Origin: Phycisphaerales bacterium
GTDB lineage: Bacteria; Planctomycetota; Phycisphaerae; SM23-33; FEN-1343
Reading direction: 5' to 3'
Assembly: GCA_003171335.1 (NCBI GenBank)
Contig: PMYD01000089.1
Span: forward strand, 1-34,957
Length of the DNA: 34,957 nucleotides
Shown here: positions 1 to 34,957 of the stretch, piece by piece
Layout: the number at the start of each line of letters is the position of its first letter
How positions within the stretch are numbered: position 1 is the first letter of the stretch
The notes under the pieces: generated by a model
What the model saw: only the letters and a program-made list of their open reading frames with translations
Told to the model about the DNA's origin: nothing
The model's database searches: none
Program-made: the position numbers and the translations under genes

Positions 1-157
1 GTTGCAGACGGGTGAAATGTTACGAATCTACAGTGCGCCACCTGCTGGGAAGTGCTAGATCACCAGCGCAGACCATTGGACCGCTTCATTGAGGAACCCG
101 CAAGTTCAAAGTCCTTGCGAGGAAGCCGACCGTTCTTACAGCCTGAAGCGGCTTCTT

Positions 158-1174
158 TCACGGCCACTTCAGCGTCAGCACCCAGCGCCGCATGTCCTGG
201 TCCACCCGATCAAGGCCGCAGCCGCACACCGATTGGATGACTTGTTCGAGGGTCTGCTTCTTGGCCGCGCTGGCGCGGTATTGGCGGTAGAAATCGCGCA
301 ATAAGCCGCGGTCCTGGAGGTACTGGCAGAAGTAGCGGGCTTGGGCGTAGTTGAGGCCGCGGTCGGGGCCGTAGAAGTCGGCCGCCGGCAGTTTTTCCAG
401 GCCGGCCAGGCGGCCGCGGCGGATGGCCGCCGGCAAGGCCGGCAACCGCCAGTTGGGCAGGCCGATCAGCCGATCGCCGGCGACCTGGCACTGCTCGTGC
501 AGGCTGGCCAGGCCCTCGTTAAACCACAGCGGCACCTCGGGCCAATCAAAGGCGATCAGGGCGTGCGTCAGCTCGTGCACCAGCGTGCCCGAGCCGGTGG
601 CGATGTTCATCACCAGCGTGCGCTGGGCGTGGCGGTAGTAGCCGTAATAAGGGATGTTGGCATCGCCGAAGAGCCGCTGGGCCCAGTCGTGGTAAGTATT
701 CGCATCGGCCAGCAGCAGCACCGTGATGACCTTATCCGGGCGCGTGTCGAAGAAGCTGGCGTACATGGCCTGGGCCGGGCCCACGATGCTGTCCTGGGCG
801 TAGCCGCCAAGCTGCTCGCGCGACAGGTTGCCGGCGATGACAAAGGGTGGACAGGTCAGCACGACGAACGTGCTGTCCAGTTTCGCTTGAAGCGCCGCCG
901 CGGCCGCCGCGGCCGGTCCGGACAGGTCGACGACCTGCTGGACAGGGAACAAGGCAATGCAGGCCGGCAGCGAGGCGGCCGGGGCGGATGCAGCGGAGAT
1001 CGGCTCCGATGCGGCAAACCGGTGTGGCACAGCCGCCCTCGGCTGTGCCGGGGCCGAGGAAGACTCGGCTCGGGTTGCGGGCGCACTGGCAGGAGAGGCA
1101 CTGCCGGAGGCGGCAAGGGTGAGGACCACCATGGCCGCGGCGGCAGCGATGAGGCCAAGAACCATTCGTTTCAT
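158..1174 (-). CDS. Secreted zinc metallopeptidase, peptidase MA-like (gluzincin)
   Basis: A 338-residue exported protein that probably hydrolyses peptides outside the cytoplasm. Residues 1-27 form a signal peptide (MKRM, then an Ala/Val/Leu-rich core). The zinc site is clear: HELTH at 200-204, followed by WFNEG with Glu220, which is the HExxH...E arrangement of gluzincins seen in the MA-like/DUF1570-type peptidases common in Planctomycetes. An AGGAAGG ribosome site lies about 7 bases before the ATG. Residues 42-51 (PAQPRAAVPH) are translated from a palindromic intergenic repeat (1026-1049) that sits in frame in the low-complexity linker after the signal peptide. The substrate is unknown. The peptidase call is well supported; the exact family is less certain. 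Confidence 0.85.
   Translation of the reverse strand: MKRMVLGLIAAAAAMVVLTLAASGSASPASAPATRAESSSAPAQPRAAVPHRFAASEPISAASAPAASLPACIALFPVQQVVDLSGPAAAAAAALQAKLDSTFVVLTCPPFVIAGNLSREQLGGYAQDSIVGPAQAMYASFFDTRPDKVITVLLLADANTYHDWAQRLFGDANIPYYGYYRHAQRTLVMNIATGSGTLVHELTHALIAFDWPEVPLWFNEGLASLHEQCQVAGDRLIGLPNWRLPALPAAIRRGRLAGLEKLPAADFYGPDRGLNYAQARYFCQYLQDRGLLRDFYRQYRASAAKKQTLEQVIQSVCGCGLDRVDQDMRRWVLTLKWP
1026..1049. repeat. WHSRPRL-type palindrome inside the peptidase gene
   Basis: Perfect 10-bp arms GGCACAGCCG and CGGCTGTGCC around a 4-base loop. The same palindrome occurs between genes at 1197-1218, 1245-1266, 18637-18656 and 18689-18710. This copy lies inside a coding sequence and is read in frame. Confidence 0.85.
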
Positions 1175-1196
1175 TCGAAACGCCTTCCTGGACTAT

Positions 1197-1266
1197 GCAC
1201 AGCCGAGGGCGGCTGTGCCACATAGGGACGTCTTTCTGGAACGTGCACAGCCGGGGACGGCTGTGC
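1197..1266. repeat. Two WHSRPRL-type palindromes upstream of the peptidase gene
   Basis: Two palindromes with arms GCACAGCCG/CGGCTGTGC (1197-1218 and 1245-1266) and 4-base loops AGGG and GGGA, followed by CCACA. They lie in the 5' leader region of the metallopeptidase gene and would form RNA hairpins. Translated, they give the spurious peptide WHSRPRLC often mis-annotated in planctomycete genomes. Confidence 0.85.
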
Positions 1267-1390
1267 CACATCGGCTGGCCCCGAAGGTAGCGGCGCCAGC
1301 CCAAGCAAACGTGAATGCTAATCATTGGATGCGCAAATGGGAAACCGAGTTCCCGAAAACACCCGCGGTTTCTTGGGGTGAGGGGCGGGC

Positions 1391-3058
1391 CTACCGCATC
1401 AGCAGCGCCTTATCCGGCGCCAGCAGTTCGCGGAGTTTCTTCATGGCGTGGATTTCGATCTGCCGCACGCGTTCCTTGGAGATATTGAAGCGCCGGCCCA
1501 GCTCTTCAAGCGTGGCCGAGGCGCCCTTGCCGTTGAGGCCGTAATGGCCGATGAGGATCAGCCGCTCGCGCGGGGACAGATGGGCCAGCACGGCGTTGAG
1601 GCTCTCGCGGATTTCAGGGACGGAAACCTCGTTGGGATCGTAGCTGGCCAGGCCGGCCGCCACATCCAGCGCCTCTTCCTGGCCGGTCTGGAAGCGCCCC
1701 AGCCGGTACCGCTCGCGCGGCACGGAACGCGCGAAGTTCTTCATGATGGCCCAACTGGCGTACGTGGAGAACTTGAAGCCGCGGGAATAGTCGAACTTCT
1801 CCACCGCCCGCATGAGCGACATGTTGCCATCGCTGATGAGCTCAAAGAGGCCCTGGGGCCCGCCGGTCAGGTGCTTGCGGGCGATCGAAACCACCAGTCG
1901 CAGGTTGGCGCGGATGATCTGGTTCTTCACCGCCGAGGCCTGCACGAGAATCGCCTCGATGCGGGCCACCTCGCTCATGCGCACGTGGTTCAGGTCGATC
2001 TTCTTGCGCAGCGTGTCGGCCAGGTACTTCAGGTAGTTGTACTTGCGGAACAGGTGGCGCTCCTGCTCGCGCTCCAGCAGCGGCACCTTGTACAGGCTGG
2101 CCAGGTACGGCGGCAGGTCCTTGGGCGGCTTGATGAGCCGACCGGGCTTGTCGCTCTGGGGCGCCGCGCCCAGCAGCTCGTCCGTGGCGCCGTTCTTCTC
2201 GAATTCCTCGTTGTAGACGTAGTCCAGGTCCATCGCCAGCAGGTGGCGGGCCCGCATCTCGTTGATCACGCGGTAGATGCTGCCGCGCGTCCGCTTGTAG
2301 CGGTCGGCCAGCACGCTCACCGGCACGCCGCGCAGGAAACTGCGGTAGATCACCTGCCGCGTCACATCATCCAGCGGGTCGGTAAGCTGCGGGAAGATGG
2401 CCTCGGCCGGGTGAAGCTTGTCGTGGTTGCGGATCGTGTAGCGCACGGTTTCGACGGAGCGGTCCAGCTTGGCGGCGATGCGCTTGGCCACATCGTTCAA
2501 GGCGCACTCGGTGAAATTGGCCATGCGCTTGGCGCGGCGGATCACCTCCTGCCGCTCCGTGGGCGTTAGTTGCGTGAACTGCTTGGATCGCTCGACCTGC
2601 TGGGGCCGGTTGGCATTGAAGGCGTCGACGCTGCGCTGCAGAAACGCCACGCGCCGCTTCTCATCGGGAAACACCATGCGCCGCGCCACCAGGCCGCCCT
2701 TGCGCCAGCGCTGGATTGTCTTGGTCGAGACGCTGAAATGCTTGGCCAGCGCATCGGTGTCGAACACCTTCTCCTCGTAGCTGCCGACGCTGTAGTCGAA
2801 GCTGTCGCACAGGTCCAGGATGAGCGTCTGCAGGTCCTCGCGCAGATGCTCGCCGACCAGGGCCTCCACCTCCGCGCCGGCGGCCGGCCGGTACCCCGTC
2901 AGGCGGAAGACCACAAACTCCAGCGGATAACTTTCATCGGGATCGATCGCGCGCAGCAACTCTTCCGCCGTATCGATATAACCCTTTCGCAGGCGCAATA
3001 GCCCAATCGAAAGCTGCCGGGCCAGATCGCCCATCGACCGGTAATGATACGTACGCAT
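1391..3058 (-). CDS. Sigma-70 family RNA polymerase sigma factor with long HTH-rich N-terminus
   Basis: A 555-residue sigma factor that would direct core RNA polymerase to promoters. Region 2 is at about 377-450 (NLRLVVSIARKH, DGNMSLMRAVEKFDY, FKFSTYASWAI) and region 4 at about 485-546 (LSPRERLIL, then an HTH ending in SKERVRQIE), both like primary/heat-shock-type sigmas. Region 3 is very short or absent. The first 300 residues are unlike RpoD: a MerR-like HTH at about 101-122 (DALAKHFSVSTKTIQRWRKGG) and two further HTH-like segments at about 186-212 and 245-270. I chose the ATG at 3058 because homologous-looking sequence begins there. An in-frame ATG at 3118 is possible, and the frame stays open to 3268. 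A TATACT box (3184-3179, minus strand) may be the -10 element. Confidence 0.85.
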   Translation of the reverse strand: MRTYHYRSMGDLARQLSIGLLRLRKGYIDTAEELLRAIDPDESYPLEFVVFRLTGYRPAAGAEVEALVGEHLREDLQTLILDLCDSFDYSVGSYEEKVFDTDALAKHFSVSTKTIQRWRKGGLVARRMVFPDEKRRVAFLQRSVDAFNANRPQQVERSKQFTQLTPTERQEVIRRAKRMANFTECALNDVAKRIAAKLDRSVETVRYTIRNHDKLHPAEAIFPQLTDPLDDVTRQVIYRSFLRGVPVSVLADRYKRTRGSIYRVINEMRARHLLAMDLDYVYNEEFEKNGATDELLGAAPQSDKPGRLIKPPKDLPPYLASLYKVPLLEREQERHLFRKYNYLKYLADTLRKKIDLNHVRMSEVARIEAILVQASAVKNQIIRANLRLVVSIARKHLTGGPQGLFELISDGNMSLMRAVEKFDYSRGFKFSTYASWAIMKNFARSVPRERYRLGRFQTGQEEALDVAAGLASYDPNEVSVPEIRESLNAVLAHLSPRERLILIGHYGLNGKGASATLEELGRRFNISKERVRQIEIHAMKKLRELLAPDKALLMR

Positions 3059-3326
3059 CCCAAGCCCACTTTCCAGAGGCCAAGGCCGCCGCGCGGCCTT
3101 CGCCGCCGTCTTGAGCATCGTCAACGTCACCCGACAAACACAAGACTCCACGGCGCTGCCGGCCGCAGGCATAAGGGTAGTATAGCACGATCGGCGCGGC
3201 TCTGCGCGCGGCCACAGTGAGCCTGGGCAATGCGGTGTTGACGGCCCGAAAAGCCGTTTATCGGTCAATCCGAAAAGGACGGATTCCGTGCTTCGCCTCT
3301 TCCGATTAACGGATTAACCGACGGCC

Positions 3327-4949
3327 TTATTGCATTTGCTGCAGCGCCTGGTCCATGACATCGACCGAGGCCATATCGACCGTGAGACTCTTGTTTTCCG
3401 AGGTGAGCGCCTTGCGGATATCGTCCACCTGCCTTCGGGCATCGGCCAGGCGCTCGGCATCCGGCTGGCCCTGCGCCTTGGAGAGCAGGTAGAGCCCCAG
3501 CGTGGCCTGGGCCCGCTGGAGCTGGTAGATCCACTGACTACCCCTGATTTCCTTGGCATTGGCCAGAGTGGCGGCCTCTTCAAACTGTTTCTGGGCCGCT
3601 TCGTACTGGCCCTTGGCGGTCTCGGCCCTTGTCGTCACATCGGAGACCTTGGCCAGTGCGGCCGTCAGATCATCGCCCAGCGTGGCCTTGGCCGCAGTGG
3701 CGGCGGCCGCCAGGCGGGACTGGAGAGCTCCAACCTGCCCGACCAGTTCGAGCATCTGCCGGCCCGTATCGCCGGCGGCCATCGCCAGCTCTCCCTCGGC
3801 GGCTACGGCCGGCAGGCGGCCGGTCTTGGCGGCCATCGACATCAGCAACGTCGGCCCGCCGGGAGGCGTCGGCCCTCTGGGCTGGGCAGCCTGGGCATCG
3901 CTCATCATCTTGGTCAGACCGGTAAGAACGTTGCGGTTGGCGCTGGTGGCATCGGCATACGCCTTCAGCGCGTTGTCGTATTGTTCGACGGCCGCCGCGA
4001 ATGTGCCCGCCAGCTCCTTCGTCCGTTTGTTCGTATCGGCTGCGGTCGCGGCTATGCCGGCGGCGAGCTCCTGCTGATGGCTGACGACGATCTGGCCGCG
4101 GTTGGCAACATCCTTGAGACAGCCTTCCATCGCGGTCACGCGGCCGGAAATGCCTTCGATCTGCGTGTCGGCGAGTTTCTGCTGTGCGGCCACCTGCTCC
4201 AACTGGGCTTTGAGCTGGTTGATCTGGGCGTCCTGGGCATCGGCCTGGCGCTCGATCTGCTCGGCCTGCGACAGCACCTTGAGCGACTCGACCCCCTTGG
4301 ATTGGTTGTACTGCTGGCGCAACTGGCGGGCCTGCACTGGCAGCGGCTCCAGTTGGCGCATCGCCTCGCCAAGCCGCTGCTCGATCGCCTGCTGGCTATC
4401 CGCCAGGTCCTTGCGGGCGGCCTGGTTCTGCTGGAGTTCCTGCCGGGCGGCCGTGAGCAAGGCCTGAATCTGCGAGACATCCAGTGAGGCCAAGTTGTGG
4501 TAGAAGTCGATCCGGTGGCCCAGATCCTCCAGCGCCAGGCCCTGGAACTCGGCGCGCCGGCAGAGGCGCTGCGTTTCATCCACCTGGACAAGCGCCAGGC
4601 GCTCGTAGTAGCCTGCTTTGAGGCGGTTGATTTCCGCCAGCACGCGATAGGCGGGAACCTTGCCGATCGCCGTCGCCTGTGGATTATTCCTGATAGCCGC
4701 ATTCGCTTCTTTAGCGGCCTTTTCCAGCACGGCCAGGGCCGCATCGCAGACCTGGGCTGTGTTGTCAACGCCGTTCGGGTCTACCCGTTTGGGATCCAGC
4801 GAGATGGCCGCCGCATTGGTGTAATATCGGCGGGCAACGTCGGCCTGTCGGCTGATGCGGTCGGCGGCCTGCTTCTCGGGCGATTCATTGCAGCCCACGA
4901 CCAGTGCAGCCCCGACAAACCCTAGCGCCAGCAGGATTAAGCATCTCAC
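3327..4949 (-). CDS. Coiled-coil lipoprotein of unknown function
   Basis: A 540-residue protein starting at a GTG (a GGAGG ribosome site lies 8 bases upstream; the nearby ATG at 4944 is out of frame). The N-terminus is a lipoprotein signal: hydrophobic 4-18, then LVVGC with lipidated Cys20, so it is probably membrane-anchored and faces the periplasm. The rest is almost entirely helical, rich in Gln, Ala and Leu, with long coiled-coil stretches at about 120-330 and helical-repeat-like sequence from about 390 to the end. I recognise no enzyme motif. It could be an envelope scaffold or a filament-forming adaptor; this is inference from composition only. Confidence 0.8.
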   Translation of the reverse strand: MRCLILLALGFVGAALVVGCNESPEKQAADRISRQADVARRYYTNAAAISLDPKRVDPNGVDNTAQVCDAALAVLEKAAKEANAAIRNNPQATAIGKVPAYRVLAEINRLKAGYYERLALVQVDETQRLCRRAEFQGLALEDLGHRIDFYHNLASLDVSQIQALLTAARQELQQNQAARKDLADSQQAIEQRLGEAMRQLEPLPVQARQLRQQYNQSKGVESLKVLSQAEQIERQADAQDAQINQLKAQLEQVAAQQKLADTQIEGISGRVTAMEGCLKDVANRGQIVVSHQQELAAGIAATAADTNKRTKELAGTFAAAVEQYDNALKAYADATSANRNVLTGLTKMMSDAQAAQPRGPTPPGGPTLLMSMAAKTGRLPAVAAEGELAMAAGDTGRQMLELVGQVGALQSRLAAAATAAKATLGDDLTAALAKVSDVTTRAETAKGQYEAAQKQFEEAATLANAKEIRGSQWIYQLQRAQATLGLYLLSKAQGQPDAERLADARRQVDDIRKALTSENKSLTVDMASVDVMDQALQQMQ

Positions 4950-5067
4950 GTCTGTAGCCTCCAGCGAGGTCGACTCTTGGTCCTTTCCGCGTCAGGACCG
5001 GCAAGGGCTTCTCTTGTAACATACGGCGGCGTTTCATGCAACGAAACGTTTGACGCTGGTGCCGCAT

Positions 5068-5706
5068 TCATACGCTACCAGGCGGCGATGATCCTTCCAG
5101 CCGCTCGACCCACTCTGTCGCCGCGCGGAGCAGGTCCTCCAGCCCCTGCTGCGCCAGGCGGCCGGGGCAGGCGGCCAGGACGGCGCGGCCGGCGGTCAGC
5201 AGCGTGACAGGACCTAACCGGCCCGGCCAGGCGGCGGTGAGTTCATGGGCGCAGGCCTCATCGCCCACCCAGCGGCTGCCGTCGGGGCCGGCGGCCAGGC
5301 CATCCATGCACAACAGGGCCGCGGCGGCCGGAATCTCACGCCACACCGCCGCCGCCGGCCGCTGTCGCTGCGTTTCGGCCGCCACGACGGTCAGCCGGCA
5401 CGACTGGCGGTGCGGGCCATGGCCGACCTCGAAGCGATAATCGAATGCCCGCAGGAAGTTGTTCTTCAGCCGGCCGAAGACGACGTTCTGCGCATAGCCG
5501 TTGTGGCCGGCCTGCATCAACAGGCAGCGGGCGTAACGGGCGGGCAGATTCATGAAATCGCGTGCAGACAGTCGCAGCCCCAGTTGCTCGGCCAACCGCG
5601 CCAACTGGCCGCGATGGCGGCGCTGCCCCAGCCCCAGGGCCGTCAGCAGCCCGGCCGCCAGGACCAGGAACGCCATTAGCACGATTTGCAGTGCGGTCAC
5701 GGCCAT
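5068..5706 (-). CDS. Membrane-anchored protein of unknown function
   Basis: A 212-residue protein with one N-terminal transmembrane helix (about 5-27), a short basic stretch (GQRRHRGQ) and a mostly soluble C-terminal domain. I do not recognise the family. It starts at an ATG 13 bases after the stop of the CxxxxCH protein upstream, so the two are very likely co-transcribed and perhaps translationally coupled. Codon use and GC match the neighbours, which supports a real gene. No catalytic motif is visible. Confidence 0.75.
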   Translation of the reverse strand: MAVTALQIVLMAFLVLAAGLLTALGLGQRRHRGQLARLAEQLGLRLSARDFMNLPARYARCLLMQAGHNGYAQNVVFGRLKNNFLRAFDYRFEVGHGPHRQSCRLTVVAAETQRQRPAAAVWREIPAAAALLCMDGLAAGPDGSRWVGDEACAHELTAAWPGRLGPVTLLTAGRAVLAACPGRLAQQGLEDLLRAATEWVERLEGSSPPGSV

Positions 5707-5719
5707 TGGCTCTAAGAAT

Positions 5720-6979
5720 TCACTTCGTCCACAGGCTTCCGGCCGGCGGCGGCGGCGCGGGTCGGGATGCTGGCCGCGAGGCCGGCCGGCTCGCCGGCCG
5801 CGAGGCCGGTTGCGATGCCGCCTGCGAGCCCAGCGACAACGTCGAGTTTCGCGTGGGTTCGCCGGCCGGCGGGCGGTAGTCCACGTTGTAGGTGGGCCGC
5901 GGGTTGACCAGCACCTGCGAGATCCAATTCAGCACCGTGTCGTACTGGCCCACATTGAAGAAGGCCGCCGCCTTGCCGCCAGGGTGCATCATGCCCGGCT
6001 CGGTGGACCCCACGCCGTATTGCAGCAGCAGCGACTGGAGCGGCAGGTTCCGGCTGATCAGCCGCTTCTGGCCCGATTCGTACGCATCCAGGATGTAGAA
6101 ATTCGTGTAGTACACGCGGTCATCCTGCACCGGCCCGTTAAACAGCTTGAGGTGGCCGGCCCCCTTGGCCGCCCCGTGGCACTCCGGCGCACCGCAGCGG
6201 CCGCCAATCATCGGCCAGATGTTCCGTTTGAACACGGTCATGAAGGCCGGGTCGCCCTTGATGATGATGTCGTTCTGAAATGCCTGTGCTTCCGGCATCT
6301 CCTCCATGATCTGGACGGCCTGGTCTGCCTGGCTCTGGCTGTAAAAAGAGCGTGCATCGGCGTAATCCCTGTAGCGGCCGGCGATCACCTGCGCATCCAC
6401 GAACCGCCGCAGCACATCGTTGCGGAATTCGATCGTGACGCGGTCCCCGCGTCGCAGCTCCGCCCGGCGGATCCGCCGCACATCTTCCGGCGACATCAGT
6501 TGCCACCCCAGGTCCCCCAGCCGGTCCGGCCGCGAGGTGGCGGTTCCGGGTGGGCGCAAGCCGGGTTCTTTCTGCGCCGCCAGGGCTTTTTCCACCACGC
6601 TGAGCAGGAGCCTGGCATTCTCGTGCGCGGGCTGAAGCGTCAGCACCGCCCGCAGTTCCGCGCGCGACTCTTCCAGCAGCCCCTGCTTGTAGGCCCACTG
6701 GGCCAAGGCGTAATGCCCGCTGGCATCATCGCCTTTCAGCGCTGAGAGGCGCTTCTGGAATTCCTCACGCGGCGAGACATAATCGCTGATGGATGCGACT
6801 TGGTCGATCGGCACGGTCTGCTTGCCGTTGCGCGTCGTGATCTCGTAGGAGTCAGCGCTCTCGGTGACCGTGCCGATCAGCGCCGGCCGGCCATCCTTGA
6901 ATTCCACGACCTTGAGCTGCGCCCAGGCCGGCGCGGCCAGCAACACAAGCAACACACAGGTCGCCAATGCGCCTTTCAT
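5720..6979 (-). CDS. Secreted protein with helical-repeat region and CxxxxCH cytochrome-like motif
   Basis: A 419-residue protein. The start is the ATG at 6979, after a strong AAGGAG; the open frame continues upstream only through the tRNA-Cys gene. Residues 1-20 are a signal peptide ending AWA. A TPR-like helical region lies at about 70-135. Residues 259-268 (GGRCGAPECH) give Cys262-x4-Cys267-His268 followed by GAAKGAGHLKLF, and PGMMHPGG at 329-336 could provide a Met ligand. This resembles the planctomycete cytochrome-like domains, but spacing is CxxxxCH instead of CxxCH, so haem binding is unproven. The C-terminus is a SRPA tandem repeat (about 389-408). It probably acts in the periplasm. 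Confidence 0.8.
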   Translation of the reverse strand: MKGALATCVLLVLLAAPAWAQLKVVEFKDGRPALIGTVTESADSYEITTRNGKQTVPIDQVASISDYVSPREEFQKRLSALKGDDASGHYALAQWAYKQGLLEESRAELRAVLTLQPAHENARLLLSVVEKALAAQKEPGLRPPGTATSRPDRLGDLGWQLMSPEDVRRIRRAELRRGDRVTIEFRNDVLRRFVDAQVIAGRYRDYADARSFYSQSQADQAVQIMEEMPEAQAFQNDIIIKGDPAFMTVFKRNIWPMIGGRCGAPECHGAAKGAGHLKLFNGPVQDDRVYYTNFYILDAYESGQKRLISRNLPLQSLLLQYGVGSTEPGMMHPGGKAAAFFNVGQYDTVLNWISQVLVNPRPTYNVDYRPPAGEPTRNSTLSLGSQAASQPASRPASRPASRPASRPAPPPPAGSLWTK

Positions 6980-7007
6980 GGGAATCTCCTTGCAGGGAAG
7001 CAAGACA

Positions 7008-7081
7008 GGCGGCAGTGGGATTCGAACCCACGGGATAACGGATTTGCAATCCGCCGCGTTAAACCACTTCGCCATGCCGCC
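7008..7081 (-). tRNA. tRNA-Cys (GCA)
   Basis: A 74-base cloverleaf on the minus strand. The acceptor is GGCGGCA pairing with TGCCGCC, the anticodon loop TTGCAAA (anticodon GCA) is closed by a 5-bp stem, and the T arm is GTGGG-TTCGAAT-CCCAC. No CCA is encoded. It ends 28 bases before the start of the next gene downstream and may share its transcript. Confidence 0.95.
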
Positions 7082-7213
7082 GTTCCGCCGGCCGGTCGGC
7101 CGTCGTTCAACGTCCAGTCCTCTCGGCCACTTGCGACGAAAACGCCAGTGACAAAGTACATGGGGCAGTCTGCGTTTGTCAATTGGCTTGATCGCGGGAC
7201 CAGCCGGCAACGA

Positions 7214-7366
7214 GAGAGAACCACAAAGATCACAAAGAACACGAAGGACACAAAGAAGGCTAAGGCAAAAAGCAGCGAGGTACAGTTCTCCGGTGGCTTT
7301 ACTTTTCCTTTGTGCTCTTTGGGGTCTTCGTGGTCTTTGTGTTCTCTTTGTTCACGGGAACGATTT
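7214..7366. repeat. CACAAAGA-type inverted repeat overlapping the 3' end of the 912-residue gene
   Basis: The left arm (about 7214-7262) is built of degenerate ACCACAAAGATCACAAAG units, and the right arm (about 7310-7366) is their inverse (TTTGTGCTCTTTGGGGTC, TTCGTGGTCTTTGTG). This is a repeat type widely seen in environmental genomes, giving spurious peptides such as TKITKNTKDTKK. The stop codon of the neighbouring gene (7299) lies inside the element. Confidence 0.8.
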
Positions 7367-10037
7367 CCTCGAACGCCCGGCGATAGCCCCCGAGGTTGGG
7401 ATCCATCGTCGCCAACTGGCGGATTCGCACGCCCAGGCGTTCCAGCGGCTCGGGCCGCCCGCCGGCGGCATCGCGAATGCAGCGGGCCATGTCGAGCTGG
7501 ATCCGCCACCACAACGGCCCCTGCTCCGCCGGCGAGAGCCCCTCCGACAGCCGGCGGTAAAGCTCGATCGCCTCGCTGTGCCGGCCCGCCAGCCAATGGC
7601 AGCGGGCCTGGCCCTGGAAGTTGCGGGCATCATCGGCGCGCTGGGCGGAAAGCTCGTCGAACAGCTTCAGCGCCTCGGCGGGGCGCCCCGTCTCGATCCA
7701 CGATTCGGCCAGCAACTGGCGGTGGGCGTAGTCCAGCTGCCCGGCCTGCTCGGCGATGGCGCTGGCCTGCTCGGCGCACTGGCGAAGCGCGCTGCGGAGC
7801 GTGACCACGTCATCCGCCCCGCCGGGCGATAAATCAAGTTCACCCAGGCGCTGGCGGATGACGCCCGCCGTGCGCCACACCAGAACCTCTTCCGCATCGC
7901 CCAGCCGGCCGTGCCTGTCTCGCAGAATGGCCGCCGCACGGCCGAGTTGATTTTGGGCCAGGAGAATCTCCACCCGCAAGGCCCCCGCCCGCTGGAGCAC
8001 CTCCTCACGTTTCGCCCAGCACGCTTCAAGTTCATCCAGGTGCGCCAGGGCGGGCGCGGGTGAGGCCAACTCCTCTTTGAGAATCTCGGCGATGCGCAAG
8101 TCGCAGTCCGCGGCCAGCGAAAACAGTTTTTGTGCCGTCGCCGGGTCATCCGCCTGTACCCGTTGGGCCTGGGTGCGGGCGGCGGCGACAAACTGCCGCA
8201 TCTCCCCCAGCAGCACTTGAGCCGGTCCAGCCGCGGCCGGCCGGCCGCCTTCCGTCAGCAGCCGGCGGCGCAGGATCAGCCTGCCGTTCCAGGCCGGCAG
8301 ATAGTCAGGCCAATCGCTGGGAATCCTGCCGTACGCCGCCAGGGCCTTCTCGAACTGACCCGCCTGCTCGTACTGCCGGGCCAGGGCCAGGGCGTGCGGC
8401 CGAAATTCCGCGCGGTCGCCCCAGTGGGCCAGCAGCGTCTCCAGGGCCGCGATCAGCTCGCCACGCAGCGCCGGGGCCTCAGCCGTGCCCTCGACCCCTG
8501 AGAGCCGCCATTGCAGAATGGCCACGGCGTTTTGTGCCGCCGCCAACGCCGCCGGGTCATCGGAGAATTGCTCGGCCAACTGGGCAAAGCAGCCGGCCGC
8601 CCGGTGGCGAGCGGGCCAGCCGTCGGCTTGTTCACCGCCGATCGCATACAGGCACGCGCCCAGGTTCCACAATGCCGCCGGGTGGAAAAGTTTGTCCTGT
8701 GCGGCCGATCGCGCCAAAACCTGCGCCAGGCAGGCCATAGCGCCGGGCCGGTCCGGCGGTGAGCCGGCCAGGCGATACAGCCCCACCGCCGCCGCCAGAG
8801 GCGTTTCCAGCTCCATCACATCGCGCTGGCCATACCGGGTGCCAATCAGCGGCGCTGCGGCCCCCAGCCGCTGGGGATAACGCACCAGCACATCCGCTAG
8901 CGCCTGCTGGGCCTGCTTGTCGAGCGCCTGCGCCTCGGCGGCGCTATCGCGTGCGGCCGCGCGGGCCTGCCTTCTGAGCATGTGGTTGAGGAAAAAGGCC
9001 GCGTGCAGCTCAATATCCGCGGTGGAACTCTCACCCAGCAGTTGGCGGCCTTGCTTGCTGAACTCGTCAATCCTGCCGCGGGCCTGGGCCCAGCGGCCCT
9101 GCTGCTCGTCGATCCGCGCCAGCTCGAACATGGCCTGGAGCCGCGTCCGGGCCGGCGACTGCACTGTGGCCGCCTGCTCCAGCAGGGGCCGCGCCTGCTC
9201 AAGCTGCCCCTGCCGCCACAGCGCCATGCCGGCCAGCAGCGTGGCGGCCAGCCGGTCCTGGACATCGCCATCATTCTTCATCTGCTGGCGGGCGGCCGTA
9301 ACCGCTGGATTCAGAATCTCCGCTTCCTCCGCCCTCGCGGCCTCCTGACCGCGTGCGGCCACCTGTGCAGCGGCCAAATACAGCCGCACCCACGCCGCGC
9401 GATACTCGCCCTGATCGCGAACCTCCTGGAGTTTGCGCGGTAGTCCAATCGCCAGCAACTCCCAATCGCCGCGCGCGGCCTCTATTGCCTCGTCCAGGTC
9501 ATGCCGCAGCGACTCTTCCTCGTGCAAGGCCTCCTGGGCCAGCGCTGCCAGGCGCGGGGCATCATCGCCGCTGTCCATCAGGTACAGCACGCGCTGTGCG
9601 GCCGGGGCGGATTCCTGCAGACCGACGGCCGAGACCAGGAGCAGCCGATCCTCGAAGTGCGCCAGCGGCCGCTTCGCGGCCGGCTTGGCGGCATCCTTCG
9701 CCGCAAGCTGGCGCAGCGCGGCGACCAGCTTGTCCGGCACCGGCTGACCGGACTGAAGCTCCTGCCGAATATAGCGGCGTAAGTCGTCGATCGAGTTGGC
9801 ATCTCCGCCGGCCGCCGCTTCAACCTTTGCATCCAGTGCGTCGGCCGCCCGAGCAAGAGGCAAATTCCAAATCCCAAATCCCAAATTCCAAACAAGCACC
9901 AAGCACCAAATTCCAAATCCCAAACCCTGGCGGAGAGACTTCCTGTCGCGCCGTTTGGAATTTGGAAATTGGAGCTTGGAATTTGTTTGGAATTTGGGAT
10001 TTGGAATTTGGAATTTCCTTTCCCGCGGGACTTCCAC
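7299..10037 (-). CDS. Exported 912-residue helical (TPR-like) repeat protein of the ExbBD cluster
   Basis: Last gene of the envelope cluster. It begins at a GTG sharing one base with the TAG stop of the preceding exbD gene (TAGTG), so translation is coupled. Residues from about 66 on are Ala/Leu/Gln-rich helical pairs, consistent with tetratricopeptide-like repeats over most of the length (for example EQARPLLEQAAT, GQFEKALAAYGRIPSDWP, GRPAEALKLFDELSAQ), suggesting an assembly platform. Residues 8-58 are encoded by a palindromic FGIW-type repeat whose hydrophobic stretch (about 40-60) runs into LPLARA-ADA, a plausible signal-peptidase site. The last 16 or so residues (NKENTKTTKTPKSTKEK) come from another repeat. 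Export is inferred, as is partnership with ExbB/ExbD. Confidence 0.85.
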   Translation of the reverse strand: MEVPRERKFQIPNPKFQTNSKLQFPNSKRRDRKSLRQGLGFGIWCLVLVWNLGFGIWNLPLARAADALDAKVEAAAGGDANSIDDLRRYIRQELQSGQPVPDKLVAALRQLAAKDAAKPAAKRPLAHFEDRLLLVSAVGLQESAPAAQRVLYLMDSGDDAPRLAALAQEALHEEESLRHDLDEAIEAARGDWELLAIGLPRKLQEVRDQGEYRAAWVRLYLAAAQVAARGQEAARAEEAEILNPAVTAARQQMKNDGDVQDRLAATLLAGMALWRQGQLEQARPLLEQAATVQSPARTRLQAMFELARIDEQQGRWAQARGRIDEFSKQGRQLLGESSTADIELHAAFFLNHMLRRQARAAARDSAAEAQALDKQAQQALADVLVRYPQRLGAAAPLIGTRYGQRDVMELETPLAAAVGLYRLAGSPPDRPGAMACLAQVLARSAAQDKLFHPAALWNLGACLYAIGGEQADGWPARHRAAGCFAQLAEQFSDDPAALAAAQNAVAILQWRLSGVEGTAEAPALRGELIAALETLLAHWGDRAEFRPHALALARQYEQAGQFEKALAAYGRIPSDWPDYLPAWNGRLILRRRLLTEGGRPAAAGPAQVLLGEMRQFVAAARTQAQRVQADDPATAQKLFSLAADCDLRIAEILKEELASPAPALAHLDELEACWAKREEVLQRAGALRVEILLAQNQLGRAAAILRDRHGRLGDAEEVLVWRTAGVIRQRLGELDLSPGGADDVVTLRSALRQCAEQASAIAEQAGQLDYAHRQLLAESWIETGRPAEALKLFDELSAQRADDARNFQGQARCHWLAGRHSEAIELYRRLSEGLSPAEQGPLWWRIQLDMARCIRDAAGGRPEPLERLGVRIRQLATMDPNLGGYRRAFEEIVPVNKENTKTTKTPKSTKEK
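9861..10018. repeat. FGIW-type long inverted repeat, copy 1
   Basis: The left arm is made of AAATTCCAAATCCCAAAT-like units and the right arm of the inverse GGAATTTGGGATTTGG-like units, separated by about 45 bases. The whole is an imperfect palindrome of about 160 bp. It lies within the 5' end of the 912-residue gene and is read in frame. Copy 2 is at 12421-12627. Confidence 0.9.
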
Positions 10038-10609
10038 TATTGCGAAGCCCCCTTGTACGCAAAAGCGATATCTCTGAACCCCGCCAACTGCGCCTGCCTC
10101 AGCGCATCGAGGGCATGCTGCCAGGAGACGCCCGTGGCCGGCAGGATGACCACCGGCACATCGGGCGAGTCGAAGCTGGTGCGCAGGGATGCGAGCACCT
10201 TCTGGAGTGCGCCAAAACTTCCAATCGCCCCGGCGTAGCGCTCGACCTCGATATCCACGCCGCCGGCGGCGCCAGCGCGCAGGTACACCCGCAGCGGCTC
10301 CAGCGGCACCATGGCCGCGGCGGCATCGGCGCTGGCGGCCGCGGCCGAGCCGGCCGGAAGCTGCGCCAGGATCTGGCCCTCGGGCGGGGAAAACTGCATC
10401 GTGGTGATGAAAAACAGCAGCAGCATGAACGTTACATCGATCAGCGGCATCAGCGGCGGCTGCAAGCGCGGGCGCGGCCGAGGGCGCGTGACCCGCTCGG
10501 GCCGGTAGCGCTCGGCGGCGGTCGCAACATCCAGCGGCGCATCGGGGATAAGACCATCCCAGCCCTCAAAGGCCGACGGTCCGGCGGCGGCCGCCATGTT
10601 ATTGTCCAT
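10037..10609 (-). CDS. ExbD/TolR-family biopolymer transport protein (second copy)
   Basis: About 190 residues. ExbD/TolR proteins pair with ExbB/TolQ in the inner membrane and use the proton gradient to drive work in the envelope. A basic, Pro-rich N-terminus (RPRPRPR) precedes LMPLIDVTFMLLLFFITTMQF, the single transmembrane helix with the conserved Asp (PLIDVTF), and a periplasmic domain follows. The start shown (MDNN) overlaps the preceding exbD by 11 bases; the ATG at 10597, just after that gene's TAA, is equally possible. The TAG stop shares a base with the GTG of the next gene. The two tandem exbD genes differ in sequence and probably form a heteromeric ExbD pair. Confidence 0.88.
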   Translation of the reverse strand: MDNNMAAAAGPSAFEGWDGLIPDAPLDVATAAERYRPERVTRPRPRPRLQPPLMPLIDVTFMLLLFFITTMQFSPPEGQILAQLPAGSAAAASADAAAAMVPLEPLRVYLRAGAAGGVDIEVERYAGAIGSFGALQKVLASLRTSFDSPDVPVVILPATGVSWQHALDALRQAQLAGFRDIAFAYKGASQ

Positions 10610-11129
10610 CAGGGGAGCCATACGCCACGTAATGCACCTGTGCAAAACCCGCCTGCCCCACAGCCGCCAGCACCGGGGCGATCTCCATGAAATCGACGCT
10701 CTTATCCGCCCGCACCTCCACCTGCACCTGCCGGGCGGCCGCCGCGCTGGACATCTTGCCGGCCAGAAACTCGCGCTCCTGCTTCAGCCGGTCGATCAGC
10801 GTTGCCGTGTCGCCGGGCCGGATAATCTCCCCGCCGATCACGTACGACCGCGCTTCCGCCGCGCCGGCCTGAACCGCATTGGCGGCGGCCGCACCGGCCG
10901 GCCGCACCAGCGGCGGCACGTTGATCACCAGCTTATCCCCGCGCCGGATCACCTCCACCGGGCGGTTGCCGTGCACCGTCGGCACGGTAAGCCCAACGGC
11001 ATCCAGCGAGGCGAACGTGCCGGCCAGGATGAAAAAGCTGATCACCAGCACCGTGACGTCGATCAGCGGCGTCATGAGGAACTGGATCGGCTCGCCGTAG
11101 CGCTGGCGGTGAACGGAGGACCGTCTCAT
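10599..11129 (-). CDS. ExbD/TolR-family biopolymer transport protein (first copy)
   Basis: A 176-residue protein with a short basic N-terminus, one transmembrane helix (about 17-40: FLMTPLIDVTVLVISFFIL, with the conserved Asp in PLIDVT) and a periplasmic domain ending in the typical EIAPVLAAVGQAGFAQVHY segment. It would form a proton-driven complex with the ExbB encoded upstream. The gene overlaps the second exbD. About 525 bp of repeats separate it from exbB, an unusual interruption for such an operon. Confidence 0.9.
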   Translation of the reverse strand: MRRSSVHRQRYGEPIQFLMTPLIDVTVLVISFFILAGTFASLDAVGLTVPTVHGNRPVEVIRRGDKLVINVPPLVRPAGAAAANAVQAGAAEARSYVIGGEIIRPGDTATLIDRLKQEREFLAGKMSSAAAARQVQVEVRADKSVDFMEIAPVLAAVGQAGFAQVHYVAYGSPDGQ

Positions 11130-11181
11130 GGCGCGCCGTCCCGTCGGTGTGGAGATTCTTTCATGATGTTCTCAAGTCCGG

Positions 11182-11528
11182 GGTGCCACGGCTGCGTTGT
11201 CTGCAGCCGTGCGCCGGAAGCTACGACCAAGCCAAAGGTCCTATGGAAGCCAGCCGACCTCACGTTCCATTTGTCATCACGTCGCCGCGGTGCCACGGCT
11301 GCGTTGTCTGCAGCCGTGCGCCAGAAGCTACGACCAAGTCAAAGGTCCTGTGGAATCCAGCGGACCTCACGTTCCATTTGTCATCACGTCGCCGGGGTGC
11401 CACGGCTGCGTTGTCTGCAGCCGTGCGCCGGAAGCTACGACCAAGTCAAAGGTCCTGTGGAATCCAGCGGACCTCACGTTCCACTTGTCATCACAGCGCA
11501 CGGCTGCAAACACCGCAGCCGTGGCACC
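11182..11528. repeat. 107-bp tandem repeat (3 units) closed by an inverted copy of its palindrome
   Basis: Three direct units begin at 11182, 11289 and 11396, exactly 107 bp apart. Units 2 and 3 are almost identical and unit 1 differs at a few sites. Each unit opens with a palindrome (GGTGCCACGGCTGCG... GCAGCCGTG). After the third unit, 11496-11528 holds the same palindrome in reverse orientation (GCGCACGGCTGC ... GCAGCCGTGGCACC). The block lies between exbB and exbD. Confidence 0.9.
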
Positions 11529-11532
11529 AGGA

Positions 11533-11652
11533 TTCTCTCTCTCTTCTCTTCGTCCTCTCTTTTCCCCTCTGTGTTCTCAGCTTTTCTTCGTTTGTCACCT
11601 CTCTCTTCTTCGTGTCCTCTCTTCTTCCTCCGTGTCCTCTGTGGTTTATTTC
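11533..11652. repeat. CACAGAGG-type polypyrimidine/polypurine repeat
   Basis: The plus strand is about 120 bases of C/T-rich sequence with units such as GTGTCCTCTCTTCTTCCTCC. On the minus strand it reads CCACAGAGGACACGGAGG and similar, a dispersed repeat well known from environmental genomes. It lies immediately downstream of exbB. Confidence 0.75.
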
Positions 11653-11654
11653 GC

Positions 11655-12401
11655 TTACGTAGTCTGATTCACAGCCGGCGCCGCCGCGACCCGGGCTCTT
11701 CTCTGCATCTCCCGGAGCGTGCCGATCCACTCCTGCACGACCAGGGCCACCTCGGCGGAGATGGCATCGATTCTCGTCCGAAGCACGGCGTAGGCCGTCA
11801 GGGCCGGGATGGCCACGACCAGGCCCCAGAACGTCGCCACCAGGGCGATGCCGATGGAGTGGCCCAGCGCCGCCGGCTTGGGCGCCCCGCCCTCGGTGGG
11901 AATGGCCTGAAAGGCCAGGATGATGCCCAGCACCGTGCCCATCAGCCCCAGCATCGGGCCCACGTTGCCCAGGATGTTTAAAGGCTCGATCCGGCGCAGC
12001 AGCCGCGTCGTCCGTTCCTCGATGGCCTCGGCCATGGCGTGTTCCATGGCGGCAAAGCCGTGCGGGCCCTCCTGGATGGTCGCGTGCACCACGTACGATA
12101 GAAAACTGCCATCCGCCTGCGTGACTTTGAGCACTTCGACGTACTGCCGGTTGGCCAGCAGATCGCGAATCTTGCTCCGCATGCCTTCCGGCAGCAGCCG
12201 CTGGCGGCGGATGGTCCAGAATCGCTCGATCATCACGGCGATCGAGGCCACGTTGATGAGCATGATGAACAGCGACATCCCCCCGCCGCCGGGCCAGACG
12301 AACAGTTCGTAGAACGAGCGCGGCTGACCGATTTCCGCCGCCTGGGCGGGCGCGGCGGTCAGCAGCAGCGTGGCGATGACGATCAAAGTCAGTAGCCTCA
12401 T
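11655..12401 (-). CDS. ExbB/TolQ/MotA-family proton channel protein
   Basis: A 248-residue inner-membrane protein forming the proton channel with ExbD. The start is the ATG at 12401, behind GAGAGGAG. It has an N-terminal signal sequence (MRLLTLIVIATLLLTAAPAQA), a first helix at about 38-60 (GGMSLFIMLINVASIAVMIERFW), then the MotA/TolQ/ExbB core with two more helices at about 150-175 (LNILGNVGPMLGLMGTVLGI) and 192-215 (IALVATFWGLVVAIPALTAY). A cleavable signal plus three helices is usual for planctomycete ExbB. It is the second gene of the cluster. Copy 2 of the FGIW repeat lies just upstream of its ribosome site. Confidence 0.9.
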   Translation of the reverse strand: MRLLTLIVIATLLLTAAPAQAAEIGQPRSFYELFVWPGGGGMSLFIMLINVASIAVMIERFWTIRRQRLLPEGMRSKIRDLLANRQYVEVLKVTQADGSFLSYVVHATIQEGPHGFAAMEHAMAEAIEERTTRLLRRIEPLNILGNVGPMLGLMGTVLGIILAFQAIPTEGGAPKPAALGHSIGIALVATFWGLVVAIPALTAYAVLRTRIDAISAEVALVVQEWIGTLREMQRRARVAAAPAVNQTT

Positions 12402-12420
12402 CACGACTCCTCTCAAGGGG

Positions 12421-12627
12421 CAAATTCCAAGCACCAAATCCCAAATCCCAAACAAATCCCAAGCACCAAATCACAGGCAAATTCCAAGCACCAAATCCCA
12501 AATCCCAAATAAATTCCAAGCACCAAACGGAGAACAATCGTCCACTCCGAATGGAGCCCCCATCTGAGCTTTGGAATTTGGAATTTGGAGCTTGTTTGGA
12601 ATTTGGGATTTGGAATTTGGGATTTCC
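12421..12627. repeat. FGIW-type long inverted repeat, copy 2
   Basis: The left arm (12421-12527) is made of CAAATTCCAAGCACCAAA and AAATCCCAAATCCCAAA units, and the right arm (about 12572-12627) of the inverse TTGGAATTTGGGATTTGG units. It belongs to the same family as 9861-10018. It fills most of the gap between the von Willebrand gene and exbB, ending about 8 bases before the exbB ribosome site, so it would form a hairpin in the message. Confidence 0.9.
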
Positions 12628-12684
12628 GCGCACGCGCATCCGATCGCCGGCCAACGACCATAACGCCAGCAACATTTCGAAAAG

Positions 12685-13719
12685 CTATTCATCAACTTTC
12701 ACCCACTTATACGTTCCGCCGTGCGCCGTGGCGATGGCCTTCATCATGTCCTGCACCGTGGAGCCGGAGCTGAGTTCCAGGCTCGTGGCGTACAGGATGG
12801 TATTGATGTGCACCTCGCGGCCGCGGTTGAGGCGGGCCAGCTCGGCCAGGACGGCCTTGTTGTCGGCGAAGTCGCCATCGGTGAGCAGGTAGATGAGCTT
12901 GCCCGGCTTGGAATTCGTAGGCTGGTGCAGCACCTCGAAGGCCCGCCGCAAGGCGGGAATCGGGTCGGTGCCCATCATCGGGCCGGCGGCCGCAGACCCG
13001 GGCGGACCGATCTTATCGCGCATGTACCGGCCGGCCGCCGCCCGCTGCTCATCGCCGGCCGCCACCAGTTGGCCCGGCGGCACTTCCTGGGGCGCGCCCT
13101 GCGTAAAAAACAAAATGGCGAAATCCTGAGAATCCTGCAAATCGCCCAGCGAGCGCAGCAGCTCCAGTTGCACCGTCTCGTACCGGCCTTCGGCGAACAT
13201 CGAGCCCGACCAGTCCACCAGGTAGACGACGTGATGGGCATTGCCCCCGGTGCCGAAGAATTTGGTCGCCGGCGCCACCGCCGTCATCGGCGCTGGCGGT
13301 GCCAAGCCCATGAGCGCTGAAGGCGCCCCACCACCCAGGCCGATGAGCTGCATGCCCTCGGCGTTGTCGCCGGAATTGCCGCCGGCGGCCGCCCCAAGGC
13401 CCAGAATGCCGGTCGGCGCTTCTACCGCCGTAACTTGCATGGCACTCCGCGCTGTAACCGCTTGGCCAATGGAGGTTTCCGGCGGATCATCAGCACTGCT
13501 GCTGAGTCGCTTGCCGCCGGGCGTATCGCTCAGGTGGGCGTCGGGGATGATCGTCTGCCCCTCCGAGGCGCTGCGAATGATGGCCAGGCCGGTAAGGCTC
13601 AGTATCGCCGCCACGACCAGATGCGCCGCCAGGCTGACCGCCCAGGGGGCCGCGCGCACGGCCGCCTTGCCCCCGGCCGCGGCGGCCGCGCTTCTCTTGC
13701 GCATCCAGCCCAGGATCAA
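12685..13719 (-). CDS. Membrane-anchored von Willebrand factor A domain protein
   Basis: About 344 residues. A basic N-terminus and one transmembrane helix (AAHLVVAAILSLTGLAII, about 35-52) lead into a linker and a C-terminal vWA domain. The metal-binding MIDAS motif is intact (DWSGS in VYLVDWSGSMFAEG), with further vWA elements (IYLLTDGDFAD). Such proteins bind partners through a divalent metal. The start is a judgement: AAGGAG lies 7 bases before a TTG at 13719, whereas the first in-frame ATG (13704) is too far from it. The frame stays open to 14016 but that part is translated repeat sequence. It is the first gene of the ExbBD cluster. Confidence 0.85.
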   Translation of the reverse strand: MILGWMRKRSAAAAAGGKAAVRAAPWAVSLAAHLVVAAILSLTGLAIIRSASEGQTIIPDAHLSDTPGGKRLSSSADDPPETSIGQAVTARSAMQVTAVEAPTGILGLGAAAGGNSGDNAEGMQLIGLGGGAPSALMGLAPPAPMTAVAPATKFFGTGGNAHHVVYLVDWSGSMFAEGRYETVQLELLRSLGDLQDSQDFAILFFTQGAPQEVPPGQLVAAGDEQRAAAGRYMRDKIGPPGSAAAGPMMGTDPIPALRRAFEVLHQPTNSKPGKLIYLLTDGDFADNKAVLAELARLNRGREVHINTILYATSLELSSGSTVQDMMKAIATAHGGTYKWVKVDE

Positions 13720-13824
13720 AACCCATCTCCTTTTGCGCAGACCCTCTGCGCTGTCCGTCCTATGTAGCCAACTGGCGGCGGAGGGTACAAGGGAAAAGGC
13801 AGGCTTCAGGCTCAAGGCTGGCTT

Positions 13825-13892
13825 GCCCGGCGTAGCTCTAGCGAAGCCGGGAGGCTGGCTCGCCCTGCGTAGCTTCAGCGAAGCAGGGAGGC
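13825..13892. repeat. GCGTAGC-type hairpin repeats (two units)
   Basis: Two adjacent units of about 32 bp: stem CCCGGC/GCCGGG around CGTAGCTCTAGCGAA, then stem CCCTGC/GCAGGG around GTAGCTTCAGCGAA, each followed by GAGGC. Three related units occur at 23410-23507. The stem bases covary between units. They lie upstream of the von Willebrand gene. Confidence 0.85.
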
Positions 13893-14051
13893 CTAAGGCA
13901 CTGCCGGACGCCGGTTCGCGGCGGCTGGACCCCGGAATTCTCTTCCCGGCCGTTGCCCCTCCGCACGCCGTGAGCCTATCCGCCTCTTTGCCCAGGGGTT
14001 GAATTTCCCGCGCCAAACTCTAATGTTTAGCATTGCCCGGCCGCGGGCGCC

Positions 14052-14133
14052 GCGAGGGTGGCGGAATTGGCATACGCGCCAGATTTAGGTTCTGGTCCCG
14101 AAAGGGATGCGGGTTCGACCCCCGCCCCTCGCA
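14052..14133 (+). tRNA. tRNA-Leu (UAG)
   Basis: An 82-base tRNA. Acceptor GCGAGGG pairs with CCCTCGC, discriminator A, anticodon stem CCAGA/TCTGG with loop TTTAGGT (anticodon TAG), and a long variable arm (CCCGAAAGGG) typical of class II leucine tRNAs. The T arm contains GGGTTCGACCCCC. No CCA is encoded. A restriction-modification gene follows about 230 bp downstream. Confidence 0.93.
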
Positions 14134-14367
14134 GTCGGAAGACCCCGCATTGGGCGGGTTCTGTTTGAGGTACACGCGGTAGCCTCCCCTCATGCCCCGG
14201 CCCCCGCCGCAGGCCGCGTGCCCAGGATCATTTATTCCACTTCCTGGGCGACTTCGGCCGACAGGTTCGCGGCGGCCTGCCGTACCGAAGCCCCGGCGCG
14301 TGAAGTCGAAGGAAGTCGCGGCCCCTGTTAATTGACCGTAGGCTGAAATCTCGGTAGCCTTCCGTCC

Positions 14368-17300
14368 ATGCCCGACGACAAAGCGATCCTGGCTGCGCTC
14401 CAAAAGTTTGCCGAAACCGTAACGGCCAAGATGAAAGCCCTGGCCTTGAGCAATGCGGAGCCGGAAGACCAATTGCGCGGGCCGCTTGAAGTGTTCATGG
14501 GGGAAGTCGGCAAGGCGCTGGCGATCAAGGTTGTTTGCGCTGGGGAAACCCGACTGGCCGGCCGGCTGGGCAAGCCTGACTACGCCATACACGCGGCGGA
14601 CCTGTTGGCCGGATATGTCGAGTTGAAGAAGCCCGGCATGGGCGCAAACCCCGACCGATTCACCGGGCACCCCGCCAAACAGTGGAAGCGTTTCCAAGCC
14701 ATACCGAACCTGATCTACAGCGATGGCAACGACTGGGGCTTATATCGCAACGGCCAAGCCGTGCGCCCCGTCGTTCGCATGTCCGGCGACGTGGCCGCCG
14801 ACGGCAAGAAGGCTGTGACCGAAAAAGATGCCCAGGCGCTGATGGGATTGCTGACTGACTTCTTATCCTGGCAACCCATAATCCCCAAGGCCGTCAAGGA
14901 CCTGGCCGGCTTGCTGGCTCCGCTGTGCCGGATGCTCCGCGATGATGTAACCGACGCCCTGAAAGACCCGCAATCGCCGCTGGTGCAATTGGCAAAGGAA
15001 TGGCGGCAACTGCTGTTTCCAGACGCCAGCGATGAACAATTCGCCGATGCCTACGCGCAGACTGTAACCTTCGCCTTGCTGCTGGCGCGGAGCGAAGGCG
15101 CGAACCCGCTCGACCTGGCAAGCGCCGAAGGTGCTCTTTTTTCCGAACACAGTTTGCTTTCCCGGGCGCTACAAGTCTTGACCGACCCCAACGCACAGGC
15201 GGAGATCTCCGCTTCCCTGAATCTGCTGATTCGCGTCATCGGAGAAGTGCCGCCGGCCGCGATGAGCGGCCCGAAAGACCCCTGGCTTTACTTCTACGAA
15301 GACTTCATGGCGGTGTACGACCCGGAATTCCGCAAGAAAATGGGGATCTATTACACCCCCGTTGAAGTGGTCCGCGCCCAGGTTCGCCTTATTGACGACC
15401 TGTTGACCAACCGGCTGGGCAAGGCCCTGGGCTTCGCCGACCCCGGCGTTATCACGCTGGACCCGGCCGTCGGAACCGGAACATACCTTCTTGGCGTCAT
15501 CGACCACGCCTTGGCCAAAGTGGAAGCCCAACAGGGCGCAGGGGCCGTGCCGGGGCAGGCGTCGGCCCTGGCGAACAACATCTACGGCTTTGAAATCATG
15601 GTCGGCCCGTTCGCCGTGAGCGAGCTTCGCGTGAGCCGTGCGCTCGCCGACAGGGGCGCGAAGCTGCCGGCCGGCGGAAGCCACGTCTACCTTACCGACA
15701 CGCTGGAAGGCCCCAACACCCCGCCGCCAGCGCTGCCTTTTTACCTGAAACCGATTGCCGACCAACACGCCAAGGCGCTGAAGGTCAAGGCCGCCGTGCC
15801 CGTCATCGTCTGCCTGGGCAACCCGCCTTACGACCGGCATGAAGCCGCCGACGAAACCAACAAGGCCCGCACAGGCCATTGGGTCCGCTGGGGCGAAGAT
15901 GGCAAGGGTACCGGGGCAATCCTTCGCGATTTCCAAGAACCCGCCGCAGTTGCCGGTCACGGAAAGCGTCTTAAGAACCTCTACAACCTCTATGTCTATT
16001 TCTGGCGCTGGGCATTATGGAAAGTCTTTGAAAGCAAGACAGCCGCTGGGCCGGGCGTGGTGAGCTTCATTTCCGCGTCAAGCTATTTGGATGGCGACGC
16101 CTTCTGTGGCATGCGTGAGCACATGCGCCGGCTGTGCGATAAAATCTGGATTCTGGATCTTGGCGGCGAAGGACGGGGCGGGCGTAAGAGCGAAAACGTT
16201 TTCGCCATTCAAACGCCTGTGGCAATTGCCGTCGCCGTCCGGTATGGCAAGGCCAAGAATGCCACGCCAGCCGAGGTCCATTACGCTCGTGTTGATGGTA
16301 CGCGGGATGAGAAGTTGAAAACCCTGGATGCCGTGACTGACTTTGGTTGTCTGTCGTGGCAAGACTGCCCAGAAGATTGGGGCATGCCCTTCTTGCCGAC
16401 AAACGGCTCGCGACAGTGCGCGAAGTGGCCCGAACTGGCAGACCTCTTCCCCTGGAATACGCGAGGCGTGCAATTCTCACGTAGTTGGCCAGTTGCCCCT
16501 GACCAGGCGTTATTGGGCACGCGGTGGAACGCGCTACTGGCGTGCGAAAGCAAGGAACGAGCTAAGGTTTTGGTCGAGACTTGCGATGTCAAAGCAGACC
16601 AAACATACCCAAGTTTCCTAGACGGCGGCCGCCTTAAGAGCATCGCGTCCCTTTCACGTGCGGAGAGGTCAGATTCGATTGAGCCAATCTTCTTCAGAAG
16701 CTTTGACCGCCAATGGTGCGTTGCTGACCGGCGCGTGATTGACAGACCACGCCCGCCGTTGTGGCGAAGCCGGCATGATGGCCAAGTTTTCCTAGTTGCT
16801 GCCCCTGGCGAGTTGGCCACAGGACCAGCTCTGGTATCAAGCAGTAATGTGCCCGATCTCAACGCCTTCAACAATAGGGGCGGGGTAGTCCACCCTCTCT
16901 ACCAGGACGCGGCCGGGAAGAAAGCCAATATCCTGCCGGGGCTGCTGGACGTCCTGGCCAAGGCATACGGCCGGAAGGTGACGGCCGAAGACTTCCTGGC
17001 ATACGTCTACGGCGTGCTGGCGCAACCGGCTTTTACGGAACGGTTTGCTGATGAATTGGGCACGCGCGAGCTTCGCGTACCTTTGACAAAGGACGCGGCC
17101 TTGTTCGCACAGGTCCGCGACGTTGGGGCGAAGCTGCTGTGGCTTCATACTTACGGCCAGCGATTCGTCCCCAAGGGCAAGCACAAGGGGCAGGTTCCCA
17201 AGGGCGCGGCCCGTTGTGTTACGGCCGTGCCGAGCGACCCGGCAGGTTATCCGGAGAAGCCCGAGTACAACGAAGCGACCAAGACCTTGCACCTCGGGGC

Positions 17301-17661
17301 CGGCGAATTTGCCCCCGTCGCCCCAGAAGTTTACGGGTTTGAAGTGTCCGGGTTGAAGGTTGTGCCGTCGTGGCTGAAGTACCGCATGAAGAAGGGCGGG
17401 GGCAAGAAGTCTTCGCCACTGGACGACATTCGCCCCGACCGTTGGCCAAGCGAATTCACGACGGAGTTGCTGGAGCTTCTTTGGGTACTGGAAGGGACGG
17501 TTGCCGAATACCCCGCCCAGAGCGAGCTGTTGTCGGCTGTGGTCAAAGGCCCTTGTTTCAAAGCGGATGAACTCCCGGTCGTGCCCGACGCGGCCCGAAA
17601 GCCGCCTGGGCGGCCTTTCGGCGAAGGTCTGTTTGAAGCTTGCGAAGACCGGGAAGACTGA
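14368..17661 (+). CDS. Single-chain restriction-modification enzyme (N6-adenine methylase with nuclease domain, type IIG/ISP-like)
   Basis: A 1,097-residue enzyme that probably both methylates adenine at a specific DNA site and cuts unmodified DNA. N-terminal PD-(D/E)xK nuclease: Asp71 in GKPDY, then Glu85-x-Lys87 in GYVELKKPG. Gamma-class adenine methylase: IYYTPVEVV, motif I DPAVGTGTYL from Asp365, motif IV NPPY from Asn485. The C-terminal half (about 690-1,090; FFRSFDRQWCVADRRVIDRP, NNRGGVVHPLY) resembles the target-recognition domain of type ISP enzymes such as LlaGI, but the SF2 helicase those enzymes carry is absent, so it is closer to a type IIG enzyme. It stands alone, with no separate specificity or methylase gene, next to tRNA-Leu, which suggests acquisition at a tRNA hotspot. 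Confidence 0.88.
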   Translation: MPDDKAILAALQKFAETVTAKMKALALSNAEPEDQLRGPLEVFMGEVGKALAIKVVCAGETRLAGRLGKPDYAIHAADLLAGYVELKKPGMGANPDRFTGHPAKQWKRFQAIPNLIYSDGNDWGLYRNGQAVRPVVRMSGDVAADGKKAVTEKDAQALMGLLTDFLSWQPIIPKAVKDLAGLLAPLCRMLRDDVTDALKDPQSPLVQLAKEWRQLLFPDASDEQFADAYAQTVTFALLLARSEGANPLDLASAEGALFSEHSLLSRALQVLTDPNAQAEISASLNLLIRVIGEVPPAAMSGPKDPWLYFYEDFMAVYDPEFRKKMGIYYTPVEVVRAQVRLIDDLLTNRLGKALGFADPGVITLDPAVGTGTYLLGVIDHALAKVEAQQGAGAVPGQASALANNIYGFEIMVGPFAVSELRVSRALADRGAKLPAGGSHVYLTDTLEGPNTPPPALPFYLKPIADQHAKALKVKAAVPVIVCLGNPPYDRHEAADETNKARTGHWVRWGEDGKGTGAILRDFQEPAAVAGHGKRLKNLYNLYVYFWRWALWKVFESKTAAGPGVVSFISASSYLDGDAFCGMREHMRRLCDKIWILDLGGEGRGGRKSENVFAIQTPVAIAVAVRYGKAKNATPAEVHYARVDGTRDEKLKTLDAVTDFGCLSWQDCPEDWGMPFLPTNGSRQCAKWPELADLFPWNTRGVQFSRSWPVAPDQALLGTRWNALLACESKERAKVLVETCDVKADQTYPSFLDGGRLKSIASLSRAERSDSIEPIFFRSFDRQWCVADRRVIDRPRPPLWRSRHDGQVFLVAAPGELATGPALVSSSNVPDLNAFNNRGGVVHPLYQDAAGKKANILPGLLDVLAKAYGRKVTAEDFLAYVYGVLAQPAFTERFADELGTRELRVPLTKDAALFAQVRDVGAKLLWLHTYGQRFVPKGKHKGQVPKGAARCVTAVPSDPAGYPEKPEYNEATKTLHLGAGEFAPVAPEVYGFEVSGLKVVPSWLKYRMKKGGGKKSSPLDDIRPDRWPSEFTTELLELLWVLEGTVAEYPAQSELLSAVVKGPCFKADELPVVPDAARKPPGRPFGEGLFEACEDRED

Positions 17662-17801
17662 TTCTAGAGCAGTTCACAAGGGCTTGCGACGCCGATCTTT
17701 GCCCGGGCAAACAAAGGGTATCTATAAGGGTTTCGATGCCGGCCGTCGCATCGCTTGGGCTTCGGTACAAGACAGGCGATGAAGGTCTGTGCCCTGCGCC
17801 C

Positions 17802-18311
17802 TCAAACGGGATGGTAGATGTTTTCGCGCCCGCTCTTGGTCAGGCTGATGCTTCGATCGGAAAGGAGTTTCTTGAAGATCGTGTCCAGGGTCTGATACGA
17901 CATGGCCAGCCCGGCCGCCGTCAGGCCCGATTCGATCGACGACCGCTTGACGCCCTCTTTGCCGCCTTCCTTGATGAGCTCCAGGATTCGGGCGATGGCC
18001 GCCGCCTTTTCATCTTTGCTCATGCGGCCTTTTCGCTCGTTCTTCTTGGCCGCGGGGGCTGGCGCGGACAGTATGATGCCCATCTCGCTGGCCGCCCGCC
18101 GGACCCCGCCGATCAGCAGCGTGTCGAACGTGCCCAGCCGCCGCTTCAGGTCTTCCTGCCGCCGCTGAAATTCGACCATCTGGGCGGCAATCTGCCCCGC
18201 TTCGACCTCCAGGCTGCCCTTGCTTCGGGCCACGGCGGCCTTGGCCGCTTCCAGGCCCTTGCTCTGAATGATTTCCGCCAACGATTCGACCGTTAGATCT
18301 CTCTCTGCCAT
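17802..18311 (-). CDS. Coiled-coil plus winged-helix-like protein of unknown function
   Basis: A 169-residue protein starting at the ATG 18311 (AAAGGG upstream). The N-terminal part is helical and charged (about 5-70, including a coiled coil EFQRRQEDLKRRL). A Lys-rich linker (AAKKNERKGRMSKDEKAAA) follows. The C-terminal 70 residues read like a winged helix (ARILELIKEGGKEGVKRSSIESGL, then MSYQTLDTIFKKLLSDRSISL). A DNA-binding or nucleoid role is plausible but not shown. The frame extends to 18374, but those residues lie in poorly conserved-looking leader sequence. I do not recognise a named family. Confidence 0.7.
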   Translation of the reverse strand: MAERDLTVESLAEIIQSKGLEAAKAAVARSKGSLEVEAGQIAAQMVEFQRRQEDLKRRLGTFDTLLIGGVRRAASEMGIILSAPAPAAKKNERKGRMSKDEKAAAIARILELIKEGGKEGVKRSSIESGLTAAGLAMSYQTLDTIFKKLLSDRSISLTKSGRENIYHPV

Positions 18312-18357
18312 CGCACAAACCCTTTGAAGGCCCACAGGTTCACATGGAAACCGACCG

Positions 18358-18522
18358 ACGCTCTTAGCCCGCATCCGAACGTAGCACGGGCGTCTCGCCC
18401 GTGAGTAGCACGGCCATCTTGGCCGTGATCCGGCCGTCTCTTCGCGTCCGCCACGGGCGAGACGCCCGTGGAACTCATGGGCGGGACGCCCATGCTACGT
18501 TTTCACACACGCTCTTAGCCCG
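18358..18522. mobile_element. MITE-like GRDARAT inverted-repeat element with 14-bp flanking direct repeats
   Basis: A 137-bp core (18372-18508) carries terminal inverted repeats AACGTAGCA (18378-18386) and TGCTACGTT (18493-18501) and four internal palindromes (ACGGGCG-TCT-CGCCCGT, ACGGCCA-TCT-TGGCCGT, the inverse of the first, and ATGGGCG-GGA-CGCCCAT). It is bounded on both sides by the identical 14 bases ACGCTCTTAGCCCG (18358-18371 and 18509-18522), like a target-site duplication. Translated, it gives the GRDARAT peptides commonly mis-annotated in planctomycetes. It has no coding capacity of its own. Confidence 0.75.
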
Positions 18523-18636
18523 GCGAGCATACCGTGCCAGACCCGCTTCGTCTAGCGCCAGTCTCAAAAAGAAACTCGCGGCGATGAACCGCACGCCAAG
18601 AGAGCAGCGGTCCCATTCCCGGGGCTCCAGGTGTGA

Positions 18637-18710
18637 CACAGCCGCCCCCGGCTGTGCCATTTTCCGACGCCGCGGCCCTTTGCCGGAGGCACAGCCGAGG
18701 GCGGCTGTGC
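18637..18710. repeat. Two WHSRPRL-type palindromes
   Basis: Arms CACAGCCG/CGGCTGTG with loop CCCC at 18637-18656, and GCACAGCCG/CGGCTGTGC with loop AGGG at 18689-18710. Same family as 1026-1049 and 1197-1266, 17 kb away. They lie just downstream of the sixA-like gene and may help end its transcript. Confidence 0.85.
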
Positions 18711-18739
18711 CACAACGTCCCCCCCCGCCGCCGGCGACA

Positions 18740-19252
18740 TCAGCCTTTCCCGGCCAGCGCCGCCAGGTGATCGCGCCGGAGCAGCCACTTGAGCGTGCCG
18801 ACCAGGGGCTTGGTGGGTTTTTCGATTTCCACGCAGCCGGCCCCGCTCTTGGTCAGGTCCACGGTCTCGGAGAGTCCCGCCTTCACGCCGATCAGCCGCG
18901 CGATGTAATCGCCCAGCGTGGGCGCGTGGCCGACCAGGCAGATGCCCGATGTGCCTTTGTCGAGCAACTCCACCAGCGTGCGGTCCATCTCCCGGGCGTC
19001 AAAGTCTGTGCCCAGGGCCGGCAGATCCTGGGGTTCCTCGATTTTCCAGATGTTGACCAGCTCCGCCGCCGTCTCCCGGGCCCGTGCCAGGGGGCTGGTC
19101 AGCACGAGTTCCACCTTTTCGCCGATGGCGTCGAGCGCCTTGGCCGTGATCCGCGCCTGCTGCCGGCCCTCCTTGACGAGCCGGCGATCGGCATCCGCCA
19201 ATCCCTGCCCGCGCGGCTCGGCCTGAGCGTGACGAACGAAAATGACTTTCAT
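18740..19252 (-). CDS. sixA: SixA-type phosphohistidine phosphatase (histidine phosphatase family)
   Basis: A 170-residue cytosolic enzyme. The RHG-family signature is Arg7-His8 in VRHAQAEPRG; the second arginine is Arg57 in TSPLARARET; the second histidine is His109 in LVGHAPTLGDYI. Length and layout match SixA, which removes phosphate from histidine phosphotransfer domains (ArcB in E. coli). The start is the ATG at 19252, where the conserved N-terminal strand begins. It follows the membrane protein gene by 49 bases and is probably in the same transcript. The biological substrate here is unknown. Confidence 0.88.
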   Translation of the reverse strand: MKVIFVRHAQAEPRGQGLADADRRLVKEGRQQARITAKALDAIGEKVELVLTSPLARARETAAELVNIWKIEEPQDLPALGTDFDAREMDRTLVELLDKGTSGICLVGHAPTLGDYIARLIGVKAGLSETVDLTKSGAGCVEIEKPTKPLVGTLKWLLRRDHLAALAGKG

Positions 19253-19301
19253 GGCATACGCCCCGCTTTCTGGGGAATTGTTGCAGGCGGCCGAGGCATC
19301 C

Positions 19302-20006
19302 TCAAGTGCGGCGGCCGCGTGCGGCAAATCGGCACAGGACCAACACCACCACGCCCGCCGCCGCCGGCCACAGCCAGGCCCACAGGGGCAGGGGGAAGAT
19401 CGAAGGTTGGCGCGCCTGCCCCGCCGTCCATGCCAGCAGCACGGGACTGACATGCCACAGCCACGCCGGCGCACCGCCGGGCCAGAATTCCTGGCCCAGG
19501 TACAGTGCCGCCGGCGCGCCTAGAACGACTAGTGCCGCGGCCAGTGTCGCCGCACTTAGGCCCCGCTGCGCCAGCGCGGCCAGCGCCCAGGCGGCGGGGA
19601 AGACCGCCGCCGTCACCAATTCCACCCGCACCGCATCGAGCACCGCCGCATCCGAAAAGTAGCCGCACGCGGCCACGAAGGGCGCGCCCACCACCAGCCA
19701 TAAGGCCGCCTCGGCGGCTAGACCCCCCAGGCTGATGCGCTGGCCGCACGAATGACGCCGCGCCAGGATCAGTGGATATGCGCCCAGCAGGAACGCCACC
19801 TGCCCGACCGCCAAAACCCCCAACGCGGGCAGCGCCGCACCCGCCGGCTGAGCCGCCGGCGTGAGGGCCGCCGGGAACAAGCCCACCGCCGCGCCGGCCA
19901 GATTCACCAGCGCCCAGATCAGCCCCGAAACCCGCCACATGTGGCCCTTGGGCCGGGGCGACGGCGGCGCGGCGGCAGCCATATTGTGTTCAGTCATCAC
20001 GCCCAT
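19302..20006 (-). CDS. Multi-pass membrane protein of unknown function
   Basis: A 234-residue (or 231 from the ATG at 19997) integral membrane protein with about six hydrophobic helices: near 25-47, 58-80, 92-113, 125-147, 152-170 and 195-226, with basic residues on the expected cytosolic side (LARRHSCGQR and the C-terminal RFAARGRRT). I do not recognise a family. It precedes the sixA-like gene by 49 bases. A TATAGT box lies only about 9 bases before the first ATG, so a leaderless transcript or start at the second ATG is possible. Confidence 0.7.
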   Translation of the reverse strand: MGVMTEHNMAAAAPPSPRPKGHMWRVSGLIWALVNLAGAAVGLFPAALTPAAQPAGAALPALGVLAVGQVAFLLGAYPLILARRHSCGQRISLGGLAAEAALWLVVGAPFVAACGYFSDAAVLDAVRVELVTAAVFPAAWALAALAQRGLSAATLAAALVVLGAPAALYLGQEFWPGGAPAWLWHVSPVLLAWTAGQARQPSIFPLPLWAWLWPAAAGVVVLVLCRFAARGRRT

Positions 20007-20212
20007 GGGGACGGACTATACCGCGGCGGCGACAGGGCATAAACCTCAATTGGCCCCAGAAAACGCCGCGCCACCGAAAGATGCGTGCCCGGCCGGCCGA
20101 TAACGATGATGCGACGTCATCCTCGGACGCCCTGCCCAGATGCGTCCCGGTGACCCAGGTTTTGCGCCTGGGTCGACCTCCGCATTTGCAGGATGTAATG
20201 GAGCCCCGGCAC

Positions 20213-23200
20213 ATGGCGCAGAGCAGCTTTCCGAAATTCGGCCGCCTGGCGCTGGAAGCGGGCATGATCCGCGTGGACCAGCTTCGCCAGTGCCTCGCCG
20301 CCCAGATCGCCGACCGCCGGGCCGGCCGCCAACCCGTGCCGCTGGGCCAGCTCTTGATCGACCGCGGGTTCCTCACGCCCCGGCAGGTGCAGCAGCTTCT
20401 GGGCATTCAAAAGGCCATGAACCGCCCGGAGGGCGACTCGCCCCTCGTGCAGACCCTGCGCTTTGCCGCCGGCGAAACGATTTTCCACCAGGGCCAGAAC
20501 AACGACTGGGGCCTGGCGATTCTGCTGGAAGGCGCTGTCGAACTGCGCTGTGGGATCGACTGCCCGTCCCTCTGCGACAAGAAGGGCATGTTCCTGGGTG
20601 AAATCGCGGCCCTGCTGGGCATGCCGCACCCGGTCACCGCGGTGGCGGCGACGGATTGCCGAATCAGCCATGTTCCGCCCGGTCAAATCGCCGCCTTCCT
20701 GCGCACGCGCCCGACCATCGCGATGAAGCTGGCCGAGTCACTGGCCATCCGCTGCCGGCAGATGATGGAGCTCGACGCCGCCACGGCGACTACCGCTACC
20801 GGCGCGACTAACGCCGCCACCTCGGCCGTCAACGAGTCCGCGGCCGAGCCGGCAGGCAACAGCCAGGAGCAGGCGAAGGCCCTGCCAAAGGCATCCTCGC
20901 CGGTCCTGCTCGACCTGGCCGGCGCCGCCAGGCTTTCTCTCGATTCCAGCGGCCAGCTCCTTCTTTGCGATGTGGCCGATCCCACCGCCACCTTCATCAA
21001 CGGTTTTCCAGCCGATGAAGCCGCCGCGCTCAACGACCAGGACCTCGTCCAGGTCGGCCGGCACGTTTTCCAGGTGCACCTGGATCACCCCCACCGCATC
21101 AAGCTGGCCGATGAGCTTTCCGCCGCCGCCGATGCGGCCGAATCCGCCGCGGCAGCCGATGCCCCCCCGCCGCCGGCCCCGGAGGAGCCCTTGCCCCCGC
21201 CGCCCGAGGCGCCGCCGGCCCCGCGGGAACTGGATGAGGGCCAGAGCATCGAGTCGGCCATCGCCGCCGAGGTCGACGCCCTGGTCGCCCTGCCGCTGCC
21301 CGGCGAGGTGCTGGCGGCAATCGATGTGCGGCTGGCGCCGTGCATCGCCCTGGTCCATCTCGAGGCTCAGCGCGATGAACTGGCCCGCTCGCCCGAGGGC
21401 CGCCAGGAGGCCGTCGAGCAGGAGCTCGCCCGCCAGCTTCGCGAGGTTCAGCGCATCCCCGCGGCCGAAACGCTCGAAAAAGCCCTGGCGAAGGTTCGCC
21501 AGCAGCTCACTGCCCAGCCCGCCGCCGCACCGCCGGCCGCGGCGACCCTCGCCGCCGAGGATGAGTTTGACACCCCGGATTCCGAAGCGATCATCGACGG
21601 TCCCGACAGCGCCGAGCCTGCCGCCTCGCCCGCACTGGATGAATCCGCGCCGCCGGCGCCATCGCCCGCGCTAGTCCAGGCCCTGGAGTTTTCCTGCGCG
21701 CAAAAGGAGCACCTGCTTGGGCGCGCGCGGCTGACCCGGTCCACGCTGCGCGCCTGCGCCGGCCTGTGCATCGATGAGCCGCTGTATCGCATCCTGGTCC
21801 GCTACGAGTTGCCCGCGGAAGAACTTTTCGGCTGGGCGGCTTATGCCGCCGCGCTCCAGGAGCTGCGCCATCGCAAGGATGAGCGGCTCTCCGACCTGCG
21901 CCTGCAGCGCCAGTCCGCCCAGGATGAGGCCCGCTCCATCATGTCCGGCGTGGCCCGCACCCTGCAGGCCCAGGCCGCCATCACGGAACTCACCGCCGAG
22001 GAGCACGACCTGCAATCGCTGCTGACCGCCATCGGCCGCGAAGAGCGCGCCATCCAGCGCGACATGGTCGACGAGTTCTGGAAGGTGTACCAACTCGCCG
22101 CCGTGCGGCTGGTCGAGGGCGTCGATCCCGCGCACGCGCCCTACCTGCGGGCCTTCCTGCGCTGGGGCCTCTTAGCCTGCTCCGCGCGCTTCGTCGATCC
22201 GGCCCTGGCCAAGCGCCAGCTCGTCGAGTGCACTGCCCCGCCAGTCGAACCGGTCTACCGCAACGACGCCGTGCACATCCTGTACGCCGACGAGATCATC
22301 GAGCTGGCCGCCCGCGGGCTGATTCCCCCCTCGCCCAACGAGGACCTCGAACTCAACGCCGCCAACACGCCGCCCTGGAAGGCCGACCGCGCCTGGCGGC
22401 GGATCATCGCCCACCGCATCCAAAAATCCATCCACCAGGACATGCTCGCCGCCCTTGGGCAAGGTTTAGCCGCCGAGCGGCGAGCCGGCGATGAAGCCGC
22501 CAAGCGCCTGGCCATGGTCAACGCCCGCGACCCCAAGGCCGCCGAGAAGCGCGCCAGCCTGAAGGACCAGATCCAGCAGCACAAGGTCGAGGCCACCCGC
22601 AAGGAGCGGCTCTCGGACATCATGACCAGCCAACTGCTGCCGCGGCTGGATGAAAAGCTCGAGCTGGCCCGCAAGGGCCTCACCGACAGCGGCGTATCCA
22701 TCACGCCCGCCACGCTCGCCCAGCACGAAGCCGTCTGCATGCGGCAGTACGCCCGCCTGGCCAACAAACTCGCCGAGCCTTTCTGGCCGCTGGGCCTCAC
22801 CGAGCAGTTCGCCCGCGGCCCCGAGGCCGTCAACGACCGCCCCTCCATCGCGGCGGCCCTGGCCGAGCTGGAAAAGCTCGACCCGCTGGTCTTCTGCGAG
22901 CCGATGGTGCAGGGCACCAAGAAAGCCTACCGCGTGCTGCTGCGGCAGGCGCCCATCGTGGCCATCGCGCCGGGCATGGGCATCATGGCCATTTCCATCT
23001 GCCCGCGGACCGACACCGATAACGGCCTGTTCGTGCTTCCCGCCGCCTTCAGCCGGCCGGGCCTGCGCGCTGAGGCCCTGCGCGATGTCGTGGCCGATTA
23101 TCGTTTCGACACCTCCAAAGCCTCCGCCGGCGTGGACATCATGATGTCCGACACGCTGGTCGCCGCCTACGCCGAGTACCGCTGGAACATGCGCAAGCGC

Positions 23201-23401
23201 GACCGCGACATCCGCCAGAAGGCCGGCATCTACACCGAAGAGAACGACCGCGCCAACTGGCGCCGCCACTACGAGTACTACATCAAGAGCGCCACCGACT
23301 CCGCCAAGCAGCTCTTCTTCCGCTCGCCCGAACTCTACGAACGCATCGTCGGCAAGTTCCTCGACCTGCCCGAGGGGCAGGAAGTGCTCAAGAGGAGTTA
23401 A
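20213..23401 (+). CDS. 1,062-residue protein with cyclic-nucleotide-binding-like and FHA-like domains
   Basis: The start is the ATG at 20213 (GGAG 9 bases upstream); an in-frame ATG at 20198 is possible. Residues 5-65 resemble the GspE N-terminal-type fold (FGRLALEAGMIRVDQLRQCL, GQLLIDRGFLTPRQVQQLL). Residues about 80-195 are a Crp-like cNMP-binding domain (FAAGETIFHQGQNNDWGLAILLEGAVEL, FLGEIAALLGMPHPVTAVAATDC). Residues about 235-310 look like a degenerate FHA domain (TATFINGF...LNDQDLVQVGRHVFQVHL). A Pro/Ala/Glu linker follows at about 315-375. The remaining 600 residues are helical and charged, including an Arg-rich region (MRKRDRDIRQKAG), and I do not recognise them. It is probably a cytosolic signalling or scaffold protein; no catalytic motif is evident. 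Confidence 0.82.
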   Translation: MAQSSFPKFGRLALEAGMIRVDQLRQCLAAQIADRRAGRQPVPLGQLLIDRGFLTPRQVQQLLGIQKAMNRPEGDSPLVQTLRFAAGETIFHQGQNNDWGLAILLEGAVELRCGIDCPSLCDKKGMFLGEIAALLGMPHPVTAVAATDCRISHVPPGQIAAFLRTRPTIAMKLAESLAIRCRQMMELDAATATTATGATNAATSAVNESAAEPAGNSQEQAKALPKASSPVLLDLAGAARLSLDSSGQLLLCDVADPTATFINGFPADEAAALNDQDLVQVGRHVFQVHLDHPHRIKLADELSAAADAAESAAAADAPPPPAPEEPLPPPPEAPPAPRELDEGQSIESAIAAEVDALVALPLPGEVLAAIDVRLAPCIALVHLEAQRDELARSPEGRQEAVEQELARQLREVQRIPAAETLEKALAKVRQQLTAQPAAAPPAAATLAAEDEFDTPDSEAIIDGPDSAEPAASPALDESAPPAPSPALVQALEFSCAQKEHLLGRARLTRSTLRACAGLCIDEPLYRILVRYELPAEELFGWAAYAAALQELRHRKDERLSDLRLQRQSAQDEARSIMSGVARTLQAQAAITELTAEEHDLQSLLTAIGREERAIQRDMVDEFWKVYQLAAVRLVEGVDPAHAPYLRAFLRWGLLACSARFVDPALAKRQLVECTAPPVEPVYRNDAVHILYADEIIELAARGLIPPSPNEDLELNAANTPPWKADRAWRRIIAHRIQKSIHQDMLAALGQGLAAERRAGDEAAKRLAMVNARDPKAAEKRASLKDQIQQHKVEATRKERLSDIMTSQLLPRLDEKLELARKGLTDSGVSITPATLAQHEAVCMRQYARLANKLAEPFWPLGLTEQFARGPEAVNDRPSIAAALAELEKLDPLVFCEPMVQGTKKAYRVLLRQAPIVAIAPGMGIMAISICPRTDTDNGLFVLPAAFSRPGLRAEALRDVVADYRFDTSKASAGVDIMMSDTLVAAYAEYRWNMRKRDRDIRQKAGIYTEENDRANWRRHYEYYIKSATDSAKQLFFRSPELYERIVGKFLDLPEGQEVLKRS

Positions 23402-23409
23402 GCCCGCCG

Positions 23410-23507
23410 GCCCTGCGTAGCTTCAGCGAAGCAGGGAGGCTGGCGTGCCCTGCGAAGCTTCAGCGAAGAGGGCGTGCCCTGCGTAGCGTTAGCGAAGCAG
23501 GGAGGCG
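23410..23507. repeat. GCGTAGC-type hairpin repeats (three units)
   Basis: Three units, the first and third with stem CCCTGC/GCAGGG around GTAGC(TTC or GTT)AGCGAA, the middle one shortened (CCCTGCGAAGCTTCAGCGAAGAGGG). Same family as 13825-13892. They lie directly after the stop of the 1,062-residue protein and may act as a transcript end. Confidence 0.85.
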
Positions 23508-23522
23508 GGCGCAAACCTGCCC

Positions 23523-23921
23523 AACTGGTGAATTTCACCAGTTGACCCTCTTGCCCTGGCGCCTCGACACGGCAACTGGAGCATTTCTCCACCCGGCCGC
23601 TCTAGATCGCGCCGTGGCCTCCAACTGAGGAATTTCCTCAGTTGACCCCAGAGCCCGCCAGGATCAACTGGAGAATTTCTCCAGTCGGCCGCTCTAGATC
23701 GCGCCGGGGCCTCCAACTGAGGAATTTCCTCAGTTGACCCCAGAGCCCGCCAGGATCAACTGGTGAATTTCACCAGTACCCCGCCGGGCCGCAACTGAGG
23801 AATTTCCTCAGTTGACCCCAGAGCCCGCCAGGATCAACTGGTGAATTTCTCCAGTATCCCGCCGGCCCGCAACTGAGGAATTTCCTCAGTTGAAAGGATC
23901 AACTGGTGAATTTCACCAGTT
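23523..23921. repeat. Array of ten 21-bp palindromes of alternating type
   Basis: Ten palindromes start at 23523, 23574, 23623, 23666, 23715, 23758, 23793, 23836, 23871 and 23901. Each has 10-bp arms around a central T. From the third on, type A (arm AACTGAGGAA) alternates strictly with type B (arm AACTGGTGAA or AACTGGAGAA). The outer AACTG and inner GAA/TTC are constant, while the middle bases change together on both arms. The second copy is degenerate and the eighth has one mismatched pair. Recurrent spacers include GACCCCAGAGCCCGCCAGGATC-like (A to B, 22 bases) and two other forms (B to A). Confidence 0.92.
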
Positions 23922-24221
23922 CACCAGCCTGGGCGCCAGGAAGGAATTCAAACATAAGTTGTTATTTACGATTACCTTATGTCTTGTACACAGCCCGGGC
24001 CGGCCGTGATCCACCCTATTCGATTGTCAAATACTCAGTCCGCCCGCACACTGCAAAGCCATTTCATAGCTATGCACCTGAAGAATCCGCCGTCGCTTTC
24101 TCACTCAAGGACACGAAATAAGTCCCAAGGATAGTAGTCTATCACACTTTTCCCGCTTGTAAAGAAAAAAATCTTGATCGGTCGGCGATTTGGAGCTTCT
24201 TCGAGAGTGACGGCTTCTTTC
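23922..24221. other. Non-coding stretch, nothing recognised
   Basis: A mixed-composition stretch between two repeat systems. GC falls well below the window average around 23950-24180. A 71-codon open frame at 23906-24121 has no ribosome site and begins inside the palindrome array, so I do not call it. No RNA gene, promoter or terminator is evident. Confidence 0.5.
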
Positions 24222-24423
24222 GTCCCGTAGGGACGCATCGATAGTAGCCCAGCAATTCATTGCTGGGTAAGCGATTGCCATTGGCCCCCCAGTCCCGTAG
24301 GGCCGGCAGGCCTCGTTGGCATCGACCGAGCCTTTCTGTCGTCCCGACAGAACTCCACCGGAATTTCGACCTCCAATCCCAGCGATAAATCGCTGGGCTA
24401 TTCTCGGAGAGTCCCTACGGGAC
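24222..24423. repeat. About 200-bp inverted-repeat element with nested hairpins
   Basis: Bounded by GTCCC-GTA-GGGAC (24222-24234) and its exact inverse GTCCC-TAC-GGGAC (24411-24423). Inside, in mirrored positions, are two hairpins CCCAGCAAT...ATTGCTGGG (24248-24267) and CCCAGCGAT...ATCGCTGGG (24378-24397), whose stems differ by one compensated base pair. The layout is that of a non-autonomous palindromic element. Confidence 0.8.
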
Positions 24424-24663
24424 TAACAAATACGTTCAGGAAAAACGTGGGGAGCGACAAGGGCGCAAGCCCGGGGCTATTCTCAAAGGATTCCGCAGAC
24501 TGACCGGCGGTGATGCCCTGCTTGTACTCAAAGAGTTCGGCGGGGTCCCGATCCTTTCGCCGCGGGCGTTTCACGACAGGCTTCGCTAAAGGCTGGAGGC
24601 TGGAGGATTCTGTATTGACAATCGATCCTTGATACCACAGTTATTCATTTGGTCCGGCCTAAA
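24424..24663. other. Non-coding stretch, nothing recognised
   Basis: Lies between the inverted-repeat element and the pyrimidine tract. It contains a CGCTAAAGGCTGGAGGCTGGAGG segment, split as short direct repeats of GGCTGGA, but no gene, RNA or clear promoter. Confidence 0.4.
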
Positions 24664-24714
24664 TTTCTTTCTTTCCTTTCTTTTGCTCTTTCTTTCCTTT
24701 CTTTCTTTGTTCTT
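24664..24714. repeat. Homopyrimidine tract next to the CRISPR
   Basis: About 50 bases of nearly pure T and C with TTTC/CTTT units on the plus strand, interrupted by two G. It begins 31 bases beyond the distal CRISPR repeat. Its mirror-like symmetry would allow triplex structure. Confidence 0.7.
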
Positions 24715-24744
24715 GGCTGTGGCTTGCCGGAAATCGTGGCTCAT

Positions 24745-24834
24745 CGGTTCACCCCCACGTGCGTGGGGAAGACCGCTTATCGCGCGCATAGACAAAGCCG
24801 GAGCACGGTTCACCCCCACGTGCGTGGGGAAGAC
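24745..24834 (-). CRISPR. Minimal type I-E CRISPR: two 29-bp repeats, one 32-bp spacer
   Basis: Two identical 29-bp repeats (24745-24773 and 24806-24834) with a 61-bp period and one 32-bp spacer (24774-24805), the classic I-E geometry. On the minus strand the repeat begins GTCTTCCCC, has the hairpin CCCCACG-CA-CGTGGGG, and ends GTGAACCG, matching the 8-base 5' handle of I-E crRNAs (ATAAACCG in E. coli), so the array runs in the same direction as the cas genes. The first repeat begins only 8 bases after the cas2 stop codon, leaving no room for a normal leader. No third or degenerate repeat is visible on the far side. Confidence 0.9.
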
Positions 24835-24842
24835 ACTTCATT

Positions 24843-25124
24843 CTAATGGGTTTTCGGCGTCTTGGGCAGCGTAAGTCCCTCGAAATCCGCCATGATTCTA
24901 GACGTATCTCCAGCCGATACGACCGAAAAGCCCTGTTCCGTATTATTTGACTGGATCATAAGAGCGGCACCATCGCGTAGGCCGTCCACCACCCTGTCCC
25001 AGAGCAGGTCACGGACGCGGGCGGATAGATGACCCACAAAGACGCCCGTCTTGGGCTGGATAAGCCAGCGCGTCAACTCACCCCGGAGAGAGGTCGTGAC
25101 CCGTTCCAGAATCAGAATCACCAT
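24843..25124 (-). CDS. cas2: CRISPR-associated endonuclease Cas2, type I-E
   Basis: A 93-residue Cas2e that would form the adaptation complex with Cas1 and help insert new spacers. Typical I-E sequence: MVILILERVTTSLRGELTRWL, then KTGVFVGHLSARVRDLLWDRV. The start is the ATG at 25124 (GAAGGA upstream), which overlaps the 3' end of cas1 by 47 bases, so it is translationally coupled. It is the last cas gene before the repeats. The C-terminal tail (TLPKTPKTH) is short, as is usual for the family. Confidence 0.93.
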   Translation of the reverse strand: MVILILERVTTSLRGELTRWLIQPKTGVFVGHLSARVRDLLWDRVVDGLRDGAALMIQSNNTEQGFSVVSAGDTSRIMADFEGLTLPKTPKTH

Positions 25125-26085
25125 GATCGGTTCCTTCGTCAGGCAAAGGCGGCTTGAGTTCAAGAATCTGGCTGATTGGCGTGTCGGCGGAAATGCCACC
25201 TGGCTGCCAAAGTTCGCTGGGGCGGGCCTCGTCGTCGGCAAATTCGTCTTCCTGCGCCGCCTGCACTTCTGGGATGTCCAAAACCTTGCGGATATCCGGC
25301 AGGATGCGTTCGATCAGGCGCTGGGCGGCAAAGGCGTCGCGGCAGCCCAGACGGACCCGGCGTTCCACATCTGCGGGATTCTTGGCGGCCTCGAACGCCG
25401 CCGGGATCACAAACTGCGCCTTGTACAGGTCAGCAATGTCGTACACGAAGGAAAGCTGCTTGCCGGTATGGATGAAGCCCAGGGCGGGCGAGTATCCGCC
25501 GGAGAGTATGGCAGCATGAACGATCCCATAAAGGCAGGCGTTGGCCGCCGAGAGGGCTCGGTTGACCGGATCGGCGGCGCCCCAGTCCTTGCGTTGGTAG
25601 TTGCGGCCTTCCCAGGGCACTCCCGAGCTTCGGGAAGCGTCGGCATACGCCTGGCGAACCCGAACGCCCTCCCTGCCACGCAGTTGTTGGAGGGTCATAT
25701 TCCCATCCACAGACTCGGCGAATCGCATGGTGTACATGCGGACGACAACCTGAAGGCGGCGGATGTCGTCGCTGACCAGGCGAGCCTGGCGGATGATGTT
25801 GCGGCTGTGGCGCGCACCCCCAAGCCCATGGGCGTAAAAACGAACTCCCTGCTCGCCGGACCAGATGATCTGGCAGTTGTTCTCGCCCAGGGCACGCACG
25901 GCGGCATGCGTGATCGACGTGCCCGGACCCAAGACCAGCACGGCCAGGCTGGCTGCCGGGACAGGCGTCGTGCCCTCGACATCATGGACGGCGATGGCTT
26001 TTTCGGCCTGCTCGATGACGGCATGCTCGACGTACAGATACGACAGCTTGTCGGAGAACTTTGGCAACTCGTGGAGGTTTTTCAT
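25078..26085 (-). CDS. cas1: CRISPR-associated endonuclease Cas1, type I-E
   Basis: A 335-residue Cas1e, the integrase of spacer acquisition. The metal-binding residues are all present: Glu139 in LRGREG, His206 in GFIHTGKQ, Asp216 and Asp219 in YDIADLYK, matching E. coli Glu141/His208/Asp218/Asp221. The start is the ATG at 26085, with AAGGGG 7 bases upstream; the frame opens at 26133 but nothing supports that start. The C-terminal 50 residues are acidic and low in complexity (AQEDEFADDEARP, DEGTDHGDSDSGTGHD) and longer than in E. coli, and overlap cas2. Adaptation looks intact. Confidence 0.95.
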   Translation of the reverse strand: MKNLHELPKFSDKLSYLYVEHAVIEQAEKAIAVHDVEGTTPVPAASLAVLVLGPGTSITHAAVRALGENNCQIIWSGEQGVRFYAHGLGGARHSRNIIRQARLVSDDIRRLQVVVRMYTMRFAESVDGNMTLQQLRGREGVRVRQAYADASRSSGVPWEGRNYQRKDWGAADPVNRALSAANACLYGIVHAAILSGGYSPALGFIHTGKQLSFVYDIADLYKAQFVIPAAFEAAKNPADVERRVRLGCRDAFAAQRLIERILPDIRKVLDIPEVQAAQEDEFADDEARPSELWQPGGISADTPISQILELKPPLPDEGTDHGDSDSGTGHDLSPG

Positions 26086-26154
26086 GGCACACCCCTTGGC
26101 GTTGGTCGCTATGCACTTGTCAAGTAATACCATCGGCCAAGTGCCGAGGCGAAA

Positions 26155-26988
26155 TCACTGAAGCGGTAAGAGAGACAGCAGGCCAAAGCCAAAGGCCTTG
26201 GCGTTGCCGAGACCTTCAATCACCGCGTCACGAAGTCGATCCGGGTCGGTGCAGACCAGAACACCATCGAACAGCCCCGCGTTGAAGCACTTCACGGATA
26301 TCTTTGTCGGGTCCTGGTTGTCAGGCTTCCGGACGGCGGTTCGGAGAGCTTCCATGAACAGAGGCACCGGTTCGTCCTCAAGGGGGCGAAATCCGCGTGA
26401 AGCGCCCATGCTTTTCAGCCACTCGCGCCAGGGGTCCCATCGGGCACGGAGAAGCCGATCTCGCTCCGCCGGATCAGGGGGCAGTGTGTCTGGAACAGGC
26501 CCTGGTCGAACAAGCATCTCCGCGCGTTTCTTCCGAGGCAAGTGGGGCTTCTTTCTCATCTTTCCGCTGGGGTCGAGGATGCTCCTGCGTCTGACGACGT
26601 TTGCCAGCAACCGAAAGCGATACGTCTGATCCCGGCGCGGAGCGGGTTCAAATTCGCGCATGCTCGGTTTGGCGGCGAGAAGATATGGAGCATTCTGAAA
26701 AGCATACTCCCACTCGGGACGCTGCACAGATTGCACCAGAATGGTTGGGGTTCCATGGCGTTCGATTCGGAATAAGAAGCCGGCTCCTTGGCGCGTGGGC
26801 TTGGGTTCGGCAATAGCCGGGCCTTTCCATGTGGCCAGGAAAAAGGGGTCTTCCGCCCGGCGCGCCTCATCCGGAAACGCCATCCACAATCGCTGATGAA
26901 CGCGGTAGATATCCCCAAGCCATTGCCGCCCGGGGGGGTGGCGGTCGGGGTCGCCGCTAACATTGACCTGCAGAAGTGAAAGGAACAT
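26155..26988 (-). CDS. cas6e: CRISPR RNA endonuclease Cas6e (CasE/Cse3)
   Basis: A 277-residue Cas6e that would cut the precursor at the repeat hairpin and stay bound to the 3' end of the crRNA in Cascade. The N-terminal RRM-like domain carries the probable catalytic histidine, His31, in IYRVHQRLWMAF, and the C-terminus ends with the G-rich loop of the family (GLGNAKAFGFGLLSLLPL). The internal segment is somewhat longer than in E. coli CasE (199 residues). The ATG directly follows the stop codon of cas5 with no gap, and 69 bases separate it from cas1. Confidence 0.93.
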   Translation of the reverse strand: MFLSLLQVNVSGDPDRHPPGRQWLGDIYRVHQRLWMAFPDEARRAEDPFFLATWKGPAIAEPKPTRQGAGFLFRIERHGTPTILVQSVQRPEWEYAFQNAPYLLAAKPSMREFEPAPRRDQTYRFRLLANVVRRRSILDPSGKMRKKPHLPRKKRAEMLVRPGPVPDTLPPDPAERDRLLRARWDPWREWLKSMGASRGFRPLEDEPVPLFMEALRTAVRKPDNQDPTKISVKCFNAGLFDGVLVCTDPDRLRDAVIEGLGNAKAFGFGLLSLLPLQ

Positions 26989-28125
26989 TCAGCGGCCCTC
27001 GCGCGCCCATGAAGTGGGCATTTCATCCAAGAAGTTGGCGCCATCGCTTCGGCCGGCTTCCAATAGTTCGCGCCGACGCCCAAGACGCCGCCCAGCCAAG
27101 AGATGCTCGATCTGCCGGAGGATTGCCATCCGTTGGTTCGGGTCCGACGGATCGACGCGCAGTTGGTGCATGTCGTCGCCATATTCAAGCATCGTGCAGG
27201 CATCGTGACACAATTTGCACATGGACCGAAGAGTCTCAACACGGGCATCGCCGTAATCCACGTGGTGTACATCGACCGCAGGCGACTTGCAGAAGACGCA
27301 AAGGTCATTGTCGTGCTCCAGGCGCAAGCGCCTAAGGGCATCCCACCCGCAGCCGTAGGGGTCGTGGCGATCCGGCCGGTAAGGCAAGGCCTGAATCGGG
27401 TCGCCCACAGGCACGGTCACCTGTCCGGCGATGACCCACCGCGGCCCCTGACTGTTGTAACCGAAGGCTCGGGGCTCGTCGAAGACGAGCCTCGCGCCGG
27501 CGGGCGGGGGCGAACCGGGCGAGTGCTCGATGAAGGTATCCAGGATTCGTGTCGCCCGGCGGTCCCGCCAGTCGATGGCGCTGATCCTGGGGCACCACGA
27601 GACAGAGGATAAAGCTTCCGTCAGCGTTTCAAACAGCCCCGTGGCGACGAACACCGGCTCGGCTGGAATGCAGCACTTGCGCCCCAGGTAAATGGGCCAG
27701 ACCGGGTCTTCCATCTTGCTGGCGCAATCGCTGATCGTGTCGGCCGCCCCAAGCAAAGCGACGAGAAAGGAAGCATCGTACAGGTATTCCCGCTTGGAAA
27801 TCAGGGTCTCATACTCGCCGGTCGAGGCGGTCTTCTTGATCCCGCCCTCGGCTTTTCGGATCCCGATCCTTGCTCCTGCCGTGTGGTAGTCCCAGCCGGA
27901 GGTTCCGCCGCGATCGACGCGCACGCCCATGCGCAATCGCATCAGCGGCGCCAGGGCCTGGGCCGAATCTTCACGCGGCTTGCCCATCGCACAGAGGAGG
28001 AGCCCCAGCACGCCAGATTTGCTCGGGTAAAGGTCGGTGCGGCGCAATTGAAAACGAGACGAGGTTCCCCACGCTTGCATTGGACCGGCCAGGCGCAGCA
28101 ACAGGGTGTTGTCGGCGCTGCTCAT
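26989..28125 (-). CDS. cas5e: Cas5e with C-terminal HNH nuclease domain (Cas5-HNH)
   Basis: A 378-residue protein, against about 225 for ordinary Cas5e. Residues 1-250 are a standard Cas5e: LLRLAGPMQAWGTSSRF, PSKSGVLGLLLCAMG, KREYLYDASFLVAL, VWPIYLGRKCCIPAEPVF, PRAFGYNSQGPRWV. Residues about 260-345 form an HNH domain: Cys276-x2-Cys279 (LCVFCK), His287-His288 (VDVHHVD), Cys303-x2-Cys306-His307 (MCKLCHDAC). Four Cys make a zinc knuckle around a beta-beta-alpha metal site. HNH domains cut DNA. With no Cas3 encoded here, the likely reading is that this domain cuts the target within Cascade. The ATG overlaps the cas7e stop by four bases (ATGA). The usual HNH Asn position reads Thr298. Confidence 0.93.
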   Translation of the reverse strand: MSSADNTLLLRLAGPMQAWGTSSRFQLRRTDLYPSKSGVLGLLLCAMGKPREDSAQALAPLMRLRMGVRVDRGGTSGWDYHTAGARIGIRKAEGGIKKTASTGEYETLISKREYLYDASFLVALLGAADTISDCASKMEDPVWPIYLGRKCCIPAEPVFVATGLFETLTEALSSVSWCPRISAIDWRDRRATRILDTFIEHSPGSPPPAGARLVFDEPRAFGYNSQGPRWVIAGQVTVPVGDPIQALPYRPDRHDPYGCGWDALRRLRLEHDNDLCVFCKSPAVDVHHVDYGDARVETLRSMCKLCHDACTMLEYGDDMHQLRVDPSDPNQRMAILRQIEHLLAGRRLGRRRELLEAGRSDGANFLDEMPTSWAREGR

Positions 28126-29417
28126 GCGGTCGCTCCCGCTTTCTCCGGCTTGAGCAGGAGCCGGCCGACGTGTTTGACCAATTCGTCGAGGGTGTGAACC
28201 CGCTCGTGATTGCTCTTAAGCTCGACCGAAGCGGGGCCGATGGCCAGAAGCACGCGCCGCATACCTGGGGGCGCGAAGGCCGCCGCGACGCAATCGAGGT
28301 AGTCCCCAAAGGCGGTGGCGGACTCCGTCATGAGGTTGTGCCCCATGCCGCCCTCCAAAGCTTGAAGAAACGCATTGGCGTAACTGATCGGCCGTTTTGC
28401 CTTGGAAACCTCGACCAGGATCAGTCCAGGAACCGAATGGCTGGCAAAGCTATTCTGCTTCCCTGTGGGGTTGGCCAGCGCCGCGGCTTCGACGAGTACT
28501 TCGGCCACTTGCGCCGCGTCCCTGTCGCTCAGGGATGGAAGATGTTTTCTCATCGAATCCAGATCGAGGTTGAGATACTTGTAGTAAACCGCCGCGCTAT
28601 AAAAGGTTTCGGTCTCGCCGGATCCCAGAAACGCGGCGCCGGCCCTATCCGTCTGACTGTTGGCGTATACGTGTTTGCGGTCATCCATGGCCGTGAAGTA
28701 GTCGCTCTCGACCAGCGTCTCGTGCGTGCTGATCGCGTGGGCAACCTGACAGGCCGCTTCGACGTTGACAACTAGATCGCTGGTCGTCATTCTCCCGAAC
28801 AACCCGATGTCAACAGTAAGAGACTTGCTGGCATTCGAGACATCCTGGACAAACCGCTCGATTTCATCCTTGAGCTGCTTTGCCTTCTCCTTCGTAGGTC
28901 TTTGCTTCAACGCGCGGCCAATGAACAGGCTGTAGGCTTGGTCATTGCGCTTCCGCAGAGCGGCAAGCAACTCGGCGATCTTGTGTGCGAATGGCTGGGG
29001 GAAGAAGACTAGTTGCCCCGTCTGGCCTGCCTTGCCATTCACTTCCGTCGCATTGTCCGCGGATTCCTGCGCATCGCGTTCGTCCTGGGCATCGTCTGAT
29101 TCGCTCGCACGCTTGTCCTTCTTGAACTTCCCAGCAAGGGCAAGCATAATGCCATCCAACTCGTCTTTAGGAACGCCTGGATTCCCGGCCTTGAGTGCAT
29201 CGGCCACCATCCGCGGCAGGTACGTCGTTCTGTCTGCCAGGGCGGCTCCGAACGCCTCCTTGAATTGCGCGGATCGTCGGATGTTCCGCTTGAGGCATTG
29301 GCTGCTGATGCGCCCGCGCGTCACCCCGCCGAAGATGCATTTCTTGGGCTGGCCCGTTTCGTCGCGGTTCAGGTTGCCGGGCGGCATGCTCTGAAGCATG
29401 TGAATCTGGATGAACAT
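28122..29417 (-). CDS. cas7e: Cascade backbone subunit Cas7e (CasC/Cse4)
   Basis: A 431-residue Cas7e that polymerises along the crRNA spacer and forms the Cascade backbone. The diagnostic N-terminus is MFIQIHMLQSMPPGNLNRDE, then FGGVTRGRISSQCLKRN; the middle has MTTSDLVVNVEAACQVAHAIS and the C-terminus LLLIKPEK-like and SNHERVHTLDELVKHV-like segments. It is longer than the usual 350-365 residues; part of the excess is an acidic, low-complexity insertion at about 97-133 (KFKKDKRASESDDAQDERDA). A good GAAGGAG ribosome site precedes the ATG. The cas8e stop is only 25 bases upstream, so there is no room for cas11. Confidence 0.95.
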   Translation of the reverse strand: MFIQIHMLQSMPPGNLNRDETGQPKKCIFGGVTRGRISSQCLKRNIRRSAQFKEAFGAALADRTTYLPRMVADALKAGNPGVPKDELDGIMLALAGKFKKDKRASESDDAQDERDAQESADNATEVNGKAGQTGQLVFFPQPFAHKIAELLAALRKRNDQAYSLFIGRALKQRPTKEKAKQLKDEIERFVQDVSNASKSLTVDIGLFGRMTTSDLVVNVEAACQVAHAISTHETLVESDYFTAMDDRKHVYANSQTDRAGAAFLGSGETETFYSAAVYYKYLNLDLDSMRKHLPSLSDRDAAQVAEVLVEAAALANPTGKQNSFASHSVPGLILVEVSKAKRPISYANAFLQALEGGMGHNLMTESATAFGDYLDCVAAAFAPPGMRRVLLAIGPASVELKSNHERVHTLDELVKHVGRLLLKPEKAGATA

Positions 29418-29442
29418 GGGAATCTCCTTCTATTGCGCGATT

Positions 29443-31125
29443 TCAGTCAATGAGTTGGTTAAGGCCGTAACAGAGGCCTGCCCAGTCAATAGGTTCTGGT
29501 TTTCGCAGCCGCACGTTCCCGTCGAGCAACCGACCAATCTCCGCTTCAAGCCGATGACCTCGCGGGAATGACGCAGGATACGGAGAGGCGCGCGGCCCAT
29601 CGGTGCGCCGCTCGCGGAGCTGTCGCTTGGGCAGGGCCTCGAGCGGACAGAAACCCGCGTTGGCCCTGAACATTCGGGCGCGGGACGGGACGACCGCCAT
29701 CAATTTGAGAACAAGCCATGCAGCCTTCCTGGACGGAAGCCCCTGTACCTTCTTCCTTCGAAGCGACCAGAATAGGCCGGTGAACAGATCGAAGGCGGCG
29801 GGGCATTCGTGCATCTTCTTGTAGGCGGCAGCCGACAGAACCCCCCAGTCCGCATCCGTCAGGAGATGCGCGGCCGCCCGCACAAACCGCGCGGCGCCCC
29901 CGTCGCTGCTCGCCCGTCGGGGCGCAGACCAGCCATCGAGTCCAACAGGCTCTTCAGGCAGGTCGGCCGGCAATATGGCGCGAACCGCATCCGGCGAAAG
30001 AACGGTCAAGTCCAGTTGGCGGTGGTCAAAGGTCTTGTTGTTCGCGGGATTCGTGCAGGGGATGATGAGATGCCAACCCTGATGCCCGGGGTTCGCCTCC
30101 GAAACGGCGGATCTGGGAGCATCCTCTCGCTTCAGCAGGAAATGCAGGTCGCCGCCATTGACGGCCTGTGGCTCTTTGCCCCTCTTGTCTTCGCCACTCT
30201 TGACTGTCGTGTAAGTCGCATCTGGCCGATAGAAGGCCGAAGGATCCTCCCAGACGAAGGGTATTGTCTTGTTGCCATTGCCCTTTCGTGCCGTGGTCCA
30301 TTCGTTCTTCGCATAATCGATTGGACCGACAGCAACGACTTGCGTCTGGCCGCATCGCCAACAGACGTCGGCTGTTTCGGGCGAGCGAAGGTGTACGCGC
30401 CTGGGGTTCCAGGTGAGCGCCTCGAGGTACGGAATCGCCGCATCCCTCTTCCTGGGCTTGAAATGCCCCGTCCACTTCGCCGCGCCGGCATCGCCGGGGA
30501 GGGGAACGAGATTCAGGCCAAGTGTTATCGCCAAGTTCGGACCCGCTGCGAGTGCCATGATGGGCGGAGCGTTGTGTATGGAAGGCGACTTACCCGCCCC
30601 GCCCGATTGACTCCAGGGAACCAAGCGGAGCATGCCGATAGTCGCGCATCGTAGGCACAGTCGCATGCGCTTGTCGTCGCCGTGGTGAAAGTGGGCTATG
30701 TTCGTGCCACAGGCGAACTCGGCGGAAAGAGAACCGGCCGACATGTCCCGGCCACCTCGGGCCGACGGATCCTGGAGGAATGGGGCCTTGCCGTCAAACA
30801 AAGAGAAGCTCGTCGCCTCTGCCGCGATGGCATCGAGCACGGATCGCGGCATGCGGCCCCGGAGTAACGACTCGCGCATTTGCTCTACCCCTCCCGCTGC
30901 ATCCGCCTTCCAGTAAAGTAGAGAAAGAAGGAACCGATGGGATGCAAACAGGTCTAGTGGGCTGGAAAGAGCTAGGCAGCGAATTGAGCTTGCACGTTTC
31001 AGGGCATCCAATGCTGAGCAGATCTCGACTTCAGCCTTGAGGTTCATTACCTCCAGCCAGCCATCCGTCAAGACGTTCCACCTCGCCTGCTGCCCAGGCT
31101 GCTTATGAGACCCAGTGTCCCGCAT
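29443..31125 (-). CDS. cas8e: Cascade large subunit Cas8e (CasA/Cse1)
   Basis: A 560-residue Cas8e, the subunit that recognises the PAM and starts DNA unwinding. Family hallmarks: RWNVLTDGWLEVMN at 15-28, Cys157/Cys160 (LCLRCATIGML), PSIHNAPPIMAL at 181-192, Cys255/Cys258 (VCWRCGQ), and the C-terminal helical bundle after about 405. The start is the ATG at 31125 with GGGGAG 7 bases upstream; the frame is open to 31434 but that stretch lacks Cas8e features. It is the first gene of the cas operon. In usual I-E systems this subunit also recruits Cas3; with none encoded here, that surface may be free to diverge. Confidence 0.93.
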   Translation of the reverse strand: MRDTGSHKQPGQQARWNVLTDGWLEVMNLKAEVEICSALDALKRASSIRCLALSSPLDLFASHRFLLSLLYWKADAAGGVEQMRESLLRGRMPRSVLDAIAAEATSFSLFDGKAPFLQDPSARGGRDMSAGSLSAEFACGTNIAHFHHGDDKRMRLCLRCATIGMLRLVPWSQSGGAGKSPSIHNAPPIMALAAGPNLAITLGLNLVPLPGDAGAAKWTGHFKPRKRDAAIPYLEALTWNPRRVHLRSPETADVCWRCGQTQVVAVGPIDYAKNEWTTARKGNGNKTIPFVWEDPSAFYRPDATYTTVKSGEDKRGKEPQAVNGGDLHFLLKREDAPRSAVSEANPGHQGWHLIIPCTNPANNKTFDHRQLDLTVLSPDAVRAILPADLPEEPVGLDGWSAPRRASSDGGAARFVRAAAHLLTDADWGVLSAAAYKKMHECPAAFDLFTGLFWSLRRKKVQGLPSRKAAWLVLKLMAVVPSRARMFRANAGFCPLEALPKRQLRERRTDGPRASPYPASFPRGHRLEAEIGRLLDGNVRLRKPEPIDWAGLCYGLNQLID

Positions 31126-31484
31126 AGCGTTCTCCCCGGTTCTAATTGCCCGCCTGCATCTGATGCTGCCGGCTGGCAGGATACTACCGGAACCTGTTGC
31201 GGGCAAGGCATGACAAATTCGGAAATCTCCTTGAGGTTTTGGCTTTCCACGGTATAATCGGGCACGACAATCCGCATCCGGCTGTGATTCGGTTGGGCAA
31301 GCGCCTGGCTTTGCCGGCCGGGTGGGTAACGCGATGAAAGGCCGTATAAGGCGGCCGCGTGGAGGTTTGTGATTTGGACCCGAACCGCCCGAACTGCGAG
31401 GAAAGTGTGCGCACAGTGAAAGATACACAATCATCTGCGGCTTCTAGGAAATCTGGGCAAGATTCCAGATATTTCGATTATGCG
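31126..31484. other. Leader of the cas operon, no confident promoter
   Basis: Upstream of cas8e on the minus strand. The cas8e frame stays open here to 31434, and a few -10-like boxes (TTATAC near 31250, TAGTAT near 31195) exist without a good -35. I see no gene and no cas3 remnant. Confidence 0.5.
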
Positions 31485-31510
31485 CAAATATGCGCGGCCG
31501 CGCATATTTG
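31485..31510. promoter_or_regulatory. 26-bp perfect palindrome, possible operator
   Basis: A perfect palindrome with half-site CAAATATGCGCGG, in an AT-rich gap about 360 bp upstream of the cas8e start. The half-site AATATGCGC also forms the second palindrome 40 bp away, and TATGCGC occurs once more just before it (31480-31485). This resembles a binding site for a dimeric regulator. Confidence 0.5.
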
Positions 31511-31550
31511 TTACCAACGCTGGAACAGTCACTTGCGGCAGAATATTACA

Positions 31551-31572
31551 AATATGCGCATATGCGCATATT
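31551..31572. promoter_or_regulatory. 22-bp perfect palindrome sharing the AATATGCGC half-site
   Basis: A perfect palindrome with half AATATGCGCAT, 66 bp (start to start) from the 26-bp palindrome. The two share the nine-base half-site AATATGCGC but differ in the centre (GCGCGGCCGCGC against GCGCATATGCGC). Confidence 0.5.
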
Positions 31573-31691
31573 ACTATTGCCTTCTGCAAATAATGAATTC
31601 TTGAAAAAAAGTTGACTGGAGCAGGAAGAAACTGCCGGAAACACGGCCAAGACGGCCGTGCGACTCACGGTCGAGGCGCCCGTGCCACCAC

Positions 31692-33554
31692 TTACGCCGC
31701 ACAGACAACGATATCGGAGAAATCCTGGACAAAGAGGCTCAGCGAGATGGTCAGCAGTCCATCGTTGGGCGTGCTGTCGTAGCTCATGCCGTCGATGCCC
31801 CAGGGGTTGTAGACGGTCACCATCCAGGCGTTGTTGACATACTGGACGGATTGCACGACGTACGCGTGGTTGCCCACGATCGGGTGAGCCGGCGAGCCCG
31901 TGCTGCCGGCCGTGATGGAGTGGCCGGCGGTCAACTGGTTGAGCAGGTACTGGCCCAGCGTTGTACCCGTGAAGGAGGCCGTCGTGTACGTGTTGGCCGG
32001 CAGGTTGGCCACCGCCGTGTAGGCCTCATCCATCCAGCCGCAATCGAGCGAGCTGTAGGAATTGCCGCCGGTGCGGAACTCGGCGTAGGCCTTCTCGGTG
32101 AGCGCCACCCAGGTTTCGCCGGCGGGTGTGAGCTGGGCGTATCGCAGGCCGCCGCCGGAGTAGGTGGGCAGTTGGGCATCGACCCGCACGTACGTGGTGC
32201 GGCCGTTGGCGAAGAAGCGCACGGCCGCCGTGCCATCGCCCAGGGGGGCGATCATCTGGCGGATGAGGTTCGGATCGGCCTGGGCCAGCGAGGCCAGCGT
32301 GGAGAGGAAATAGCAGTCGCCCGCGCCGCCCTGGGCGATGTCGCTATACGTGGGCGTATCGGCGAAGACCGGCTGACCGGCGAAGCTGGCGTACGTGCCC
32401 ATGGCCGCCGGCTCGGGCAGGCTCTGGCCGTCGATATCCAGCGGCACGGCCTGGCTGGGGTCGCCGGGCACGGGCTGATAGAAGGAGGTGATCCGGTGCA
32501 CGTTCCAGGTGGCCTCGGAAGCCTTGACGTTGGCCAGGGTGTCGCCCGAGTCGACCCAGTAGCTGTCGATGCCGGTGCCGCCATAAATCGTGTCGGCGCC
32601 GCCGCCGACGGTGACCAGCAGGTCCGTGCCCGCGCCGCCATACAGCGTGGAGGTTCCCTGTGCGGCCACGAAGCACTGGTCCGTGCCGCCGCCCAGGTAG
32701 ATGATGGATGGGGCCGTGATGGCGTTCGTGATGCGGACCGTATCGTTGCCGCCGAAGCTGTACACGGCCAGGCCGGCGAAGATCTGAGCGAAGGTCTGCG
32801 CGCCGGCGGCCGTGGTAACGATGGTCGAAGAGCCGCTCTGGGTGATCGTAATGGCATCGGCCGCATCAGTGCCCAGGACCACCAGCACCGGCCCGGACGT
32901 GGTGGTGAGAATCTGTTCGGTTACGGTCGCGCCGGGCGAGTAGGCCGACGGCCCCGGCGGGAAACTGGGCGTGGGAGCCGGCGTGGGAGTCGGAGTCGGC
33001 GTGGGTGTCGGCGTCGGTGTCGGCGTGGGTGTCGGCGTCGGTGTGGGTGTCGGCGTGGGTGTCGGTGTTGGCGTCGGGACGGCCGTGGCGGCGGTCACGG
33101 CATACGTGCCGGTGGTGCCGTTGGCGCCGCTGATGTCCAGGTAGTACTTTTTGCCGGCCGCCACGGTGAAGCTGACGGCCGCATTGCCGGAGATAGGACT
33201 GTTATTGAGCGCAAGTCGTGCCTGGCCGGCGTTGTAGGCGGCCAGGGTGCCATCGAGCCAGTTGCGGATGCCGATGAGGGTGAGGTCCACATGCATCGTG
33301 CCGGTGACAGGAGCGACGAAGGACATGATGTCCACATCCGTGCGGGAGCTGATCTGGCCCACCAGCGACAGGCTGCCGGCGACGGTGATGCTTACGGGCG
33401 TGGCGGTGGCGAAGGTGTTGCCGTAATCATCGCCCATCTGCCAGCGCGAGGTCCCCAGCCAGGGCCGCGACACGATGGGAGCAGAGCTAAGCAGCAGCCG
33501 GGGCTCCAGACCGCTGAAGACAGGGCCGCAGGATGCAGAACAGGCACGCCTCAT
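31692..33554 (-). CDS. LEPR-motif secreted calpain-like cysteine peptidase
   Basis: A 620-residue exported protein; the start is the ATG at 33554 behind GAGGAG. The N-terminus has the planctomycete LEPRxLL motif (SGLEPRLLLSS, 14-24), which is associated with export or surface attachment. A prepeptidase-like beta domain follows (about 40-155), then an uninterrupted Thr-Pro repeat linker (about 160-197) and an RTX-like calcium-binding region (GGAGTDLL, GGGADTIYGGTGID). The C-terminal third is a calpain-family (C2) domain: Gln408 and Cys414 in QGGAGDCYFLS, His563 in GNHAYVV, Asn583 in YNPWG, so the catalytic triad is intact. It probably cleaves protein outside the cell and is calcium dependent. 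Confidence 0.88.
   Translation of the reverse strand: MRRACSASCGPVFSGLEPRLLLSSAPIVSRPWLGTSRWQMGDDYGNTFATATPVSITVAGSLSLVGQISSRTDVDIMSFVAPVTGTMHVDLTLIGIRNWLDGTLAAYNAGQARLALNNSPISGNAAVSFTVAAGKKYYLDISGANGTTGTYAVTAATAVPTPTPTPTPTPTPTPTPTPTPTPTPTPTPTPTPAPTPSFPPGPSAYSPGATVTEQILTTTSGPVLVVLGTDAADAITITQSGSSTIVTTAAGAQTFAQIFAGLAVYSFGGNDTVRITNAITAPSIIYLGGGTDQCFVAAQGTSTLYGGAGTDLLVTVGGGADTIYGGTGIDSYWVDSGDTLANVKASEATWNVHRITSFYQPVPGDPSQAVPLDIDGQSLPEPAAMGTYASFAGQPVFADTPTYSDIAQGGAGDCYFLSTLASLAQADPNLIRQMIAPLGDGTAAVRFFANGRTTYVRVDAQLPTYSGGGLRYAQLTPAGETWVALTEKAYAEFRTGGNSYSSLDCGWMDEAYTAVANLPANTYTTASFTGTTLGQYLLNQLTAGHSITAGSTGSPAHPIVGNHAYVVQSVQYVNNAWMVTVYNPWGIDGMSYDSTPNDGLLTISLSLFVQDFSDIVVCAA
32965..33081. repeat. Minisatellite encoding the Thr-Pro linker
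   Basis: About 19 copies of a hexamer (GTCGGC, GTGGGT, GTCGGT variants on the plus strand), encoding alternating Thr and Pro in the calpain-like protein. Third positions vary while the dipeptide is kept. Such tracts change length readily. Confidence 0.8.
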
Positions 33555-33840
33555 CGTCGAACTCCTCGTTTTAGCTTCCGCGCGCCTCCTGGGGCGCATC
33601 GCAGGAGCGTACGACCGACTATGGGAAACGTACGATATGGGCTGCCTGGCCGCACAACGGCAGCCTCGGCTTCAAAGTCCAACACGTGAGATTCATAACT
33701 ATATATTTATACGCATCTTGTGAGCTGCCGTCGGCAGCAGCCCCCAGGCGGCCAACTGAGGTTTTGAAATGAGGAATGACGGTCTATGTGGGCGCTTGGC
33801 GGAACCTGGCCGGATTGGCAAATCTTCAAGATTTCCACTC
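33555..33840. other. Divergent intergenic region
   Basis: Between the calpain-like gene (minus) and the beta-helix gene (plus). A small palindrome GCTGCCG-T-CGGCAGC lies at 33724-33738. No gene is evident; an 82-codon frame at 33475-33723 mostly overlaps the calpain-like gene and is not credible. Confidence 0.5.
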
Positions 33841-33868
33841 TGGACAGAATTTCCAAAAGCCTTATAAT
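33841..33868 (+). promoter_or_regulatory. Sigma-70-like promoter for the beta-helix gene
   Basis: TGGACA (33841-33846, five of six bases of the -35 consensus), a 16-bp spacer, and a perfect TATAAT (33863-33868). Transcription would begin near 33876, leaving a leader of about 110 bases before the ATG at 33988. Confidence 0.7.
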
Positions 33869-33912
33869 CTAATCACTCGGGCAGAGGCGCAGGCACGCGT
33901 CATATTGGCCTC

Positions 33913-33934
33913 GCAGAGTCCATCAAGACTCTGC
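33913..33934 (+). promoter_or_regulatory. Hairpin in the leader of the beta-helix gene
   Basis: Perfect 8-bp arms GCAGAGTC and GACTCTGC around the loop CATCAA, about 37 bases after the predicted transcript start and 53 bases before the start codon. No run of T follows, so it is more likely a leader structure than a terminator. Confidence 0.5.
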
Positions 33935-33987
33935 ACCGAGTCGCGTCGCAATGGAGAGAAGTTAGGACAAATTTCAGGAGGCTTCAA

Positions 33988-34957
33988 ATGAGCGGTCGAG
34001 GATCCCACGTACTTTCCCTGGTCTGTGCAATTGCAGCCATCACCTGCTTGTTGGTCAGTTCACCGGCCCCGGCGGCGCAGTGGTACGTATCGCCGACGGG
34101 CACGGCCGCCAACGCGGGCACCCTGGCATCCCCCTGGTCGCTGGATTATGCGTTAACCGCTGAGACGAACCCCGTCACCGCGGGCGACACCATCTGGCTG
34201 CTGGCCGGCGATTACCACCCCGCCAACGGCGGTCTCCTTGTGCAGCGGGAGGGCAACCCCTCGGCACAGACGATTATCCGCAACTACCAGAACGGCCAGG
34301 CCACCATCCACGGAACGATCTATCTTTATGGTTCCGTCTTCCCGCCCCAGTACCTCACCTTCCAGGGCCTGGAGCTGGTCAACGATGATGCCAACGGCGG
34401 CGCCGTCGCCGGCGGCTTTGCGGTCGGCGCATCCACCGGCAGCGACCCTGGCATAAAGATCGTGGACTGCGTCGTGCATGACTGCAAGGGACACGGAATC
34501 AGCAGCGAGACGTCAGTGTCGGACTTTGAGGCCTACGGCAACCTGGTCTACTTCAACGGGTCCGACCCCAATTTCGGCCTGAGCGATGGGCTCAACGTCC
34601 GGAGCCTGGCTCCCCTCGGGGCCGGGCATGGCCAGAGTTACGTGAACAACTTCGTCTTCCGCAACATGGGCGCCGGCACACACATGACCGCCGGCCCGGG
34701 CGAGTATGTGACGTACGACGGCGACATCTTCTTCAACAACGGCGAGATATCCGGCCCCGGAATGAATACCGAGATCGCCATCAATCCCAGCGACGGCAAC
34801 CATGCCAGCGGGCAGACGCTCACGAACCTTTGCACGTACATTCCGGCCGGCGCCGCCACGGGCGGCCTGGTGACCATGGACGACACCGTTAATGCAACGA
34901 TCAGCAACGGCTACTTCATCAGCGCCCCCTCGCCCTTTACCCTGGGCTTCTTCAACA
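33988..34957 (+). CDS. Secreted right-handed beta-helix-like protein, 5' part
   Basis: A gene open to the end of the window (323 codons visible). The ATG at 33988 follows AGGAGG by 7 bases. The N-terminus is a signal peptide (about 1-30, core VLSLVCAIAAITCLLV, ending APAA). The mature part starts QWYVSPTG, the usual opening of pectate-lyase-like or polysaccharide-acting beta-helix proteins, followed by repeated short strands (YLTFQGLELVND, GIKIVDCVVHDCKGHGISS, FEAYGNLVYFNG). The fold is well suggested; the catalytic role, perhaps on polysaccharide, is a guess because the C-terminus is missing. Confidence 0.82.
   Translation, partial: MSGRGSHVLSLVCAIAAITCLLVSSPAPAAQWYVSPTGTAANAGTLASPWSLDYALTAETNPVTAGDTIWLLAGDYHPANGGLLVQREGNPSAQTIIRNYQNGQATIHGTIYLYGSVFPPQYLTFQGLELVNDDANGGAVAGGFAVGASTGSDPGIKIVDCVVHDCKGHGISSETSVSDFEAYGNLVYFNGSDPNFGLSDGLNVRSLAPLGAGHGQSYVNNFVFRNMGAGTHMTAGPGEYVTYDGDIFFNNGEISGPGMNTEIAINPSDGNHASGQTLTNLCTYIPAGAATGGLVTMDDTVNATISNGYFISAPSPFTLGFFN

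Follow-up and report, generated by a model that had tools for sequence, protein, structure and literature searches.

How does a type I-E CRISPR-Cas locus interfere with its targets when cas3 is missing and Cas5 carries an HNH domain? The locus that raises this question lies on a contig of a Phycisphaerales bacterium (PMYD01000089.1); the window is this whole stretch of DNA, 34,957 nucleotides long. It holds a type I-E operon on the minus strand with a cas5-HNH fusion and without cas3, together with cas1, cas2, and a CRISPR array (Table 1). The original prediction gave the gene order, coordinates, and single direction correctly, all six genes and the array being on the minus strand. By top match, PADLOC assigns the six proteins to Cas8e, Cas7e, Cas5e, Cas6e, Cas1e, and Cas2e, with which Pfam is concordant. 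All six reading frames are open, Cas1 has E, H, D, and D at the positions aligned with E. coli E141, H208, D218, and D221, and Cas7e carries an insertion relative to most relatives (span 419, median 347.5).

Table 1. Features of the type I-E locus, with positions in the window
Feature	Coordinates	Strand	Evidence or detail
cas8e-cas11 fusion, 560 aa	29443..31125	-	Pfam Cse1 5.9e-27 at residues 17-280
Cas11 domain of the Cas8e-Cas11 fusion, ~residues 405-560	29446..29913	-	fold match 8yb6_K, TM 0.61
cas7e, 431 aa	28122..29417	-	Pfam 2.6e-87
cas5e-HNH fusion, 378 aa	26989..28125	-	Cas5 Pfam residues 7-182; 8yb6_A match 1e-64
HNH core of Cas5, ~residues 272-330	27136..27312	-	invariant C276, C279, H288, C303, C306, H307
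cas6e, 277 aa	26155..26988	-	Pfam 9.5e-33; PADLOC Cas6e
cas1, 351 aa	25078..26133	-	TIGR03638 cas1_ECOLI 1.9e-111
cas2, 93 aa	24843..25124	-	Pfam Cas_Cas2CT1978 2.9e-29; PADLOC Cas2e
CRISPR array, 2 repeats + 1 spacer	24745..24834	-	repeats 24806-24834, 24745-24773; spacer 24774-24805

The source genome assembly comprises 4.2 Mb in 169 contigs and is 90.9% complete. The Cas3_HD profile has no match in the window or in this assembly, in which the cas3_core and Cas3-like_C_2 profiles give sub-cut-off matches only. Four weak cas3_core matches were rejected as Cas3, having been identified as Mfd, RecG, and two DEAD-box helicases, and the two Cas3-like_C_2 matches fall on the Mfd and RecG frames. 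All 75 loci examined (the window, L020, and L022-L094) lack an intact cas3; L093, L044, and L091 carry no more than short pieces of one. With the model used on these loci, a held-out Cas3 scores 4e-65. The absence of cas3 from the window thus stands as predicted, and the genome-wide search proposed with that prediction found none in the 90.9%-complete assembly. A cas3 encoded in the ~9% of the genome outside the assembly could still work with this Cascade, but we regard this as very improbable given the lack of any HD domain match or above-cut-off helicase match in the assembly, a Cas1 that is the only one in the assembly, and 75 related loci without an intact cas3.

The HNH domain on Cas5 is borne out by a whole-length match to a solved Cas5-HNH chain (8yb6_A, 388 aa; E 1e-64), the alignment running end to end over residues 1-354. 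Seven metal and zinc residues had been proposed for this domain. Six of them (Cys276, Cys279, His288, Cys303, Cys306, and His307) are invariant in all seven rows that cover the HNH, that is, the window and six relatives; the seventh, His287, is not conserved, being Q in the other six. In PDB entry 9jxs, the His aligned with H307 is an Ala. The loop after H288 is four residues shorter in the window than in the six aligned relatives, a point in favour of a silencer that binds target DNA without cutting it, but neither the window nor these relatives have lost any of the six site residues, and we consider such a silencer very improbable.

Interference without Cas3 by an HNH-bearing Cascade has been published for the Cas5-HNH family (PMC11822464, and the accessible parts of PMC10910872 and PMC12669027). 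Because this is how the family behaves, the Cascade of the window very probably performs interference itself, without Cas3. The original prediction placed the cut at the 5'-handle end of the crRNA, which is the PAM-proximal end; this position is unsupported since the published Cas5-HNH cut is PAM-distal. The same prediction described these systems as known from metagenome mining, which falls short: they were tested in 2023, there is biochemical and human-cell editing work on them, their structures have been solved (8yb6 and others), and they are classified as subtype I-E2.

One of the nearest points of comparison comes from Candidatus Cloacimonetes, which has a Cas5-HNH type I-E system (Altae-Tran et al. 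2023, PMC10910872, accessible in part; PDB entries 8yb6, 8yha, 8zlu, 8zm3, 8zol, 8zp7, 8zp9, and 9jxs). This system and the window share a Cas5 with a C-terminal HNH that aligns end to end, the absence of cas3, the same Cascade proteins, and a 32-nt guide. In Candidatus Cloacimonetes the effector takes five genes, Cas11 (174 aa) being separate and Cas8 535-546 aa long as deposited; the window has four, with Cas11 fused to a Cas8e that lacks its C-terminal bundle. As far as the text of Makarova et al. 2025 (PMC12669027) is accessible, I-E2 combines an HNH on Cas5 with an I-E background, typically without Cas3. The window fits this subtype in having an HNH with intact site residues fused to the C-terminus of Cas5e; the cas8e, cas7e, and cas6e of an I-E Cascade; no cas3 (in a genome 90.9% complete); and a Cas11, encoded within the cas8e gene as one of its domains rather than as a gene of its own. 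Unlike the characterised locus, it does not have five separate effector genes. Four are nevertheless compatible with I-E2 because, according to the accessible part of PMC10910872, HNH-bearing type I systems 'in some cases' have a cas8-cas11 fusion; the accessible part of PMC12669027 makes no mention of such a fusion for I-E2.

Canonical I-E, as in E. coli K-12 (L104), shares with the window its Cas1e and Cas2e, the order of the genes, the type of repeat, and the 29/32 nt geometry, but it includes cas3, a separate casB, two Cas11 chains per complex, and a Cas5 without HNH. The window has neither the Cas3 helicase-nuclease nor a bundle-bearing Cas8e with separate Cas11. In Cas8-HNH systems (I-F4; Hirano et al. 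2024, PMC11459484), an HNH within Cascade likewise replaces Cas3, but it sits on Cas8f instead of Cas5, and the accessible part of PMC10910872 gives it a separate origin.

The first gene had been called cas8e, which PADLOC and Pfam Cse1 confirm for the Cas8e part, but the Cas11 fused to it was overlooked. This gene encodes a Cas8e-Cas11 fusion, recognized because PF09485, the profile for a separate cas11, has no match in the whole genome assembly. Residues 412-480 of the tail match Cas11 (E 1.3e-6; 4e-7 in a second search), and a Cas11 family HMM scores 7.4e-12 on the protein; the Pfam and NCBIfam models do not recognize this tail. The modelled tail (pLDDT 87.7) has as its best PDB fold match the Cas11 of a Cas5-HNH Cascade (8yb6_K, probability 1.00, but E 0.029).

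Missing from this and other compact fusions are ~100 residues, the C-terminal helical bundle of Cas8e. The spacing between two anchors is 76-82 residues in seven of seven compact fusions, as against 177-185 in three of three longer ones, and 19 of 20 sampled separate Cas8e proteins continue for 134-152 residues beyond the first anchor. The longer fusions, in the Cas5-HNH loci L029, L030, and L035, also join Cas8 and Cas11 in one frame, but with ~100 residues more between them and at a different position in the tree. A 650-aa Cas8e (L020) is a possible further fusion, though with a non-significant Cas11 score (E 0.36). The Cas5-HNH kind and cas8-cas11 fusions are already known; what is unusual here is the bundle-less compact branch, and no mention of the bundle loss was found in the literature as far as texts were accessible.

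The compact fusions form one clade of nine rows (support 100/99) that spans several phyla, and the bundle loss is common to all seven members whose fusion gene is intact and complete. With loci of unknown state left out, the compact state needs one change on the tree and all fusions two. When all fusions are pooled and unknown loci counted as others, the labels cluster no better than shuffled ones (five changes, shuffled mean 6.1; 130 of 500 shuffles as low). In a quick tree of Cas5 only, rooted with canonical Cas5e, the nine compact rows stay together (SH-aLRT 93, fork drawn open); we draw no conclusion on the older branch because the three outgroup rows split and long branches meet.

A 1:1 fusion fixes the ratio of Cas8e to Cas11, which fits the solved Cas5-HNH Cascades because these have one Cas11 per six Cas7, as against two in E. 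coli. Counted as chains modelled in the deposits, of which two of the eight Cas5-HNH entries list no Cas8 or Cas11, there are six Cas11 chains in six entries, six Cas8 in six, and 48 Cas7 in eight; the six E. coli entries hold 18 Cas11 and 54 Cas7. Other type I subtypes make Cas11 by internal translation. Were the fused gene to yield additional free Cas11 in this way, there would be more than one per complex, and all seven compact genes do have in-frame start codons near the Cas11 domain and a Met at the position of M438. We think this unlikely, however. The solved complexes show a single Cas11 chain, a Shine-Dalgarno-like motif precedes the M438-equivalent Met in none of the seven, a start there would drop helices 1-2 of the domain (residues 410-431), and M438 may be a core residue since standalone Cas11s mostly have Leu at this position.

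We are confident, though short of certain, that the window holds a planctomycete I-E2 (Cas5-HNH) system of a compact kind, with a Cas8e-Cas11 large subunit that lacks the Cas8e bundle, and we propose that its HNH works as follows. Gene content, site residues, the finding of no cas3, the fusion, the missing bundle, and the restriction to one clade are observed; assembly, cut position, and PAM dependence are drawn from published relatives. The array would be transcribed from the minus strand and processed by Cas6e to a crRNA whose 5' handle has 8 nt and whose guide has 32 nt. Cas8e-Cas11, Cas5-HNH, and Cas6e would assemble on it in single copy, together with about six Cas7; the Cas8e part would read the PAM, and the guide would open the R-loop. 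The HNH on Cas5, positioned between Cas6e and the Cas11 domain, would then cut both strands a few bases past the PAM-distal end, with Cas3 uninvolved. Ordinary I-E Cascade has two Cas11 places; as the HNH appears to take one of them here, one Cas11 joined to Cas8e would suffice.

The meaning that we give to the 1:1 fusion is our own. With Cas3 gone and the HNH in one Cas11 place, the bundle may have become dispensable and been deleted and the remaining Cas11 welded to Cas8e, leaving a distinct architecture, a four-protein 1:1:1:1 (~six Cas7) precise DNA cutter; we give this even chances. If true, this complex would need fewer genes than any other I-E-type nuclease complex. The Cas7 insertion, specific to the clade, may compensate for contacts lost with the bundle. 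HNH-bearing Cascades exemplify a nuclease swap in CRISPR evolution, and their defined cut, as opposed to shredding, makes them relevant as editing tools. The compact branch, with an effector one gene smaller and Cas11 fixed at one copy, poses the role of the Cas8e bundle directly: if compact complexes cut well, the bundle serves mainly Cas3-type interference or the second Cas11.

The array, whose single-spacer state the original prediction did not note, consists of two identical 29-nt repeats, the sole copies in the genome assembly, around one 32-nt spacer; no such pair arose in 100 shuffles. In crRNA sense the array reads along the minus strand (repeat GTCTTCCCCACGCACGTGGGGGTGAACCG), an orientation set by the repeats of relatives and E. 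coli, which it matches. No target was found for the spacer: among phages there is one weak 24-nt match (E 0.3), among viral contigs none in a scan with every sixth base free, and in the source genome only the array itself. With one spacer where relatives commonly have 14 or more repeats, hardly any leader, and no cas3, the locus could be decaying or inactive; one relative (L021/L036) has indeed lost its Cas5 part, its HNH being joined to unrelated sequence. Decay nevertheless seems rather unlikely for six open genes with HNH and Cas1 site residues retained, in a clade found across phyla. Between the cas2 stop and the first repeat there are 8 nt, and a short gap here is usual in the family (≤30 nt at 38 of 54 loci).

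Plasmid records give no evidence of a plasmid-borne Cas5-HNH: the Cas5 part has matches in 217 of them, none of which covers 80% of Cas5-HNH. A single-protein scan of viral contigs found no Cas5-HNH, and an alignment scan with the HNH gave one match there, L094.

The minus-strand operon is of type I-E and looks complete, and the predicted gene order cas8e-cas7e-cas5e(HNH)-cas6e-cas1-cas2-CRISPR, in a single direction, agrees with both the coordinates and PADLOC. Absent from the original prediction is that the product of 'cas8e' is a Cas8e-Cas11 fusion.

Features of the Cas5-HNH operon in the window
Feature	Position	Strand	Remark
cas8e (product: Cas8e-Cas11 fusion)	29443-31125	minus	PADLOC best match Cas8e
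cas7e	28122-29417	minus	PADLOC best match Cas7e
cas5-HNH	26989-28125	minus	PADLOC best match Cas5e
cas6e	26155-26988	minus	PADLOC best match Cas6e
cas1	25078-26133	minus	PADLOC best match Cas1e
cas2	24843-25124	minus	PADLOC best match Cas2e
CRISPR array	24745-24834	crRNA sense minus	after cas2

The 25 bases between cas8e and cas7e are too few for cas11, and Cse2 (PF09485) has no match in the source genome assembly (4.2 Mb, 169 contigs, 90.9% complete). In the 'cas8e' product, residues 412-480 match the Cas11 chain of the solved Cas5-HNH Cascade (8yb6_K; E 1.3e-6, or 4e-7 with the tail alone), and a model of five standalone Cas11 proteins from relatives matches the same residues (E 7.4e-12, nominal database 1000). 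Modeled with AlphaFold2 from 24 sequences, the tail is a helical domain (pLDDT 87.7) whose top PDB match is again 8yb6_K (TM 0.61, probability 1.00), but at an E of 0.029. The first part of the full-length model (pLDDT 72.7) matches Cas8e chains; the 23 matches with E ≤0.001 all belong to Cse1/CasA or Cascade entries, headed by Cas8 of the Cas5-HNH Cascade. Counting against the Cas11 identity, Pfam and NCBIfam place no named family on the tail.

The fusion is also missing the C-terminal helical bundle of Cas8e, approximately 100 residues, as follows from distances measured from two anchors, K364 (Cas8e) and D446 (Cas11) in window numbering. The interval is 76-82 residues in seven complete compact fusions (window, L022-L026, and L028) and 177-185 in three longer ones from related loci (L029, L030, and L035). 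Separate Cas8e proteins extend 134-152 residues past the first anchor in 19 of 20 sampled, the exception being L070 (95 residues), whose sequence starts at a contig end; E. coli and Thermus have 146 and 144. The relatives' Cas8e model reaches only window residues 12-311, and the fusion model has no helices from residue 384 to the Cas11 domain.

Window Cas5 residues 1 to 354 align with the solved Cas5-HNH chain 8yb6_A (E 1e-64), far better than with the ordinary Cas5e 4n77_A (E 2.7e-29), which bears out the predicted Cas5-HNH fusion. Of the seven putative metal and zinc residues proposed for the HNH, C276, C279, H288, C303, C306, and H307 are invariant in all seven rows covering the domain; H287 does not hold up, being Q in the other six. 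We take H288 to be the general base, as in HNH enzymes generally. Another entry of the solved system, 9jxs, has Ala at the His aligned with H307.

The proposed absence of cas3 extends to the rest of the genome: in the 90.9% complete assembly there is no Cas3_HD match and no cas3_core match above the cut-off. Four weaker cas3_core matches are Mfd, RecG, and two DEAD-box helicases by Pfam, and two below-cut-off Cas3-like_C_2 matches lie in the same Mfd and RecG frames. The operon's Cas1 is the only one in the assembly. No intact cas3 was found in 75 related loci (window, L020, and L022-L094) using a model from three references, with which a held-out Cas3 scored 4e-65; in 54 of the 64 loci with a cas8 gene, the sequence reaches 2.5 kb or more upstream of that gene. 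Immediately before cas8, L093 (3689-4036, E 1.9e-7), L044 (2331-2621, 6.9e-4), and L091 (157-321, 0.013) carry short pieces resembling cas3, which are likely relics of a lost cas3.

Eight PDB entries of the Cas5-HNH Cascade hold 48 Cas7 and eight Cas5-HNH chains, and six each hold one Cas8 and one Cas11; six E. coli Cascade entries hold 54 Cas7, nine Cas5, and 18 Cas11 chains, or two Cas11 per complex, a number also tabulated in a review (PMC11127173). In the Cas5-HNH structure, the HNH sits in the inner belly, flanked by Cas6 and Cas11 (PMC11822464). It would thus occupy one Cas11 place, with which a 1:1 Cas8e-Cas11 fusion fits. Cas3 docks through Cas8 (PMC11127173), and we conjecture that the bundle was lost as a consequence of Cas3 loss, Cas8 being the docking partner.

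The tested Cas5-HNH system (PMC10910872) is PAM-dependent, cleaves both strands past the PAM-distal end with 3' overhangs, and shows collateral ssDNA cutting; catalytic HNH mutations abolish editing, which is ~6% without Cas11 versus up to ~13%. The published position contradicts the cut originally placed at the 5'-handle end of the crRNA. By analogy, the window system very probably works in the same way, except that its Cas11, tethered to Cas8e unlike that of the tested system, cannot leave it.

The kind already has a name, I-E2 (PMC12669027), and for both HNH-bearing type I variants it has been published that cas8 is fused to cas11 'in some cases' (PMC10910872). Bundle loss was not found in the literature searched. 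The window therefore holds a system of the I-E2 kind, within a sub-branch for which a separate name may be warranted.

A pattern scan based on the HNH alignment found 72 loci among 84,980 species genomes, in many phyla and with one labelled archaeal, and one locus among viral contigs. In samples of whole genomes, the pattern occurs in 8 of the 100 relatives and in 7 of the 392 genomes drawn from the phylum, with the window's genome among the matches of each sample. Across 75 loci, cas8 and cas11 are fused in 10, separate in 56, and could not be judged in nine. When 74 Cas5-HNH proteins are placed in a tree, the window sits in a nine-row clade (support 100/99) comprising the seven compact fusions, L027 (cas8 and cas11 as two overlapping frames), and L031 (contig starting at cas7). 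A single change on the tree accounts for the compact state. The hosts belong to Planctomycetota and Nitrospinota, apart from one record with the title deltaproteobacterium and one without assignment. Cas7 spans 388-420 residues in eight loci of this clade (window, L022-L028), owing to an insertion in the first half; the median is 347.5 in 56 others (canonical references included; four exceed 470).

Among the relatives, L020 encodes Cas5-HNH and Cas6e in a single frame (6328-8259, 644 aa), a fusion whose branch in the tree is very long. At L021/L036, the Cas5 part is gone, the HNH is in frame with RHS-like repeat sequence, neither cas8 nor cas7 was found at the locus, and the array retains 38 repeats. 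On L094, an IMG/VR contig filed as viral (8259 bases), there are cas8, a cas11 split into two pieces, cas7, and cas5-HNH, plus the beginning of cas6. The Cas5-HNH operon of L049 lies in a genome titled Thermoplasmata archaeon; either it was transferred into archaea or the sequence was binned wrongly.

In the window's array, a single 32-nt spacer lies between two identical 29-nt repeats, with no further repeat copies within three mismatches elsewhere in the assembly (4.2 Mb, 90.9% complete). Read on the minus strand, repeat and geometry agree with those of relatives and E. coli, so the crRNA runs in the operon's direction. The single spacer is unusual and may be an assembly effect. Only 8 nt (24835-24842) separate the cas2 stop from the first repeat; this is no sign of decay, since the gap is ≤30 nt in 38 of 54 Cas5-HNH loci with an array found (61 have cas2; median 16.5). 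The canonical I-E figure is 1 of 15 (14 plasmid loci and one E. coli chromosome, not phylogenetically matched). Leader space is almost absent in Cas5-HNH loci, and leader signals may lie inside cas2. The more degenerate repeats are those of the far end in 9 of 21 closed arrays and those of the cas2 end in two, with 10 ties. Window Cas1 has the same residues as E. coli at the positions of E141, H208, D218, and D221. Downstream of the array are an imperfect 58-nt inverted repeat (24210-24435; arms 78% complementary, 110 nt apart) and, at 23517-23925, short palindromes (CAACTGAGGAATTTCCTCAGTTG and variants), one every 30-100 bases.
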